Shown here piece after piece: positions 1-64,000 of a stretch of 64,000 nucleotides of DNA. Position 1 is the stretch's first letter; each line of letters opens with the position of its first letter. The stretch spans positions 14,050-78,049 of the forward strand of contig NZ_KB907268.1 of the NCBI RefSeq assembly GCF_000381905.1, given 5' to 3'. Source of the DNA: Paenibacillus fonticola DSM 21315. GTDB lineage: Bacteria > Bacillota > Bacilli > Paenibacillales > Paenibacillaceae. A program made the position numbers and the translations under genes. The notes beneath the pieces were generated by a model that saw nothing but the letters and a program-made list of their open reading frames with translations, searched no databases and had not been told where the DNA came from.

Positions 1-13
1 TTTTTGCACGGAG

Positions 14-95
14 TTGGGGCTAATAAGGTCTGTGGGGTCCGTTAGGTCGCCGTAAACTAGGCAAACAGGCCAAATAGCGCCTTCTGTGTCCGTAA
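14..95 (+). repeat. Dispersed TCCGTTA-type repeat, copy A
   Basis: This is about 80 nt made of two imperfect-palindrome modules, one ending GGTCCGTTAG and one ending TGTGTCCGTAA. Its reverse complement aligns along most of its length with 27918-27998, and its forward strand resembles 28029-28101. It lies upstream of cobT and contains no plausible gene. It is a non-coding dispersed repeat of unknown function. Confidence 0.7.
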
Positions 96-176
96 ACAAG
101 TAAAGTCATGCTTGATTGCACGTGTCCTATGAGCCTGCCCAGTCAAGCAGATGCATCTTACGAATATGTCTATCGT

Positions 177-205
177 GTCACCCAGGAATAACGCCAGGGG
201 GTGAC
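177..205 (+). terminator. Hairpin with short T-run upstream of cobT
   Basis: GTCACCC (177-183) pairs with GGGTGAC (199-205), followed by TTTCT. It could end an upstream transcript or act as a leader attenuator for cobT. I looked for a cobalamin riboswitch (B12 box) in 96-268 and did not see one. Confidence 0.4.
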
Positions 206-268
206 TTTCTCGTCCGGTTATTAGCAAAAATTATGATATGTAGATTAATTAGAAAAGAGGGCTGCAGG

Positions 269-1348
269 ATGAGCTATTCCATTTCGGACGTCATTGGATT
301 AATTGCGCCGCTGCAAAAGAAAGCGGCAGAGTTAGCAGCAAAGCACCTGGACCGTTTGACTAAGCCGCCGGGCAGTCTTGGCAAGCTGGAGGAACTGGCG
401 GTACAGCTTGCTGGGATTACCGGCCAGGTTAAGCCAAGCTTCCCGCAGCGTGCGATTATTGTAATGGCTGCGGATCATGGGGTCTGCGAGGAAGGGATTA
501 GCGCTTTTCCGGCTGAGGTTACCCCGCAAATGGTGTTAAATTTTTTGGCTGGCGGAGCGGCGATTAATGTATTTGCCCGTCAGGCTTCGGCGGAAGTGTT
601 GTGTGTCGATATCGGCGTGAATGCCGAGCTGAGTCATCCGGATCTGTTGGAGCGGAAGGTGAGGATGGGAACGGCCAACATGGCCCTTGGCCCAGCGATG
701 AGCCGTGCGGAAGCGGAGGCGGCTGTTTTGGCCGGGGTTGCCATCGTGAAGGAGGCTGTGAATAAAGGCACAACACTGTTCGTTACTGGAGAGATGGGCA
801 TCGGCAACACAACGGCCAGCGCTGCGGTGATGAGCGTACTTTTGGGTATTGCACCAATCGAATGCGTCGGCCGCGGCACCGGAATTGACGAACGGAAGAT
901 GAAGCATAAGGCTTCCGTGGTAGAAAGGGCGATTGCGGTAAATCAACCGGCTGCCAATGATCCGCTCGATGTGCTCTCCAAGGTAGGGGGGCTGGAGATC
1001 GCCGGCTTAACCGGGGTTGTACTTGGCGCAGCGGCCCATCGATGCCCGGTCGTTATTGATGGATTCATATCGAGCGTTGCTGCTTTAGCCGCTCAAAGGC
1101 TATGTGCGGAGACAGCGGGTTATATGGTGGCTTCCCACCGCTCGCAGGAACCGGGGCATATTCAAGTGCTGCGCGAGCTTGGTCTTTCCCCGATGCTGGA
1201 GCTGGATATGCGGCTCGGTGAAGGCACGGGCGGCGCGCTTGCTTTGCACCTGATTGACGGAGCTTGCCGGATCATGAAGGAAATGGCTACTTTCGAAAGC
1301 GTGGGAATTTCAGCGGGTGAGCCAGCGGCCGTGGAGGATCCGAAATGA
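269..1348 (+). CDS. cobT: Nicotinate-nucleotide--dimethylbenzimidazole phosphoribosyltransferase
   Basis: This enzyme transfers phosphoribosyl from nicotinate mononucleotide to 5,6-dimethylbenzimidazole, giving alpha-ribazole phosphate, the lower-ligand precursor of cobalamin. It is cytosolic, 359 aa, normal for CobT. Family signatures include LTKPPGSLGKLE near the N-terminus, an AADHGV motif, GEMGIGNTT and the C-terminal RLGEGTGGALAL. An in-frame reading extends upstream to 116, but ATG 269 is preferred because AAAGAGG lies 8 nt upstream and the homologous part begins there. The gene overlaps cobU by ATGA, and the set cobT-cobU-cobS is the nucleotide-loop assembly module. No corrin-ring genes are visible, so salvage or a distant ring locus is implied. 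Confidence 0.95.
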   Translation: MSYSISDVIGLIAPLQKKAAELAAKHLDRLTKPPGSLGKLEELAVQLAGITGQVKPSFPQRAIIVMAADHGVCEEGISAFPAEVTPQMVLNFLAGGAAINVFARQASAEVLCVDIGVNAELSHPDLLERKVRMGTANMALGPAMSRAEAEAAVLAGVAIVKEAVNKGTTLFVTGEMGIGNTTASAAVMSVLLGIAPIECVGRGTGIDERKMKHKASVVERAIAVNQPAANDPLDVLSKVGGLEIAGLTGVVLGAAAHRCPVVIDGFISSVAALAAQRLCAETAGYMVASHRSQEPGHIQVLRELGLSPMLELDMRLGEGTGGALALHLIDGACRIMKEMATFESVGISAGEPAAVEDPK

Positions 1349-1935
1349 TCGTCATGGTGACCGGAGGCGCCCGCAGCGGGAAGAGCAGCTTTGCCGAGCA
1401 ATGGTGTATGAAGCATGCGCCTGAAGCATGCTATATCGCTACGGCCCAAGCCTTCGATGCGGAAATGGAGCAGAGGATCGCTCTGCATCGTCAGGACCGG
1501 GCAGTGGCAGGTTATGGTTGGGAAACGATCGAGGAGCCGCTTCAACTGGGCGATTTGCTCTTAGAGCTCGGAAGCAGCCAGCCTGAAGAAGCGCACGCTA
1601 ACGTTGGGGGAGCCGCATCCCCGGCTGTGCTAGTCGATTGCCTAACGCTTTGGCTCTCCAACATGCTGCTCGCTGTGGGAGAGAAGGATAATGCAGAGTC
1701 AAAAATAATGACGGAAATCGATCAGCTTCTTGAAGCGATCAAAAAGTACAAAGGGACGCTTGTTATCGTAACTAACGAGGTGGGGAGCGGAATTGTTCCT
1801 GCGTATGCGCTGGGCCGGCAGTACCGGGATTTGGCTGGGATTTTGAATCGGCGTGTAGCTGCTATTGCTGACCAGGTATTTCTTGTTACGGTGGGAATTC
1901 CGATTGAGCTGAAAAGCAGGGAGTACAAGTTATGA
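1345..1935 (+). CDS. cobU: Bifunctional adenosylcobinamide kinase / adenosylcobinamide-phosphate guanylyltransferase
   Basis: CobU phosphorylates adenosylcobinamide and then transfers GMP to it, producing the GDP-cobinamide used by CobS. The 196-aa protein starts with a P-loop, GGARSGKS (residues 7-14), typical of the family. It also carries VDCLTLWLSNML in the middle and VTNEVGSGIVP before the C-terminus, which holds the usual GRQYRDLAG stretch. Its start overlaps the cobT stop (ATGA, 1345-1348) and its stop overlaps the cobS start (ATGA, 1932-1935), so all three genes are translationally coupled. Confidence 0.95.
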   Translation: MIVMVTGGARSGKSSFAEQWCMKHAPEACYIATAQAFDAEMEQRIALHRQDRAVAGYGWETIEEPLQLGDLLLELGSSQPEEAHANVGGAASPAVLVDCLTLWLSNMLLAVGEKDNAESKIMTEIDQLLEAIKKYKGTLVIVTNEVGSGIVPAYALGRQYRDLAGILNRRVAAIADQVFLVTVGIPIELKSREYKL

Positions 1936-2939
1936 GCAGGAGCAACGCTAACGACAGAAACGATATAGACAACAACTGTACCAACAGCGCCGACAACAGC
2001 GCTGACAACAGCGCTGACAACAACGCTGACAACAACGTTAACGACTGTACCAGTAATAATAGTTACAACTGTCCCGGGGGCAGCAGCGCTACTACCAGTA
2101 CAACCGATACCAACAGCACCACTCCCAATCCCAATAGTACCGGCAAGGATTGGCCGCTGGCGGCAGCGTTTCAATTTTTGTCGCGGTTTCCGGTGCCGGT
2201 TGCGGTGAAGTTTACGCCGGAGGTGCTGCGGCGGAGTGCCAAATACTATCCGCTGGTCGGATTCGCTATAGGGGCTGCGCTCGGTCTGGCTGCTGTTGGC
2301 TTTGCTTGGGTACTGCCGCCGATGCCGGCTGCGGTGCTTGTCCTCGCTTTGTGGGTCTGGTTGACCGGAGGGCTGCATCTCGACGGCTGGATGGATTCGG
2401 CGGACGCGCTGCTCAGCTTCCGAAGCAGGGAGAGAATGCTGGAAATTATGAAGGACAGCCGTGTCGGCGCCATGGGAGTCATCGCTTGCGTACTGCTGCT
2501 CCTGTTGAAGATGTCTCTCCTCTATACGCTAATCGGCTTTAGTTATGCTAAGGCCGGCGCGGCGCTTCTAACGGCAGCGATATGGAGCCGCTGGTTCATG
2601 ACCTATGCTATGCAAGCATGGCCGACGGCGCGGCAGGGCGAAGGGCTTGCGGACAGATTTCGCGGGCTGAAGCTGGGTACTATCGCATTTTCCACGGTGG
2701 CTGCCCTGCTGCTATCGGCTGTAGGATTAACGGTAATATCCTGGCTGGAGCAGGGAATAGTTTCATTGCCGTTTTCGCTGCTGTATTTCATCACGCCCTG
2801 CATCGCTTGGCTCGTTGGCGCGTTGGCAGCAAGCAGGATTAGCAAGCGATTGGGCGGGTTAACGGGAGATGTGTACGGTGCTTTGAATGAAGGCTTAGAG
2901 GCGGCGGTACTGTTAACAGCGGTGATTTGTCTGGGGTAG
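1932..2939 (+). CDS. cobS: Adenosylcobinamide-GDP ribazoletransferase with Asn-rich N-terminal extension
   Basis: CobS joins adenosylcobinamide-GDP and alpha-ribazole (phosphate) at the membrane to give adenosylcobalamin (phosphate). Canonical sequence begins near residue 73 (DWPLAAAFQFLSRFPV) and includes GGLHLDGWMDSADALLS, the metal-binding family motif, and several membrane helices. Residues 1-72 are unusual: an Asn/Asp/Ser/Thr-rich, low-complexity segment partly built from five 12-nt DNA repeats. There is no ATG between 1932 and the conserved core, and the start overlaps the cobU stop, so the extension is probably translated. The length of 335 aa exceeds the usual roughly 250-260 aa by that extension. 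Confidence 0.92.
   Translation: MSRSNANDRNDIDNNCTNSADNSADNSADNNADNNVNDCTSNNSYNCPGGSSATTSTTDTNSTTPNPNSTGKDWPLAAAFQFLSRFPVPVAVKFTPEVLRRSAKYYPLVGFAIGAALGLAAVGFAWVLPPMPAAVLVLALWVWLTGGLHLDGWMDSADALLSFRSRERMLEIMKDSRVGAMGVIACVLLLLLKMSLLYTLIGFSYAKAGAALLTAAIWSRWFMTYAMQAWPTARQGEGLADRFRGLKLGTIAFSTVAALLLSAVGLTVISWLEQGIVSLPFSLLYFITPCIAWLVGALAASRISKRLGGLTGDVYGALNEGLEAAVLLTAVICLG
1983..2042 (+). repeat. Five 12-nt tandem repeats inside cobS
   Basis: The unit AACAGCGCTGAC is repeated with small changes from 1983 to 2042. It encodes NSAD/NNAD tetrapeptides in frame, so copy-number change would keep the cobS reading frame. Confidence 0.85.
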
Positions 2940-2947
2940 AAAATAGC

Positions 2948-2978
2948 AATGCCGTGGTACCTTGGGTATCACGGCATT
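2948..2978. terminator. Hairpin between cobS and the chemoreceptor gene
   Basis: A 14-bp stem (2948-2961 with 2965-2978, one G-T pair) has a 3-nt loop. It sits just after the cobS stop and downstream of the convergent MCP gene, so it may serve both. Three TTTACGGCTGC direct repeats follow at about 2987-3019. Confidence 0.7.
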
Positions 2979-3039
2979 ACTTATGGCTTTACGGCTGCTT
3001 TACGGCTGCTTTACGGCTGTAATAATTTCCATTGATTTA

Positions 3040-4728
3040 TCAGATGATAAATTTGCTGACGGATTCACGCAGGGACAGCGCGCCTTCATGGAGATTGCGC
3101 ACGGTGTTGGCATGATCCTTGATTTCCTCCGCCTGCCTTGTAGAGTTGCCGGCAATTTCCTCGATCATCTCCAGCGATTTTGCTGTGATGTCGGCAGCGT
3201 CTTCTACAGAGACGGTCACCTCTTCCGCGCTGGCCGAAACCTGCTGGGTCGATGAGGAGATCGATTGAATAGTCAAATTAATCGATTGAATCCATTCCGT
3301 CAGTTGTGAGAAGGCTTCTTCCGCACTTTTAACGCGGGCCGTCCCTGACTGGATTTCCTCGCTGACCCGCTGCATGGCGCGAACCGAGTTGCCGGACTCC
3401 TCCTGGATGGCGAGGAGATAATCGCCGATTTCATCCGTTGCGATGCGGGATTGCTCGGCAAGCTTGCGCACTTCTTCAGCTACGACCGCAAAACCCTTTC
3501 CGTGTTCGCCGGCACGGGCCGATTCGATGGCGGCATTAAGCGCCAGGATGTTAATCTGTTTACTGATTTCCTTGATCGTTCCAACGATTTGGGCGATCGC
3601 TTCGGAACGCTCGTTCATCAAAGAAATATGGTTCATTGATTCCGTGGCGGCCTCTTCCACAAGAAGCATGCCGTTGACAGCGTTGTACGCCAGTTCATTG
3701 CCTGTTATCGCCTTCTGCGAGGCTTCACCGATTTTTTCGGTAATTTCGGCGGAGGAAGACGCAATATATTGGATGCCTTTGGAGATTTCCTCCATGGCGC
3801 GTGCATTTTCGGCTGCAGTCGAGGCAAGTGTGGTACTGCCTGCTTCCACTTGCTGTGCCGCTTCAGCGGAGCTGTAAATTAATTGCTCGAAGGTTTGCGC
3901 TGAACCGAGCAAGTTATCCGAAGTGCTAACGACAGCTTGGGATGTAAGGTGTACGCTCGAGATCATTCCCTTTAGCTGCTCCGTCATCGTACGGAAGCTT
4001 GCCGCCAGTTGGGCCAGTTCGTCCTGGCCTTGAACCTGGATCGATTGGCGAAAATCGCCCCGGGCCATTGCCTCGGTCACCTGGCCCAGGCTTTTTAACG
4101 GCTGTGTAATGCGTTTACTGATCCAAAAAGCTGCGGCAGATCCAACAATGATAATGACGGCGGTAATGCCGAAGCAGATCCAGAATATTTCCGATTGCTT
4201 CTCTTTGACGAAGGTAGCATCCATTCCAACAGCCAGCATCAGCTCGCTGCCCGGAATTTGGATATAAGCTGTTTTGTGGTAGCCGAACTTGTCCGAATAC
4301 AGCTCGCTAATAGCCAGCTTGCCCGCCGGCGCTTGTCTCATCGCATCTTGAACGGGAATCTGTTCGGAAGTTTGCACGATAGAATCGGAACTCGCTGCAA
4401 TGACGGTAGCTTGCTCATCCTTCAGGTGAAAGAGATAAACCGTATCCAGTTGAAAATCCTCGGCACTTTTTGTTAAGTAAGCCTCCACGCCGAATCGGGA
4501 ACTTTCTCCTCCCTTGAGCAGTTGAAGGGCCATCGTAGTATCGAGTCTGCGGTAAATATCCTGTGTACTCGTATGTAGAACTTTGTCAAACTGGGGCAGA
4601 ACGTTATTTTTGATAATTCCCATAGATACGTTGTAAAAGCTTATGCTGAATAACAGTGAAGACAACACAATGACAACGGCAAAGGTGGTCATGAATTTGC
4701 GGCTGATTGAAAGCTTAATTCCGAACAT
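3040..4728 (-). CDS. Methyl-accepting chemotaxis protein
   Basis: This is a membrane chemoreceptor signalling to CheA/CheW. The 562-aa protein has an N-terminal membrane helix (about residues 11-31), an extracytoplasmic sensor region, a second helix (about 180-205), then a HAMP domain beginning [13 protein letters not shown] long coiled-coil signalling domain follows, with the highly conserved hairpin tip ([20 protein letters not shown]). The sensor part resembles a single-Cache type domain by length only; the ligand cannot be read. AGGAGG lies upstream of the ATG. It is a single gene convergent with cobS. Confidence 0.92.
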
Positions 4729-4945
4729 ACATAAATATCCTCCTAATCTATTTAATCCATTCTGGTCGATCGCTGTTACTATTCGTCTCTTTCCATTAAC
4801 CTAAGCGAAAAATTAACCACTGGTTCATAAGTCTTATATTATAGAAAGTTTTCCCATTTGAAAATAGGAGTTTGATCATATTCTCCTTTTTTTCATAAAC
4901 TTTTCACTGTATTTTCAAATAAGGGGCAAAAAGGAAGGAAGTCTT

Positions 4946-5644
4946 ATGTTCAACTTCGGATGGGGCGTACTGTTTGTGCTCGTGAATTTTACGTTTTTCT
5001 TGATATGCTATCGCTGGTTTGGAAAAAAAGGGCTTTATGCATGGATTGGCGTAGCTACGGTCATTGCCAATATACAAGTGGTGAAGACGATTGAGATGTT
5101 CGGGATCGTAATGACTCTCGGTAATACGATGTATGTCAGCCTCTACCTGACCAGCGATTTGCTCAATGAAAAATACGGCCGCGGCGAAGCTAAAAAAGCG
5201 GTGTGGTTCGGTTTCTTTACTTTGATTATGACGACCATCCTGATGCAGATGGCATTGGTCTTCACCCCTCAACCCGGGGATTTTGCGCAAAAATCATTAA
5301 AGAGCATATTTGGCTGGATGCCTAGACTCGCGCTGGGAAGCCTGACAGCCTACTTCATCAGTCAATTTCTGGATGTGCGGCTATTTGCGTGGATCAGGAA
5401 GTTTTATCCGAGCCGAGGTCAGTTATGGATTCGCAACAATTTCAGTACGATGGTCAGCTCGTTCGTGGATACGCTGATCTTTTGTACGATCGCTTTTGCC
5501 GGGCAATACAGCTTGCGCATTTGGGCGGAGATTTTACTGACGACTTATGTCATTAAATTTGTTCTCACCGCTGCGGGCACCCCATTTCTATATATCGCCC
5601 GAAACTATCATCCAGACGAGGTTGAAGCGGCGCAAGCCAAGTAG
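4946..5644 (+). CDS. yhhQ: Queuosine precursor transporter (VUT/YhhQ family)
   Basis: Members of this family import queuosine precursors (preQ0/preQ1 in E. coli YhhQ). The 232-aa protein has about six hydrophobic segments and family landmarks such as the N-terminal GWGVLFVLVNF stretch, TLGNTMYVSLYLTSDLLNEKYG, and a central FVDTLIFCTIAFAG segment. AAGGAAGG lies 4-12 nt upstream of ATG 4946. No riboswitch was found upstream, unlike the que operon at 11-13 kb. The functional link to queuosine rests on family knowledge plus the que genes in the same window. Confidence 0.88.
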   Translation: MFNFGWGVLFVLVNFTFFLICYRWFGKKGLYAWIGVATVIANIQVVKTIEMFGIVMTLGNTMYVSLYLTSDLLNEKYGRGEAKKAVWFGFFTLIMTTILMQMALVFTPQPGDFAQKSLKSIFGWMPRLALGSLTAYFISQFLDVRLFAWIRKFYPSRGQLWIRNNFSTMVSSFVDTLIFCTIAFAGQYSLRIWAEILLTTYVIKFVLTAAGTPFLYIARNYHPDEVEAAQAK

Positions 5645-5654
5645 CCGTGGTTCG

Positions 5655-5684
5655 CCGACCGACCGCCGTCATGCAGCGAAGCAC
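5655..5684 (-). repeat. Dispersed 30-nt repeat, copy 1
   Basis: On the minus strand this stretch starts GTGCTTCGCTGCATGACGGC. The same sequence with about two differences and one indel occurs on the plus strand at 57299-57329. Both copies lie just after a gene, in non-coding sequence. Confidence 0.7.
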
Positions 5685-6042
5685 CGCCATGCTATTTTTC
5701 AGCTCCTCCATAAAAAGTATCGGATACGAAGCTAAACTGGAACGTTAACTACTGGAACGTTAACTAAATGGAACGTTGACTAAATGGAGATCATGTATTT
5801 ATTTATGCTCGAAACGAATATTTCAGGGATTAGATGGATTTGATGCATCAAAAATTAAGAATCCAGGCCAGGATGCCCCTCTTCCTTCTCACTAACGACA
5901 TGAAATCCATTTAAACCTGCGTTCCCTTCTTTACCGCAGAAAATAACTACTATAAAAGCATTAAATGAGGGGGCGAGTTCGGGCGAGTTCGGGATTGTGG
6001 CATTAAGGCCCACATTCTACTCAAAGTGGGGGGCGCACTAAA

Positions 6043-6080
6043 AAGTTGGACGGAAAACATGATGTTCTTCCGCCCAACTT
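6043..6080 (-). terminator. Terminator of the M24 peptidase gene
   Basis: A 13-nt arm at 6043-6055 pairs with 6068-6080 with one mismatch. On the minus strand it is followed by a short T-run, as expected downstream of the leftward peptidase gene ending at 6129. Confidence 0.85.
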
Positions 6081-6128
6081 ATTATTTTGGGGACTTATTT
6101 CAAGTTGGCTATGGCTTAATAAGGTGGT

Positions 6129-7214
6129 TTATAAATAAGTAAGCTCCTTTGGCAGCGCCGTTAACACATCGACGCCTGAAGCCGTTACTGCGACATCATC
6201 TTCGATCCGTACGCCGCCAAGTCCTGGAACGTAAATTCCCGGCTCGACGGTAAATACATTGCCCTCTTCCAGCAGCAGCTCGTTCTCGCCGTGGACGGAA
6301 GGGAACTCGTGAACGTCAATGCCGAGGCCGTGGCCGAGCCGGTGAATGAAGTAGGAGCCGTACCCGGCATCCGTAATGACGTCGCGGGCGGCTTTATCAA
6401 TCGAGGCATAGGAGACGCCGGGCTTAATGGCCTGGATCGCGGCTTCATTCGCGGCGTGCACCGTATTATAGATGCGCTGCAGTCCTTCGTCCAAATGGCC
6501 GACGGCATAGGTGCGCGTAATGTCCGAAGCATAACCGCCGGCATACAGGCCGATATCAAACATAAGCAGGTCGCCGCTCGTTATAGCCTCATTCCCCGGC
6601 ACCCCATGGGGAAGGGCGGTTTTCTTCCCGGACAGCACCATGGAATCGAAGGCTGGGCCTTCGGCGCCTACTTTGCGGATAAGGTATTCAATTTCGGCGA
6701 CGAGCTCGTATTCGGTGACGCCTGTATGTACATGGGGCAAAGTGTCCAGCAATACTTGCTCGATGAGATTAACTGCACGCCGGATTTTCGCGATTTCCTC
6801 TGGCGATTTGCGGTTGCGAAGCTGGCGCAGCCATGGCCCGGCATCCAGGTATCTGGCGAATGATAAGGATTCCTGGAGCTGTTCGAAGCGGGCTACGGAC
6901 ATATGATCCTTTTCAAAGCCGATCGTACCGACCGAGGATTTCAGGTTTCTTTTTAATATTTCATAAGGGTTATCCGTATCGCTGTGCGTAACGACTTCGG
7001 TAATGTCAGCCACCGCGCGGGCATTCTCTTCATCCAGCTCCGGAACGAGAAGGAAGGGCGGTTTGCCTATGGAAAATATGGCGCCCAGAAAACGTTCGTG
7101 GGGATTGCTATGGAAGCCAGTCAAATAATAGATGTGCTTTGGATCGGTAATGATTAAAGTTTGTATGCCTGCTTCCCGCATTTTTTGTTCCAGTATGGTC
7201 CATTTGGAGTTCAT
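6129..7214 (-). CDS. M24 family metallopeptidase (Xaa-Pro aminopeptidase-like)
   Basis: This is a cytosolic dipeptidase/aminopeptidase acting on peptides with proline at position 2, by family. The 361-aa protein has a creatinase-type N-terminal domain (about 1-130) and a pita-bread catalytic domain. The dinuclear metal ligands are visible: Asp in MFDIGLYAGGY, Asp in ASDITRTY, His in HRLGHGLGIDVHE, Glu in FTVEPGIYVPG and Glu in RIEDDV. Length matches PepQ/YqhT-like enzymes. It stands alone with its own terminator. The exact substrate cannot be told from sequence. Confidence 0.92.
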   Translation of the reverse strand: MNSKWTILEQKMREAGIQTLIITDPKHIYYLTGFHSNPHERFLGAIFSIGKPPFLLVPELDEENARAVADITEVVTHSDTDNPYEILKRNLKSSVGTIGFEKDHMSVARFEQLQESLSFARYLDAGPWLRQLRNRKSPEEIAKIRRAVNLIEQVLLDTLPHVHTGVTEYELVAEIEYLIRKVGAEGPAFDSMVLSGKKTALPHGVPGNEAITSGDLLMFDIGLYAGGYASDITRTYAVGHLDEGLQRIYNTVHAANEAAIQAIKPGVSYASIDKAARDVITDAGYGSYFIHRLGHGLGIDVHEFPSVHGENELLLEEGNVFTVEPGIYVPGLGGVRIEDDVAVTASGVDVLTALPKELTYL

Positions 7215-7507
7215 ATGGTGAGCCTCCCTCTCTTTGAAACTTATTTCTTTATTATAGGGTAAAAGATGCGCTGCATATAGTTCGGCGGTGCTATCGTCGA
7301 GATAAGTTTTTCATGAAAAAAGACGTCCCCTTCCAGGACATCCTCATGTGAGGTTTACCTATTCAAGCTTGAAATGGGTAAGGCTATGATCACATTATTA
7401 TTGTATCATATTATTACAATATTTGTAAGATGGCACTCGTACTTTGTCGTATTACAAATTTTTGTCGAGCCATACGGGGAGAGGAGCAAAAGAAAGAAGG
7501 ATAATGG

Positions 7508-7551
7508 GGAAAGGAAAAAGGAAAAGGAAAAGGAAAAGGAAAAGGAAAAGA
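7508..7551 (+). repeat. GGAAAA hexanucleotide repeat
   Basis: Consecutive near-perfect copies of a purine-only hexamer (AAAAGG) run from about 7508 to 7551. This is a strand-asymmetric polypurine tract. Confidence 0.85.
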
Positions 7552-7562
7552 GAATGAGGATC

Positions 7563-7646
7563 AATAACGAATAACGAATAACGAATAACGAGTAATGAGT
7601 AATGAGTAATGAATAATGAATAATGAATAATGAATAATGAGTGATG
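7563..7646 (+). repeat. Twelve-copy heptanucleotide tandem array
   Basis: By reading: four AATAACG units, three AGTAATG, four AATAATG and one AGTGATG, without interruption. It lies about 120 nt upstream of the MFS exporter start. Confidence 0.9.
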
Positions 7647-7769
7647 GTGATGAGCGGTGGATAACAGAGAATAAAGGTGGCTGCTTTACTTTCCGCCTGT
7701 TTTCAATAAAATAAACAAAAGAAGTGATTATTTTTAATCTGAATAAGTTTAAAGGAGCATACCTATTTG

Positions 7770-9299
7770 ATGACCAAACAGAAGGACAACACTTCCCTCA
7801 TTTTGATCGGATTGATGCTGGCCATCCTGATGTCGGCGATGGATAACACGATCGTCACAACAGCTATGGGAACCATTGTGTCGCAGCTTGGCGGCATGAA
7901 GCAGTTCGTTTGGGTCACTTCGGCTTACATGGTTGCCGTAATGGCTGGGACTCCTGTTTTCGGCAAACTGTCCGATATGTATGGGCGCAAGCGATTTTTC
8001 ATCTTCGGGATTATTACGTTTTTAGTCGGGTCGGTGCTATGCGGCATCGCTGGGAGCATTGCGCAGTTGAGTATCTTTCGGGCTATTCAGGGGATTGGCG
8101 GCGGGGCGCTGATGCCGATTGCTTTTACGATTATTTATGATATTTTTCCACTGGAGAAGCGTGGCAAGATGACCGGACTTCTTGGAGCGGTATTTGGAAC
8201 TTCCAGCATCTTCGGCCCTTTGCTTGGCGCCTATATCACGGATAAGCTTGGTTGGCACTGGGTGTTCTTTATCAACGTGCCGCTCGGCCTGGTTTGCCTT
8301 GCCCTGATTATCTTATTCTATCGTGAATCGCTGTCGCATTCCAAGCAGCGTATCGATTGGGGCGGTGCATTTACGCTTGTCGGTGCTGTCGTATGCCTGA
8401 TGTTCGCGCTGGAATTGGGGGGTGAAACTTATCCTTGGGATTCCACGGCCATTCTAAGTTTATTCGCCGGATTTGCTGTCTTATTTATTGCTTTTCTGTT
8501 CATCGAAACGCGGGCGGAGGAGCCGATTATTTCATTCAGCATGTTCAAAAACAGACTTTACGCGACGAGCAGTGGCCTGGCACTGCTCTATGGCAGCGTG
8601 TTCATCGTAGCCACTGTATTCATCCCCATCTACGTTCAAGGTGTATATGGCGGTTCGGCGACGAATTCGGGTCTCAATCTGATGCCGATGATGATCGGCT
8701 CGGTCATAGGCAGCATGCTGGGCGGGATGTTATCCACACGTCTATCCTACCGTACGATTATGATCATCTCCGTCATTTGCTTCGTGAGCGGAATATTCGC
8801 CTTGAGCACGATATCCATCGATACTCCCCGTATTTTGCTTACGTTGTACAGCATCCTGACCGGATTCGGGGTCGGTTATTCTTTTTCCGTGCTGAGCATG
8901 GCGGCCGTGCATCATTTTGATATGCGCCAGCGCGGCGCGGCTACGTCCACTAACTCGTTTCTGCGCTCGCTCGGAATGACTTTGGGGATCACAATTTTCG
9001 GAATTGTACAAAGAAATCTAGTCACGGGTGAAATGAAGCGGGCTTTCGGGGGCATGGGAATAGGCGAGTCCGGACAATCGCTCGGTGATTTCAAGGAAGT
9101 GCTGTCCCCGGAGAAGCGGGGAGAAATTCCACCGCCTGTGCTGGAAAAAATAACGGGAGCGCTCTCTTCCTCTATTGCCCATACGTTTATGTGGGCTCTG
9201 ATTCCTGCCGGATTAGCGGTGCTCGTCGTGTTATGCATGCCGAATGACCGTATCTCTCCGAAGGGCCAGCGCAAGAAGCAGCCGCAGCAATCCTCATAA
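7770..9299 (+). CDS. MFS drug exporter, DHA2 (EmrB/QacA) family
   Basis: This is a proton-driven multidrug exporter in the cytoplasmic membrane, with 14 predicted helices by family. The 509-aa protein shows the DHA2 landmarks: DNTIVTTAMGTI in helix 1 (the conserved D-x-T-I-V-x-x-A motif), GKLSDMYGRKRFF in the first cytosolic loop, and IQGIGGGALMPI in helix 4. ATG 7770 is directly preceded by a possible TTG (7767); AAAGGAG at 7751-7757 supports either. No regulator gene is adjacent. The substrate is unknown. Confidence 0.92.
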   Translation: MTKQKDNTSLILIGLMLAILMSAMDNTIVTTAMGTIVSQLGGMKQFVWVTSAYMVAVMAGTPVFGKLSDMYGRKRFFIFGIITFLVGSVLCGIAGSIAQLSIFRAIQGIGGGALMPIAFTIIYDIFPLEKRGKMTGLLGAVFGTSSIFGPLLGAYITDKLGWHWVFFINVPLGLVCLALIILFYRESLSHSKQRIDWGGAFTLVGAVVCLMFALELGGETYPWDSTAILSLFAGFAVLFIAFLFIETRAEEPIISFSMFKNRLYATSSGLALLYGSVFIVATVFIPIYVQGVYGGSATNSGLNLMPMMIGSVIGSMLGGMLSTRLSYRTIMIISVICFVSGIFALSTISIDTPRILLTLYSILTGFGVGYSFSVLSMAAVHHFDMRQRGAATSTNSFLRSLGMTLGITIFGIVQRNLVTGEMKRAFGGMGIGESGQSLGDFKEVLSPEKRGEIPPPVLEKITGALSSSIAHTFMWALIPAGLAVLVVLCMPNDRISPKGQRKKQPQQSS

Positions 9300-9362
9300 G
9301 CACGTTTATTTTGTATATTTTTGAGGTATAAAAAGATTACAACTCATGCGAGGTGATAACCT

Positions 9363-9605
9363 ATGGAGGACAAGTCCAGACGTGATACTAAGCCCGGTGA
9401 CCGGGCAGGAGGATGGGACCATCCCGAGCAGTACCCGACAAGCAAACCAAGCTTGTTTGATATGCATGAGAGCGAGATGCATGTCGATCCGATTCCCGTG
9501 GAGGATTTGCGCATGGAAGTGCGGGAGGAAAGGGACAAGGAAGCGACCAAGCATCGCTCCTCAAGCGAAGGCAAATATCATACCGGCTTTGAGGATGAGG
9601 AATAG
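9363..9605 (+). CDS. Small hydrophilic protein of unknown function
   Basis: This 80-aa, strongly charged protein has no hydrophobic segment and no cysteine. It ends in an acidic GFEDEE tail. CGAGGTG sits 7 nt before ATG 9363 and a terminator follows, both of which support a real gene. It follows the MFS exporter after 63 nt and may be cotranscribed. I do not recognise a family; the composition resembles small disordered proteins of spore-formers, but that is inference only. Confidence 0.7.
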   Translation: MEDKSRRDTKPGDRAGGWDHPEQYPTSKPSLFDMHESEMHVDPIPVEDLRMEVREERDKEATKHRSSSEGKYHTGFEDEE

Positions 9606-9618
9606 CCGGCAAGAGACG

Positions 9619-9671
9619 CAAAGAAGGGCTGGAGCAGGGTGTGAAGTGCACCCTAATCCATCCCTTCTTTG
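9619..9671 (+). terminator. Hairpin after the small hydrophilic gene
   Basis: CAAAGAAGGG (9619-9628) pairs with CCCTTCTTTG (9662-9671), and inner segments AGGGTG/CACCCT also pair. The T-run is weak on both strands. It lies between convergent genes. Confidence 0.65.
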
Positions 9672-9770
9672 TTGTGATGCAAAACCACGCTTGTTGTAGT
9701 AATTTAATTCCGCCATAGCGGAGCAATCTGGAGGCCTGGGCTTACTGTTGGAACGAACGCTTGCTCAAGC

Positions 9771-10742
9771 TTACGGTCGCAGCTCCTTGACAAGCTGTGG
9801 CGGAACTTTGCCGCTGAGGGCGGCGACCAGGTTCTCAGCGGCCAGCATCGCCATGTCGAAGCGCGTCTTGCTCGTTGCCGAGCCGATATGAGGCAGGGTA
9901 ACGACATTCGGCAGCTTCAATAAAGGGTTGTCCGGAGATACGGGCTCCCGCTCGAAGACGTCCAGACCAGCCGCATAAATTGTCCGTTGTTCCAACGCCG
10001 CGATAAGCGCCTGCTCATCGACAGTTTGCCCCCGGGACGCATTGATAAAGATCGCTGTCGGCTTCATCAGCCCGAATTCCCGCTTGCCAATCAGGCGTTC
10101 TGTCTCCGGTGTCAGCGGCGTCATCAGCACGATGAAATCGGCTTCTTGAAGCAGCTCATCCATGGAGCAGTACTTGGCTCCAAGCTCTGATTCGGCAGCA
10201 GGCTTCCGGCTGCGGTTATGGTAGAGGACGTCCATTTGAAAGCCCCATTTGGCCCGGCGGGCGACGGCTTCCCCGATGCCGCCCATGCCGATGATCCCCA
10301 GCTTCTTATGATGGACATCCAGACCGAACAGTTCCTGGTTGTTGCCGCGCTTCCATTCGCCTTCCTTCACGTAGCGGTCAAGCTCTGGTACCCTGCGGGC
10401 AGCGGCTAGCATTAAGGCGAAGATCAGATCCGCGACCGTCTCATTGAGTACGTCCGGCGTATTGGTTCCCATGACCCCGCGGGCTTTCATCGCTTCCAGA
10501 TCGAAATGGTTGTAGCCCACGCTCATCGTGCTGACCACCTTCAGCTTCGGCGCACGATCCAGCAGCTCGGCATCGATCTTGCCGCCAAAGGTGAGCAGCC
10601 CCTCCGCATCGGATAGGCTGGCCAGCAAGGCATCTCGCGGGATCAGCTCAGGGCTGTCCCATTTGTCATAGGTGCAATGCTCGGCGATATAGTCTTCGAC
10701 TTCCTTAGGAACGTTGCGGGCAATGAATACTTTCGGCTTCAA
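9771..10742 (-). CDS. D-2-hydroxyacid dehydrogenase (glyoxylate/hydroxypyruvate reductase type)
   Basis: This is an NAD(P)H-dependent cytosolic reductase of 2-keto acids; the family includes D-glycerate dehydrogenase and glyoxylate reductase. The 323-aa protein has the Rossmann motif GIIGMGGIGEAVARR (about residues 149-163). The catalytic Arg is in NASRGQTVDE, Glu in DVFEREP and His in LPHIGSAT. It follows queF after 77 nt in the same direction, so it could be read through from the que operon, although its chemistry is unrelated. Substrate choice between glyoxylate and hydroxypyruvate is not settled by sequence. Confidence 0.9.
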   Translation of the reverse strand: MKPKVFIARNVPKEVEDYIAEHCTYDKWDSPELIPRDALLASLSDAEGLLTFGGKIDAELLDRAPKLKVVSTMSVGYNHFDLEAMKARGVMGTNTPDVLNETVADLIFALMLAAARRVPELDRYVKEGEWKRGNNQELFGLDVHHKKLGIIGMGGIGEAVARRAKWGFQMDVLYHNRSRKPAAESELGAKYCSMDELLQEADFIVLMTPLTPETERLIGKREFGLMKPTAIFINASRGQTVDEQALIAALEQRTIYAAGLDVFEREPVSPDNPLLKLPNVVTLPHIGSATSKTRFDMAMLAAENLVAALSGKVPPQLVKELRP

Positions 10743-10819
10743 GGCAGTTCTCTCCCCTCCGGAATAGGTTGCAATCTCTATTTATTCATTGTAACAGATT
10801 GCAGCCGTCTGAAACTCGA

Positions 10820-11317
10820 TTATCTGTTATCGATTTTCTCCGGGTACATGTCATGCTGAATGAGGCGCTGCTCGGCCATGGCCTCGTATTTCGTGCCGGG
10901 ACGGCCATAGTTGCAGTACGGATCGATCGAAATGCCGCCTCTCGGCGTAAATTTGCCCCAGACCTCAATATATCTCGGGTCCATCAGTTTAATCAGGTCG
11001 TTCATGATGATGTTCACGCAGTCCTCATGGAAATCGCCATGGTTGCGGAAGCTGAAGAGGTATAGCTTCAAGGACTTGCTCTCCACCATTTTGATGTCGG
11101 GAATATAGCTGATATAAATGGTGGCAAAATCGGGCTGTCCCGTAATCGGGCACAGGCTCGTAAACTCCGGGCAGTTGAACTTTACGAAGTAATCGCGATA
11201 AGGATGCTTGTTATCGAAGCTTTCAAGAATGCCCGGATCATAGGCAAAAGAATACTGCACCTTTTGATTGCCAAGCAGCGTTAAATCCTGAAGCTCTTCG
11301 TTTTGTCTTCCAGTCAT
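10820..11317 (-). CDS. queF: NADPH-dependent 7-cyano-7-deazaguanine reductase
   Basis: QueF reduces the nitrile of preQ0 to the amine of preQ1, the last free-base step before insertion into tRNA by Tgt. The 165-aa protein is the short, unimodular Bacillus type. The nucleophilic cysteine is C56 in [12 protein letters not shown], and D63 follows in the same motif. [20 protein letters not shown] is the QueF NADPH motif. It lies 74 nt downstream of queE in the same direction; the gap carries two near-identical 20-nt copies of TTTCAG(C/T)AATAATAGAGAA. Confidence 0.96.
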
Positions 11318-11391
11318 ATATAATTCCTCCTAAGCGGATTGTTTCTTGTTTTCAGCAATAATAGAGAAATTTTCAGTAATAATAGAGAACG

Positions 11392-12132
11392 CTAGACACC
11401 GCGTTTGTTGCCCCATACAAGAGCATGAAGCTGGGGCAGAACGCGGACATCGTTCAGCTCTGGATCAGCGACGACCAGATCAATTAGCTGCTCGTATCTC
11501 TCCAGAAGGTCGGTGGTATGCTGCTGAATATCCATTCTTCTGACATCCGAGTTGCCGACCTGCAGGAAGAACGGAATGTCTGGATAGCGGGCATGCACCT
11601 TCTTCGCATAGGCCAAATCCGCCTCGTCAAAGACGACGACCTTCAGGCTTTGGCTGTAAGGATTAGCTCGGGCTGCCAGCCGTGACACAACGTTGTCCAG
11701 CGCGCCCCAGTCCGTCGTCATGCCCGAGCTGGGCGGCTTTGGCGACAGGGTCACCTGGTCGATCTCGGCGAGCCAGTCCTGCCAGCGGGAGCCCTGCGTC
11801 TCAACCGCAACGGCAATCCCTTTGTCATGGAGCAGTTTCACCAATGCGCCGAGCCCGCCGAGGAGGGCAGGGTTGCCGCCGGACAGTGTCACATGGGAGA
11901 AGCGGCCGCCGCCAAGAGCTTGCAGCTCGGCATAAATATCCTCGGCCCTCATCAGGCGGATGTCATCCTTGGCGCTGCCGTCCCAGGTAAAGGCCGAATC
12001 GCACCAGGAGCAGCGGTAGTCGCAGCCCGCCGTGCGGACGAACATCGTCTTCTGGCCGATGACCATTCCTTCCCCTTGAATCGTTGGCCCGAATATTTCC
12101 AGGACGGGAATCGGCTGATGTGTGTTACTCAC
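11392..12132 (-). CDS. queE: 7-carboxy-7-deazaguanine synthase (radical SAM)
   Basis: QueE contracts 6-carboxy-tetrahydropterin to 7-carboxy-7-deazaguanine using SAM, Mg and a [4Fe-4S] cluster. The 246-aa protein carries the cluster motif C-x3-C-x2-C in AGCDYRCSWCDSAF, then VTLSGGNPAL, the SAM GGE-like motif with GGN as seen in this subgroup. It starts at GTG 12132, overlapping the queD stop by 8 nt, so translation is coupled. Gene order queC-queD-queE-queF matches the Bacillus operon. Confidence 0.95.
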   Translation of the reverse strand: MSNTHQPIPVLEIFGPTIQGEGMVIGQKTMFVRTAGCDYRCSWCDSAFTWDGSAKDDIRLMRAEDIYAELQALGGGRFSHVTLSGGNPALLGGLGALVKLLHDKGIAVAVETQGSRWQDWLAEIDQVTLSPKPPSSGMTTDWGALDNVVSRLAARANPYSQSLKVVVFDEADLAYAKKVHARYPDIPFFLQVGNSDVRRMDIQQHTTDLLERYEQLIDLVVADPELNDVRVLPQLHALVWGNKRGV

Positions 12133-12619
12133 CGTTCATCCACTCCCGTCTTATTTCAGCGTAGCTCGTAGGCGTCTCGTACAGACGGACGAACTCCGTC
12201 CGGGCCTGCAGCTCCGGGGAACGGTAGGCGTCTTTTTGCAGCGCGTGCTCCATCTGCTCATAAAGCCAGACTACCATGTTCTCTGCGGTCGTATTCATAT
12301 GCGGCAGCGACTCATTTAAATATTGATGGTCGAGGTATCCTTCGATTTCGTGCTTCCATATGGCTTTGATCGTTCCGAAATCAATTGTAATTCCGATTTC
12401 ATCAGGTATCCCGCTGATTCCAAAAACGACTTTATAGGTATGTCCGTGCAAGTTTTTACACTTGCCCTCATACGCATGCAAATGGTGTGCGGCGTCGAAC
12501 GTAAACTCCTTGCTCACCAGCACGCGCCGCTGATGGTATCTTAATTTGGAGCGAGGGATATCCTCGCCAAGCTTCTGCAGATTGTCGACGATGCGAAATT
12601 CGCCAGGTACGAAGCTCAT
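12125..12619 (-). CDS. queD: 6-carboxy-5,6,7,8-tetrahydropterin synthase
   Basis: QueD converts dihydroneopterin triphosphate to 6-carboxytetrahydropterin, the first committed step of the 7-deazaguanine pathway. The 164-aa protein shows the PTPS fold signatures: zinc ligands in FDAAHHLH and NLHGHTYKV, and the nearby catalytic Cys in [10 protein letters not shown]. The N-terminus carries a roughly 30-residue lead before the conserved core. ATG 12619 is chosen because it overlaps the queC stop (ATGA) and has a GGGGG ribosome binding site; a longer frame to 12691 lies inside queC. Confidence 0.94.
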
Positions 12620-13284
12620 GACGTCGCCCCCTTTCCTCGCGTCTGGAGATAGTCTTCCATTCCGGCAAGCCTTAGTTTGCAGGCCGGACATTCTCCGCAG
12701 CCGTCGCCGATGACGCCGTTATAGCAGGTGAGCGTACGCTCCCGGATATAGTCGAAGGCGCCAAGCTCGTCGGCAAGCTGCCATGTAGCAGATTTATCAA
12801 GCCACATGAGCGGGGTATGGATGACGAAGTTATGATCCATGGCCAGGTTAAGCGTAACGTTCAGCGATTTGACGAAGGCGTCCCGGCAATCCGGATAACC
12901 GCTGAAATCCGTCTCGCATACGCCGGTAATAATATGCCTTGCCCCGACTCCTTTGGCAAGAACAGCTGCGAAGCTGAGGAACAGATGATTACGTCCTTCT
13001 ACGAACGTGTTGGGAAGCTCGCCGTCCTCGTGGACGATGTCCATGTCATGACGCGTTAATGCATTCGGACTTAATTGAGCTAGAAGTCCCATGTCGAGCA
13101 GGTGGAATTTGACCCCGCGCTCTTCGGCGATTCCGCGGGCGCACTCGATTTCCTGCTTGTGGCGCTGGCCGTAATCAAAGGTGACGACCTCTACTTCACG
13201 GAATTGCTTCAATGCCCAGAATAGACAGGTGGTGCTGTCTTGGCCGCCGCTGAAAACGACGACGGCTTTTTCGTTTTTAAGCAT
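12616..13284 (-). CDS. queC: 7-cyano-7-deazaguanine (preQ0) synthase
   Basis: QueC uses ATP and ammonia to turn 7-carboxy-7-deazaguanine into preQ0. The 222-aa protein has the PP-loop [11 protein letters not shown] near the N-terminus and the zinc-binding cysteine cluster [10 protein letters not shown] near the C-terminus. ATG 13284 is chosen: AGAGAGG lies 7 nt upstream, while a longer frame to 13335 has no such site and would enter the riboswitch leader. It is the first gene of the que operon, directly downstream of the preQ1-I riboswitch. Confidence 0.95.
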
Positions 13285-13380
13285 AAAAAAACCTCTCTTC
13301 TTCTGAATTTTGTGAAAGGATGCTAGCAGCATCATTTACATAGAAGAAAGAGAGTTCTTGAACTTTGACACTATGAAAAA

Positions 13381-13405
13381 ACACGCCAAGGCCCCAAAGG
13401 GCACG
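13381..13405 (-). terminator. Second hairpin in the que leader
   Basis: Downstream of the riboswitch terminator, the minus strand forms an imperfect hairpin around GTGCCC/GGGGCC. It is followed by GTGTTTTTTC. It could be a back-up terminator. Confidence 0.45.
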
Positions 13406-13407
13406 GC

Positions 13408-13426
13408 AAAAAAGGCGCGAAGCGCC
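13408..13426 (-). terminator. Riboswitch-linked terminator
   Basis: On the minus strand GGCGC-TTC-GCGCC is followed by six T residues, starting 1 nt after the aptamer's AACTAA tail. This is the expression platform of the preQ1 riboswitch. Confidence 0.9.
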
Positions 13427-13427
13427 G

Positions 13428-13462
13428 TTAGTTTTTTATAGAGGGAGTTCGCGAACCTCTCC
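13428..13462 (-). promoter_or_regulatory. preQ1-I riboswitch aptamer
   Basis: The minus strand reads GGAGAGGTTCGCGAACTCCC followed by TCTATAAAAAACTAA. This matches the preQ1 class I aptamer: a P1 stem (GAGAGG/CCTCT-type pairing), a C-rich loop and the A-rich tail that forms the H-type pseudoknot. The tail abuts a terminator stem, so preQ1 binding probably promotes termination before queC. Confidence 0.95.
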
Positions 13463-13512
13463 CATGCCGCAGCAGCATGGATCTTCTTCAATTATTTTGT
13501 TGATTTGCTCTT

Positions 13513-13518
13513 ATTATA
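13513..13518 (-). promoter_or_regulatory. Candidate -10 element for the que operon
   Basis: The minus strand has TATAAT here, about 50 nt upstream of the aptamer. I could not identify a -35 box at standard spacing. Confidence 0.4.
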
Positions 13519-13634
13519 GCATAAATGAACTGGTTTCTGCTGCTCCAATGCTTGTCAACTAATAGATTGCTCCTGTTTACAATAGGAAGTTAATACATGA
13601 TAATAGAATATATTAAAATTAGGGAGGTTATCTT

Positions 13635-15131
13635 TTGAAAAGATTTGGAAAGTGGCTATCGCTGCCGTTAGTGCTATTATTGGTCATTCTTACTGGTTGT
13701 GAAGCAGTAGGAGGTTATGACGTCAACAAGGCTTTGCAGAAGAGCTTGGAAGTTCAATCCAGCGAATCCAAGCAGAAGGTTACAATCGAAGTTGTCCCTG
13801 CGGATAACGTGTCTGCGGTAGACAAGGAAATTATAGATCTTATCAATTCAATTTCTTTAACGGTTGACCATGCTAAAATCAAGGATGCTTCGACGATGTC
13901 GCTCAAAGGCTCGATCGGCTTTTCCGGTGAGAAGCTCCCGTATCATATTTCGCTGGATACCAAAGGCATAACCGTCCAGCTTGAAGGGGCGAAGCAACCG
14001 CTGTACATATCCTTAGAGGATGCATACTCAGAGTATCTTGCCTTCGAGCCATACGATGAGCAGTCTCAGGAATTCGGGGTTAAGGCTGCGGGCTTCCTGC
14101 TCAAGCATATGCCGAATCCGTCCACGATTTCCGTGAAAAAAGTGCAGGAGAAAGTCAATGAAGAAACGCTCAGCCTGACTCATCTGCATGCCGAAATTCG
14201 CGGTGATGAGCTGGTGAAGCTGGTCAAGCCGCTGCTGACGAACGTATCGAAGGACGAAGCGGGCTTGAAGGAGCTGATCGGCGCTTTCTATGACGCATAC
14301 TATACGGTTCTTAGCACCCAATCGGGATCCGACGCTTTCGATGCAGGACCGGCATCCTCCAAAGAGTTCACCGTAGCTGCCATGTACGGTGTAGTTCAGG
14401 AAGCGCTGAACGAGATCTTGAAGGATTACGATCAACAGGCAGCCGCCCTGTTCGAAGAAATGCCAGAGTTGAACACGGTGTTGGGAAAAGATACCGTGCT
14501 CAAAACCGATCTGTATTTCGACGGCGACCTGAATACGCGCAAGCAGAACATGGAACTGACGATAGCGATTCCTCAGGGCGCAGGCGTGCCTATCAAGACG
14601 TTCACAGTACGCAGTGAATCCGAAATGTGGAATGTTGGCGGGACCGTAGCTGTGGATCAAGTCAACGTAAATGCAGGCAAACTGGATGTTACGGACGAGG
14701 AAATGACTCCGGGGCAAATTTTGCGCAACTTTGAGCCAGGTTCGATCATTTACAAGCTGCTTAAAGACAAAATGCAGATCACTTCCAAAAACGTAATGAT
14801 CGGGTATCCGGGCGACTACTACGAAGTGATCAAGAAGAACGGTACCAGCTTCGTGCCGCTGCGTTACATGTCCGCTGAACTCGATGCGGAGATCAAATGG
14901 AATGAGGCAACGAAGACGATTACGATCATCGACGATATCACGCAAGCGGAGATTGTGCTGACCATCGGCTCTAAGCAGGCAAAAGTAGCCGGCAAGGCAG
15001 CTGAACTGTCTGAGCCGGCATTCATCCATACGGACGGCAAAACCTATGTGCCGCTTCGTTTTATCGCAGAAGCTCTGGGAGCGAAGGTTCATGCAGGTGG
15101 AAGTGACTGGATTACAGTAACGCGCGATTAA
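13635..15131 (+). CDS. Lipoprotein with C-terminal stalk (copper amine oxidase N-like) domain
   Basis: This is a surface lipoprotein of unknown role. A lipobox (LTGC, Cys about residue 22) follows a hydrophobic signal segment. The middle (about 30-360) resembles lipoproteins with beta-rich binding modules but I cannot name the family. The C-terminal about 110 residues form a copper-amine-oxidase-N/stalk domain, with two copies of a V-P-L-R-[YF] motif (FVPLRYMSAELDAEIKW and YVPLRFIAEALGAKV). This domain is common in Paenibacillus surface proteins. The start is TTG 13635 with AGGGAGG 7 nt before it. A strong terminator follows. Confidence 0.85.
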   Translation: MKRFGKWLSLPLVLLLVILTGCEAVGGYDVNKALQKSLEVQSSESKQKVTIEVVPADNVSAVDKEIIDLINSISLTVDHAKIKDASTMSLKGSIGFSGEKLPYHISLDTKGITVQLEGAKQPLYISLEDAYSEYLAFEPYDEQSQEFGVKAAGFLLKHMPNPSTISVKKVQEKVNEETLSLTHLHAEIRGDELVKLVKPLLTNVSKDEAGLKELIGAFYDAYYTVLSTQSGSDAFDAGPASSKEFTVAAMYGVVQEALNEILKDYDQQAAALFEEMPELNTVLGKDTVLKTDLYFDGDLNTRKQNMELTIAIPQGAGVPIKTFTVRSESEMWNVGGTVAVDQVNVNAGKLDVTDEEMTPGQILRNFEPGSIIYKLLKDKMQITSKNVMIGYPGDYYEVIKKNGTSFVPLRYMSAELDAEIKWNEATKTITIIDDITQAEIVLTIGSKQAKVAGKAAELSEPAFIHTDGKTYVPLRFIAEALGAKVHAGGSDWITVTRD

Positions 15132-15192
15132 TAAGTGAAACTAGGCTGCGGCGTATTCTGCTTTTAGAATAGCCGCGGCGGGCGCATAACAT

Positions 15193-15248
15193 AAAAGCTG
15201 CCATTCCTTTGACGCATGCAATGCGGCGGGGTATGGCGGCTTTTTTTT
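15193..15248 (+). terminator. Terminator of the stalk-domain lipoprotein gene
   Basis: AAGCTGCCAT (15195-15204) pairs with ATGGCGGC (15233-15240) and is followed by eight T. A small inner stem CGCAT/ATGCG is present. Confidence 0.85.
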
Positions 15249-15253
15249 CCTTG

Positions 15254-16114
15254 TTATTTGTCGAAAGCTTCAAGGGGATGATCATTCGGGTAAACGTAAG
15301 GGGTCGCCGGGCGGGGGATTTCACGGATTTCCTCTGCCGAGACAGCGAGGATTTCCCTGCCGTTGCGGAGCGTCGTTTGCAGCGTCCCTTGTACTTCGAT
15401 CCAGGCGTCCCGTTCGAACCAGGGAAGAGGCTGCGCAGAGGAAACGACAACGCCGAACGGATAGGCATCCGCGGTGCAGCATTGGACAAGGAACCGGCCT
15501 ACAACGAACTCGCGCGGGCTGTTTGAGCCGGGATCTTCATAGACAAAACCGCTCAGCTTCACAGTTTTTCCCTGGAATTGATCCTTGAACAGCTCGAAAG
15601 CGCCTATCGTTTCGGAGTAAATTTCCGGTTTAACCTCGATAATGTCTTGAGGGTATAATTTTTTGGCGAGCTCGGCGAATTCTTCGTTGTATTTATCCGG
15701 GGCGATGAAGACGTTGTTGAGGTGCTCCGTATTCAGCGCGGGCGAAGAGAACTGCATGCCCTTTTGATTTGCCGCCATGCTGCCGAGCGCCTGATCTGGC
15801 ATAACAACGCCGAGCAGCAGCGGGATAAGAAAGAGGGCGTAAACAGCGGCGTTCTTTAACGGGGATGCGGGCGCGGCATGGTGCTCGCAGCCGCAGGCGG
15901 GAGAAGTGCTGCGAAACAGTGCCTCCCAGGCGAGGCAGAGGGACATGGCAGTGAGCGGGATCGCACTGTAGCGGAGCCAAGGCTCCATTTTTGGGGCGAT
16001 GTAGTAATGCAGCGTGCCGCTTCTGGACAGATGGGCGATAAATAAGGCGAAGGCCAGCAAAATGAAGCTTCGTGCAAGCTGCTGCCGCCGCAGCGTTGTG
16101 CGGGAATTTTTCAT
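15254..16114 (-). CDS. TIGR03943 family membrane protein (YcgQ-like)
   Basis: This family (YcgQ in B. subtilis) is found next to YcgR-type permeases; its biochemical role is not established. The 286-aa protein has about four N-terminal hydrophobic segments (within residues 1-115), a short Cys/His element (SPACGCEHH) and a C-terminal soluble domain. The C-terminal domain includes VQCCTADAYPFGV, a conserved Cys-Cys motif of the family. ATG 16114 is preferred because GGAGG lies 10 nt upstream; an in-frame ATG 16135 would contain that site. It is the second gene after the permease, with a 38-nt gap. Confidence 0.85.
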   Translation of the reverse strand: MKNSRTTLRRQQLARSFILLAFALFIAHLSRSGTLHYYIAPKMEPWLRYSAIPLTAMSLCLAWEALFRSTSPACGCEHHAAPASPLKNAAVYALFLIPLLLGVVMPDQALGSMAANQKGMQFSSPALNTEHLNNVFIAPDKYNEEFAELAKKLYPQDIIEVKPEIYSETIGAFELFKDQFQGKTVKLSGFVYEDPGSNSPREFVVGRFLVQCCTADAYPFGVVVSSAQPLPWFERDAWIEVQGTLQTTLRNGREILAVSAEEIREIPRPATPYVYPNDHPLEAFDK

Positions 16115-16152
16115 TACGGTAAAACCTCCTTCCATCGCTTAAGAAACGGACA

Positions 16153-17316
16153 TTAGCTTAAATAGAGCTTGCCTGCAAGGACAGAGCCGATAAACACGAC
16201 GGTACAGATGAGAAAAGCGAAGTAGAGTACAAATTTGGCTTTGAAGACGGACAGGAGCATCAGGACGTTCTTGAGGTCCAGCATCGGTCCGAACACGAGA
16301 AAGGCGAGCAGGGAGCCGGCGGAAAACGTATGCGTGAACGCGGCAGCGACAAAGGCGTCGGAGGTTGAGCACAGCGATAATAGAAAAGCGAAGCCCATCA
16401 TGAAGGCATAGGAGCCAACAGGACCCCCGCCGATGGCGAGAAGGCTCTCTCTGGGAACGAACGATTGAATCGCGGCCGTAATGAGGCAGCCCATGATCAG
16501 GTATTTTCCCATATCAAATACCTCGTCGGCCGCGTGAACGAGTACAGCTGTTATTTTCCCGCCCTGCTTGGGATGGTTATGATGATGCACGTGGTTGTGC
16601 TCATGGTGGTGATCATGCTTACGGGCATGTTCATGGGGATGGCTGTGATTATGATTGCGCTCATAAAGCTGCTCATGATCCTTATGATACTGCTCATGAT
16701 CCCCAGGATACTGCGCATGGCGTCCATGCTCATGGTCGTGATGACTCGAGGCAGCACCGGGAAGGAGTTTGGTTCTTAGCGGGTTTCCTTTCCAAGTGGC
16801 GTAGATCATCCAGCCGATCGCTGCGGCGACAAGGAAGGCCAATCCCATTCTGGCATAGACCATTTCCGGATGCAGCCGAAACGCCATATAGGTCGCCCCA
16901 TAGACAACCGGATTCACGATCGGTCCGGCCAGAATGAATACGGCGGCAATGTATACGGGCATGCCTTTTTGAATGAGCTTGCGGATCAGGGGAATCATCC
17001 CGCACTCGCACACCGGAAATATGAAACCTAGCACGCAGGCGAACAAAATGCCGGCAGCAGGGTGCTTCGGAATCCATTTGCTTAACGTGTCTTCGGAAAT
17101 ATACAAATGTACAAGCGAGGAGAGCAAGGCCCCGATCAGCACGAAAGGGAGCGCCTCCAGCAGTATGCCGATAAAGCTTGTCTTGAACAGATGGACATAA
17201 TTGAGGTCAAGCGAAACTAAAGGCAGAAGAGCCGGCGCGATGACGATGAGGCAGGCCAGCACAAAGGCTGCGGGAAGCAAAAAGGGAAGCCATCGGCTTA
17301 GGGGCAATGGGTTCAT
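16153..17316 (-). CDS. DUF318/ArsP-type permease with His-rich loop (YcgR-like)
   Basis: This is an integral membrane permease of the PF03773 family. The 387-aa protein has two halves of about four helices each with the family motifs FPVCECGMIPL and LSLCSTSDAFVAAAF. The halves are separated by a cytosolic loop (about residues 192-255) extremely rich in His, with many HxH pairs, consistent with zinc binding. A candidate promoter and a near-consensus Zur box lie 34-75 nt upstream, and the neighbours are zinc-starvation genes. A role in zinc handling is inferred; the transported species is not known. Confidence 0.85.
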   Translation of the reverse strand: MNPLPLSRWLPFLLPAAFVLACLIVIAPALLPLVSLDLNYVHLFKTSFIGILLEALPFVLIGALLSSLVHLYISEDTLSKWIPKHPAAGILFACVLGFIFPVCECGMIPLIRKLIQKGMPVYIAAVFILAGPIVNPVVYGATYMAFRLHPEMVYARMGLAFLVAAAIGWMIYATWKGNPLRTKLLPGAASSHHDHEHGRHAQYPGDHEQYHKDHEQLYERNHNHSHPHEHARKHDHHHEHNHVHHHNHPKQGGKITAVLVHAADEVFDMGKYLIMGCLITAAIQSFVPRESLLAIGGGPVGSYAFMMGFAFLLSLCSTSDAFVAAAFTHTFSAGSLLAFLVFGPMLDLKNVLMLLSVFKAKFVLYFAFLICTVVFIGSVLAGKLYLS

Positions 17317-17349
17317 AGCAATCTCCTCTATTTTTCATAGGATTATCTT

Positions 17350-17368
17350 AATCATAATAATTACTATT
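17350..17368 (-). promoter_or_regulatory. Near-consensus Zur box upstream of the permease
   Basis: AATCATAATAATTACTATT differs from the dyad AATCGTAATnATTACGATT at two symmetric positions. It overlaps a candidate -10 (TAATAG, minus strand, 17364-17369) placed 17 nt from TTGTTC (17387-17392). Confidence 0.75.
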
Positions 17369-17422
17369 AATAACGGACGAGGTTCAGAACAAAAAATCAT
17401 GAATTTTGCCGGTCATCGAGCA

Positions 17423-17451
17423 TTGACAAACGGGGGAGTTGGCATTATATT
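17423..17451 (+). promoter_or_regulatory. Sigma-A promoter of the zagA-like gene
   Basis: TTGACA (17423-17428), a 17-nt spacer and TATATT (17446-17451) form a near-consensus vegetative promoter. The Zur box begins 10 nt downstream and so would cover the start site. Confidence 0.85.
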
Positions 17452-17461
17452 AGGTTTTGTT

Positions 17462-17480
17462 AATCGTAATTATTACGATT
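17462..17480 (+). promoter_or_regulatory. Perfect Zur box
   Basis: AATCGTAATTATTACGATT is a perfect 9-1-9 dyad matching the B. subtilis Zur consensus. It lies between the promoter and the zagA-like start, ideal for zinc-dependent repression. Confidence 0.93.
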
Positions 17481-17529
17481 AATTATCACTGTAGGAAACT
17501 ATTCCGATTTTGTGAAGGGAGTTGGTCGA

Positions 17530-18747
17530 ATGGCTAATCAGCAAATACCGGTTACTGTGCTTAGCGGTTACTTGGGCTCAGGGAAAACAACGGTACTGAA
17601 CCATGTGCTGAATAATCGCCAAGGGCTGAGAGTTGCCGTCATTGTCAACGATATGAGCGAGATAAACATCGATGCAGAGCTGGTAAGCGCAGAAACGAAT
17701 CTGTCGCGGACGGAGGAGAGGCTGGTGGAGATGTCCAACGGCTGCATTTGCTGCACTCTGCGGGATGACCTGCTGAAGGAAGTGCAGAAGCTGGCGGAGG
17801 AAGGGAGATTTGATTATATCCTTATTGAATCTACCGGCATAAGCGAACCGATTCCGGTTGCCCAGACTTTCACTTATGAGGATACGGAGACAGGGATTGA
17901 TTTGCGTGGTTTGGCTAGGCTGGATTGCATGGTAACTGTCGTGGACGCCTATCGTTTCTGGCATGACTTCTCCTCTGGAGAGACGCTGCTGGAGAGAGGC
18001 GAAGCCAGCGGTGATAGTGATACACGGGATGTTGTGGATCTGCTGATCGATCAAATCGAAACCTGCAATGTGCTGGTTCTGAATAAATGCGACCTGGTCG
18101 GGGACGAGGAACTGGATGAGCTGGAGGGAGTACTCAGGAAGCTGCAGCCCACTGCCAAGTTCATCCGGACGCAGCATGGCAGCATCGATCCTGCGGAAAT
18201 ATTGAATACAGGCTTGTTCAATTTCGATGAGGTGAGCATGTCTGCGGGCTGGATCAAGGAGCTTCAGCAGGAGAGCCATACCCCTGAGACGGAGGAATAC
18301 GGCATCAGCTCCTTCGTGTACCGCAGAGTGCGGCCGTTCCATCCAGAGCGGCTGGCTGACTTTATGAGCGATTGGCCTGAAGAGGTCGTGCGGGCGAAAG
18401 GCCTGGCCTGGATCGCGGCCAAGACGGATTTGGCAGCGAGCTTGAGCCAGGCCGGGCCATCGATTCAATTCGGGCCGGCGGGGCAGTGGCTGGCGTCTTT
18501 TCCGCAAGAGCAGCAGGAGGAGGTCTTCCGCAGCGAGCCGGAAATGAGGCGAAAATGGGATGAAGTATGGGGAGACCGCCTCAATGAAATCGTCTTTATC
18601 GGCATACATATGAACCGTGCCGAGATAGAGAAATCGCTGGATCAATGCCTGTTGACAGAGGAAGAAATGAGCTTGGATTGGGCCAGCTTCCACAACCCGC
18701 TCCCGTGGATGAGCGATGAGGAGTATTTGGCAGCAAGTGTGGAATAG
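17530..18747 (+). CDS. zagA: COG0523 GTPase, ZagA/YciC-type zinc metallochaperone
   Basis: COG0523 GTPases deliver metal; the Bacillus ZagA/YciC branch is Zur-regulated and supports GTP cyclohydrolase during zinc limitation. The 405-aa protein has Walker A GYLGSGKTT, the metal-binding CxCC motif in SNGCICCTLRDDL, the Walker B-like ESTGISEP, and NKCD. A CobW C-terminal domain starts near residue 250. ATG 17530 is preferred over an in-frame GTG at 17512, which would leave no room for the GGGAG site. It is under a perfect Zur box and probably cotranscribed with the L33 gene 53 nt downstream. Confidence 0.92.
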   Translation: MANQQIPVTVLSGYLGSGKTTVLNHVLNNRQGLRVAVIVNDMSEINIDAELVSAETNLSRTEERLVEMSNGCICCTLRDDLLKEVQKLAEEGRFDYILIESTGISEPIPVAQTFTYEDTETGIDLRGLARLDCMVTVVDAYRFWHDFSSGETLLERGEASGDSDTRDVVDLLIDQIETCNVLVLNKCDLVGDEELDELEGVLRKLQPTAKFIRTQHGSIDPAEILNTGLFNFDEVSMSAGWIKELQQESHTPETEEYGISSFVYRRVRPFHPERLADFMSDWPEEVVRAKGLAWIAAKTDLAASLSQAGPSIQFGPAGQWLASFPQEQQEEVFRSEPEMRRKWDEVWGDRLNEIVFIGIHMNRAEIEKSLDQCLLTEEEMSLDWASFHNPLPWMSDEEYLAASVE

Positions 18748-18800
18748 AAGCTACACACTAGAGAGGAGGAAGTTTTCTTCTCGTAAAAAGGGGGATTACG

Positions 18801-18950
18801 ATGAGAGTAGTCATAACGCTGGCATGCACAGAATGCGGGGATCGAAACTATACAACAACGAAGAACAAAAGGACGCATCCCGAGCGGTTAGAGCTAAGAA
18901 AATATTCGCCAAGGCTTAGAAAATATACGATTCACCGTGAAACAAGATAG
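18801..18950 (+). CDS. rpmG: 50S ribosomal protein L33, zinc-independent type paralogue
   Basis: This 49-aa reading frame begins [20 protein letters not shown] and ends HRETR, the L33 pattern. Usual zinc-binding L33 has two CxxC pairs. Here the first is kept (C9, C12) but the second, normally CPxC, reads SPRL, so tetrahedral zinc binding is lost. GGGGG lies 6-10 nt upstream of ATG 18801. It sits directly behind the Zur-controlled GTPase gene, matching the known strategy of replacing zinc ribosomal proteins during zinc starvation. It is shorter than usual ORF cut-offs and easily missed. Confidence 0.92.
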
Positions 18951-19074
18951 CATAAGAGGGAACAGTGTTCCGGTATGCACGGTCAGAAATATTTTAGTGC
19001 AGAAGCAATAAGTCCATGTATGTCTGAGATGCCTGTGATCGTGCTAATTAACCGGGCGAAGTGTCTTTCTCTTT

Positions 19075-19093
19075 AATCGTAATAATTACGCAT
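19075..19093 (+). promoter_or_regulatory. Zur box upstream of znuCBA
   Basis: AATCGTAATAATTACGCAT matches the Zur dyad except in the last arm positions. It lies only 5 nt before the ribosome binding site of znuC, so repression by blocking transcription start or early elongation is likely. Confidence 0.88.
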
Positions 19094-19110
19094 AAGTGAG
19101 GGGGGTATGC

Positions 19111-19827
19111 ATGATTTTGTCTTCCATGCGGAATGTCGTATTCGGATATGGGGATACGCCCGTGCTAAGCGGCATTTCCGTGGATATTCATCAAGGGGAA
19201 TTCGTCGGGATTACCGGCCCTAATGGCGCCGCCAAAACAACGCTGCTAAAGCTATTGCTCGGCTTGCTGAAGCCATGGAGCGGTTCGGTGCATATTCACA
19301 CCGAGGCATTGGAAGGAGAACGTTTGAGTATCGGATACGTACCGCAGAACGTGGCGTCTTTCAATAGCGGTTTTCCCAGCCGTGTACTGGAGCTGGTCAG
19401 GTCAGGCTGTTATTCCCGGCTGGGTCTGTTCAAACGGTTTGCGGCGGAGCAGCACGAGACCGTCGAGCAGAGCTTAAAGCAGGTCGGTATGTGGGAATAC
19501 CGACATCGTAAAGTCGGGGAGCTGTCCGGGGGACAGAAGCAGCGGATCTGCATTGCCAGGGCTTTGGCAGGGAAGCCGAACGTGCTTGTTCTGGATGAGC
19601 CTACGGCGGGAATGGATCAGCAGGGAAGGTTGGGCTTCTATCAGCTTATGCGCCATTATGTTACATCACACGGGCTGACCGTAATCATGGTGACGCACGA
19701 GCTTCAGGAGTCGGGAAAATACTTGGATCGCATCATTTCATTGGAACAGCGGGAGAGCGAGGGATGGCAATGTTTGACTACGAGTTCATGCAGCGTGCGT
19801 TTTGGGCCGGAGCTATGCTCGGAATAA
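19111..19827 (+). CDS. znuC: Zinc ABC transporter, ATP-binding protein
   Basis: This is the ATPase of the high-affinity zinc importer. The 238-aa protein has Walker A GPNGAAKTT (residues 36-44), signature LSGGQKQR, Walker B VLVLDEPTAGMD and the switch His in MVTHE. The Ala before Lys in Walker A replaces the usual Gly; I recall the same in Firmicute AdcC proteins, so it is not taken as inactivation. ATG 19111 is chosen because GAGGGGGG precedes it; GTG 19096 lies upstream of that site. The C-terminus overlaps znuB by 64 nt. Confidence 0.93.
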   Translation: MILSSMRNVVFGYGDTPVLSGISVDIHQGEFVGITGPNGAAKTTLLKLLLGLLKPWSGSVHIHTEALEGERLSIGYVPQNVASFNSGFPSRVLELVRSGCYSRLGLFKRFAAEQHETVEQSLKQVGMWEYRHRKVGELSGGQKQRICIARALAGKPNVLVLDEPTAGMDQQGRLGFYQLMRHYVTSHGLTVIMVTHELQESGKYLDRIISLEQRESEGWQCLTTSSCSVRFGPELCSE

Positions 19828-20645
19828 TCGCTCCCGTCTTGGGCGTCTATTTGATGCTCAGGCGGCAGGCGCTGATGGCGGACACGCTGTCCCATGTCTC
19901 TTTGGCCGGGGTGGCGCTTGGTTCCTTGGTTGGAATGAATCCCACCATGACGGGAATTGCTGCCGCCGTAATTGGCGGAATTCTTGTGGATGGGCTGAGG
20001 CGGGCCTATCGGACCTATAGCGAAATGTCTGTAGCGATCATTATGACCTCGGGTCTTGCTCTTGCCATCGTACTTATGAGCCTGCGTACCAATTGGAGCA
20101 AAAGCTTCAGCTCCTATTTGTTCGGCTCGATTGTCGCGGTGAATGATTCGGGACTGTGGTTGATTGGCGGCGTGACGGCGGCAGGCGTGATTTATTTGTT
20201 CGTGCTGCACAGGCCGCTTTATAATATGACCTTTGACGAAGAGACGGCGCAGATTAGCGGTTTGCAGGTGAAGCGGCTGTCGTTCTCGTTTGCGGTATTA
20301 ACGGGGTTGACGGTGGCCGCGGCGATGCCAATCGTCGGCGTCCTGCTCGTCTCTTCACTTATGGTTCTGCCGGCTTCGCTCGCCTTGCGCGTTGCTAGCG
20401 GGTTCACGATGGCGCTGCTGGTTTCGGTCGCGGCCGGATGGCTGGGCATCTTCAGCGGTTTGACCATTTCATATTACGTCAATGTGCCGCCTGGTGGCAC
20501 GATTTCGCTCATGCTGCTGTTGATGCTGTTGTCCGCCATGCTCGTGCAGAAGCTGCGGCGAAGACAGGGCAGGTACAAACAACAAGCTCTGCTTATGGGA
20601 CAAGGGAGCAGAACTTCAAATTTTCGAGAGGGAGTGGAAAGGTGA
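19764..20645 (+). CDS. znuB: Zinc ABC transporter, permease protein
   Basis: This is the membrane channel of the zinc importer, ABC-3 family (PF00950). The 293-aa protein has about eight hydrophobic helices and the conserved MADTLSHVSLAGVALG stretch near the N-terminus, plus PIVGVLLVSSLMVLPAS in the C-terminal half. It overlaps znuC by 64 nt and ends in a GTGA overlap with one possible znuA start, so the three genes are one translational unit. ATG 19764 and ATG 19770 are both possible starts. Confidence 0.93.
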   Translation: MAMFDYEFMQRAFWAGAMLGIIAPVLGVYLMLRRQALMADTLSHVSLAGVALGSLVGMNPTMTGIAAAVIGGILVDGLRRAYRTYSEMSVAIIMTSGLALAIVLMSLRTNWSKSFSSYLFGSIVAVNDSGLWLIGGVTAAGVIYLFVLHRPLYNMTFDEETAQISGLQVKRLSFSFAVLTGLTVAAAMPIVGVLLVSSLMVLPASLALRVASGFTMALLVSVAAGWLGIFSGLTISYYVNVPPGGTISLMLLLMLLSAMLVQKLRRRQGRYKQQALLMGQGSRTSNFREGVER

Positions 20646-21922
20646 ATAAACATCGCATTCAATCAGGAAGTGCAGGAATGAATAGAATATGGAATAAAGG
20701 GAATAAGGGGCTAGCTGCAGCGGTACTGCTGCTTGTGGTTATCATGGTCGTTGCGGCATGCGGCGCAAAGGGGGGCGCAGGCTCAGGCGGAGCAGAAGCG
20801 GAGTCGCCCGCCTCGGCGGCTCCCGATTCCTCAGGAGAGGGTAAGCTGAATATTCAGGTCAGCTTTTATCCGATGTACGAGTTCACGAAACAGGTAGCGG
20901 GAGATGCGGCTAACGTGCAAATGCTTGTTCCAAGCGGCGTAGAGCCGCATGATTGGGAGCCAACACCCCGGGACATCGCTAAGCTGGAGGAGGCCGATGT
21001 GTTCGTCTATAACGGTGCCGGCATGGAGGGCTGGGTGGAGCAGGTTCTTTCCGCCGTTAGCAGCGAGACACTCGTGAAAATCGAAGCCAGCCACGGGCTC
21101 GACATCATTGAGGATGCTGAAGCGCATGATCATAGCCATGATAACCAAAATGCTGAAGCCGAGCATGGTCATGACCATGAGCATGACAGCGAGCACGGGG
21201 GAGCGGAAGCTGTTCATCAGCACGATCACGAGCACGAGAAAGCGGAAGCAGCTCACGAGCATGATCACGAGCAGACGAATGCAGAGGCCCACAATCACGA
21301 GCACGACCAGGAGCAGGAGCAGGCGAATGTGGGGGCTCACAATCACGACCCCGACCATGAAGCAGCCGGTCACCATGATCATGATCACGGCGGGCTGGAT
21401 CCGCATGTGTGGCTCTCTCCGGCCCTTGCGATCCAGGAGGTTCGAAATATTGAAGCAGGTCTTTCCCAGGCTGCACCGGAGCATCAAGAGTTATTCAAGA
21501 AAAATGCGGACGCCTATGTGGCGAAGCTGGAGGCGTTGGATCAGGAGTTCAGAGATACGCTTGCTAGCGTGAAGCGCAAGGATTTCATTACGCAGCACGC
21601 CGCATTTGGTTACCTCGCCCGGGAATACGGGCTCCGGCAGGTGCCGATCGCCGGACTGTCTCCGGAGCTGGAGCCGTCGGCAGCCCAAATGGCGGAAATC
21701 GTCAAATTTGCCAAGGAGAACGAGGTGAAAACGATTTTCTTCGAAACCCTGGTCTCCTCCAAAGTAGCCGAAGCCATCTCTAAGGAGATCGGCGCCCAAA
21801 CGGCCGTTCTTAACCCGATTGAAGGTTTGACGGAGGAAGACTTGAGCAGCAGCCGGGATTACATCGTACTGATGCGGCAAAACTTAGAGGCGCTGAAATT
21901 AGCGCTTAACGAAAAGCTTTAA
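20642..21922 (+). CDS. znuA: Zinc ABC transporter, substrate-binding lipoprotein with long His-rich loop
   Basis: This is the cell-surface zinc receptor of ZnuABC (cluster A-I/TroA family). A lipobox (VVAACG) follows a hydrophobic segment. The fold's zinc ligands are likely His in PSGVEPHDWEPTP, His in GGLDPHVWLSP and His in TQHAAFGYLAREYGL. Between the first two lies a loop of roughly 80 residues packed with HDH/HEHDHE repeats, longer than in most ZnuA. GTG 20642 overlaps the znuB stop and has GAGGGAG upstream; ATG 20678 also has a site (AGGAAG) and gives a more typical signal peptide. The choice between them is open. Confidence 0.92.
   Translation: MNKHRIQSGSAGMNRIWNKGNKGLAAAVLLLVVIMVVAACGAKGGAGSGGAEAESPASAAPDSSGEGKLNIQVSFYPMYEFTKQVAGDAANVQMLVPSGVEPHDWEPTPRDIAKLEEADVFVYNGAGMEGWVEQVLSAVSSETLVKIEASHGLDIIEDAEAHDHSHDNQNAEAEHGHDHEHDSEHGGAEAVHQHDHEHEKAEAAHEHDHEQTNAEAHNHEHDQEQEQANVGAHNHDPDHEAAGHHDHDHGGLDPHVWLSPALAIQEVRNIEAGLSQAAPEHQELFKKNADAYVAKLEALDQEFRDTLASVKRKDFITQHAAFGYLAREYGLRQVPIAGLSPELEPSAAQMAEIVKFAKENEVKTIFFETLVSSKVAEAISKEIGAQTAVLNPIEGLTEEDLSSSRDYIVLMRQNLEALKLALNEKL
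21108..21396 (+). repeat. Degenerate His-codon repeats within znuA
   Basis: GATCACGAGCACGAGCA-like units recur through this stretch and encode repeated HDHEH clusters. They are coding repeats of the metal-binding loop. Confidence 0.8.
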
Positions 21923-21926
21923 AGCC

Positions 21927-22736
21927 TTAGGATGAGATGTTTCTGCCATAGAAAATCTCATCCATTTCCGTTTTCAGCAGCTCAGTGATTTCCGCCTGCT
22001 CCTGCGGGCTTAGCTTGTCCTTCGTATAGCCGAACAGATAATTGTTCAGGTCAAATTCCTTCAGTTTGCATTTAGTATGGAAAATATGCTCCTGATAGAC
22101 GTTTACATCAATCATATGGTACGCATCGATAACTTCATCCGGGATGTAATTCTGAATGGAGCTGATCTCGTGATCGATGAATAGCTTATGTCCGTTGACA
22201 TCCCGCGTGAACCCGCGAACCCGGTAATCGATCGTCATAATGTCCGTGTCAAAGGAATGGATTAAATAATTCAGCGCTTTGAGCGGCGAAATTTCACCGC
22301 AGGTCGACACGTCGATATCGGCACGGAACGTGCTGATTCCTTCGTCCGGATGATATTCGGGATACGTATGGACCGTAATGTGGCTCTTGTCGAGCTGCAG
22401 CACTACGTTATCCGGCAGCGGCCCCGGCGATTCCTCAAAAGATTCCGTAGGCACCTCCACGACAGGCCCCTCCGATACTAGCACGGTCACACTCGCCCCC
22501 TGCGGCACGTAATCCTGCTTGGCCACATTGAGCACATGGGCTCCAATGATGTCGGACACAGCCATCAGAATGTGAGTCAGCCTGTCGGAATTGTACTGCT
22601 CGTCGATATATTCTATATAAGCCTGCCGCTCTTCTTTAGTTTTCGTGTAACAGATATCATACATATTGAAGCTTAGCGATTTGGTCAGGTTGTTGAATTC
22701 GTGCAGCTCTACACGCTGTTGTGGTGTCAGTGTCAT
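21927..22736 (-). CDS. speD: S-adenosylmethionine decarboxylase, E. coli-type long form
   Basis: SpeD decarboxylates SAM to supply aminopropyl groups for spermidine. The 269-aa proenzyme cleaves itself before a serine to form the pyruvoyl cofactor; the site is visible as [13 protein letters not shown], with Ser at about residue 118. [17 protein letters not shown] and [13 protein letters not shown] closely follow the Gram-negative long form rather than the short B. subtilis SpeH type. ATG 22736 has GGAGG 5 nt upstream; a frame to 22784 lacks one. No spermidine synthase gene is adjacent. Confidence 0.94.
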
Positions 22737-22887
22737 AGCAGCCTCCGTTAAGAAATGATATGCCTTAGTTATCTTTATACCCATTCTTCTTTGAACCTAA
22801 CGGATTGAAATATTTGCTTACCCTGTTTGCATCTTCCTTTTGCCGGCCAAGTGGAACGATTATATTGGTAGGAATATGTATAATCTC

Positions 22888-22930
22888 AAAAAAAAGCGGC
22901 AAGCCCGGTATAATGCCGGACCTGCCGTTT
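22888..22930 (-). terminator. Terminator of the ctc gene
   Basis: AGCGGCAAGCCCGG (22895-22908) pairs with CCGGACCTGCCGTT (22916-22929). On the minus strand it is followed by eight T. Confidence 0.9.
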
Positions 22931-22949
22931 GGTTTTTATATATCTATAG

Positions 22950-23546
22950 TTATTCTTCCGCCGCTTCGTCCTCGGACTCGAGATCCCCGGCTTGGATTCT
23001 TGGTGTCACGACAGAAACGAGCAGCTCGTTTTCCGCAGACAACAGCGTAACTTCAGGCGGAAGCTCTACATTTCCGACGAGAAGTGAGTCGCCAATATCC
23101 AGTTCGCTAATATCAACGCTGATGGATGACGGCAACTGGTGAGGCAATGCTTCGACCTCGATGAATGTGCTCTGCGTCTGCACGATGCCGCCCAATTTCG
23201 TACCTTTCGGGGTACCGACGTAATCAAGCGTGACTCTCGTACGCACGAGTTCATCCTTCTTTACGCGGAGGAAATCCACATGAGTATATTCGCGTGTCAC
23301 AGCATCCCGCTGTAATCCTTCGAGCAGTACAGGAATTTTATCGGAGCCTCCAACTTGAACCTCCAACAGCCCTGATCCTCCGCCTCTGAACCAACGTTGA
23401 AATTCCTGCGAGGAAATATGAATCATGTCGCTTTCTTTGTTCAATCCCATAACTACGCCTGGTAGACGTCCGCTTTGGCGCAGGCGCTTAAGGCCAGACT
23501 TATTCATAGGTGATCTTTGTTCCGCTACAAAACATGCTCTCATCAC
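22950..23546 (-). CDS. ctc: 50S ribosomal protein L25 / general stress protein Ctc
   Basis: This is a 5S rRNA-binding ribosomal protein of the TL5/Ctc type. The 198-aa protein has the N-terminal L25 beta-barrel (about 1-95) with GRLPGVVMG and a C-terminal TL5 domain with DISELDIGDSL. It ends in an acidic ESEDEAAEE tail. In B. subtilis ctc is under sigma-B; no clear sigma-B promoter was recognised here. Two adjacent ATGs (23546, 23543) follow AAGGAG. It is a single gene with its own terminator. Confidence 0.93.
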   Translation of the reverse strand: MMRACFVAEQRSPMNKSGLKRLRQSGRLPGVVMGLNKESDMIHISSQEFQRWFRGGGSGLLEVQVGGSDKIPVLLEGLQRDAVTREYTHVDFLRVKKDELVRTRVTLDYVGTPKGTKLGGIVQTQSTFIEVEALPHQLPSSISVDISELDIGDSLLVGNVELPPEVTLLSAENELLVSVVTPRIQAGDLESEDEAAEE

Positions 23547-23704
23547 TACAACACTCCTTAATATTCAACAATATATTTTGTGCTCCCAAAATCGCTATCC
23601 GTCCGTGAACATTGATTTCGCCCCCTGCGCGGGGGATATAAAGAGCACCATGACATCACCGCCCTGGTTAACATTAAATGTTAGTAAATGTATATACACA
23701 TGAA

Positions 23705-23736
23705 GGCACCTCGCTTCGTAGGAAGCGAAATGCCTT
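23705..23736. other. Imperfect palindrome upstream of ctc
   Basis: AAGGCA-CCT-CGCTTC and GAAGCG-AAA-TGCCTT form a hairpin with a GTAG loop. It has no long T-run on either strand. It lies in the 400-nt gap between divergent ctc and the TetR gene. Confidence 0.6.
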
Positions 23737-23864
23737 ATAAAATAACGATAACATAAACCTGTTGGTCTGTCGACAACTGACAGCTGTTATTCATCCTTTT
23801 GTCTTAATTACCATAATTATGCTCATTTTATAAATTCCCGCCATTCTTTTGAATGAAGAAGATA

Positions 23865-23894
23865 TTGACGATAACGCGGTTCTGTGTTTAATAT
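23865..23894 (+). promoter_or_regulatory. Promoter of the TetR/serine hydrolase unit
   Basis: TTGACG (23865-23870), an 18-nt spacer and TAATAT (23889-23894) form a plausible sigma-A promoter, immediately followed by the palindrome at 23895. Confidence 0.65.
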
Positions 23895-23908
23895 ATATCA
23901 AGTGATAT
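23895..23908. promoter_or_regulatory. Candidate TetR operator
   Basis: ATATCA-AG-TGATAT is a perfect 6-bp-arm palindrome abutting the -10 box and 40 nt before the TetR gene. Autorepression is likely. Confidence 0.6.
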
Positions 23909-23947
23909 GTATCATACGTTCTATATGATTGAGAGGAGTGACTTGAA

Positions 23948-24526
23948 ATGCCGCCGCAAAAGAAATTCTCCCGAGAGGAAATTATCCAGGCCGCCTTTGA
24001 GATTGCCCGGGTTGAAGGACTGGACCACATTACGATTAGAAAAGTAGCCAGCCGGCTCGGCAGCTCCATTGCCCCGATTTACGTTAACTTTGCAAGCGTG
24101 GAAGAGTTAGTCCAGGCCGTCATTGGAAAAGTATCCGAACTTAGCAAGGAAATATTGATGGACATGGATACGGGGAATCCGTTTCACGATATCGGCGCAG
24201 CCAGCTTGCGGTTTGCCAAAGAGTACAGCGTATTGTTCAGGGATCTTGTCATGAAGCAGAATGACCACATGAAGGGCCACGATCAGGATATGGCTCCATT
24301 CCTTATTGAGCAGATGAAGGGGGATGCTGATTTAGCCGGCTTCGAGGACGAGGAACTACGGCTTATTTTATTGAAAATGAAAATATTCCAGCTCGGTCTC
24401 TCGGTCATGATCGCAAACGGATTGCTTCCCGATTCCTTTAGCGAGGAAGAGGCCATAGCGCTGTTGGACAATGCTGCTGCCGATGTGATCGCAGGTGCCC
24501 GGTTGCGGCAGCAGGGCTCGCTGTAG
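23948..24526 (+). CDS. TetR/AcrR family transcriptional regulator
   Basis: This 192-aa repressor-type protein has an N-terminal HTH (about residues 8-55; REEIIQAAFEIARVEGLDHIT then IRKVASRLG) and an alpha-helical ligand-binding domain. GAGAGGAG lies upstream of ATG 23948. It precedes a membrane-anchored serine hydrolase by 55 nt in the same direction and probably controls it. The ligand is unknown. Confidence 0.9.
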   Translation: MPPQKKFSREEIIQAAFEIARVEGLDHITIRKVASRLGSSIAPIYVNFASVEELVQAVIGKVSELSKEILMDMDTGNPFHDIGAASLRFAKEYSVLFRDLVMKQNDHMKGHDQDMAPFLIEQMKGDADLAGFEDEELRLILLKMKIFQLGLSVMIANGLLPDSFSEEEAIALLDNAAADVIAGARLRQQGSL

Positions 24527-24581
24527 CTAAAGAGGATTGTCGTTTCACTACGTAAAAGACAATTTGAAAAAAGAGGAGGTT

Positions 24582-26567
24582 ATGAGAGTAATGCGGGTTC
24601 AGTTCATGTTATTCGTTTTATTGTTCGGCACTCTGCTTTCCAACGCGTCTGTTCAGGCTGGCAATCAACTGGCAAATCAACCGGCAGATCAGGCAAGCAA
24701 AGCGAATTATGCCGATATAGAATCTTTTATGGATCAAGAAATGAAAATACAGATGCAAAAGTTCAACATCCCGAATGCTGCCGTATCCGTTGTCGCTAAT
24801 GGGGAGGTTATCTTCAGCCATGGATATGGCTATGCCGATCGGGAGAAGGAGCTCCCCGTAAACCCGGAGCATACGCTGTTTCGGATGGGATCAACCTCCA
24901 AGCTGCTGACTTGGACCGCCGTCATGCAGCTTGTCGAACAGGGGAAATTGGACCTTGAAGCTGATATCAATACATACTTGGACTTTAAAATGCCGGACCG
25001 GCTCTATACACAATCAGCACAGGAGCCTGCTGCCGCGCCGATTACCTTAACCCACCTCATGACCCATACCGCCGGGTTTGAGGACTATCCCGACATGATT
25101 TTCAGGCTGGATGAGCAGCAAATGCTCCCACTTGCAGATTATGTGCGTACTTATATGCCGCAACGGGCATTTCCTCCTGGCGAGGTCGTAGCGTACTCCA
25201 ATTATGGTACGGCATTAGCCGGCTATATTGTCGAGAGGGTAGCGGACCAAATATTCGAAGATTACGTAGATCAGCATATTTTTACACCGCTTGGGATGGA
25301 ATACAGCAGCTTCCGCCAGCCGCTGCCGGAACGATTGCAGCCGCATATGGCACGGGCGTATCGGCTTGCGCAAGGGGAATACGAAGAAGGCAGATTTGAA
25401 TTCGTTCCTGGTCCAGCTGGCGGCATGAGCAGTTCGGCAGCGGACATGTCAAAATTTATGCTGGCTTATTTTTCAGGAGAGAACGAGCAAGGAGGGCGCA
25501 TCCTTCGTGAAGAAACGATCCGTTCCATGCGGAATCAGCAATTTACACAGCATCCCTTGCTGTCCGGCACAGCGTTCGGATTTATGGAGGGAGTCTTTAA
25601 TGGAGAACGGACGCTTTTTCATGGCGGAAGTACGATGCTGTTCGATACGGGGCTGTATTTGGTTCCTGAGCGAAATCTCGGCTTGTTCGTTTCCTACAGC
25701 GGGGGCAGCTATTTGGCCCATCTCGGCTTGTTTCAAGCATTAATGGATCATTACTATCCTGCCCCTCCTGCAGATCATCCGCTGCCGCCTGAAGGGACGA
25801 TTGAACGTTCCCGCCAATATGTCGGGGAATATCAGCAGAACAGGCGCAGCTTCACGACTTCCGAACGGTTTTTAAGCTTAACGATGGGACTGATTCAAGT
25901 ACAGCTGGACAAAGAGGGCTACCTGCTCGTCAGCCATGCAGGAGAAATGAACCGTTTTGTGGAAATAGAACCTGGCATTTACCTTAATTTAAGGGAGCAG
26001 GGAACACAGGATTATTATGGCGGCTTCCGTACGATTGTGTTCGGTGTTGACCCTTACGGCAACACGATGCTCATGTCCGACGGTCCGATGACGTATTCGA
26101 AGGCTCCCTGGTATGCGTCCAGTTCGTTTACGTTTCTAACTATAATCGCTATTTTACTGTTTATTATAATCTCTCTCTTATTCTGGAGCATTCGAGGGGT
26201 ATTCCGGCTTATTAGACGGTCTAAATCCCGAACAACGTTACCTCCAAAATTGGCCCGTGCCGCAGCAGGAATTGCCATTGCGTTCGGTGTACTGACGCTG
26301 GCTATCCTGATCGGAGTCGCTATTAACGGCCAAATTGACCCTGTGTACGGCTTGCCGCAGGCAGCCTTTGGCGTAATGCCTTCATGGAATTCTGTGCTGG
26401 ATGTGCTTCCGTGGTTGCTGATTACCATTGGTATATTCATGATTATATTTGCGGTCATCGCAGTATGGAGAAAGTATTGGAGAATATCCGGACGTATCCA
26501 CTATGTCCTATTTACCGCCGCGGCCTGGATGCTGTTATCGCTGTTCATGTATTGGCAGCTCATTTAG
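24582..26567 (+). CDS. Membrane-anchored serine hydrolase, beta-lactamase (class C/PBP4*) family
   Basis: This is an extracytoplasmic hydrolase of the PF00144 family (D-amino acid peptidase, esterase or beta-lactamase activities are known). The 661-aa protein has an N-terminal signal (about 1-25) and catalytic SxxK in MGSTSKLLTW. The YxN motif is in AYSNYGTALAGYIV, and HGG is in LFHGGSTML. After about residue 510 there are four hydrophobic helices, so the catalytic domain is tethered outside the cell. ATG 24582 is chosen for its spacing from AAAGAGG. The substrate is not predictable; cotranscription with the TetR gene suggests an inducible function. Confidence 0.88.
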   Translation: MRVMRVQFMLFVLLFGTLLSNASVQAGNQLANQPADQASKANYADIESFMDQEMKIQMQKFNIPNAAVSVVANGEVIFSHGYGYADREKELPVNPEHTLFRMGSTSKLLTWTAVMQLVEQGKLDLEADINTYLDFKMPDRLYTQSAQEPAAAPITLTHLMTHTAGFEDYPDMIFRLDEQQMLPLADYVRTYMPQRAFPPGEVVAYSNYGTALAGYIVERVADQIFEDYVDQHIFTPLGMEYSSFRQPLPERLQPHMARAYRLAQGEYEEGRFEFVPGPAGGMSSSAADMSKFMLAYFSGENEQGGRILREETIRSMRNQQFTQHPLLSGTAFGFMEGVFNGERTLFHGGSTMLFDTGLYLVPERNLGLFVSYSGGSYLAHLGLFQALMDHYYPAPPADHPLPPEGTIERSRQYVGEYQQNRRSFTTSERFLSLTMGLIQVQLDKEGYLLVSHAGEMNRFVEIEPGIYLNLREQGTQDYYGGFRTIVFGVDPYGNTMLMSDGPMTYSKAPWYASSSFTFLTIIAILLFIIISLLFWSIRGVFRLIRRSKSRTTLPPKLARAAAGIAIAFGVLTLAILIGVAINGQIDPVYGLPQAAFGVMPSWNSVLDVLPWLLITIGIFMIIFAVIAVWRKYWRISGRIHYVLFTAAAWMLLSLFMYWQLI

Positions 26568-26628
26568 CGGCGAACAGGGATAAGCGGGGGACAAATTGAT
26601 ACTGTGGGGAAAAATGCGGGAGATAATT

Positions 26629-26805
26629 CATGAAATAAACCGCAAGGAAATAAATAGTGAGGAATTAAACCGCAGGAAATAAATCGTAAACCACGTTAAG
26701 GAAATAAAAAGTAAGTAAATAATCGTAAGTAGATAAACACTAAGTAAATAAGCATTAAGAAATAAACTCTTCGTAAATAAACTCTAAGTAAATAAACATT
26801 GTATG
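26629..26805 (+). repeat. 15-nt AT-rich tandem repeat array
   Basis: About eleven degenerate copies of GTAAATAAACACTAA (14-16 nt each) fill most of the gap between the serine hydrolase and the MDR reductase gene. No gene is seen in it. Confidence 0.85.
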
Positions 26806-26827
26806 CTTCGGCAAGAGGGGGCTAGGC

Positions 26828-27820
26828 ATGTGCATGGATAACCAATATATCGTCTTTCATGAATTCGGAACGCCTGAAGACGTTCTGAAAGTCGAGCGCA
26901 AGGCCGTTACAGCCCCCGGGCAAGGCGAGATACTGGTACGAATGATCGCCCGGCCGATCAATCCTTCGGATCTGATTCCGATCCGGGGATCATATTCGCA
27001 CCGGATATCGCTTCCCTGCATTCCCGGATACGAAGGCATTGGCATCGTAGAGGACGTGGGGAAGGATGTCGCCCAGGAGCTGATTGGCAAGCGGGTGCTG
27101 CCGCTGCGGGGCGAAGGCACCTGGCAGCAATTCGTGAAGGCGCCAGTATCCTGGGCCGTTGCGATTCCCGATGCCGTAACGGATGATCAGGCTGCGCAGC
27201 TGTATATTAACCCGGTGACTGCCTGGCTTATTTGCCGGGAGATCTTGGGCTTGAAGCCAGGTGCAATTCTCGCCGTCAATGCGTGCGGCTCGGCGCTTGG
27301 GCGGATTTTGGCTCAGTTGTGCACCATTTTTGGCGTAAGGCTCATCGCTGTGACGAGAAATGACCGTCACACGAAAGAGCTGCTTGAATTGGGCGCGGCC
27401 TCCGTGATCAACACGGATGAGACTCCGCTAAAGCTGGCCATCATGGAGCTAACCGGCGGCAAGGGGGCAGACGCTGCGGTGGATATGATCGGGGGCGGGC
27501 CCGGTACGGAGCTGGCTTGCTGCGTACGTACAGAAGGAATGTTCGTAACGCTAGGGCTTCTATCAGGGGTGCCGCTGGATTGGGCAGAAATCAGGCGCAG
27601 CACGAACGCAGCGGCGACGATGTTTCATCTGCGGCATTGGAATCAGACGGTTAGCGTTCAAATGTGGCAGGATACTTTTAGGGAGCTTATTTCCTTAATC
27701 CAGTCGAAAAAGCTGGCACTGCAGCCGCCGAGGTCGCGCTTTGAACTGCGCAAGGCAGGTGCCGCGGTGCGTGCCGCTGAAGCTTCCGGGAGGAACACGG
27801 GGAAATGCTTCCTTACGTAA
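26828..27820 (+). CDS. Zinc-independent medium-chain dehydrogenase/reductase (enoyl reductase or quinone oxidoreductase-like)
   Basis: This is an NADPH-dependent cytosolic reductase. The 330-aa protein has the N-terminal GroES-like fold with RPINPSDLIPIRGSY and PGYEGIGIVEDVG, then a Rossmann domain with NACGSALGRILAQL (a variant of the AxxGxxG nucleotide motif). It lacks the catalytic and structural zinc cysteine sets of alcohol dehydrogenases and resembles 2-enoyl thioester reductase/MECR-like proteins. The AAGAGGGGG site precedes the start at 26828. It stands alone. The substrate is unknown. Confidence 0.85.
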   Translation: MCMDNQYIVFHEFGTPEDVLKVERKAVTAPGQGEILVRMIARPINPSDLIPIRGSYSHRISLPCIPGYEGIGIVEDVGKDVAQELIGKRVLPLRGEGTWQQFVKAPVSWAVAIPDAVTDDQAAQLYINPVTAWLICREILGLKPGAILAVNACGSALGRILAQLCTIFGVRLIAVTRNDRHTKELLELGAASVINTDETPLKLAIMELTGGKGADAAVDMIGGGPGTELACCVRTEGMFVTLGLLSGVPLDWAEIRRSTNAAATMFHLRHWNQTVSVQMWQDTFRELISLIQSKKLALQPPRSRFELRKAGAAVRAAEASGRNTGKCFLT

Positions 27821-27917
27821 CCCGGCACTAAATTCCCGATATCACGATGCTGGGTGCCCATCTTTTGTTCTAGTTGCAGGCTTAAGGTTGCTATCAAACT
27901 TGCTTGTTGCTACTGGC

Positions 27918-27998
27918 TTACGGACACAGAAGCCGCTATTTGACCTGTTATCGTAGTTCACACAACTTAACGGACACCAGCGTCCTTATTGGCCCCAA
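27918..27998 (-). repeat. Dispersed TCCGTTA-type repeat, copy B1
   Basis: This reads TTACGGACACAGAAGCCGCT in its first module and AACGGACACCAGCGTCCTTATT in its second. It aligns with the reverse complement of copy A (14-95) at roughly three-quarters identity. Confidence 0.75.
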
Positions 27999-28028
27999 AT
28001 TTGCGTATGAAGCCAACTTTCGGGCACC

Positions 28029-28101
28029 TTAGCGGAACCACGGTCCGTTAGCCTTCTGAAAACCGAAATTTTCGTGAAATAGCGGAACCTGTGTCCGTAA
28101 C
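28029..28101 (+). repeat. Dispersed TCCGTTA-type repeat, copy B2
   Basis: The modules TTAGCGGAACCACGGTCCGT and AAATAGCGGAACCTGTGTCC are in the same orientation as copy A and inverted relative to B1. Each module is itself an imperfect palindrome. Confidence 0.7.
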
Positions 28102-28224
28102 ACAGAGGCATGTGTGACAGGTGAGGCACATGTGATTATGGGGGAGGAAATCCACCATCTTGTGCGGAGAGGTGTATCAAATTCAGCGACAGGATCATAG
28201 CGAGGGATGGCGGAATAACAAAAA

Positions 28225-28258
28225 GGAGCCCTGCTGCTAAATATCATAACAGGGCTCC
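28225..28258 (-). terminator. Terminator of the MerR gene
   Basis: GGAGCCCTG (28225-28233) pairs with CAGGGCTCC (28250-28258). The minus strand continues with TTTTTG. Confidence 0.85.
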
Positions 28259-28343
28259 GATCAACTCTATTGTGTTTTCCCGACTTACCTTAATTCAGTA
28301 CGTTGGTTTCATTTCAGCATTGCAATATTGCAGTATTGCAACG

Positions 28344-28724
28344 CTATCGGCCAGCGTACTCCTCATACTGCGCGCTGAAATGATTGATTTTCGTCGTTAC
28401 TTTTTGCAAATGCTGCTGCATGATTTGGATTTCGTTCTCGACGTTCTTCTTATGCTCGATCAAAATCTTGCAGCGCTGCCTCAGTGTTCCTCCGCCTTGT
28501 ACGCTTAAATCGACGAATTCCTTGATCTGCTTAATAGGCATGCCTGTTTCCTTCAGGCAGCAAATTAATCCAAGCCACTCCAAATCGTCGTCGGTAAAGC
28601 GGCGTATGCCGCCTTCACTGCGCTTGACGAACGGCAGCAGTCCTTCTTTTTCATAATAACGCAAGGTGTGACTAGGCAAATTAGTTTTTTCCGATACTTG
28701 TTTAATGGAGTAGATCATCGCCAT
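28344..28724 (-). CDS. MerR family transcriptional regulator
   Basis: This 126-aa regulator has an N-terminal winged HTH (YSIKQVSEKTNLPSHTLRYY then EKEGLLPF) and a coiled-coil dimerisation helix (about 85-120). There is no Cys cluster typical of metal sensors; CC occurs only in the GLICCLKETG stretch. It is divergent from an aldo-keto reductase gene whose promoter has the 19-bp spacer characteristic of MerR activation, so it probably activates that gene in response to a reactive compound, like AdhR-type regulators. Function is inferred. Confidence 0.9.
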   Translation of the reverse strand: MAMIYSIKQVSEKTNLPSHTLRYYEKEGLLPFVKRSEGGIRRFTDDDLEWLGLICCLKETGMPIKQIKEFVDLSVQGGGTLRQRCKILIEHKKNVENEIQIMQQHLQKVTTKINHFSAQYEEYAGR

Positions 28725-28761
28725 CTTAATTCTCTCCCGAATATAATTTGGTGTACAGCTC

Positions 28762-28792
28762 TTGACTTGAAGTTAACTTTAACCCTTAAGAT
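28762..28792 (+). promoter_or_regulatory. MerR-type promoter and operator
   Basis: TTGACT (28762-28767), a 19-nt spacer and TAAGAT (28787-28792). The spacer holds the palindromic core CTTGAAGTTAACTTTAA. The over-long spacer is the hallmark of MerR-activated promoters. Confidence 0.85.
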
Positions 28793-28848
28793 TCTATTGT
28801 ACAATACAAGAAGATGATCCAAAAGTTTAGACAAGGAGGATATGAATC

Positions 28849-29766
28849 ATGAGAACGATGAAACTTGGAACCAGCAACCTGGAGGTGCCGGTGATTGCCG
28901 TTGGCTGCATGCGCATCAATTCGCTCGGACAAGCCGAGGCGGAGAAATTTGTGCAGACGGCGCTTGAAGCAGGGGCGAATTTCTTTGACCATGCGGATAT
29001 TTACGGCGGCGGCAAATGCGAGGAGATTTTTGCGGACGCGATCCATATGAATGATGATGTCCGTGAGAAAATCATCCTGCAGTCCAAATGCGGCATTCGC
29101 CAGGGCATGTTCGATTTTTCCAAAGAGCATATATTAAATTCGGTTGACGGTATTCTGAAAAGATTAAAAACCGACTATCTCGACGTGCTGCTGCTGCATC
29201 GTCCTGACGCCTTGGTGGAACCGGAGGAAGTAGCAGAGGCGTTCGACAAGCTGGAGAGCTCAGGCAAGGTACGTCATTTTGGGGTCTCCAACCAAAAGCC
29301 GATGCAAATCGAGCTGTTGAAGAAGCATGTGAAGCAGCCGCTAGTTGCGAATCAGCTGCAGATGAGCATCACGAATGCGACGATGATTTCCAACGGAATC
29401 AACGTCAACATGGAAAATGACGCTGCAGTTGACCGTGACGGCAGCATTCTCGATTATAGCCGATTGCATGATATGACCATTCAGCCATGGTCGCCGTTCC
29501 AATACGGTTTCTTTGAAGGGGTTTTCCTTGGTAACGAGAAGTTCCCTGAACTGAACCAGAAAATCGATGAGATCGCGGCAAAATACGAGGTTTCCAACAC
29601 GACGATCGCGATTGCATGGCTTCTCCGTCATCCGGCCAAAATGCAGCCGGTGACCGGGACGATGAATCTGGAGAGAATCCTGGACTGCTGCAAAGCTGCT
29701 GACATCACGCTGACGCGTGAGGAGTGGTATGAAATTTACCGTGCTGCGGGGAATGTGCTTCCGTAA
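28849..29766 (+). CDS. Aldo/keto reductase (YdhF-like)
   Basis: This is an NADPH-dependent reductase of aldehydes or ketones in the cytosol. The 305-aa TIM-barrel protein has FFDHADIYGGG (catalytic Asp and Tyr), LQSKCG (Lys) and LLLHRPD (His) of the AKR tetrad. ITQPWSP-like sequence (IQPWSPFQYG) and PVTGTMNLERI near the C-terminus bind cofactor. AAGGAGG precedes ATG 28849. It is divergent from a MerR gene and likely its target. A strong terminator follows. Confidence 0.92.
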   Translation: MRTMKLGTSNLEVPVIAVGCMRINSLGQAEAEKFVQTALEAGANFFDHADIYGGGKCEEIFADAIHMNDDVREKIILQSKCGIRQGMFDFSKEHILNSVDGILKRLKTDYLDVLLLHRPDALVEPEEVAEAFDKLESSGKVRHFGVSNQKPMQIELLKKHVKQPLVANQLQMSITNATMISNGINVNMENDAAVDRDGSILDYSRLHDMTIQPWSPFQYGFFEGVFLGNEKFPELNQKIDEIAAKYEVSNTTIAIAWLLRHPAKMQPVTGTMNLERILDCCKAADITLTREEWYEIYRAAGNVLP

Positions 29767-29805
29767 ACGGAGCGGCGAAGGGAAAGTTATTGTTTTAGCA
29801 ATAGC

Positions 29806-29840
29806 AAAGCGGGGGCATCGTACATGCCCCCGCTTTTTTT
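29806..29840 (+). terminator. Terminator of the aldo/keto reductase gene
   Basis: AAAGCGGGGGCAT (29806-29818) pairs perfectly with ATGCCCCCGCTTT (29824-29836), followed by further T. Confidence 0.95.
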
Positions 29841-29872
29841 ACAAGATAATATTAAGCTTCTGGGGGCTAGAT

Positions 29873-30132
29873 TTAATAAACATCACCACGATTATCAATG
29901 GCTATAATGTAAACAATCCGTTTCTGATGACAATTTCAAACAGGATCCGATAACTGCCTACCCGAAGTCGAAATCTTTTGTCAAAACCCTTTAGCGGCCT
30001 AATATCGCCAACTGGCGGTCTGGTGATTAAGCCAAGCAATGCTTTCCTTATTCTGCTTTGAACGAACTTTTCTTGCTTTCCAACAAACTTTACAGCGTCA
30101 CGGCTTAGTGTCAGTTGGTAGGTTGAGTTCAT
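29873..30132 (-). pseudogene. RelE/ParE-family toxin, frameshifted near its 3' end
   Basis: The frame starting at ATG 30132 gives a RelE-like protein (FDKRFRLRVGSYRILFEI) but stops at 29902 after 76 residues (NGLFTL). The adjacent frame, entered near 29919-29922, encodes IVYIIAIDNRGDVY and stops at 29873, which is the normal C-terminus of this family. A one-base loss in AAACCGG-like sequence would explain it. C-terminal residues of RelE toxins are needed for mRNA cleavage, so the product is probably inactive, or this is a sequencing error. The start overlaps the antitoxin gene by 35 nt. Confidence 0.8.
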
Positions 30133-30352
30133 TCATAGCTTCCTCCCATGACATAAATCCGCTGTCACTGTTTAACTGTCGCTGTTCTTCTTCGCTTAAT
30201 GGAACTTCATCAGGTGCTAATTGCTTAATCTCATCCCAATCCAGTTGGTTATGCTTTATAGAAAGATATTGTAAATAATCGTAAGCTGATTGCTGTGCGG
30301 TCTCAGGTAAACGTTCGAAGATTTGCCAAATACGATCTTTGCTCACTGACAT
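30098..30352 (-). CDS. Antitoxin of a RelE/ParE-type toxin-antitoxin pair
   Basis: This 84-aa acidic protein precedes and overlaps the toxin gene, the usual order for type II modules. The N-terminus (KDRIWQIFERLPETAQQSAYDYLQYL) is helical and the C-terminal part (LSEEEQRQLNSDSGFMSWEEAMNEL) looks like a toxin-wrapping tail. It resembles antitoxins of the DUF2281 type by pattern, with low certainty. A GGAGG-like site lies upstream of ATG 30352. Confidence 0.82.
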   Translation of the reverse strand: MSVSKDRIWQIFERLPETAQQSAYDYLQYLSIKHNQLDWDEIKQLAPDEVPLSEEEQRQLNSDSGFMSWEEAMNELNLPTDTKP

Positions 30353-30469
30353 AAATACACCTCCATTTGGAGATTATCGATAGATTTATTATACCATAAC
30401 TTAGCTATCGTTAGCCTAGTTATGAATATTACGAAGGTCTTTTGAAAGTCTTACGAAGATCATTCCTGC

Positions 30470-31069
30470 CTATGTAAGCTTCTCCCACTTCGCCCACATT
30501 TCCTGTGGATTCAGCTCATAAATATCGTTCTCTCTAAACATAAATTGGTGCATGATGAATTCCCGGCGGATCGTGGCAAAATCCTCATGGTAATTTTTGA
30601 TGAACGCATTGATTTCCGGCTCGCTGTATTTGCGGCCAAGCTCCAGCTCGGATACGAGATGCTCGAGTACGATCAGCTTCTTCTTCAGTTGGACGGGAAT
30701 GCTCTTCAACTTGCCCTCGGCGGTAAAAAAGTTCTTAATGACGGACTCTTTGATGCGCTGCTGCTGTTCATCCAGCATACTTGTTCCTCCTTCGGACGCC
30801 CGGTAAATGAGGTTGATTGTGGCGTCGGCGTTATTTTTCAAAAAATAGTGGTTCAGCGAGAAAAAGATCGTATTCTTATCCCTGCGTTCTTTAATCAGGC
30901 TCGCTTCTCGCAGCTTTGCGGCGTGATGCGTAATGGTGGCTGGGGTTACGCCCAGCTTCTTGGCTAATACTTGACCATTCAGTTCACCATCAGCGAGCAA
31001 AATTAAAATTTTAATTCTTGTGGGATCCGCGAGTGCCTTATGATAGTTGACGACCTTGTCTAATTGCAA
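30470..31069 (-). CDS. ArsR-type HTH regulator with DUF2087 domain
   Basis: This 199-aa protein has an N-terminal winged HTH (ALADPTRIKILILLADGELN, then VTPATITHHAAKLREASLI) and a C-terminal DUF2087 domain (about 112-185) with FFTAEGKLKSIPVQLKKKL. It lacks the Cys metal-binding box of ArsR. DUF2087 is often fused to ArsR HTHs; the sensed signal is unknown. It is a single gene. Confidence 0.85.
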   Translation of the reverse strand: MQLDKVVNYHKALADPTRIKILILLADGELNGQVLAKKLGVTPATITHHAAKLREASLIKERRDKNTIFFSLNHYFLKNNADATINLIYRASEGGTSMLDEQQQRIKESVIKNFFTAEGKLKSIPVQLKKKLIVLEHLVSELELGRKYSEPEINAFIKNYHEDFATIRREFIMHQFMFRENDIYELNPQEMWAKWEKLT

Positions 31070-31277
31070 AACCTAATCCCTCCTTAATAAAGATGATTTC
31101 AATCTGGTTGTTCCAGAATTATAGTTTAACAAATACTAAATTAGATGATTATCAAATTAGACATATATTAAATTACATATTACTGGAATAGAAACGCGCT
31201 GTCAATTGGTAGATCAAGAAAGCCATATTATCCTTAGATGCAATTGTGCAGCTATTTGACTGACAGGAACACTGAAG

Positions 31278-31305
31278 AAAAAAAGCCGCCCCTATCGGGA
31301 ACGAC
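31278..31305 (-). terminator. Terminator of the DUF1801 gene
   Basis: On the minus strand GTCGTTCCC pairs with GGGGCGGC (some G-T pairs) and is followed by seven T. Confidence 0.75.
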
Positions 31306-31308
31306 TTA

Positions 31309-31695
31309 TCAATTCTTGTTCTTTTTGGCTGCTGCACGTTCTGTATTTTCGGCAACTCTAAATTTAACGATCCTGCTTATTAAATCATAAGGCGGTGATT
31401 TTTCTATAGGGAATTGCACTGATCCTTTGGCATGTTTATATGCTGATAATTCATGTTCAAATTCACTGATTCCATTTGGTCCTGGATAAAATCCGATATG
31501 ATTTTTGAAGGCGGCAAAATGCACCAAATTTCCATGCAGTGCAAAAGTAGGCATTTGATAACTTATTTTTTCCTTTGCGTCCGGTGCAGCTTCTTTTATA
31601 ACCATTCTCACTGTTTCAAGTATTTCCTGAACATGAGGAGGGAACTTGGAAATATAATCATCAATCGAATCAAAAGTGATTTTGTTTCCTTCCAT
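31309..31695 (-). CDS. DUF1801 family protein (YdhG/iron-chaperone-like)
   Basis: This 128-aa cytosolic protein of the DUF1801 fold has the family motifs FPPHVQEILETVRMVIKEAA, KEKISYQMPTF, HIGFYPGP and a C-terminal ISRIVKFRVAEN. Related proteins were called frataxin-like iron chaperones in Bacillus (Fra/YdhG); the biochemical role of this copy is unproven. It is followed by its own terminator. Confidence 0.85.
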   Translation of the reverse strand: MEGNKITFDSIDDYISKFPPHVQEILETVRMVIKEAAPDAKEKISYQMPTFALHGNLVHFAAFKNHIGFYPGPNGISEFEHELSAYKHAKGSVQFPIEKSPPYDLISRIVKFRVAENTERAAAKKNKN

Positions 31696-31846
31696 GATTC
31701 ATGATTTCTCCTTTCATAAGCTCTGTTATCAGTATATCACCGTAAACAGACAATCCCCAAAAAGAGGATTTCATTGAGCTTTGTCGAATCAAACATAGTT
31801 CTTTATTCCTACATACATTTACAGTCAGCAAAGGAGTTGCTTAAGA

Positions 31847-32452
31847 GTGCAGCAAAACAACAGGACACCACATCAGCCGCAAGGATCAAGGACAAAGCCA
31901 GGATCAGGGCCAGGATCAGAAGCAGGGGCAGGAGCAGGAACAGGAACAGGCGCCAATCAGACGCAGGCTCGCAGAATGGCTGGCAATTCATCCGGGACAG
32001 CAGGGAGTCAAATGAACAGAGCACGCGGAAGCCAAACAGCTGCAGGCCAAGCAGCAGCAAGCCAAGTGCAGGGGCAGGCGAAGAAGGCTGGGAGGAAGAC
32101 GAGGAAGAAAACCAGCAACAAAGCTAGTAAGAAGCAGCCCGTTGACCGGCTGGGACAAGCTGTCGTGTCACTCATTTTCGGCATTTTCGGGATATTTTTA
32201 TTTCTATTGTCCTGCATCAAGATGAACATAGATTCACAGTATTCGTATACAACCTCACCGGGCACGATGGTTACCATTGTTATTGCTTATATCGTGAATA
32301 CCGCTGGTTTTATTTTGGGAATCCGGGCCAGACGCTCGGCCAATGGCAGGGGGATGGCGATCGCCGGGATTACGCTGACAGCGCTGCCGTTTGTGCTGAT
32401 GTCGTTGTTCATTGGCGGGGCGATTATACTAACGTTTCTTTTATTCAGGTAA
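31847..32452 (+). CDS. Small membrane protein with low-complexity N-terminus (DUF4190-like)
   Basis: This 201-aa protein has residues 1-95 poor in hydrophobics and rich in Gly, Gln, Ala and later Lys. That part is encoded partly by hexanucleotide-type repeats (GGATCAGG/GGAGCAGG). It then has three hydrophobic helices (about 105-126, 140-160, 172-200). The helix arrangement with an RARRSANGRGMAIAGI loop resembles DUF4190 proteins. GTG 31847 has AAGGAG 10 nt upstream. A longer open frame in another phase over the same DNA is a shadow. Function is unknown. Confidence 0.75.
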   Translation: MQQNNRTPHQPQGSRTKPGSGPGSEAGAGAGTGTGANQTQARRMAGNSSGTAGSQMNRARGSQTAAGQAAASQVQGQAKKAGRKTRKKTSNKASKKQPVDRLGQAVVSLIFGIFGIFLFLLSCIKMNIDSQYSYTTSPGTMVTIVIAYIVNTAGFILGIRARRSANGRGMAIAGITLTALPFVLMSLFIGGAIILTFLLFR

Positions 32453-32492
32453 CAGATTGGGAAGCTGGCCGTGCATTAAATGGTTTGGGTAT

Positions 32493-32543
32493 AAAAAAAG
32501 GATAGAGTCCGCCTAGCAAATTGCTAAAGGCTCTATCCTTTTT
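32493..32543. terminator. Bidirectional terminator
   Basis: GGATAGAG (32500-32507) pairs with CTCTATCC (32531-32538), flanked by an A-run on the left and a T-run on the right. It serves the convergent genes at 31847 and 32566. Confidence 0.88.
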
Positions 32544-32565
32544 CTCGTCTCTTTTTCTCATCATA

Positions 32566-33198
32566 TTAATAAGCGATGCCGGCGCGTACCTGGATATAGG
32601 TCTTATCCTCGATTTGCCGGTAAGCGAATTGTGCCGTGTCCGCAACCGATATTTCAGAGCCGCCTTCAGGCAGGAAATCGCGCTCCACTCGGTACATCCC
32701 CACATGCTTTCCGTCAGGTAAATAAGTAGGACAAACAATCGTCCAATCCAGCCCTGATTGCCGAAGCAAGTCGTACGCCTTGTGATGCTCCTCGGCAGCA
32801 CGGGTAAGCTTGCGCCTGGATTCAGCAGACTCGTAACGCAGCAGATGAGGCTGGATTCTACTCTGCAAAATTCCCGCCGTACCGATCGTAACAATCCGCT
32901 TAATGCCTTCCTTGTGCATCGCATCGATAATGAGCGGCATCGCGGCGGATAACGTCGTCGCACCATCCGTGCTCAGCGCGCTGAGCACAACATCCTGGCC
33001 ATGCAGGACGCGGGCGATATCCTCCTTATTCAGAGCATTCCCTTTCACGAGAATTAGCCGCTCGCCTAGCCGCCCGCTTGTAACCGTCATTTTGTCCGGA
33101 TCGCGAACCAGTGCGGTCACCCGATGGCCGTCTTGAAGGGCAAGCGCTGTAAGCTCTCGGCCTACCCGGCCTGTTGCGCCTAATATTGCAATGTTCAT
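32566..33198 (-). CDS. NAD(P)-binding atypical SDR (NmrA/YwnB-like)
   Basis: This 210-aa protein has a single Rossmann domain with the N-terminal GATGRVGREL motif, the ALVRDP segment that discriminates NADP, and ILQSRIQPHLL and DWTIVCPTYL typical of the biliverdin-reductase-like atypical SDRs. No catalytic YxxxK is visible. Likely a flavin/quinone reductase-like or redox-sensing protein. It is a single gene ending at a shared terminator. Confidence 0.85.
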   Translation of the reverse strand: MNIAILGATGRVGRELTALALQDGHRVTALVRDPDKMTVTSGRLGERLILVKGNALNKEDIARVLHGQDVVLSALSTDGATTLSAAMPLIIDAMHKEGIKRIVTIGTAGILQSRIQPHLLRYESAESRRKLTRAAEEHHKAYDLLRQSGLDWTIVCPTYLPDGKHVGMYRVERDFLPEGGSEISVADTAQFAYRQIEDKTYIQVRAGIAY

Positions 33199-33260
33199 AA
33201 GGGCCCCCCTTTCGGAACAGGTTATAAGTTCACTTCGCTTATTGTATCACGAAGAAGATG

Positions 33261-33758
33261 TTAAGAGTCCTTCTCCGGGGCGATAAGCACCATTGGACCC
33301 AACATTAGATCCCCCAAAGCGCTGCCGTTATGCAGGGCGTTATTAATAGCATTAAGTTCAGCGCTTTGATACATAATATGTTGAATTTGCTCATCAGACA
33401 TATTTCCACGAAATTTACTCCGCACTGTGTCCTGGATTGCCTGATATGTCCGCTGGTTGGACAATAAATTCGTGACTCGCGACCCGTCCGGGAACATGGT
33501 GATAAATTCGTCAGAATAAGTCACTTTTTTAATGATAAATCGGCAATATACCGCTGGGATAAAGCAATAAAGCTCCCATGCTAAGGTTTCGTCCTTAGTG
33601 ATTCCTGCAATTTGTCGTATGATTTCTTCCGTGCTTTCATATTCGGGATTTGCCATGACCTCAATGGCGAGGTCAATGATTGTATTCAGCTCGTTTTCGC
33701 GATCTTGCGATGGAATTTGCGGCTGCTGCCTTTTAAATAATTTTCCGAAAAAGCCCAT
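33261..33758 (-). CDS. Hypothetical cytosolic protein
   Basis: This 165-aa predominantly helical, hydrophilic protein begins MGFFGKLFKRQQP, a short amphipathic start like that of tail-anchored or phage-shock-like small proteins. No family is recognised. It contains two cysteines (residues in ELYCFIPAVYC) and no signal peptide. The codon pattern and the isolated position with no overlapping better frame support a real gene. Confidence 0.65.
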   Translation of the reverse strand: MGFFGKLFKRQQPQIPSQDRENELNTIIDLAIEVMANPEYESTEEIIRQIAGITKDETLAWELYCFIPAVYCRFIIKKVTYSDEFITMFPDGSRVTNLLSNQRTYQAIQDTVRSKFRGNMSDEQIQHIMYQSAELNAINNALHNGSALGDLMLGPMVLIAPEKDS

Positions 33759-33949
33759 TACTGCACCACCTGTAATTTAATTGGAATCTCTATCTATATC
33801 GGTCGAAAAGGATAATCATGTTATTTCCCCGGTACATTCATACATACATTCATGCGTCTTTATGACCTACTCATCATTGGCAGGTTTTGTTAAGATATCA
33901 GATGAGCCGTCGTTGCGGCAGGATAGGTCTTTTTGAAGGGAGAATCATT

Positions 33950-35305
33950 TTGGGGAAGTTCTTTGTAGCACTGTTGTCGATTAGCTTATTGTTGACGGGA
34001 TGTTCAAATGTGGAGTACGGAGGCATTAAAGCACAAAAAAAGAAAATAAGCGAACTGGCCCTTAGTTATGTCCAGGAAAAATATAATATGGAGTCTGCGA
34101 AAGTCGAGGATGTCTCCTTAAGTTCTTCGCCTAATGGGCCGATTCCCAGCTTGAAGCGCGAGGTGTCACGAAGCGGAATTGCTCGTATCACTTATAATGA
34201 TGTTTCTTTTAATGTGTTGGTCAGTACAGGATGGAATAAATTTACCGACAAATTTGATAACATTATCGCCGATAACTTCCAAGCAGAAGATATCAAAGCT
34301 GGCATACAAGAGAAAATTATTGAACAATATGGCGTTGCGGATAACTATCATATTCGGCAGTTTGAGGTGTCAAGCATTATCGGTGATAGCGATACGATAG
34401 GGTATAACTGGTTATATCGATATATATTTGGGACTGATGGTCGAGGGGAAAAGAGCTATTTTACATTACATCAAAAATATGACGGGGATATACATCAATT
34501 TCTGCAGGAAAATGACTACAGTGTGCAGTTAGAGATTTTTTTCAAAGGGGAGGAACAAAATAAACAGCACTGCTCCTCTGAGACCAAGGCTTTCTTCAAC
34601 AAGATGACCGATCTTTTCGGTCGTGGCAATAGTGAAATATTTGTATATGTCAGTAAAGAAGACATGTTCATGAACGAAAAAATGCAGGAAGTATTGGAAA
34701 GGGCGGACAACGGGCAGAACATAGATCCTGTTATTTATGGACCTGTATACAATTACTGTACAATTACAGGTGGAACTAATAATGTTGAATACATAGAGTA
34801 TGCCAAGAAAGCGAATCCGTACAGCAAACTGAAAGAGCTGGAGGTGAAGGAGAACAGTTTCAACTATGTCGAAATCGATCATGGCATCAGCGTGGCTTCG
34901 ATGCTGGACAATGTTGAGTTTACGAACAAAAATGACTTCACATACTCGATTGCTTCTCTTTCCGAGAGCGATCGCTTCCATGCAGCTGATATCAAAGCTT
35001 TAGATAAAGATCTGGATGACATCTATGAATATGGTTTATTGAACGATCAAATTTATCGTGTTTCTTACGCCCAAAAAGAATTCGATGGACGCGAGGTGTA
35101 TTGGAGCGATCCTATTGCGTTAAAAATAAGTAAGAGCATCGTTGAGCAAGGCATCGATGAAGTATTTCTAGTTCAACAACTTGAAGGGGGAAAGTTGACC
35201 CTAAACGTTGAGGACAAGTATTTAATCGATAGTGAAGGTTCTTTGATCGGCCCTGCACGCATAGATAGCGATTTTGTTATCGCCTATAAAAAAAGAAAGC
35301 AGTAA
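33950..35305 (+). CDS. Hypothetical lipoprotein
   Basis: This 451-aa predicted lipoprotein has the lipobox LLLTGCSN about 18 residues from the start, followed by a helical segment (AQKKKISELALSYVQEKYN) and a long region without recognised domain. TTG 33950 is chosen because AAGGGAG lies 7 nt upstream and gives a standard signal peptide; upstream in-frame starts (33887, 33902) lack such support. It is rich in Tyr, Asp and Lys. Function is unknown; it stands alone. Confidence 0.72.
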   Translation: MGKFFVALLSISLLLTGCSNVEYGGIKAQKKKISELALSYVQEKYNMESAKVEDVSLSSSPNGPIPSLKREVSRSGIARITYNDVSFNVLVSTGWNKFTDKFDNIIADNFQAEDIKAGIQEKIIEQYGVADNYHIRQFEVSSIIGDSDTIGYNWLYRYIFGTDGRGEKSYFTLHQKYDGDIHQFLQENDYSVQLEIFFKGEEQNKQHCSSETKAFFNKMTDLFGRGNSEIFVYVSKEDMFMNEKMQEVLERADNGQNIDPVIYGPVYNYCTITGGTNNVEYIEYAKKANPYSKLKELEVKENSFNYVEIDHGISVASMLDNVEFTNKNDFTYSIASLSESDRFHAADIKALDKDLDDIYEYGLLNDQIYRVSYAQKEFDGREVYWSDPIALKISKSIVEQGIDEVFLVQQLEGGKLTLNVEDKYLIDSEGSLIGPARIDSDFVIAYKKRKQ

Positions 35306-35437
35306 GTCCGGTCTTTTTACTAAGGCTGTAATGTTAATTCAACGGGTGGTTGAATAGGATGAAAATTCAAATATGAAGTTATTGTCCGCCCCATGTAATT
35401 CCAATAAAATGGGATTACATGAAAGGGCGTGATAAAG

Positions 35438-36265
35438 ATGAAAGAAAAATTAGCAAGAAACATAAGCATATACCGCAAAGAAAGAGGACTTACGCAAGAA
35501 GAGCTTGGGCAAATACTTGGGCTGTCTTTTCAAGCAGTATCCAAGTGGGAAAATGCGCAGACCATGCCTGATATATCTTTGCTGCCTCAACTTTCAAGAA
35601 CGTTAGAAGTGAGCGTTGACAAGCTTCTCGGATATGCCTCGCAGAATAGACCGATTACGATTTACGAGGAAGAATATAGAACACAGGACTATTACTGGGG
35701 AACAGAGCCAAACAAAGTATGCTATCAAGTTCTGCAAATAATGCCGCCAACTAAACGCTTGAAATTGTTGGATATCGGCTGCGGGGAAGGAAAAGATGCC
35801 GTTTTCTTTGCAAGAAACGGGTATGATGTTACAGCCTTTGATGTTTCTGACGCGGGCATCGAAAAAACGAAAAAACTCGCTGATCAGACCGGTGTACATG
35901 TTAATGTGTTTAAGGCAGACATAGTGGATTATCGTTTGGATGCGCATTTTGACGTTATTTTTTCAAGCGGTGTTCTGCATTACATAAAACCGGAATTTCG
36001 AGAGGAGATAATTGAGAATTATAAGCGGTTCACCCATCCGAACGGCTTACATATCTTCAATGTGTTTGTAAATAAGCCGTTTATTGCGCCGCCTCCGGAA
36101 AAAGAGCCTAATGCGTTTAAGTGGCATTCCGGGGAACTGTTAACGCATTATTACGATTGGTTAATTCAAGATAGCGCGGAAGTAGTATTCGACTGCAATT
36201 CTTCAGGTATTCCTCACAAGCATGCCATGACTACAATGATTGCACAAAAAGTCACCTCGACGTAA
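35438..36265 (+). CDS. XRE-type HTH fused to class I SAM-dependent methyltransferase
   Basis: In this 275-aa protein residues 1-65 are a Cro/C1 HTH (LTQEELGQILGLSFQAVSKW). Residues about 100-230 are a Rossmann methyltransferase with SAM motif LLDIGCGEGKDAVFFAR, acidic AFDVSDAG and FDVIFSSGVLHYI, close to tellurite-resistance TehB/UbiE-like enzymes. ATG 35438 is preferred (GAAAGGG 10 nt upstream); GTG 35429 is too close to that site. The fusion suggests a regulator that binds SAM or methylates a small molecule. The target is unknown. Confidence 0.85.
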   Translation: MKEKLARNISIYRKERGLTQEELGQILGLSFQAVSKWENAQTMPDISLLPQLSRTLEVSVDKLLGYASQNRPITIYEEEYRTQDYYWGTEPNKVCYQVLQIMPPTKRLKLLDIGCGEGKDAVFFARNGYDVTAFDVSDAGIEKTKKLADQTGVHVNVFKADIVDYRLDAHFDVIFSSGVLHYIKPEFREEIIENYKRFTHPNGLHIFNVFVNKPFIAPPPEKEPNAFKWHSGELLTHYYDWLIQDSAEVVFDCNSSGIPHKHAMTTMIAQKVTST

Positions 36266-36305
36266 CTATAACAACCCGCCCAAGTGGGCGGGTTGTTATA
36301 GTTAC
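36262..36305. terminator. Perfect 20-bp inverted repeat, bidirectional terminator
   Basis: Positions 36262-36281 and 36286-36305 are exact reverse complements around an AAGT loop, with core AACCCGCCC/GGGCGGGTT. It lies between convergent genes; T-runs are short. Confidence 0.85.
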
Positions 36306-36339
36306 CGACAAGCTTCGATTCAATTATATACAAGCTTGA

Positions 36340-36975
36340 TTATTTCCAGGTCGTTACTGCTTCAACCGGTAAACGATAGGAAGGGCGGCCTTCGGTAGCT
36401 GCCTTGCCGATGGAAATAAGCATGATAGGAACATAGCGCTCCTTCTCCAGGCCAAAGACTTCAGCAATCCGCTGCTTGTCATATCCGCCGATCGGATTCG
36501 TATCGTAGCCATGGGCACGGGCGACCAGCATTAGCTGCATCGATACAAGACTGGCATCAATGAGCACGATGTCCCGCATATTTTGTTCGGGCAAATTTTC
36601 ATACAGCGGCTTGAAGGAAGCGAGAAGCTTCTCTTTAACATCTTCGGGCATATAGCCAAGCTCTGCCGATTTTCCATAGATCTCGTCGGCATTTTCAATG
36701 CACTTCATGTCGCCGAAGACGGCGATCACAGCTGCTGAAGTGTTGACCTGATTCGTATTGTACATTGCCAGTTCAGCCAACTTTGCCTTGCCCTCCGGCG
36801 TATCGATGACAACGAAGCGCCAAGGCTGCATATTGATCGAGGAAGGGGCGGTAGTCGCTTCCGCCAGAATCTCGGTCATTTCCTCGCGGCTGATTTTTAC
36901 GGTTGGGTCATAATTTTTTACGGAACGGCGTCCTAGGACGATTTCTTTAAAATCTTTAGCAGTAATTGTACCCAT
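36340..36975 (-). CDS. Nitroreductase family protein
   Basis: This is an FMN-dependent oxidoreductase, cytosolic, 211 aa. The family pattern is clear: RRSVKNYDPTVKISREE with the FMN phosphate-binding Arg-Arg-Ser, TTAPSSINMQPWRFVV, and the C-terminal IGKAATEGRPSYR. By length it resembles YodC/YdgI-type NAD(P)H nitroreductases. It follows a MarR gene by 21 nt and is probably controlled by it; such pairs often respond to quinones or electrophiles. The substrate is unknown. Confidence 0.9.
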   Translation of the reverse strand: MGTITAKDFKEIVLGRRSVKNYDPTVKISREEMTEILAEATTAPSSINMQPWRFVVIDTPEGKAKLAELAMYNTNQVNTSAAVIAVFGDMKCIENADEIYGKSAELGYMPEDVKEKLLASFKPLYENLPEQNMRDIVLIDASLVSMQLMLVARAHGYDTNPIGGYDKQRIAEVFGLEKERYVPIMLISIGKAATEGRPSYRLPVEAVTTWK

Positions 36976-36996
36976 ATGTGTCTCTCTCCTATCTAT

Positions 36997-37425
36997 TTAA
37001 TATTTGCTGATATTGCTTTGAATCCGCATTAACATGGCTGTGAATGCATGGAGCTCCTCTGAGCTGAATCCCTGCAGCATTTGCTCGACAAAGCAGCGTT
37101 TTTCAGTACTGCAGCTTTGGAGTTGCTCCCGTCCTTCTTTGGTCAGGCTGACAAAGGTTTCCCGCTGATCGGAAGGGTTTCTCCGTCTGGCCACCATTCC
37201 CTGGGACTCCAGCTGCTTCAAATGCCGGGTGACGGCCGCGTTGTCGATGTTGACCGATTTCTGCAGCGTGGACTGCGTCATCTCGTCCGTCTCAAACAAT
37301 TGATGCAGCAGCTCAAACCGGGACAAGCTCATATTGGTGTTGCGCTCAAACTTTGGGCCAAACTGATTGCAAAGTTCTCTAAGCAGGAACAAAACGCGTT
37401 CTTGATCTGTAACCGAACATCCCAC
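36997..37425 (-). CDS. MarR family transcriptional regulator
   Basis: This 142-aa winged-helix regulator has a DNA-recognition region around LQKSVNIDNAAVTRHLKQLE and a wing with RRNPSDQRETFVSLT. It contains Cys at residue 3, in a hydrophobic LCNQF and a CSTEKRC pair, so thiol-based sensing is possible. It is first in an operon with the nitroreductase gene. A large nested palindrome lies 64 nt upstream. Confidence 0.9.
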   Translation of the reverse strand: MGCSVTDQERVLFLLRELCNQFGPKFERNTNMSLSRFELLHQLFETDEMTQSTLQKSVNIDNAAVTRHLKQLESQGMVARRRNPSDQRETFVSLTKEGREQLQSCSTEKRCFVEQMLQGFSSEELHAFTAMLMRIQSNISKY

Positions 37426-37488
37426 ATCATGACCTCCTAGCTGTCGTTAATAATGGGCTCGCCTTGGTGTTAATTTTGCAAGGTCATT

Positions 37489-37529
37489 AAATTAATTGAC
37501 GGGTCAATCATTGACCTATCAATTAATTT
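37489..37529. promoter_or_regulatory. Nested 41-bp dyad, candidate MarR operator
   Basis: The centre is C37509. The inner arms GGTCAAT and ATTGACC and outer arms AATTAATTGA and TCAATTAATT are all symmetric about it, with two mismatched pairs between them. TTGAC half-sites in the inner pair fit MarR-type operators. Confidence 0.8.
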
Positions 37530-37564
37530 ATTACAAAACAGCAAGAAATGCAATAACATATTTT

Positions 37565-38077
37565 TTAACTGATGATCCCTAATGTTCTTCCATACATCAG
37601 AAGCTCGTCATAAGGATCGCCATCCAGGCCAAGTACTTGAGCGAAAGCCGGTTCCGTCTTCATGCCCAGTTCTTTTAAGCGGATGATTTCTACTCTTATA
37701 TGGGGATTTGCAGTGAGAAGGTGGTGTTCAACAATCATGTGCAGATAGGCGTTTTGCTGATCGACCGGTTTAGGCTGTCCAAATAATTCGAATTCAAAGC
37801 CGCCAAAGCGAAAGTTGGTTGTAACCACCGGAGTATTCCTGACAGTCAATTCGTTGAGAACAAATCCTTCCAAATGGCCATACAGAAGCTGGACCTCTTG
37901 CTTGAAAATATCGGGCTCATGAACTTCCATAATCATATCCAGATCCGAATGGTTTACATTTATGGAAATGGGGATCGTCCCGCATAAAATGGGATGATAT
38001 TTGGCCATATCGTCGATAATATTCAATTCATTTATAGCCTTGAAGGCTTGACGCTGAATAGGGCTGCCCATCTGCAA
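37565..38077 (-). CDS. DUF4269 family protein
   Basis: This 170-aa cytosolic protein matches the DUF4269 pattern (LCGTIPISINVNHSDLDMI near the N-terminus, FELFGQPKPVDQQNAYLHM in the centre). The GT(I)P-x-I and SDLD arrangement is reminiscent of minimal nucleotidyltransferases, which is inference. No operon partner is evident. Function is unknown. Confidence 0.8.
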   Translation of the reverse strand: MQMGSPIQRQAFKAINELNIIDDMAKYHPILCGTIPISINVNHSDLDMIMEVHEPDIFKQEVQLLYGHLEGFVLNELTVRNTPVVTTNFRFGGFEFELFGQPKPVDQQNAYLHMIVEHHLLTANPHIRVEIIRLKELGMKTEPAFAQVLGLDGDPYDELLMYGRTLGIIS

Positions 38078-38224
38078 ATAGCTTATCGTCTTAAAGATGC
38101 CGATATCCTCCTTGTTCGTTTGAATTGGATCCTACATTTTTGTTAAAATTTAAAAGGAAGTTCCCGTCAAAAATTGAACTTGTCTATGATTAGTGATGAA
38201 CATTGAAAAGGGAGTGAGCGATCG

Positions 38225-38608
38225 ATGATTAATAAGGTAGGTCAAATTATGCTGTACGTCAACAACCAGGATGAAGCCGTGCGTTTTTGGACAGAAGCAT
38301 TGGGTTTTCATATTATTTCCGAAGAAAATAACGGCCAAGGCATGAGATGGATCGAAATTGCCCCGGCCCAGGATGCAGACACCAGCATCATTCTGCACGA
38401 TAAGGAGTTCGTTGCCAAGATGTCGCCCGGCTTGAATCTCGGAACGCCGTCTTTAATGTTTTTCACGGCAAATCTCGATGAATTGCACAAAGACTTGGCT
38501 AATAAAAATATCAAGGTCGGAGAGATCGTAAATATGCCGTCTGGCCGGGTATTCAATTTTGCGGATTATGAAGAAAATTACTTTGCCGTAATGGAAAAAA
38601 GCAAGTAA
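38225..38608 (+). CDS. VOC family protein (glyoxalase/bleomycin resistance-like)
   Basis: This 127-aa protein has the beta-alpha-beta-beta-beta repeats of the VOC fold: QIMLYVNNQDEAVRFWTEALGF, then SLMFFTANLDELHKDL, ending NFADYEENYFAVME. The metal site residues of glyoxalase I are only partly present (Glu in DYEENYF). Likely a dioxygenase-like or antibiotic-binding protein. GGGAGTGAG lies upstream of ATG 38225. Confidence 0.87.
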   Translation: MINKVGQIMLYVNNQDEAVRFWTEALGFHIISEENNGQGMRWIEIAPAQDADTSIILHDKEFVAKMSPGLNLGTPSLMFFTANLDELHKDLANKNIKVGEIVNMPSGRVFNFADYEENYFAVMEKSK

Positions 38609-38648
38609 ATTTGCTTCAGTTTAGCTGAACAGTGAATAAAAAATGTTC

Positions 38649-38678
38649 GGCGGCTGAATGCTATTTCACTCAGCCGCC
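38649..38678 (-). terminator. Hairpin between the VOC and PfpI genes
   Basis: GGCGGCTGA (38649-38657) pairs with TCAGCCGCC (38670-38678). On the minus strand ATTTTTTATT follows. Confidence 0.75.
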
Positions 38679-38688
38679 GCCGCATGTA

Positions 38689-39261
38689 TCAAAATGGCGA
38701 ATTGTAGTACGGATAATGCATTTGTTCTTGAATTTCCCGGGCAACCTCTTTGCCCGTAAGTGATTCTACTACGTACAATCCCAAGTCGAGGGAAGCCGAT
38801 ACTCCGCCGCCTGTAAATATGTTTCCGTCTCTGATGAAACGTTCCTTCACGACTTCAGAGCAGTAAGGAACGAGCAGCTCGTATGCGGAGGGATTCGTGG
38901 TTGCTCTTTTGCCTTCCAAAAATCCTGCTGCCCCTAAAATCAAAGCCCCCGTACAAACAGACACTTTATATTCTACCTCTCTTGCGGTTTGAATCCATGA
39001 AATAAATTTGGAATCATACCTAAGCTGCCTGGTGGAGAAGCCTCCTGGGACAAAAATCAAATCATAGGCCGAAAGGTCTGGGGATACAAGTTCAACTTTG
39101 ACCGTTAACCCCCGGTCATCTGTGATTTCTTCTTTGTTGGCACAAAAATCCCATTGCACATTGTCCATGGCGTTTAGAATTCTCATTCGGGTTACAGCAT
39201 CATAGAAGCCAACCAAATCAAGCGAAGTCATCTGGTCAAACAAAATGAAAGCTATTCTCAT
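38689..39261 (-). CDS. DJ-1/PfpI family protein
   Basis: This 190-aa protein has the glutamine-amidotransferase-like fold with the nucleophile elbow SVCTGALILGAAG and the upstream acidic residue in FILFDQMTSLDLVGFYD. Close relatives include isonitrile hydratase-like and ThiJ/PfpI proteins. ATG 39261 is used; an in-frame extension to 39378 has no ribosome site and different composition. Function remains uncertain. Confidence 0.85.
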   Translation of the reverse strand: MRIAFILFDQMTSLDLVGFYDAVTRMRILNAMDNVQWDFCANKEEITDDRGLTVKVELVSPDLSAYDLIFVPGGFSTRQLRYDSKFISWIQTAREVEYKVSVCTGALILGAAGFLEGKRATTNPSAYELLVPYCSEVVKERFIRDGNIFTGGGVSASLDLGLYVVESLTGKEVAREIQEQMHYPYYNSPF

Positions 39262-39665
39262 TAAAACAACACCTGATCTTTCGCATGAAATAAAAAAAAA
39301 GCATCTGGTCAATAAACCAAATACTTTGCCCAGGCGTACGGCTAATATGAACATATGTGCTCCCTCGTGGTTCTCCACGTTTACGCCAGTCGCACATACA
39401 TTTGATACCTACTACATTTATATCAAATATCCCTTAATCTTACAATAGGTTCAGTGCCGCAAGATATCCCCGTCCTTTTTGCAAACGATATGTTTCGCAA
39501 ATAATTTGGCGGCATAAGAACAGTTGACTTGGGGAAAATAATTTTTCCAAGTCAACTTTTTTAGTTGCATCTGCAAATAATACACCATAGCCTCACGAAT
39601 ATACACCATCGCCTAATGTACGGCATATGCTGAATAAAATGATTGGGAAGGGTGGCTTAATACAG
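39262..39665. other. Intergenic region with an orphan terminator
   Basis: No gene is recognised. The only clear element is the hairpin at 39522-39561. The nearest rightward gene starts at 39666. Confidence 0.5.
39522..39561 (+). terminator. Orphan rho-independent terminator
   Basis: AGTTGACTTGG (39522-39532) pairs with CCAAGTCAACT (39547-39557), extended by GAAAA/TTTTC, and followed by T residues. No plus-strand gene ends here, so it may end a small RNA or act in a leader. Confidence 0.75.
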
Positions 39666-40100
39666 GTGTATTACACGAATTATTATCGAACGGATACCGG
39701 TCTGGTCTCAGACATTGAACGTGCAATCAATGGGGAGTATTCAGCAATTACATGCTATGAGCAACTGGCAGGCCTGGCTCCAAATGATCAAGTACGTAAC
39801 AAAATTCTGGAGATCCGGAATGACGAGATCCGGCATTTCCAAACCTTCTCACAAATTTATACCTCGTTAACCGGCAGACAGCCTACGCCTCATGTTACTG
39901 AAAAGTGCCCCTCGGAATATACTGCCGGACTTCACTTTGCTTTTAACGATGAGCAAGAAACGGTAGATTTTTACTTAGATGTCGCAGATAAAGCTACTGA
40001 CCCCTATATCAAAGATCGTTTCAAACGTGCCTCGGCCGACGAACAAAATCATGCGGTATGGTTCCTTTACTTTATTACATCAGGACATGGTCCGCGCTGA
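39666..40100 (+). CDS. Ferritin-like (rubrerythrin-type) domain protein
   Basis: This protein of about 144 aa has a four-helix diiron pattern: EYSAITCYEQ, EIRNDEIRHFQTF (ExxH), DEQETVDFYLD and ADEQNHAVWF (ExxH). These provide the expected Glu/His ligands. Related Bacillus proteins (YhjR-like) are sporulation-associated and poorly characterised. GTG 39666 is preferred (AAGGGTGG upstream; the family often starts with YY-rich sequence); ATG 39627 or 39639 are possible. The terminator stem overlaps its stop codon. Confidence 0.8.
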   Translation: MYYTNYYRTDTGLVSDIERAINGEYSAITCYEQLAGLAPNDQVRNKILEIRNDEIRHFQTFSQIYTSLTGRQPTPHVTEKCPSEYTAGLHFAFNDEQETVDFYLDVADKATDPYIKDRFKRASADEQNHAVWFLYFITSGHGPR

Positions 40101-40119
40101 TGAAGCGCGGTTTTTTTTT
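40092..40119 (+). terminator. Terminator overlapping the ferritin-like gene stop
   Basis: CCGCGC (40092-40097) pairs with GCGCGG (40105-40110), then nine T. The TGA stop lies in the loop. Confidence 0.9.
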
Positions 40120-40201
40120 GGATACCAAAGTTATATGATTGTCCAATCATTCTATTTATCTCTTACATATATTGGAGTATCAATAGAAAGGAGTGGATAT
40201 T

Positions 40202-40627
40202 TTGGTACGTATTCTTGATAAAGCGGCCGTACAGCCACGCCGCAGCTTCAACCCGGCTAAATCGTTTACGATCCGGCGTTCCCCGGCAAAATCCGGCATA
40301 GCAGCGATCGCGATACGGATTCCAGTGAATTCTCAACCGAATCGGGTAGATTTGGTAGTATCTGTTGGTGTCAGAGGAGTTAGAGGTATTGGACAAATTC
40401 GCTTTAGAATCTTCCGTGATGGAAAAGAAATTTACAACACACAGCAAGGTATCGAATCTATGGGTTCAGAACAAAATTATGTTGTTACCTTCCAGGCTGA
40501 AGATAGAAATGTAAGAGCAGGTACCCATGGTTACACAGTCACAGCAGAAAACCTGACTGCAAACACAAGAGTGGATGTGGTAGGACCAATATCGTTTAGT
40601 GGGTTAGCTGTTAAAACTAGAAACTAA
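40202..40627 (+). CDS. Hypothetical secreted or surface-type protein
   Basis: This 141-aa protein is beta-strand-rich in the second half (VDLVVSVGVRGVRGIGQIRF, NYVVTFQAEDRN, HGYTVTAENLTAN) with no signal peptide. It resembles exosporium- or spore-surface-type small proteins, as inference only. TTG 40202 has AAAGGAG 8 nt upstream; GTG 40193 overlaps that site. No family is recognised. Confidence 0.68.
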   Translation: MVRILDKAAVQPRRSFNPAKSFTIRRSPAKSGIAAIAIRIPVNSQPNRVDLVVSVGVRGVRGIGQIRFRIFRDGKEIYNTQQGIESMGSEQNYVVTFQAEDRNVRAGTHGYTVTAENLTANTRVDVVGPISFSGLAVKTRN

Positions 40628-40688
40628 CATCAGCTCTCGCGTTCCAAATTAACGACTGATATGAACAGTCCCGTATCCTTGAGGGCAC

Positions 40689-40716
40689 AAAAAAGCGAGG
40701 GACATTAGTCCCTCGC
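40689..40716 (-). terminator. Terminator of the DUF4256 gene
   Basis: GCGAGGGAC (40695-40703) pairs with GTCCCTCGC (40708-40716). Six T follow on the minus strand. Confidence 0.88.
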
Positions 40717-40847
40717 AACGTCTTACTGAGTCTCCGCCAGTTCCGAAAGAGACAGAGCCAGCGAAAGAGCGGTTCAAGCTTTTCCATTGACGGAAACAAA
40801 ATTCTTCTCAGTAAATTGGCCGGCCTAATATCCGTCGACCCCATCAT

Positions 40848-41414
40848 CTATACCCTTAGCGAGCCGCGGAACCCTCTGGAAGCGTAGTAGGATTCCGCTC
40901 CATTGTGATACATAAAGACCGTATCGTAGCGGCGGTCGCAGAAGATCGCCCCGCCGAGTTTACGGATAGGGGTGGGCGTGATCACCCAGCTCGATGTTTT
41001 TGTATCGAAATTTCCAAGTCTTTGCAGCGCCCGGTATTGTTCTTCCGTCAGCATCTCGATTCCCATGTCTGCGGCCATATCCATGGCGTTGTTCTTCGGC
41101 TTGTGTTCTTTCCTGGATTCCAGTGCTTCGCGGTCATAGCAGACACTTCGACGGCCTTTAGGACTTTCGGCTGCGCAATCGTAAAAAATGTATGCATCCG
41201 TCTCGGGATCATGAGCAACCACATCCGGCTCGCCGCCGGTTTTTTCCATTTCACCTAGCGACCACAGCTTTTCAGCGTTGGCTTCCAGCTTTGCTTGTAC
41301 TTTGGACCATTCTAGTCCTTCATGGCGATTCATGTGCTTCTCAAATCGGGCCTTTAGGATGCGGAGCAGTTCCTCCCGTTGTTCGGGGGACAAATCCCTT
41401 GTTTCATTGCTCAT
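40848..41414 (-). CDS. DUF4256 domain-containing protein
   Basis: This 188-aa cytosolic protein matches the DUF4256 pattern: RFEKHMNRHEGLEW near the N-terminus, then EMEKTGGEPDVV, YIFYDCAAESPKGRRSVCYD and a C-terminal GGAIFCDRRYDTVFMYHNGA. Cys and His residues recur in the conserved blocks, so metal binding or catalysis is possible, but no activity is known to me. ATG 41414 has GGGAGG upstream. Confidence 0.85.
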   Translation of the reverse strand: MSNETRDLSPEQREELLRILKARFEKHMNRHEGLEWSKVQAKLEANAEKLWSLGEMEKTGGEPDVVAHDPETDAYIFYDCAAESPKGRRSVCYDREALESRKEHKPKNNAMDMAADMGIEMLTEEQYRALQRLGNFDTKTSSWVITPTPIRKLGGAIFCDRRYDTVFMYHNGAESYYASRGFRGSLRV

Positions 41415-41824
41415 AGCTAAGCCTCCCACAATACTAGGTTTTTAATTATAGTTCCGGATGTTATTCGCTTGAAATAGGCTCAATCTCATCTAGGACCCAT
41501 TGAATTTCCGCTTCTGACACGATTCTTCAATGACCGAAGATTTTCATACAGATTTAACTCGTAGATTTTCCTGGAACAGCCGCCTTTTTGCGGTTATCCG
41601 CGTTGGCTGACAATTCTCCCAGGACAAATACTCGTTATACCTCGACCACCTCCGCTGAGATCCCAATCTTTGTACAGTATAACAAATTTCGCACCACCAT
41701 TTAAATTTCGCCGCTTCTATTGGCCGCGCTATAGGTCGTGAATGAATTCGCAGGTTCCGGATACTGCATGGGCGGCATGAGGCCCGTTAAGGTGGACTTT
41801 TTTATTTTGACAAACGAATATAGT
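41415..41824. other. Intergenic region before the 19-bp array
   Basis: I see no gene. A 19-codon open stretch on the minus strand near 41463-41522 (ending DEIEPISSE) might be a remnant of a coding sequence, but there is too little to judge. Confidence 0.4.
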
Positions 41825-41995
41825 TACAGTAAACTGTAAATAATACACTAAAGTGTAATGGATACATAGAAGTGTGACATGAACATTGAAGTGTAACGCA
41901 AAAGTTAAAGCACAACATAAACACTGAAGTGTAGCATAAGCGCTACAATGGAGCATAAACACTGTAATGTAGAACTAACACTGTGTTGTATAACA
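41825..41995 (+). repeat. 19-bp tandem repeat array with palindromic units
   Basis: Unit starts at 41825, 41844, 41863, 41882, 41901, 41920, 41939, 41958 and 41977 are exactly 19 bp apart. Each unit carries a version of (T/A)ACACTnAAGTGTA, a short palindrome; the units at 41901 and 41939 are degenerate. It ends about 20 nt before the start of the MerR-like gene, so it is a likely operator array or leader element of the clpP operon. Confidence 0.85.
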
Positions 41996-42017
41996 ACTAA
42001 TGTTTCGGAGGTGTGCC

Positions 42018-42434
42018 ATGAATAGCTATACTGCTAAACAAATCGCTGAAATTCTCCAACAAGATGACCCACGCATGAATCTGCGAACGGTAAGGTACTA
42101 CACACAAATTGGAATGGTACCGCCTCTTGAATTAATGGGGAACAAGAGAGTCTACACGGAGCATCACATCCACTATTTTCGCGCTATTATGACCTTATCA
42201 AGAACCGGTGAGACATTGGCTTCTATACAAGAGACGTTGAAAGAGCTTTCCCTGGAGGATATAGAAAAGATAAGTCAGCAATTAGCATTGTATGAACCTA
42301 GCCGAATTATTGAAAATGAAACATTGAAGATAACAGATGATGTCATTATAACGATTAGCCCTCGAATTTCTGCGGAGTTAAAGCAAAGAGTGATTGATTC
42401 GGTTTCTCAGGCGTTAAAGGGGGAAGATCAATAA
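42018..42434 (+). CDS. MerR-like HTH regulator of the clpP operon
   Basis: This 138-aa protein has an N-terminal winged HTH of MerR type (YTAKQIAEILQ, then MNLRTVRYYTQIGMVPPLEL and NKRVYTEHHIHYFRAI). The C-terminal part (about 80-138) is short, includes DVIITISPRISAELKQRVID and lacks the long dimer coiled coil. CGGAGGTG lies upstream of ATG 42018. The stop overlaps the next gene (TAATG). It probably regulates its own operon through the adjacent repeat array. Confidence 0.85.
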   Translation: MNSYTAKQIAEILQQDDPRMNLRTVRYYTQIGMVPPLELMGNKRVYTEHHIHYFRAIMTLSRTGETLASIQETLKELSLEDIEKISQQLALYEPSRIIENETLKITDDVIITISPRISAELKQRVIDSVSQALKGEDQ

Positions 42435-42940
42435 TGCTTGACATCAAATTAGCCAAGTCAAAAATGGAGAACGAAGAAGGAATGAATCATTTGTGGATTC
42501 ACATACACAAGGATAAAACCTTTGGACGCCATATGTCCGAACTCCAAATACGGCTGCCGAAAGGTATCCACCGCTCGCATAACCTCAGTGGTTTTGTTGA
42601 AAATGAACGAGCACACATTGTAGTTGATGCCCTCGGTCAAGATGTTATTATAGAAATCTTTACCCAGGATGCGATTCAATGTGGTGAAAAGACAATCGTA
42701 GTAAGCTTATTGACAGCCGAGACCACGGTAAGCAAAGAAATTTCGATTCAAGTAGTCGAAGAAGATGAAATGGATATGGTTGAGATTGACGAACAAGTTG
42801 TCGAACGGACCAAAGAGTTAAGCAATGCAGATCCACCCAACGATGAAGGAACAAATATTGTATCAATTCCACCAAGGATATTGGAAATAAAGAATAATGA
42901 ATTTTCGTACTTAGAAAAGAAGTATCGTGTAGATTATTGA
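42434..42940 (+). CDS. Unknown protein in the MerR-ClpP operon
   Basis: This 168-aa protein has a first half (about 15-110) that looks beta-rich: LWIHIHKDKTFG, ELQIRLPKGIHRSHNLSGF, AHIVVDAL, DVIIEIFTQD, KTIVVSLLTAETTV. That suggests a small beta-sandwich with a repeated LP-x-GIHR feature. The second half is acidic (VVEEDEMDMVEIDEQVVE) and ends with NNEFSYLEKKYRVDY. No family is recognised. Its position between a regulator and ClpP suggests an adaptor, sensor or VWA-like partner; that is speculation. Confidence 0.78.
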   Translation: MLDIKLAKSKMENEEGMNHLWIHIHKDKTFGRHMSELQIRLPKGIHRSHNLSGFVENERAHIVVDALGQDVIIEIFTQDAIQCGEKTIVVSLLTAETTVSKEISIQVVEEDEMDMVEIDEQVVERTKELSNADPPNDEGTNIVSIPPRILEIKNNEFSYLEKKYRVDY

Positions 42941-42958
42941 AGATGAAGGGAGCGTACC

Positions 42959-43543
42959 ATGAATTTGATTCCTTATGTTGTCGAGCATTCCTCTAGGGGG
43001 GAAAGAGCCTACGATATTTACTCAAGGCTTCTGCAAGACCGTATCCTATTTGTGTCCGGTGAAATTACTGACGATGTTGCCAACAGCGTCATAGCACAAC
43101 TTCTCTATTTAGATGCTGTGGATTCGGCAAAAGACATCCACATGTATATCAATTCACCAGGCGGTTCAATTACAGCAGGCATGGGAATTTATGATGCCAT
43201 GCATTTAGTTAAGGCAGACGTCACAACATATTGTGTTGGTATGGCGGCTTCAATGGGTGCCTTTTTACTGGCGAATGGAGCGAAAGGCAAACGGCTTGCA
43301 CTTCCTAACAGTGAAATCATGATTCACCAGCCTCTTGGCGGAGCGCGAGGTCAAGCAACTGATATTGAGATAAGCGCCAAACGCATTATTCGATTACGTG
43401 ACAAAATAAACAACATATTGTCGCAACAAACTGGTCAGGAACTTGAGAAGATTGAAAGAGATACCGACAGAGACAACTTTATGGACGCTTACGAAGCGAA
43501 GGCCTACGGGTTAATTGACAAAGTGATTGAGGTGGCACAATAA
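42959..43543 (+). CDS. clpP: ATP-dependent Clp protease proteolytic subunit paralogue
   Basis: This 194-aa serine peptidase forms a tetradecameric chamber in this family. The catalytic triad is intact: S98 in [10 protein letters not shown]123 in MIHQPLGG and D172 in ERDTDRDNF, at the same numbering as S. aureus ClpP. Residues [13 protein letters not shown] and [12 protein letters not shown] are standard. It has no ClpX/ClpC ATPase neighbour and lies in an operon with a HTH regulator and two unknown proteins, so it is probably a second, specialised ClpP rather than the housekeeping gene. Confidence 0.93.
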
Positions 43544-43562
43544 AGAATAGGCGGTGAAGTGC

Positions 43563-43769
43563 GTGGAGAATGATCAAATTGAATTTACCGTTGAGTACCA
43601 AGATTCGAACGGAGTGCTTTACTTTGAAAATATCAAAGCGTCTAACCTGTCTGATGCAAAGATGCAGGTTCGCCAGAGGTTCCCTGATGTAAATATTAGA
43701 GCAGTTACAATTGTTCCGCACGATAATGGAGATGAGCCGGATCCTTTCGCAGCTTCTCTATTACTATAA
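43563..43769 (+). CDS. Small acidic protein downstream of clpP
   Basis: This 68-aa protein contains IEFTVEYQDSNGVLYFENIKASNLSDAKMQVRQ and ends DEPDPFAASLLL; the pattern suggests a small alpha/beta fold. GTG 43563 has AGGCGG 8 nt upstream; GTG 43554 is also in frame. The gap from clpP is 19 nt, so it is the last gene of this operon. No family is recognised. It could be a ClpP regulator or a substrate tag-binding protein (speculative). Confidence 0.7.
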   Translation: MENDQIEFTVEYQDSNGVLYFENIKASNLSDAKMQVRQRFPDVNIRAVTIVPHDNGDEPDPFAASLLL

Positions 43770-44270
43770 ACTTGCCTAAACAGATGCAGTGATATGCCAG
43801 ACACGATAATGAATAGGGTTCACTGCTTGGAGCTGGAGCAATATTGTCTCGATATAATAAAATTTGCTACAATTCATGATTTTCTCCAGATGTAATAAAG
43901 ATTTAATACTCCTGGTTACTCTGCTGATTCATGCGTTATCTTGTTGCTCTTCTGTGAATGTATTCGATATTTCGAATGTAATAAGCCTAATTACGACTAA
44001 ACGATCGATTATATATGAATTTTCACATACATTTACATATTCCCCCCCTCCTGAGTGAGTTTATATATGAATATTCGACTAGAATGAGCTTGTCATTCAT
44101 GCCGCTAAACTTAACTGAAGATTTCTTTTCTTTTGAGATTCTGATGGATATTAAGGAACTTAACATTTTTATTGTTTATAGTTAATTAGTTACCTTTTGC
44201 TCTTTGTTTTTTATATACTAGTAGATAAGCAACATTAATCATTTACAACTAAGGGAGGTCAGGACGATTT
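43770..44270. other. AT-rich intergenic region
   Basis: No gene is recognised. A possible hairpin GCAGTGA/TCACTGC spans about 43786-43826 and may end the clpP operon. The rest is AT-rich leader sequence of the chemoreceptor gene, with GGGAGG just before its start. Confidence 0.5.
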
Positions 44271-46301
44271 ATGAAAAAGGTGTTAGGTAATTTGAAAATC
44301 TTTGCGAAAATCGGAATTTTAATCCCAATTGTTGCAGTCTTCTTAATCGGCATGGCAATCATGAATCATCAGATTACTTCAAATGAAATTAAAAAAATGG
44401 TTGAAAATGAAATGTCTTTATTAGCTGACAACGTAACCGGTACCGTTGAAAACAAAGTTAATGCACATAATCAACTGATTTACAGTGTAAAGTCAGCTGT
44501 GGAAACTTCAGATACTATTTTGACTAGAGAAAAATTCGCCAGTTTAGTAGAGCAGATACTTCCATTAAATAAAGAAACCTACGGAATGGGACTATGGCTT
44601 GAAAAGGAAGCTGCAAATGGAGAAATATTTGGCCCCTATTTATATAAAGACGAGGAGAAAGCGGTTTACACCGATATTTATGAAGAACCTTCCTATGATT
44701 TTTATGCACAAGAATGGTATACAAAAGGAATAACTTCTAATCAAGTGTACCATACGGAACCTTATTTTGATGAAGCATCAGGGGAAATGTTCATTTCATT
44801 TAGTGTACAAGTGGTAGATGATTCGAAGCCAATCGGAGTCATTACGGGTGATTATATCCTTAATTCAATCCAGTCCATAGTCTCAGATATCAAAATTAGA
44901 GAAAGTGGATATGCTTTTTTAATTGATGACAAAGGTACTTTCTTAACTCATCCAGATAAAGAAAAAGTCAATACGGAAACGATTCAAGACTATTTAAATA
45001 TTCCACTCGAACAATTAGGAAATGTTTCAGCCTTGATCCAGACAAAGATTGATGGTGAAGGTCATTTCATGCAATATCAGCAAGTTAACGGTATGCCATG
45101 GAAAGTAGTATTACTTGTGCCAACGAAAGAACTGTTTAGTGCGCAACAAAAGATGACTTATCAACAGTTTGCTGTAAGTACGGTATTAGTCGTTTTAATG
45201 TCTTTGTTCGTACTTGTCATTGCGAGATACATTCGCAGTGAAGTAAGAAATATTAATGAGAATTTAGGTAATCTTGCAAACGGGGATTTAACGAAAACAT
45301 TATCCGTTGAGACAAAAGATGAATTTGGAGAGATGGCCAACTACTATAACGGTTCTGTCCAAGCATTAGGAGATATGTTGAAAGCGGTTTCAGCAGAATC
45401 GGAAGTGGTTGCATCAACGGCGGAAGAATTAACAGCGAGTGTACAGGAGGTAAATCAATCGGTAATGGCAGTAGCCGTTTCAATGCAAGATGTCGCGGAA
45501 AATACTAGTAAGCAACAATCCGTTAGTGAACAATTACAATCGGTAACAACATTATTATCGGAAGATATGCAGCAGGTCGTAGCAACGTTGAACGGGGCCG
45601 TTCAACAATCTGTTTCAACATCTGAAGTTGCCACAGGCGGCTCGAAAAATATTCGAACTTTTATTGATGATATAACACAGTTACATACCCAAGTAGAAGA
45701 AAGTGCAAGTTTAATGGGTAAACTAAAAGAACAATCGGAACAAATTGAAAGCATGAGTCAATTCATTTCATCGATTTCTGAACAAACGAATTTATTGTCT
45801 TTAAATGCAGCTATTGAAGCAGCACGAGCAGGAGAACATGGTAAAGGATTTGCCGTAGTCGCAAATGAAGTGAAGAAGCTTGCGGAACAAACGGGAGTTG
45901 CTTCTAAAGATATTGAAGACCTTGTTCGGACTATTCAAGATGAAATGAATCAAGCTGTTTTTATGATGGAACAAAGCCGTTCCATTGCTCAAAACGGTAT
46001 TGTTTCCGTAAAACAAGCGGGAGAAGCGTTCGATACGATTGCAGGCGCTATTCAAGATTTAAAACGAATGATAGGAACAACTAGCCAAAATACATCAAAT
46101 GCTTACGAAAAATTAAAAAATGTCACGGTAACGGTAGAAGAAATCAATGAACAAACAAGAACAACAAACGAACACACGTTAAATGTATCAGCTATTACAG
46201 AAGAACAATCTTCAACAATGAATGAAATGGCCATTGCGTCGGAACATCTTGCGAAACTTGCTCAAAGTTTACAAAAAGAAACCGGGAAATTTAAAATTTA
46301 A
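44271..46301 (+). CDS. Methyl-accepting chemotaxis protein with dCache-type sensor
   Basis: This 676-aa receptor has an N-terminal helix (about 13-33), an extracytoplasmic double-Cache-type sensor (about 35-300, including [26 protein letters not shown], and [13 protein letters not shown]), a second helix (about 300-320), a HAMP domain and a long signalling domain with the [20 protein letters not shown] hairpin tip. Codon use is distinctly more AT-rich than flanking core genes, suggesting acquisition. GGGAGG precedes the start. The ligand is unknown; dCache proteins often sense amino acids or organic acids. Confidence 0.93.
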
Positions 46302-46314
46302 TTAACTGAAATAC

Positions 46315-46356
46315 AAAAGGCAATTTATCCGCATTGTGGAAATTGCCTTTTGTTTT
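46315..46356 (+). terminator. Terminator of the second chemoreceptor gene
   Basis: AAAAGGCAATTT (46315-46326) pairs perfectly with AAATTGCCTTTT (46340-46351), followed by GTTTTG. Confidence 0.9.
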
Positions 46357-46459
46357 GCCTGTCTATTATTATACTATATTCAAGGATGATAATTATTTCT
46401 TAGCGAATGAAGCCGGATATGCGAACTGTACAATAAGCATAGATAAGAGGTGAAGGAAG

Positions 46460-46921
46460 GTGGCATGGATTGACAACTTGCGGCCGTTTACGGAGCGCGA
46501 TCTGGCAATACTGGAGGAATGGTTTGAAGATAGAGAGGTTTATCGGCGTCTGGAGGGAATGCTTCCACTTGGGGAATGGTACGGGCATGTCGAACAGCAA
46601 CTGGATTATAGTGTATGGGCAGCAAGTTTCGAAGACAACGTCGTAGGCGTAATTATGATTGAGCGGGAGGAACAAGAGACAGGAAGCGTTGCTCTCGTTG
46701 TCAGGCCGGCGTTTCGCGGCCTAGGATATGGGAGAGCCTTGATTGAACGTGCGATGCAGCTGCCGGAGCTGGCAACAATCCGTAAATGGTACGCGGGGAT
46801 TGAAGCCGACAACACGGCCTGTTTGAGGTGCTTTCAGTCCACCGGCTTTGTTATGGAAAGCGAGACTCCCGATGAAGACGGTTATTGCTCCTTATGGCAT
46901 ATCAAGGATGCTGTTAAGTAA
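46460..46921 (+). CDS. GNAT family N-acetyltransferase
   Basis: This 153-aa acetyl-CoA-dependent transferase has the acetyl-CoA-binding motif VRPAFRGLGYGRALIERAM (the R-x-x-G-x-G/A signature) and NTACLRCFQSTGF in the C-terminal half. GTG 46460 has GAGGTG upstream. The substrate is unknown. It stands alone between a chemoreceptor and a large non-coding gap. Confidence 0.88.
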   Translation: MAWIDNLRPFTERDLAILEEWFEDREVYRRLEGMLPLGEWYGHVEQQLDYSVWAASFEDNVVGVIMIEREEQETGSVALVVRPAFRGLGYGRALIERAMQLPELATIRKWYAGIEADNTACLRCFQSTGFVMESETPDEDGYCSLWHIKDAVK

Positions 46922-47288
46922 AGAGCAATCAAGGAGAGATGGCGGTCAGAAGATTGGCACGGCTGCTTGTATTCATTTTGCTGATCTCGTTTTTCCTGGA
47001 TCAGAGCTGAAGGCCTCTGATCAGCAGGCACTCTCTATATCGGAACTGATCATATAGATAAGAAAAGTGTAATCAGCCGCTTTTAGATGGCGCGTGATGA
47101 TTTGAAAGAAATGTGAGAGCAGGTTTTTCTGCGAAAGTAAAGGCCGTAGTTTAACAGGAGGGGCCAGGCGCTGGAGCAATCGCCCATTCAGCCTGGCTGA
47201 GTCAAAGATGATTGGTTGAGAAGGACAGGTTTTCCCTCCTGGAAAAAGAGTAGATTAATGAAATACGGTTGACAGACTGGAAAATCAT
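46922..47288. other. Intergenic region with possible gene remnant and hairpin
   Basis: A 23-codon frame at 46939-47010 starts MAVRRLARLLVFILLISFFL behind AAGGAG, like a signal peptide, and another phase continues with PGSELKASDQQALSISELII. This could be a frameshifted remnant. A hairpin GCCAGGC/GCCTGGC lies at 47163-47197. Confidence 0.35.
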
Positions 47289-47648
47289 TTACAAAACATA
47301 ATGAATAAATACAACAAACGATAGAATGGTTAAGAAAATAATCATCGCTGTATCTTTAAAAGAATCCTTAACGCGAATATGTGAAAGGATGCCGCCTATA
47401 CCTGTGATTGCAAATACAAGCGCACCTGCCGTCGCAAAAGTTGAAGCCCAATATCCAACAATTAAAAGTGCTGCCCCTGCTAATTCAACAATCCCAGTTA
47501 CAAATCGAAACCATTGGGGCAATCTCAAATGATTAAATGCTTCCACATGCATTTGGATACCCGTAACTTTTCCGAATCCTGCAAATAGAAACATGATTGC
47601 AAGGATTCCTTGTAAGATATAAGTTAATATTTCCACGACACGTCTCAC
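47289..47648 (-). CDS. DoxX family membrane protein
   Basis: This 119-aa protein has four hydrophobic helices (starting at about 8, 47, 73 and 98) and the DoxX landmarks MFLFAGFGKVTG near the N-terminus and FVTGIVELAGAALLIVGYW. The role in Bacillus relatives is linked to quinone or thiol stress, not proven here. It follows the luciferase-like oxidoreductase gene by 41 nt in the same direction, so they are probably cotranscribed. The region is AT-rich. Confidence 0.88.
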   Translation of the reverse strand: MRRVVEILTYILQGILAIMFLFAGFGKVTGIQMHVEAFNHLRLPQWFRFVTGIVELAGAALLIVGYWASTFATAGALVFAITGIGGILSHIRVKDSFKDTAMIIFLTILSFVVFIHYVL

Positions 47649-47689
47649 TTCCTTCTTCTATTTCGTGTTACTATTCGTGTTACTATATG

Positions 47690-48733
47690 TTACTTAGATA
47701 AAGCCCTGCGTACCATTGGTGCTACTTTGTTCGCTAGTAGATCCATTGCTTTTTCTACCCGAGATAATGGCTGACCACCCAGATCGAATTGTCCCATGAA
47801 GCGTGAATGCCCGAATAGCTCATGCTGATGCAGGATTTTCTCTGCTAATTCTTCTGCACTACCGATTGCCAATATTTGTCCTGCTGCTCTCTGAGGCATC
47901 AATTCCTCTTCCGTCGTTCGAAATTGTTGACCACGCTCCTTTAAAAAGTATCCGAAATATTGATTATAGTGCGAAACAAATTCGGTAACCGCTTGTTCTC
48001 CAGTTTGCGCGATATACGAATGCCCCGTCACTGAAACCCTCAGCTTGCTTAAGTCATGACCTGCTTCTCTTGCAGCTTGCCAATAAAGGTCTACTAATGG
48101 CTTGCTGGATTCTGGACGACCGCTTAGCAAGGCAAGTGCCATATTTACTCCAAGTCTTCCTGCACGAATGGCACTTGCAGGTGTGCCTCCCACCCCAATC
48201 CAAAGGGGGAGTTTCTTCTGAACGGGTCTAGGTGCTATTTGTGCATTTTGAAGAGAAGAACGAAACTTTCCTTGCCAGCTAACAACTTCCTGTTCTTGCA
48301 GTTTCATAAACAGATGCAGCTTTTCATCAAACAATTCATCATAGTTATCTAAACTTTCTCCAAAGAGAGGGAATGATTCTAAAAATGCCCCTCGTCCTAC
48401 AATAATTTCAGTTCGTCCGTTAGATAATAAATCAAGCGTTGCAAAATCTTCATAGACACGTACTGGATCCGCTGTGCTAATAACGGATAGGGTACTGGTT
48501 AGTTTAATATTTTTCGTTTCTCGTGCAATCGCTGCGAGCAGCATGGCATAAGAAGATGTTACAAAATCCAGACGATGATGTTCGCCAACACCAAATATAT
48601 CGAGGCCTGCTTCATCCGCCATTTTTGCCATTTGAATAATAGCTTCGACTCTGGATTGTGCGTTAGTGCTATTTCCACTTGCATCAGGTATTCGTTCTCC
48701 TAATGAATACACTCCGAATTCAAATTCGACCAT
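47690..48733 (-). CDS. LLM class flavin-dependent oxidoreductase (first of two)
   Basis: This 347-aa TIM-barrel monooxygenase of the bacterial luciferase-like family uses FMNH2 or F420. Landmarks are GLDIFGVGEHHRLDF near the N-terminus, DPVRVYEDFATLDLLSNGR, EIIVGRGAF and a C-terminal GSAEELAEKILHQHELFG. It resembles YvbT/atypical LLM proteins. It is divergent from a TetR gene (48940) and followed by DoxX. Its paralogue at 50272 shares the same motifs. Confidence 0.92.
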   Translation of the reverse strand: MVEFEFGVYSLGERIPDASGNSTNAQSRVEAIIQMAKMADEAGLDIFGVGEHHRLDFVTSSYAMLLAAIARETKNIKLTSTLSVISTADPVRVYEDFATLDLLSNGRTEIIVGRGAFLESFPLFGESLDNYDELFDEKLHLFMKLQEQEVVSWQGKFRSSLQNAQIAPRPVQKKLPLWIGVGGTPASAIRAGRLGVNMALALLSGRPESSKPLVDLYWQAAREAGHDLSKLRVSVTGHSYIAQTGEQAVTEFVSHYNQYFGYFLKERGQQFRTTEEELMPQRAAGQILAIGSAEELAEKILHQHELFGHSRFMGQFDLGGQPLSRVEKAMDLLANKVAPMVRRALSK

Positions 48734-48939
48734 TTTCTTACCTCCTAGTCACCTAAGACTACATTTTTTATAATGTGCTCCCGAATCATGATTTTCCCGA
48801 CCCAACAACTTTCGCTTATGCAACACTTGTAGTAAAATCAATATAACAACTTGAATAACTATGAGCAATCGACAGTATTTCAGATCTATCGCTTAACCAA
48901 CATAATGGTAAAAATGTCTAAAAAGTAGGTGAGAATGTT

Positions 48940-49491
48940 ATGGAAAAACAAATCGATCCCCGTATCCTTCGCACTCGTAAGCTCATTATGGACGCATTTA
49001 TTGAGTTAACAAAGAAAACAGATTTTAATGACATCACAATCGGGGATATTACATCTGCTGCAACGGTTAATCGCGCAACTTTTTATAATCATTTCATTGA
49101 CAAATATGACTTGCTTGAAAAAGTGTTAAGTGAAAGCGTGATGAGAGAAGTCCTTCAAGAAGTAAGTATGCATGAGGTCATTAACGAAGAGACGATAAAG
49201 TCGATTTTTATCTCGATTATTAAATTCCACACATCGGTTGGTAACCAGTGTCAGCGAAGTTATGAAGCTTTTACACCCCAAATAGAAACGATCTTTAAAA
49301 AGGAACTTCAAGCCTTTTTTTCAGCGTGGGCACAAAGACAATGGTCTAACCAAGATCGATTAGAAATTGAGACTTTTGCGGTGATGTTAAGCTGGTCACT
49401 TTATGGGGCTGCAATGTATTGGATGCAAAACCGCACGACAAAACCAGAAGATTACGTAAAGCAAATATTGCATAACATAAAACTTGAATAA
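48940..49491 (+). CDS. TetR family regulator next to LLM/DoxX
   Basis: This 183-aa protein has a typical TetR HTH (RTRKLIMDAFIELTKK, then TVNRATFYNHFIDKYDLL) and a TetR_C domain of the YfiR/DhaS-like type. It is divergent from the LLM-DoxX operon and is likely its repressor. The AT-rich composition matches that operon. The ligand is unknown. Confidence 0.9.
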   Translation: MEKQIDPRILRTRKLIMDAFIELTKKTDFNDITIGDITSAATVNRATFYNHFIDKYDLLEKVLSESVMREVLQEVSMHEVINEETIKSIFISIIKFHTSVGNQCQRSYEAFTPQIETIFKKELQAFFSAWAQRQWSNQDRLEIETFAVMLSWSLYGAAMYWMQNRTTKPEDYVKQILHNIKLE

Positions 49492-49639
49492 TGCAGATGA
49501 AGAAAGAAAATGCAAATCAGCTTCTTTTTGACGTGTTTTAGGGTGTTCTTATCATTTAGTTTTATATAATTGCATAAAAAAAGCATCAACAGCGGCGGTA
49601 GGTCATCGTCGATTCTCATACCGCTGCTTGACGATTCAT

Positions 49640-49657
49640 CACTTGAGTGGTAAAGTG
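49640..49657. promoter_or_regulatory. Candidate MarR operator upstream of marR
   Basis: CACTTGAGTGGTAAAGTG has the same length and outer arms (CACTT/AAGTG) as the perfect palindrome at 50151. It sits 31 nt before the MarR gene and may mediate autoregulation. Confidence 0.55.
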
Positions 49658-49688
49658 ACAATAATTCAGCGAAAGGAGTTGGGGGACA

Positions 49689-50135
49689 ATGAACGATTAC
49701 ACTTTGGGTTTGTTAGCCTGGCTGCGACTTGTCCGGTTCAAGAACCGCAGCGACCACATGACGAACGAATTTTTGAAGCGTTTCGAGTTGACGACCGCCC
49801 AGTTCGACGTCCTGGTCCAAATTCGAACCTACCAGCCGCTGAACCAGATGGAATTGGCCAAAAAGGTCACGGTGACCGAAGGCGGGATTTCGCGGATGCT
49901 TGCCAGATTGGAAAAGGAACGATATATCGAGCGCAAGCAGGGGTGGAAGACGAAAATGATCAGCCTGACGGAAAAGGGAGAATCGGTAATGAACGAGGCG
50001 TTTCCTGCGCAGGTGGCGTTTCAAACCTCTTTCTTTGACGAGGTGTTGTCTAAGGAGGAGCAAAAAACGCTGTTGTCGCTTATCTCGCGCCTCGAGAAGC
50101 ATAGCCGAAACAAAATGGTTCCGCCGCCGACATAG
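49689..50135 (+). CDS. MarR family regulator of the second LLM gene
   Basis: This 148-aa winged-helix regulator has [39 protein letters not shown] as recognition helices and a wing with [13 protein letters not shown]. There is no cysteine, so thiol sensing is unlikely. It precedes the LLM gene and is separated from it by a perfect 18-bp palindrome. AAAGGAG lies upstream of ATG 49689. Confidence 0.9.
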
Positions 50136-50150
50136 TTTTTTTTACCATAT

Positions 50151-50168
50151 CACTTGACTAGTCAAGTG
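50151..50168. promoter_or_regulatory. Perfect 18-bp palindrome, candidate MarR operator
   Basis: CACTTGACTAGTCAAGTG is fully self-complementary. TTGAC and GTCAA half-sites are typical of MarR operators. It lies 16 nt after the marR stop and about 100 nt before the LLM start. Confidence 0.85.
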
Positions 50169-50271
50169 GGGGCGGCGCATGGTCCAATTATTCCGCACAA
50201 AGATGTCATCATCTCGGAAGACCGCAACTTATGGCCGAAGTTGCCAAATAATCAAAAAGGAGAGAGCGCTC

Positions 50272-51330
50272 ATGGAACAATATCGCATGAATACTGATCA
50301 AGGAATGGAGCTCGGATTTTACTCGGTTGGGGAACATGTGTCGGATCCGGTTGCCGGTCGGAAAATCAGCCCGCAGCAACGGATTGCGGAACTGATCGAA
50401 GCAAGCAAGCTGGCCGAGCAAGCGGGACTCGACGTATTTGCCGTCGGCGAAAGGCATCAAGACGATGCCGCGACCCAAGCGCATTCCGTCATTATCGGTG
50501 CCATCGCACAGGCGACCCAAAGAATCAAAATCGCCAGCTCAGCGACGGTGCTCAGCGTGCACGATCCCGTTCGCATTTATGAGGATTTTGCGACGATCGA
50601 CCTGATCTCGAATGGACGAACCGAAATTATCGCCGGCAGGGGCTCCACGATTGGAACCTACTATACTATGGGTTATGATGTGAACGATTATGAGCAATTG
50701 TTCGAGGAAAAATTCGATCTGCTTCTCAAGTTGAATAGCGAGGAAAGAGTCACATGGGAAGGAAAGTTCAGGTTGCCGCTTAAAGACGCGCACATTTTGC
50801 CGCGGCCGCTTAACGGGAAGCTTCCGATCTGGCGTGCCGTAGGCGGTTCGCCGGAAAGCGCGATTAAAGCTGGACTTGCGGGAGCTCCTATGACCCTTGC
50901 CACGCTCAGCGGTACATCGGATTACTTCAAGCCGGCAGTAGACGCTTATCGTCAAGCCGCCGCGCAAGCCGGTCACGATCCGGCAAATCTGCCTGTGGCG
51001 ACAACGACGATGCTATATGTGGCTGACAATTCGCAAGACGCGCGAAACGAGTTTTATCCGTATATAAATCACGTGTTCAAGGTGATGCGCGGCATGTCTT
51101 TTCCGAAAGAGCGCTATTTGCAGTCGGCGAACGTTGAGGATGCCCTGATGGTTGGCAGCCCGCAGCTGATCATAGAAAAAATACTGCATCAATATGAATT
51201 ATACGGTCATCAGCGGCTGCTGCTTCAGATGGATTTGGGCGGCATGCCTTACAACAAGGTGGCCAGAAACATCGAGCTTGTCGCCGAGCAAATCGCGCCA
51301 GCCATACGCAAGTATACAGCCAAGAAATAA
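50272..51330 (+). CDS. LLM class flavin-dependent oxidoreductase (second of two)
   Basis: This 352-aa luciferase-like monooxygenase has GLDVFAVGERHQDD, DPVRIYEDFATIDLISNGR, EIIAGRGS and a C-terminal SPQLIIEKILHQYELYG, closely paralleling the enzyme at 47690. ATG 50272 is chosen (AAGGAGAG upstream); an in-frame extension to 50179 would begin at the operator region. It is under MarR control by context. A terminator follows. The substrate is unknown. Confidence 0.92.
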   Translation: MEQYRMNTDQGMELGFYSVGEHVSDPVAGRKISPQQRIAELIEASKLAEQAGLDVFAVGERHQDDAATQAHSVIIGAIAQATQRIKIASSATVLSVHDPVRIYEDFATIDLISNGRTEIIAGRGSTIGTYYTMGYDVNDYEQLFEEKFDLLLKLNSEERVTWEGKFRLPLKDAHILPRPLNGKLPIWRAVGGSPESAIKAGLAGAPMTLATLSGTSDYFKPAVDAYRQAAAQAGHDPANLPVATTTMLYVADNSQDARNEFYPYINHVFKVMRGMSFPKERYLQSANVEDALMVGSPQLIIEKILHQYELYGHQRLLLQMDLGGMPYNKVARNIELVAEQIAPAIRKYTAKK

Positions 51331-51336
51331 GCATCT

Positions 51337-51375
51337 GCCCTCGAACCGGTTTTATCCGACAGGTTCGGGGCTTTT
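51337..51375 (+). terminator. Terminator of the second LLM gene
   Basis: GCCCTCGAACC (51337-51347) pairs with GGTTCGGGGC (51362-51371) with one bulge, followed by four T. Confidence 0.75.
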
Positions 51376-51491
51376 CAATGCGTGCCAAGACGAAACCGTG
51401 CAAACCCAAGTTTAAGATGTTTCTCCTGATTTTGCGGGGGCCTCATAGCCTCCACTTCTTTCGTTAGACCCGATTGGCTACGGCTAAGACA

Positions 51492-51522
51492 GAAGCCCGA
51501 ATACTAAATACATTCGGGCTTC
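51492..51522 (-). terminator. Hairpin downstream of rlmD
   Basis: GAAGCCCGAAT (51492-51502) pairs with ATTCGGGCTTC (51512-51522). The T-run on the minus strand is weak, but the position 30 nt past the rlmD stop fits. Confidence 0.7.
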
Positions 51523-51551
51523 AATATACAGGTAAATGCAGCTATGAATTA

Positions 51552-53201
51552 TTACTTCCTTACTAGCGACACACAGCACTCCACATGGCTCGTCTGCGGG
51601 AACATGTCCACCGGCTGCACCCATTCCAGCGAGTAGCCGCCGTCGAGCAGTTCTTTACAGTCCTTCGCCAAGGTCGACGGATTGCAGGACACGTACACGA
51701 AGCGCCTTGGCTTCGTGCGCAGCACCGCTTCGATGAAGCGCGGGTCAAGCCCCGTACGCGGCGGGTCAGCGATGATGACGTCAGCCTTGAAGCCCGACTT
51801 CACCCAGCGTGGGAGCAATTCCTCGGCGTTACCCTCGTAGAAGGAGGCGTTATCTCGTCCGTTGCGGGCTGCGTTCGCCTTGGCGTCCTCCACCGCCTCG
51901 GGAATCGACTCTATACCGCGCACCTCGCTGGCATAAGGAGCCAGCCACAGCCCAATCGTGCCCGTGCCGCAGTAAGCGTCCACGACTACTTCCTCGCCCG
52001 TCAGTGCGGCCGCTGTGCGTACCGATTCATACAGCTTGACCGTTTGCAGCGGGTTGAGCTGGAAGAACGCGCGAGGGGAAAGGGTAAACTCCAGATCACC
52101 AAGCGCTTCCTCGATGCTATCCCCGCCCCAGAGAATCGTTGTCTTGTTGCCGAACACGAGTGAGGTGTTCTTCGGGTTGACGTTCAGCGCGATGCTGGTA
52201 AGCTCCGGCATGGCCAACCTAAGCTCCTTAACAAGCTGATCCAGCCGGGGAATGCGGTCATTTGCTGCTACCAGCGTCACCTGCAGCTGCCCGGACTGGA
52301 AGCCCCAGCGCACGACGATTGTCCGCACGATTCCCTGATTGCTTTTCTCCTGATATACAGGAATACCCAGCCGCTGCAGGACGTTGCGCGTCTTGTCGAC
52401 AGCCTCGTTCACTTTCGGATGCTGGATCGGACAGCCCGTAATATCGATCAACTTATGCGAATCGGCTGCATACAATCCGGCGATGACGCCTTCCTCCTGC
52501 AAGCCCAGCTGAAGCTGAGCCTTGTTACGGTAGCCCCAAGGGTGCTCCATGCCGAGAATCGGCTTCATGCGGAGCTCCTGCAATCCGGCATAGCGAGAGA
52601 ACGCTTCGCGAACGATCTCATCCTTGCCCTTCAACTGGCCTGGATAGGAGATATGCTGGATTTGGCAGCCGCCGCATATGCCAAATACCGGACATGGCGC
52701 ATCGGCCCGCTGAGGGGAGCGCTTTTCGATTTTCACCATTTCCGCGTTGATGAATTTGTCCCGGGCCTGGGTCACCTTGGCGTGAACGACTTCATCTGGC
52801 AGAGCTCCCGTGATAAAAGCCGCCTTGCGACGGTAATATCCGACGCCTTCGCCATTGATGCCGAGCCGCTTGATCGTAACGACGATTTGGTCGCCAATCC
52901 GCAGTTCCTCAGCATGCTCGCGTCCGGAAATGCGAGGAGCCTGCTGCTTGGCATTGCGCGGCGCATACGGCTTGCCATCATGAGATTGGTGTCGCTTGCC
53001 ATCACGGGATTGATGTGGCTTGGCATTGCCGGATGTGTGTTGGCTGGCATCACCCGGCGCATTAGGCTTGGCAGGCTTATCCTCGTTTGTGGTATGCTTG
53101 CTCACGCCTTCTGCAGGCTTGCTCCTGTCTGCAGTATGTTTACTTTTTGCAGCACTGTTGTTGTTTTTATGTTTATTGTGGGATCTTGACGATGCCTTCA
53201 T
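51552..53201 (-). CDS. rlmD: 23S rRNA (uracil-5-)-methyltransferase, RlmD/RlmCD type
   Basis: This is a TrmA-family RNA m5U methyltransferase. Residues 1-95 are a hydrophilic, Lys/His/Ser-rich tail with degenerate repeats (SKHT, HQSRDGK). A TRAM domain follows (IGDQIVVTIKRLGINGEGVG), then the iron-sulphur cysteines CPVFGICGGC and the SAM domain with VDAYCGTGTIGLW and ADPPRTGLD. The catalytic Cys is in VSCNPSTLAKD. ATG 53201 is chosen; a frame to 53324 runs through tandem repeats. Target position (U747/U1939) cannot be told from sequence. Confidence 0.9.
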   Translation of the reverse strand: MKASSRSHNKHKNNNSAAKSKHTADRSKPAEGVSKHTTNEDKPAKPNAPGDASQHTSGNAKPHQSRDGKRHQSHDGKPYAPRNAKQQAPRISGREHAEELRIGDQIVVTIKRLGINGEGVGYYRRKAAFITGALPDEVVHAKVTQARDKFINAEMVKIEKRSPQRADAPCPVFGICGGCQIQHISYPGQLKGKDEIVREAFSRYAGLQELRMKPILGMEHPWGYRNKAQLQLGLQEEGVIAGLYAADSHKLIDITGCPIQHPKVNEAVDKTRNVLQRLGIPVYQEKSNQGIVRTIVVRWGFQSGQLQVTLVAANDRIPRLDQLVKELRLAMPELTSIALNVNPKNTSLVFGNKTTILWGGDSIEEALGDLEFTLSPRAFFQLNPLQTVKLYESVRTAAALTGEEVVVDAYCGTGTIGLWLAPYASEVRGIESIPEAVEDAKANAARNGRDNASFYEGNAEELLPRWVKSGFKADVIIADPPRTGLDPRFIEAVLRTKPRRFVYVSCNPSTLAKDCKELLDGGYSLEWVQPVDMFPQTSHVECCVSLVRK

Positions 53202-53552
53202 GATTAAATTAGCTCCATCCTTATGTGAATTGTACAAGTCCAATATACCACGCAGAACAGGCAACCACCATGCTGAACAGGCAACGACCACGCAGAACAG
53301 GCAACCACGATGCTGAACGGACAACCACCATGCAGAGGCGGAAGGGAAAAACTACAAAACTTGACGTCTTGGAAATGCTGCCGCACTTATAAATAATACT
53401 CTCGTGTGTAATCCTCCATAGACTTTATTCTGTCAGCTATCCAAACCCATTCCATAAAAATTCAAAATCGTTTGCCCAACGCGCCCACTCCCGGTAAACT
53501 AAATAAGGAACACATAAAGAACGATGGTAAAAAGTAAGGAGCTTATTTTCGA
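53202..53552. other. Divergent intergenic region between rlmD and recQ
   Basis: It contains the 20-nt array and the leaders of both genes. AAGGAG precedes recQ at a somewhat long distance. No gene is seen. Confidence 0.5.
53251..53336 (+). repeat. 20-nt tandem repeat upstream of rlmD
   Basis: Four 20-nt units (starts 53251, 53271, 53291, 53311) share GAACAGGCAACCACCA. Units alternate between CGCAG and TGCTG openings, so a 40-nt higher-order period exists. Confidence 0.88.
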
Positions 53553-55388
<1,836 letters not shown>

Positions 55389-55400
55389 GGCTGTGAAATC

Positions 55401-57248
55401 ATGAAGGTTATACTATCTACGCTGAATGCGAAATTTATTCATACCTCTCTGGCGATCCGCCTGTTGAAGGCTTATAGCGGGAACGATTTTGACATCGAGC
55501 TCACTGAATATACGATCAAAGACCCGACGATGAACATCGTGTCCGACTTATTCCAGCGCAGGCCCGACGTGATTGGGTTCTCCTGCTACATCTGGAACAT
55601 CGAAGAGACAATCCGTGTTATTGACGTGCTCAAAAAAGTCATGCCCGAGACGACCATCGTCCTCGGCGGGCCTGAGGTATCTTACGATACGCAGTACTGG
55701 ATGGAACGCGTTAAGAGCGTGGACTTCATCGTGATGGGGGATGGGGAGGAGACATTCCACCATCTGCTGCAGGAGCTGTCCGGGGACCGGAAGTTTCACT
55801 ATGTATTCGGCACCGCCTACCGCAAAGGAGACGAGGTGATCATCAATCCGGGACGGCCAAAATCGGATCTGAACACACTGCCTTCGCCACACCGTTTTCC
55901 CGAGGATATCCCGAATCTCAGTAAACGCATCGTCTATTTCGAGACAAGCCGGGGCTGCCCGTTCAGCTGCCAGTTCTGCCTTTCCAGCATCGAGGTCGGA
56001 GTCCGGTACTATGACATCGAGCGCGTAAAGTCGGATATCTTGTATCTGATCGACAACGGCGCCAAAATCATCAAGTTCCTCGACCGGACGTTTAACATCA
56101 ACCGCAGCTATGCGATGGAGATGTTCGAATTTCTAATCGAGAACCATCGCGGCTGCGTGTTCCAGTTTGAGATCACCGCTGACATCATGCGGCCGGAGGT
56201 GCTGGATTATCTCTCCGAGAATGCGCCTCCCGGCATCTTCCGCTTCGAGATCGGGGTGCAGTCGACGAACGATCCGACGAATGAGCTGGTGAAGCGGCGG
56301 CAGAACTTCACGAAACTGACCCGCACCGTGACCAAGGTTAAGGAAAGCGGCAAAATCGCGCAGCATCTGGATCTGATCGCCGGCCTGCCGCAGGAAGATT
56401 ACGCTACGTTCCGCAAAACTTTTAACGATGTGTTTGCGATGGCGCCGGAGGAACTGCAGCTCGGGTTCTTGAAAATGCTGCGAGGCACCGGTCTGCGGAA
56501 CGACGCAGCGAAATACAACTACGTGTATATGGAGCACGCGCCTTACGAAATGCTCAGCAACGATGTGCTGTCCTTTGCCGACGTCGTCCGCCTGAAACGG
56601 CTGGAGGACGTGCTGGAAAAATACTGGAACGCGCACCGGATGGATCATACGCTGAACTATTTGATGAGGGTCGAATTCGATTCCCCGTTCGATTTCTTTC
56701 AGGAATTCGGCGATTACTGGGAAGAACAGGGCTGGCAGCGCATTGGGCACCAGCTTGAGGATTTGTTTCTCCGCCTGCATGAGTTTCTCGGCCAGCGCAA
56801 GCTGAAGACGCCGGACGTCGTGCTCGGCCTTATGAAGCTCGATTACTTCCTCGGGCACAAGTACAAGCCGCGAAAAATCTGGTGGGAAGACCGCATTGGG
56901 AAGGATACGCGCGGAAGGTACCTTAGCATGCTGGCTGAGCAGGTTGTTGGGCAGGAGATGGATCTGCAGCCTGGGCGGCTTGCCGGGCGACTGATGGGCA
57001 TGGGCCAGCTCAAGCAGGTTGTCCCACAGCCGGGGGGCCTGGCATCCCATCTCGCCGGACGGAGTTTGAGCGAGCGGGAGCTGCAGAAGTTCGCCGTTCT
57101 CGAGGAGCTGCCGTTCCGGCTGGACGATGTACTGCAGGGCAAGGAGCTTTCCGCGGAGAGCATGGAACCTAGCTTGCTCGTGGTGCTCTATCAGCAGACA
57201 GAGGATGAGAGACCGCTGTATTTTTCGCAGCCGTTAGCACGGATTTGA
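55401..57248 (+). CDS. B12-binding domain radical SAM protein (DUF4080 type)
   Basis: This 615-aa protein has an N-terminal cobalamin-binding-like domain (about 1-130; VILGGPEVSYD), then a radical SAM domain with the cluster motif RGCPFSCQFCLSS, and a long C-terminal DUF4080 region. These proteins are widespread in Bacillus and Paenibacillus, and no reaction is assigned to this subgroup that I know of. The canonical DxHxxG B12-binding motif is not obvious, so B12 use is uncertain. It is downstream of recQ. Confidence 0.9.
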   Translation: MKVILSTLNAKFIHTSLAIRLLKAYSGNDFDIELTEYTIKDPTMNIVSDLFQRRPDVIGFSCYIWNIEETIRVIDVLKKVMPETTIVLGGPEVSYDTQYWMERVKSVDFIVMGDGEETFHHLLQELSGDRKFHYVFGTAYRKGDEVIINPGRPKSDLNTLPSPHRFPEDIPNLSKRIVYFETSRGCPFSCQFCLSSIEVGVRYYDIERVKSDILYLIDNGAKIIKFLDRTFNINRSYAMEMFEFLIENHRGCVFQFEITADIMRPEVLDYLSENAPPGIFRFEIGVQSTNDPTNELVKRRQNFTKLTRTVTKVKESGKIAQHLDLIAGLPQEDYATFRKTFNDVFAMAPEELQLGFLKMLRGTGLRNDAAKYNYVYMEHAPYEMLSNDVLSFADVVRLKRLEDVLEKYWNAHRMDHTLNYLMRVEFDSPFDFFQEFGDYWEEQGWQRIGHQLEDLFLRLHEFLGQRKLKTPDVVLGLMKLDYFLGHKYKPRKIWWEDRIGKDTRGRYLSMLAEQVVGQEMDLQPGRLAGRLMGMGQLKQVVPQPGGLASHLAGRSLSERELQKFAVLEELPFRLDDVLQGKELSAESMEPSLLVVLYQQTEDERPLYFSQPLARI

Positions 57249-57298
57249 ACATATGCAGTAAGGTGCCTCTTTTCGCACCGTGCGCAGCTCCCAGCGCT

Positions 57299-57329
57299 GT
57301 GCTTCGCTGCATAACGGCGGTCGGTTCGG
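57299..57329 (+). repeat. Dispersed 30-nt repeat, copy 2
   Basis: The sequence starting GTGCTTCGCTGCATAACGGC matches the minus strand of 5655-5684 with two substitutions and one indel. Confidence 0.7.
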
Positions 57330-57603
57330 GCCTCTGTAACCCCTCGTTGACCATTGAAAACACAAAACAAATGGATTCATTGTACTTAAAAGCTGAACTT
57401 TATTACTAAAATCACAATTAGCTGGATTTCTTGTTGTTAAATCGCAGCTTTAATGCAAGCAGACGCTAAAACGATGCTTTAGATACACGTAATACAGCTA
57501 TTTCACGTATCTGCCTCAGAAAGCTAAAATAAATACAAGAAATCCGCTTAAATAAAGCCCTTAATCGTTTCTACTGGAACAATCAAGGGCTGCTAACAAC
57601 GTG

Positions 57604-57769
57604 ACAATTTGAGAGCAAGTCAAGCTTCAAGTTACCTCCGCAAGTGCAAAATCCGCATGACGCAAGTTAAACCAGCAAGTGCAAAATCTGCAAGCGCCGC
57701 AAGTTACCTCCGCAACTGCAAAATCTGCAAGCGCAAATCTGCAGGCGAAACCCGTAAGCGCAAACCCGC
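57604..57769 (+). repeat. Degenerate GCAAGTGCAAAATCTGC-type array
   Basis: GCAAGTGCAAAATC(C/T)GC-like units recur about five times, then decay into GCAAACCCGC-type units. A CAAGTTACCTCCGCAA segment occurs twice. Confidence 0.75.
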
Positions 57770-57816
57770 AAACGCAAACACCCGTCCGGCGACTCTCCGG
57801 ACGGGTGTTTGCGTTT
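57770..57816. terminator. Perfect 20-bp inverted repeat next to the lysophospholipase stop
   Basis: 57770-57789 is the exact reverse complement of 57797-57816 around a 7-nt loop (core CACCCGTCCGG/CCGGACGGGTG). It lies 1 nt from the leftward gene's stop codon and ends its transcript; the T-runs are short. Confidence 0.82.
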
Positions 57817-57817
57817 A

Positions 57818-58750
57818 CTAGACGTGCCTCTCCAGCCAGTCGGCGAGATCGCGCATGACCTCGTCCCGGTTTGTCTCGTTCAGCATCTCATGCCGGCCTC
57901 CCGGATAGAGTTTGACCTCAACGTCCCGGATTAGCAGCAGATTATATAGCGCGTCAAGCTTCTTTATGCCGTCGCCCCGTAAGCCGACCGGATCTTCGTC
58001 GCCGCCGAAGATGTAAATTGGCTTTTCTTTAGGTATTTTCCGCATCAACCTAGGGCGATGGATTTCCTGCAGTAGCGAGAAGAACCCCCGGAAGAAACCG
58101 GCGCTGCACAGAAATCCGCATTGCGGATCGTTGACGTATTTATCCACTTCCGCATCATCCCGGGAGAGCCAGTCAAACGGCGTGCGTGGCGGAAGGAAAT
58201 GTTTGTTGTAGGCCCCGAAAACTAGTGCGTTCAACATTAAGCTGGGATGGCGTTCACCCTGGACCAGGCATTGCAGCCGGGCCAGCTTTTCGCCAAACCC
58301 AATCATTCCGCGCGGACCGTTGGTTCCGGACAGGATGAAGCCGGAATAGGGCTCCGGCGCAGTATACATCATTTTTTGCGTCAGGAATGATCCCATGCTG
58401 TGACCCAACAGAAAAAGGGGCAAATTCGGGTAGCGTTCTCGAATAATCCGGCTGAGCGCGCTCATGTCCCTCACCATGCCGCCAAAGCCATCTTTGCCAA
58501 TGCAACCGAGGTCGGCGTCGGAACCAGCCGTTTTGCCATGGCCCCTATGATCGCCTGCGAAGACGATCCAGCCGCGTGGGGTAAGCATTTCAGCCAGGCG
58601 TTCGTAACGCTTGGCCGTCTCAGCCATACCGTGGGCAATTTGTAAAATACCTTTTAGCGGGACGGCCGGATAACTTGCAGGAGAGGACCATTGATAAACA
58701 AATACTTCGTTCTGCACATCATTTGTGAACGTAAAAGTTTGCTCCAGCAA
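57818..58750 (-). CDS. Alpha/beta hydrolase, monoglyceride lipase/lysophospholipase-like
   Basis: This serine hydrolase has the nucleophile elbow GHSMGSFL, the upstream HGMAETAKRYERLAE motif of the Hydrolase_4 family, GGDEDPVG (acid) and GGRHEMLNE (His). The 310-aa length fits. TTG 58750 is favoured: AAGGGG lies 8 nt upstream, whereas GTG 58759 directly abuts it. It is a single gene with a terminator at its stop. Likely acts on acylglycerols or lysophospholipids. Confidence 0.9.
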   Translation of the reverse strand: MLEQTFTFTNDVQNEVFVYQWSSPASYPAVPLKGILQIAHGMAETAKRYERLAEMLTPRGWIVFAGDHRGHGKTAGSDADLGCIGKDGFGGMVRDMSALSRIIRERYPNLPLFLLGHSMGSFLTQKMMYTAPEPYSGFILSGTNGPRGMIGFGEKLARLQCLVQGERHPSLMLNALVFGAYNKHFLPPRTPFDWLSRDDAEVDKYVNDPQCGFLCSAGFFRGFFSLLQEIHRPRLMRKIPKEKPIYIFGGDEDPVGLRGDGIKKLDALYNLLLIRDVEVKLYPGGRHEMLNETNRDEVMRDLADWLERHV

Positions 58751-58961
58751 CCGACACACCCCTTATTTGAATGATTCCAGACTTAAAGCTCAGACTGATA
58801 CTCCCAAACTGATACATCTAGCTAGACTGACCAACTATTACTTCCACACTGGTAGATCTAAACTGATACATCCAGACTTATCGACTGGCAAACCTGATAC
58901 TCCACACTGTTATCCACTAACTGATACATCCAAACTGATAGTACTTACACTGATGCATCCA

Positions 58962-59078
58962 ACTGATACAGCTAATTAGTACTTACACTGATATATCCAA
59001 ACTGATACAGCTAATTAGTACTTACACTGATATATCCAAACTGATACAGCTAATTAGTACTTACACTGATACATCCAA
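58962..59078 (+). repeat. Three 39-nt tandem repeats
   Basis: Units at 58962, 59001 and 59040 each begin ACTGATACAGCTAATTAGTA and are near-identical. They sit inside the longer ACTGATA-rich array. Confidence 0.92.
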
Positions 59079-59125
59079 CTGATACAGCCAATCGACAAAT
59101 CCAAACTGATAGTCCGGAATTTAAC

Positions 59126-59230
59126 CCCAAACCCAAAATCCAAACCCAAAATCCAAACCCAAAATCCAAACCCAAAATCCAAACCCAAAATCCAAACCAA
59201 AAGCCAAACCCAAACTCCAAACCAAAAATC
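59126..59230 (+). repeat. 13-nt CCAAACCCAAAAT tandem array
   Basis: At least five exact units of CCAAACCCAAAAT follow one another, flanked by decayed units. The strand is almost free of G. Confidence 0.9.
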
Positions 59231-59254
59231 CCAGAAGGAAAATTCAAACGATAA

Positions 59255-59659
59255 TTATTCTTCAGATAAATGGACGGGTTCTAAAAATTCAATCCGTTCC
59301 CCATCCGGGCCGTTGAAGAAAAAGAGGCGGCTGCCGTTTGCGATAGAGCGAATTCCCGCATCTAATCCCGACAGACCTAACCCGGCAATACGCTTGTATT
59401 CCTCCTCTATGTGACTCACCGTAAAGGCGATATGATGGACGCGTCCTTCACTTGGCAGCTCCTCGCCGCCCCGGACATAAACCAATTCAATCTCAACGTT
59501 GTCCTGGCCAGGGAAAGCGAGAAAGGCCAGGCGCAGGTCGTCATTGACATCACCGATCGTATTCAGAAGTTTAAGACCGATTACACGCTCATAGAACTCG
59601 ATGGAATCTTCCAGTGCGGATACGCGGATACCGACGTGCTCAATTTTACGAATAGTCAT
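59255..59659 (-). CDS. VOC family protein (methylmalonyl-CoA epimerase/glyoxalase-like)
   Basis: This 134-aa protein has two beta-alpha-beta-beta-beta units: KIEHVGIRVSALEDSIEFYE and GRVHHIAFTVSHIEEEYKRI, ending GERIEFLEP. His in IEHVG, Glu in VEIELV, His in VHHIAF and Glu in IEFLEP occupy the four metal-ligand positions of glyoxalase I/epimerase, so it probably binds a divalent metal. ATG 59659 is preferred with AAAGGGG upstream. Substrate is unknown. Confidence 0.88.
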   Translation of the reverse strand: MTIRKIEHVGIRVSALEDSIEFYERVIGLKLLNTIGDVNDDLRLAFLAFPGQDNVEIELVYVRGGEELPSEGRVHHIAFTVSHIEEEYKRIAGLGLSGLDAGIRSIANGSRLFFFNGPDGERIEFLEPVHLSEE

Positions 59660-59715
59660 AGTAATAAGCCCCTTTAAAGTATATTTTTTGCACAAAAAGA
59701 TGGCGGCAGCTGCGT

Positions 59716-60297
59716 CTACCTTTTCTCGATCGCGATCAAATAGGGCGCAGCAGGCTTCTGGATTTGCCGGTAGATGACGGCTTGTCCCTCCGCAGAAGAG
59801 AGAGAAGCCGCCCAGTTCTCTACCGCGCGCGCTTCACCATCGCCTCCCGGATGTCCCGGGTAGAGGACGACGGTGACAATCCCTTTGGACCGCAGCACTC
59901 GAAGGGCAGACTGCAGCGCATGCAGGGTGCTCTCCGTCAGCGTGATCAGGGCGGAATCAGCTCCTTCGGCAGGAAGATAGCCGAGATTGAACATGACCGC
60001 GCCGATCATTCCGTGCAGCTGCTGCGGCAGCGCGTCCTCCATCTCCGCATGGCTTCGCTGCACCAGAGTTACCCCGGCAAGCCGGTCCTGCTTCGCTTGA
60101 TCGAGCCGCTGCCGGGTGAGCGCGAGCGCCCTCGCTTGAATATCGAACGCATACACATGGCCGCGGGGTCCGCAGATCCCGGCGAGGAATAAGGTGTCTT
60201 GGCCTGTTCCCGCCGTGGCATCGATTGCGCTGTTACCCGGCTGCAGCCGCTCGCTCACCAGCTTGTGAGCAAAACTTAGTACGGACATAAAGCCCAT
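59716..60297 (-). CDS. mnmM: tRNA wobble-uridine methyltransferase MnmM (YtqB family)
   Basis: YtqB/MnmM methylates nm5s2U34 of certain tRNAs to mnm5s2U. The 193-aa protein has the SAM motif AIDATAGTGQDTLFLA, VMFNLGYLP and VVLYPGHPGGDGE, all YtqB (PF06962) signatures. ATG 60297 is chosen (GGAGGGGG upstream); the extension to 60348 lies inside the preceding gene. It follows the radical SAM gene mnmL with only 1 nt between, the same pairing as ytqA-ytqB of B. subtilis. Confidence 0.9.
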   Translation of the reverse strand: MGFMSVLSFAHKLVSERLQPGNSAIDATAGTGQDTLFLAGICGPRGHVYAFDIQARALALTRQRLDQAKQDRLAGVTLVQRSHAEMEDALPQQLHGMIGAVMFNLGYLPAEGADSALITLTESTLHALQSALRVLRSKGIVTVVLYPGHPGGDGEARAVENWAASLSSAEGQAVIYRQIQKPAAPYLIAIEKR

Positions 60298-60298
60298 G

Positions 60299-61249
60299 CT
60301 ACCCCCTCCAATATTTCCCCTGCCAAGTGTCTCTTTGCTTGAGCTCATTATCGATGGCGTTAAGCACTTCCCATTTGTTCAGGCTCCACATCGGCCCAAG
60401 GAGAAGCTCTCGCGGTGCGTCTCCGGTGAGTCGGTGAACGATCATTTCCGGAGGGAGGAGCTCCAGCGTATCGGCGATCAGTTTCACGTATTCATCCTTC
60501 TCCAGAAAACGGAGCAAGCCGGCTTCATACTGCTTGACCATCGGCGTTTTGCGCATCAAATGCAGCAGGTGGATTTTGATGCCCTGCACATCCATAGCCG
60601 CTACGGCCCGCCCTGTGTCAAGCATCATCTCGTGCGTTTCCTGCGGCAGCCCATAAATAATATGTGTGCATACGCGGATGCCCCGCTTCCGCAGCTTCTC
60701 AACGGCTTCGAGATAACACGCCGTATCATGAGCGCGGTTGATCAGTTCCGATGTAGATTCATGAATGCTCTGAAGCCCCATCTCTACCCACAAATAGGTT
60801 CTTTCGTTCAGCTCAGCCAAATAATCGACTACATCATCTGGAAGGCAATCCGGGCGCGTAGCGATGGACAGGCCGACCACGCCGGGCTGCTCCAGAATGG
60901 CTTCATAATATTCTTTGAGTACTTCAACAGGGGCATACGTATTTGTGTACGCCTGGAAATAGCCGATGTATTTGGCCTGCGGCCATTTTAAATGCTGCCT
61001 GTCACGAATTTTGTTGAATTGTGTCACAAGATCGTCACGTCTGCTGCCTGCAAAATCACCTGATCCACGAGCGCTGCAGAACGTGCAGCCGCCCTTGGCG
61101 ATCGATCCATCGCGGTTCGGACAGGTGAAGCCTGCATCCAACATTACTTTAAATGCTTTTTCACCAAACTGCTCCCGCATCTCGAAATTCCAGGTGTGAA
61201 AGCGTTTGTCTGCCCATAGCTTGGGCGAAGAACTCAGTTCTATATTCAT
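60299..61249 (-). CDS. mnmL: Radical SAM protein, YtqA/MnmL family (TIGR01212)
   Basis: This family (YtqA/YhcC) has recently been implicated in converting cmnm5s2U to nm5s2U in tRNA, supplying the MnmM substrate. The 316-aa protein has the cluster cysteines in GFTCPNRDGSIAKGGCTFCS, then GYFQAYTNTYAP and IATRPDCLPDD. ATG 61249 is used with AAGGAG upstream; an extension to 61312 lacks support. It forms a tight two-gene operon with mnmM. Confidence 0.88.
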   Translation of the reverse strand: MNIELSSSPKLWADKRFHTWNFEMREQFGEKAFKVMLDAGFTCPNRDGSIAKGGCTFCSARGSGDFAGSRRDDLVTQFNKIRDRQHLKWPQAKYIGYFQAYTNTYAPVEVLKEYYEAILEQPGVVGLSIATRPDCLPDDVVDYLAELNERTYLWVEMGLQSIHESTSELINRAHDTACYLEAVEKLRKRGIRVCTHIIYGLPQETHEMMLDTGRAVAAMDVQGIKIHLLHLMRKTPMVKQYEAGLLRFLEKDEYVKLIADTLELLPPEMIVHRLTGDAPRELLLGPMWSLNKWEVLNAIDNELKQRDTWQGKYWRG

Positions 61250-61413
61250 CATAACTCCTTTATAGATCATAAAAAATGCCTGCAAGAAGAAATTTTCGCT
61301 CATTCCCATCATTCCCGGTTAAGCCCCATAGAGCCGCACCAGATTGAGTCTTCCATTGATTCATTGTATCAAAATTTGTGGAATAATGGGAAGTAAATGC
61401 GCAGTACTTTCTT

Positions 61414-61545
61414 GCGGTGGATTACAGATTATGTTATTTTGTATGTAATACAAAATTAGGTTTGGACCCCAATTCCAAATATATCGAGGAAGGAATCTTG
61501 TGAACCGTCTCCCCGGCGGCTGCGAGATTCCTTCTTCATTTTATT
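61414..61545 (+). ncRNA. Candidate small RNA or leader with terminator
   Basis: TTGCGG (61413-61418), about 17 nt, then TATTTT could be a promoter. Downstream, AAGGAATCT (about 61490-61498) pairs with AGATTCCTT (about 61526-61534), followed by T-rich sequence. This would give a transcript of roughly 95 nt. It might equally be an attenuated leader of trmB. Evidence is structural only. Confidence 0.35.
61436..61456. promoter_or_regulatory. 21-bp palindrome ATTTTGTAT-GTA-ATACAAAAT
   Basis: The 9-bp arms are perfect. It overlaps the candidate -10 of the small transcription unit upstream of trmB and could be an operator for an unknown regulator. Confidence 0.55.
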
Positions 61546-61687
61546 TTACAATCAATTAGAGGTCGCCCAACAACCTTAACATCCTCTTTACAACAGGGAT
61601 GAACTTCGGCACAATGGTTGCAGTAATACAAATCTTTGTGGTCAAGCCACAGCTATAGCTATGGATTATAGAAAGCGGAGGAATGAC

Positions 61688-62395
61688 ATGCGTTTACGCG
61701 GGAGAAAAGGAATTCGGGAAAACCTCGAACAGCAGCAGCATCTCGTCATATTGGAACCACGGGAGTACAAAGGGCGCTGGTCGGAAGTGTTTGGCAGCTC
61801 ACGCCCGATTCATATCGAGCTCGGGATGGGTAAGGGACAGTTTATTAGCGGGATGAGTGTGAAGCATCCTGACGTTAACTTTATAGGTATGGATATGTAT
61901 GATGAACTGATCCGCAGAGCCAGCGAGAAGGTACGGTCGGTTTGGCAGGAACAGGGGCAGGAGGAGCCGCAGAGCGTCAGGCTGGCGCTTGGCAACATTG
62001 AGTCGATCGAGGAGTTTTTCGCGCCGGGTGAAGTAGAGCGGATTTATTTGAACTTCAGTGATCCATGGCCCAAGAAGAAACACGGGCGCCGCAGATTGAC
62101 GCATCCGCGCTTTCTCGACAAATACCGCACACTGTTAAACGAAAATGGAGAGATTCATTTCAAAACGGATTCGCAGGAGCTGTTCCAGTTCTCTTTGAAC
62201 GCCTTTGCGGCTTGCGGGCTGCAGATGAATAACATTTCGCTGGATTTGCATCACGGCGGCATCAATGAAGAGCATGTGATGACCGAATATGAGACAAAAT
62301 TCGTCAATCAAGGCGTGAACATTCATCGCTGCGAGGTCATCGTAGGGAAAGCGGCCCTGGCGCGGTATCATGAGCATAAGATGGATCAGTTCTAA
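61688..62395 (+). CDS. trmB: tRNA (guanine-N7-)-methyltransferase
   Basis: TrmB forms m7G46 in tRNA with SAM. The 235-aa protein carries the SAM motif IELGMGKGQFI, the acidic MDMYDELIRRA, and NFSDPWPKKKHGRRRLTHPRF, the diagnostic TrmB motif. TDSQELFQFSL and TEYETKFVNQG follow. ATG 61688 has GGAGG 6 nt upstream; ATG 61661 is in frame but less likely. A strong terminator follows. Confidence 0.96.
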   Translation: MRLRGRKGIRENLEQQQHLVILEPREYKGRWSEVFGSSRPIHIELGMGKGQFISGMSVKHPDVNFIGMDMYDELIRRASEKVRSVWQEQGQEEPQSVRLALGNIESIEEFFAPGEVERIYLNFSDPWPKKKHGRRRLTHPRFLDKYRTLLNENGEIHFKTDSQELFQFSLNAFAACGLQMNNISLDLHHGGINEEHVMTEYETKFVNQGVNIHRCEVIVGKAALARYHEHKMDQF

Positions 62396-62407
62396 ATTGT
62401 TTTAGCG

Positions 62408-62449
62408 AAGAAATCAGGCCACCGGGCTAAACCGGTGGCCTGATTTCTT
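62408..62449. terminator. Bidirectional terminator after trmB
   Basis: AAGAAATCAGGCCACCGG (62408-62425) pairs perfectly with CCGGTGGCCTGATTTCTT (62432-62449). It lies between convergent genes. Confidence 0.88.
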
Positions 62450-62501
62450 GCTAAGGGAAGCGGCCGCAAGCAGCTTCATAGTTCCTCTTCCCTTGATCCA
62501 T

Positions 62502-63635
62502 TTAAGAAGATACTGCATTTTGTTCCAACAGATCCATAATTACTTGGGCGCTTTGCATCGGGTGATAGCTGGCGATTTGCTCCAGCACTTTCTCCCTGGT
62601 CAAAACAACCTCTTCATAGTGAACGGTAAGACGATTAATCCATTTCGTAATGTCATCCAGAGAATTAATTGAGGTTCCCCAGCCCTGCGATTCGAAATAA
62701 TGGGAGTTTTCTTCCTCTTGTCCGGGAAGAGGCTTGTGGAATAACATCGGAATTCCTTTAGCCAGTCCTTCGGTACAGGTCATGCCCCCCGGCTTCGTAA
62801 TCAGCAGGTCGGATACTTCCATCAGTTTGTCAATTTCCCTCGTAAATCCTAGAAGGCGGATGTTCGGATGTATAAATCGGGGATCCTTCCTCATTTTGTC
62901 CAATGATTTCTGATTGCTGCCAAAACAGAAAATAATTTGAATTTTGTCTCGATGTTTAGCGAGCAGCGAATTGACCGCTTCATCCTTCATGAATCCCCAG
63001 CCACCGCCCATCACTAGGACTGTAGGCATATCTTTCAAATCGAAGTGACGGCGGATATCCTCTTTGCTGTGTCTTTCCCAAAAATTTGGATGAACAGGAA
63101 TGCCGGTAATCCGAATTTTGCCCTCATCTACCCCTCGTTCAAGCAGTTTCTCCTTGACTTGAACGGTAGACACGAGATAGCAGTTTACTTCCCGGCTGAC
63201 CCATGTGCCATGTGCGTCATAATCTGTAATTACAGTACAGAGCGGAACGTCGAGCCCCAACCGCTTCATCCGTGAAATGACGGCACTTGGAATCGGATGA
63301 GTACAAACGATGACATCGGGATGAAGCTGCCTTATGATCTGTATAGTCCGGGTATAAAATATCCGGTGCAGCGCCGCGGTAGTCAGCCGATTCAAGGATT
63401 TCTTATAATTGCTCCGGTACATCATCCGGACGAGGCGGGGCTGCGATGATACCGTTTTTTTGTATGCAGTAATAATGATTGGAGCCATTCTCGGATTCAG
63501 GAAGCTGCCGAGCTCCAGCACCTTTGTCTGAATGTTGGGTGCTAATTTGCGCAAACTGCTGGAAAGGGCATAGGCCGCCTGTGTATGTCCGGCTCCAAAT
63601 CCTTCAGATAAAAGCAAGACTCTTTGTTTAGACAC
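62502..63635 (-). CDS. Diacylglycerol glucosyltransferase-like (UgtP/MGDG synthase family)
   Basis: This 377-aa GT-B enzyme has an N-terminal MGDG synthase domain (LLSEGFGAGHTQAAYAL, VCTHPIPSAV, ITDYDAHGTW) and a C-terminal GT28 domain with VMGGGWGFM and DLLITKPGGMTCTEGLAKG, the nucleotide-sugar donor motif. Members use UDP-glucose to make glucosyl-diacylglycerols or act on related lipids; this one is about as long as B. subtilis UgtP. It is peripheral to the cytosolic membrane face by family. It precedes a PAP2 phosphatase in orientation, suggesting a lipid-metabolism locus. Confidence 0.88.
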   Translation of the reverse strand: MSKQRVLLLSEGFGAGHTQAAYALSSSLRKLAPNIQTKVLELGSFLNPRMAPIIITAYKKTVSSQPRLVRMMYRSNYKKSLNRLTTAALHRIFYTRTIQIIRQLHPDVIVCTHPIPSAVISRMKRLGLDVPLCTVITDYDAHGTWVSREVNCYLVSTVQVKEKLLERGVDEGKIRITGIPVHPNFWERHSKEDIRRHFDLKDMPTVLVMGGGWGFMKDEAVNSLLAKHRDKIQIIFCFGSNQKSLDKMRKDPRFIHPNIRLLGFTREIDKLMEVSDLLITKPGGMTCTEGLAKGIPMLFHKPLPGQEEENSHYFESQGWGTSINSLDDITKWINRLTVHYEEVVLTREKVLEQIASYHPMQSAQVIMDLLEQNAVSS

Positions 63636-63686
63636 TTAGTTTCACCTTTTCTCGGAAGGTTTTCCCACGACTTAACAATATCTTCT

Positions 63687-64000
63687 TTAGGGCCATAATG
63701 CAACCGTGCCAAAGACGGTTAATGTACCGACGGCAGCACCTGCCAGCACATCCGAAGGGTAGTGCAAGCCCAGGTAGATTCTGGATATCCCGACTAGAAA
63801 TGCGATGGGGCCCAGAATAAACGCAAGTCGTGGTTCAATTAACATAAACGGCATCGTCACAGAAAAAATAGCGGTCGTATGCCCTGAAGGAAAAGAATGA
63901 TCCGTCAGCGGATTACGAAAAGTTTTTGTACCCGGAAGGGTCAAATAAGGGCGAACCCGCGGATAGGTCTTTTTGACTAGCGCTACGGGAATGTGGCTTG
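63687..64000 (-). CDS. PAP2 family phosphatase, 5' part beyond the window
   Basis: This partial gene on the minus strand enters from the right edge with no stop through 64000. Phosphatase motifs are complete: KKTYPRVRP (K-x6-RP), PSGHTTAIF and SRIYLGLHYPSD. These fit undecaprenyl-diphosphate or phosphatidate phosphatases of the membrane. It is 51 nt upstream of the glycosyltransferase gene in the same direction and may be cotranscribed. The true start and N-terminal helices are missing from the window. Confidence 0.88.
   Translation of the reverse strand, partial: SHIPVALVKKTYPRVRPYLTLPGTKTFRNPLTDHSFPSGHTTAIFSVTMPFMLIEPRLAFILGPIAFLVGISRIYLGLHYPSDVLAGAAVGTLTVFGTVALWP

Follow-up and report, generated by a model that had tools for sequence, protein, structure and literature searches.

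The window analyzed here, a stretch of 64,000 nucleotides from Paenibacillus fonticola DSM 21315, contains an operon in which a promoter and an array of short palindromic units are followed by genes for a MerR-like regulator, a protein of an unnamed family (P2), ClpP and a small protein (P4), in this order. In window coordinates, the features are:

41807-43769: the whole unit, comprised of promoter, 19-bp array and four co-directional genes
41807..41835, + strand: sigma-A type promoter, with -35 TTGACA (41807-41812), a 17-bp spacer and -10 TAAACT (41830-41835)
41824..41994, no strand: nine 19-bp units, putative MerR operators, palindromes of the form TTACAST-NN-ASTGTAA
42018..42434, + strand: MerR-family regulator, 138 aa (by PF13411 and relatives)
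42434..42940, + strand: P2, 168 aa, unnamed family (by predicted fold and alignments)
42959..43543, + strand: ClpP, 194 aa, triad intact, of an accessory clan apart from the host ClpPs compared
43563..43769, + strand: P4, 68 aa, acidic (pI 4.24), GTG start, predicted beta-beta-alpha-beta

The sequence-only reading of this DNA had described the genes accurately: all four reading frames are present, open and tightly packed, the stop codon of the regulator (TAA, 42432-42434) overlaps the ATG of P2 at 42434 in the sequence TAATG, S98, H123 and D172 of ClpP are all kept, and P4 is a 68-residue acidic protein beginning at 43563. The array at 41824-41994 is an addition to that description. The G+C content of 41825-43769 is 41%, compared with 48% for the whole window. 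No description of such an operon was found among the titles and beginnings of abstracts listed from the open-access PMC literature.

Two peptide patterns derived from the alignment of P2 were used to scan 84,980 species, each represented by a single genome. This search, which was not exhaustive, identified 53 loci, and the record titles place all of them in Bacilli (Paenibacillus, Cohnella, Brevibacillus, Aneurinibacillus, Neobacillus, Sporolactobacillus and two strains labelled Bacillus). The gene order recurs beyond chance, a point that the sequence-only reading had left to be checked: MerR lies directly upstream of P2 in 53/53 loci, the two genes overlapping or standing a few bases apart. 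Of 392 genomes from the order, 81 gave a match to P2 (at E up to 1e-3), 80 to MerR (at E up to 1e-20) and 79 to both, and the three unpaired exceptions are damaged copies, namely G245, where an open MerR accompanies a P2 reduced to its ends by an internal deletion, and G263 and G341, which hold decaying copies of the operon. In G242, a MerR with an internal stop stands beside an open P2. The core of the operon is MerR-P2. Its distribution is patchy, and 0 of 39 relatives of the same genus contain it.

ClpP follows a different pattern. A full-length match is located after P2 in 22 of the 53 loci. The other 31 have either no ClpP or a broken one, and five of them (L024, L030, L031, L040 and L057) retain remnants with a significant match; in addition, L015, L017, L025 and L043 appear, as judged by eye, to keep a few leftover ClpP codons. 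Such remnants in loci lacking a full ClpP indicate that ClpP was once present and has been lost repeatedly. No gene that regularly replaces the lost ClpP was found in the loci without it. The remaining pair has not been released from constraint. Nei-Gojobori estimates for 25 hand-chosen pairs, imprecise in that several dS values exceed 1, give P2 a dN/dS of 0.17-0.31 in seven of ten pairs without ClpP on either side (dS being saturated in the other three), 0.16-0.35 in ten pairs with ClpP and 0.23-0.39 in five mixed pairs; where dS is unsaturated, the values are 0.02-0.15 for MerR and 0.04-0.10 for ClpP. MerR and P2 are under purifying selection in loci that lack ClpP, and the action of P2, whatever its kind, does not require the operon ClpP. 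The proposal of a dedicated ClpP system thus stands in one part, namely that regulator, P2 and ClpP are inherited together as a unit, and finds no support in another, the central place of ClpP, which is intact in 22 loci as against 53 for the selected MerR-P2 pair.

The ClpP of the window scores above the curated cut-off of TIGR00493 (322.9 versus 308.6 bits). The genome does contain other clpP genes, as the earlier reading had suggested checking; there are four in all, and the products of the other three are 63, 70 and 72% identical to the operon copy, the one on contig C15 being encoded directly upstream of clpX. In a tree of 46 rows (24 operon and 22 host ClpPs; 58 before 12 duplicates were removed), the hosts of which are only the copies that came with the loci and do not include every ClpP counted below, the operon ClpPs form one side of a branch with support of 99/96 that is recovered in 100% of 200 bootstrap trees. 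The operon ClpP has a single origin. Its triad is kept, save for D172 to E in 1 of 24 copies, and it is characterized by the class-specific residues Y6, Q26, T37, V84 and L91 (position 91 is Y in the window), whereas position 83 is F or Y in hosts and L, H, F or Y in operon copies. In the supposed docking pocket, which we take to be the hydrophobic pocket for ATPase loops, Y63, L49 and L115 are kept, while positions 83 and 91 (I91 to L, Y here) are altered, and docking of an ATPase could be weaker as a result.

No Clp ATPase is encoded nearby, as the sequence-only reading had also remarked. PF10431 (ClpB_D2-small, the Clp ATPase C-terminal domain) occurs at three places in the genome, in ClpX, HslU and an 822-aa ORF of the ClpC/ClpB class, all on other contigs (C2, C14 and C15); because the domain is present at these places only, no second large class-I Clp ATPase carrying it is seen. 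The 29 genomes with a MerR-P2 pair in which ClpPs were counted (belonging to 23 of the 53 loci and to six further relatives) hold three or four each: four in 11 and three in 2 of the 13 genomes with an intact operon ClpP, and three in 15 and four in 1 of the 16 without. One of the three ClpPs of G119 is a stop-broken operon copy. In G099, the genome of L016, two host ClpP matches on contigs C18 and C38 have equal score and identity, which reflects a duplication or an assembly effect.

P2 and P4 are, as had been noted from the sequence, proteins of no known family: neither matches Pfam (for P2, this includes Hsp20) or NCBIfam at E up to 1, or PADLOC, and their PHROG rows are at chance level only. 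At E 0.01, a P4 match appears in 15 of the 53 loci, and 11 of these 15 lack a full ClpP. The P2 family comprises 185 proteins at E up to 0.001. The predicted structure of P2 consists of an Ig-like beta-sandwich (residues 1-109), helices (110-131), a low-confidence linker that is probably disordered, and a conserved tail, LEKKYRVDY in the window and LEKKYR[VI][DE] in the family. Conservation is concentrated at the two ends, with values of 0.93 for the N-terminal motif, 0.89 for the tail and 0.50 for the core in 23 loci with ClpP, and 0.86, 0.81 and 0.46, respectively, in 33 loci without it (L008, L010, L019 and L043 were left out of this comparison). In L019, P2 ends early, at residue 98, and the ClpP next to it is intact; in L043, it is uncertain where P2 begins. 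Matches to the fold are generic Ig-like domains and are uninformative on function; the modeled architecture, in which a variable linker joins the Ig-like domain to a conserved tail, would fit an adaptor or client-binding protein. In two proteins from short metagenome contigs (P0068 and P0011), P2 runs directly into C-terminal or middle pieces of ClpP, and these fusions are either deletions within the operon or assembly products.

The members of the operon appear to share their history. Pairwise distances correlate between MerR and P2 (Spearman 0.77, 56 loci), between MerR and ClpP (0.62) and between P2 and ClpP (0.63; both in 23 loci), as expected for joint descent of the three genes; p-values mean little here, because the pairs are not independent. 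The synonymous divergence between Paenibacillus and Cohnella copies of the operon is about 0.2, compared with about 2 for one host clpP, and this difference shows that the operon moves horizontally between species. The alternative offered by the sequence-only reading, a mobile accessory operon that uses the host ClpX or ClpC, is consistent with such transfer.

The regulator is comprised of a winged HTH and about 60 further residues, and contains no cysteine. Its HTH passes the cut-off of PF13411 (MerR_1; 37.7 versus 21.6 bits). The start codon is most likely that at 42018 rather than an alternative at 42000, because nearly all relatives share its place and GGAGGTG precedes it. Palindromic sites (TTACAGTAWACTGTAA) lie upstream of MerR throughout the operator set of 58 loci (the 53, the window and four further relatives; L008 and L010 were removed as duplicates). 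In 57 of the 58 loci, the best upstream site differs from TTACASTNNASTGTAA at one of 14 positions at most, and in the remaining one it agrees at 11. A matrix trained on these same sites finds at least two strong ones in 57 of 58 loci; this training makes the tally of first sites in part circular, but not the spacing. Successive sites are 19 bp apart in 67 of 73 spacings, 38 bp apart in five and 20 bp apart in one. Several of the nine units in the window are degenerate, two of them badly, and the in-register matches per unit are 14, 13, 10, 11, 6, 11, 7, 10 and 10 of 14; nevertheless, their mean of 10.2 compares with 7.0 for the best of 2000 shuffles. Three units are strong by the matrix in the window, as in many relatives, which have one to three.

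The -10 of the window promoter is located inside the first operator. By itself, this promoter comes from a scan of the window that gives 8 sites overall, against 8.0 in shuffles; among the relatives, a -35 with five or six of six matches to TTGACA precedes the operator -10 in 43 of the 58 loci (the spacer, for which lengths of 16-18 bp were allowed, is 17 bp long in 31 of them and 18 bp in 12), against 50 of 1160 shuffled controls with three sites each, and a clear -35 was not found in the other 15. The -10 lies about 185 nt from the start codon in the window; in the 42 further loci measured, this distance is 41-93 nt. The genome contains a single perfect operator site, and sites with up to two mismatches (31 places) are no commoner than those of a reversed control (57); thus, the operator looks private to the operon. 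Classical MerR activators bind within a 19/20-bp spacer between -35 and -10 (PMC7722741). The layout here speaks for repression on that account, the spacer being 17/18 bp and the operator lying on the -10; activation of the classical type does not fit it, and putative MerR operators covering the -10 are probably an arrangement for autorepression. A GTGGACTTTTTT-like stretch is found just before the -35 in the window (about 41790-41805) and also upstream of MerR in L006 and L013-L017; in several of these loci it follows a complementary arm and is terminator-like, perhaps insulating the promoter. A terminator scan of the window found none.

What is new here is the ladder of palindromes at 19-bp spacing over a promoter with a 17/18-bp spacer. 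The nearest known arrangement is that of Helicobacter pylori HspR, a MerR-family heat-shock repressor that is proposed to bind cooperatively, as three dimers, to a 70-bp operator of its own (PMC6102357). HspR is a MerR-type repressor of its own promoter, and the layout here would suit the same role for the present regulator; the HspR equivalog NF047375 is the best NCBIfam row of the latter, albeit far below its cut-off (33.3 of 105 bits). On the other hand, about 50 C-terminal residues fall outside the HspR match, the palindrome is TTACAGT-N2-ACTGTAA instead of the HAIR operators of HspR, and MerR precedes P2, ClpP and P4. BldC, which forms cooperative multimers on DNA repeats, resembles it as a MerR-like protein with tandem sites; however, BldC has 68 residues, lacks the dimerization and effector parts and binds direct repeats (PMC5859096), whereas the present protein is 138 aa long and its units are palindromes. 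Classical MerR activators such as BmrR and CueR have the HTH family and a palindromic operator in common with it and differ in the spacer described above. The operon ClpP, in turn, is a full ClpP with an intact triad and resembles housekeeping ClpPs of Bacilli to the degree given above, but it forms a separate clan with residues of its own, has its own regulator and has been moved horizontally. Gram-negative bacteria carry mobile heat-resistance islands (TLPQC, with ClpK/ClpG). The operon is similar to these in being mobile proteostasis cargo, and differs in that neither ClpK/ClpG nor Hsp20 is among its four genes.

Taken together, the locus may be a horizontally exchanged accessory proteostasis operon under HspR-like autorepression, in which P2 is the effector and ClpP is dispensable; we assign this reading a probability of roughly 0.4. 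MerR dimers would tile the 19-bp-spaced palindromes over the -10 and the leader, the contiguous units forming a cooperative repressor run that shuts the promoter of MerR itself. A signal would release MerR, and P2, ClpP and P4 would then be produced together. P2 is most likely the effector, because it is retained with MerR in loci that lack ClpP, and these loci have no recurrent substitute for ClpP; its Ig-like domain would bind a client or partner, and its flexible linker would present the terminal LEKKYR[VI][DE] peptide for docking to another partner, for which the Clp machinery is the likeliest candidate. The operon ClpP would raise or specialize proteolytic capacity via the host ClpX and ClpC-class ATPases, and P2 would work with the ClpPs of the host itself after its loss. 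The link between P2 and Clp in the data is the shared operon; from the ancestral partnership with ClpP we infer that Clp proteolysis is involved, and P2 is perhaps a Clp adaptor or chaperone. Binding of MerR to the palindromes, repression, derepression and partnership with host ATPases are likewise inferred.

It is also tempting to speculate, more tentatively, that the operon is a mobile protease-adaptor module, in which a transferred, self-repressed MerR and an Ig-like P2 redirect the host Clp proteases to new substrates and the cognate ClpP is optional. If so, accessory elements would include a kind by which proteolysis is reprogrammed, and its repressor would polymerize on a 19-bp ladder, the length of which varies by strain. 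To our knowledge, the role of accessory ClpPs of Bacillota is mostly unknown, and the operon offers one with a defined, portable genetic context and a private-looking regulator site. The conserved tail of P2 is a testable binding motif of an uncharacterized partner family, and the loci that keep MerR-P2 after the loss of ClpP constitute a natural experiment on the role of the partner without ClpP.

Among the other explanations, a sensory role for P2 survives best, although it is rather doubtful. P2 would be the signal sensor or co-repressor of MerR, a part played for HspR by DnaK, and would sense client load or Clp capacity, the operon supplying more ClpP when needed. The strict pairing of genes that overlap or nearly do so, the conservation of the P2 tail after a variable linker and the apparently private operator all agree with this scheme; it is weakened by the 31 of 53 loci in which MerR and P2 are conserved with no intact ClpP, because a circuit lacking its output should decay.

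Less likely still is a selfish two-gene module of the toxin-antitoxin type, in which free P2 would be harmful, MerR would restrain it, and ClpP and P4 would be cargo. The core pair has the form of such a module, as an overlapping two-gene unit with an autorepressor-like layout, patchy within its genus and passed horizontally, and in G245, the sole genome where an open MerR lacks a P2 match, the deletion lies within P2. Against it, P2 matches no Pfam family and was not found in 72,556 plasmid and 50,697 phage records, and the open P2 of G242 stands beside a MerR that contains a stop. A role in defence against phages or plasmids, with a protease as the effector, is distinctly improbable: the accessory, mobile nature of the operon would suit it, and in PADLOC the HTH of MerR matches mad1, a model of the MADS system, over 51 residues (E 2e-6) and also a control protein (E 0.01), but an HTH match by itself is unspecific, P2, ClpP and P4 have none, and ClpP is dispensable. 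An ordinary extra ClpP paralogue beside unrelated neighbours, which the usual presence of extra copies in the 29 genomes counted might suggest, is contradicted by the gene order, 19-bp palindromes and single ClpP clan common across genera, and by a MerR-P2 pair that outlives ClpP, and is very improbable.

For the accessory proteostasis operon favored here, the surroundings give no hint of a particular stress, since no flanking family recurs in more than 9 of the 53 loci. A dispersed repeat lies just downstream of the operon (43920-44090, with looser copies from 43812), and further copies (76-91%) are present on contig C30 of the same genome and at several places in G004, G022 and G039. In a comparison with G004, the right flank (44186-46368, containing a 676-aa ORF) is 94% identical, while the left flank (40846-41415) is only 76% identical, as if the right side had undergone a recent exchange of its own.
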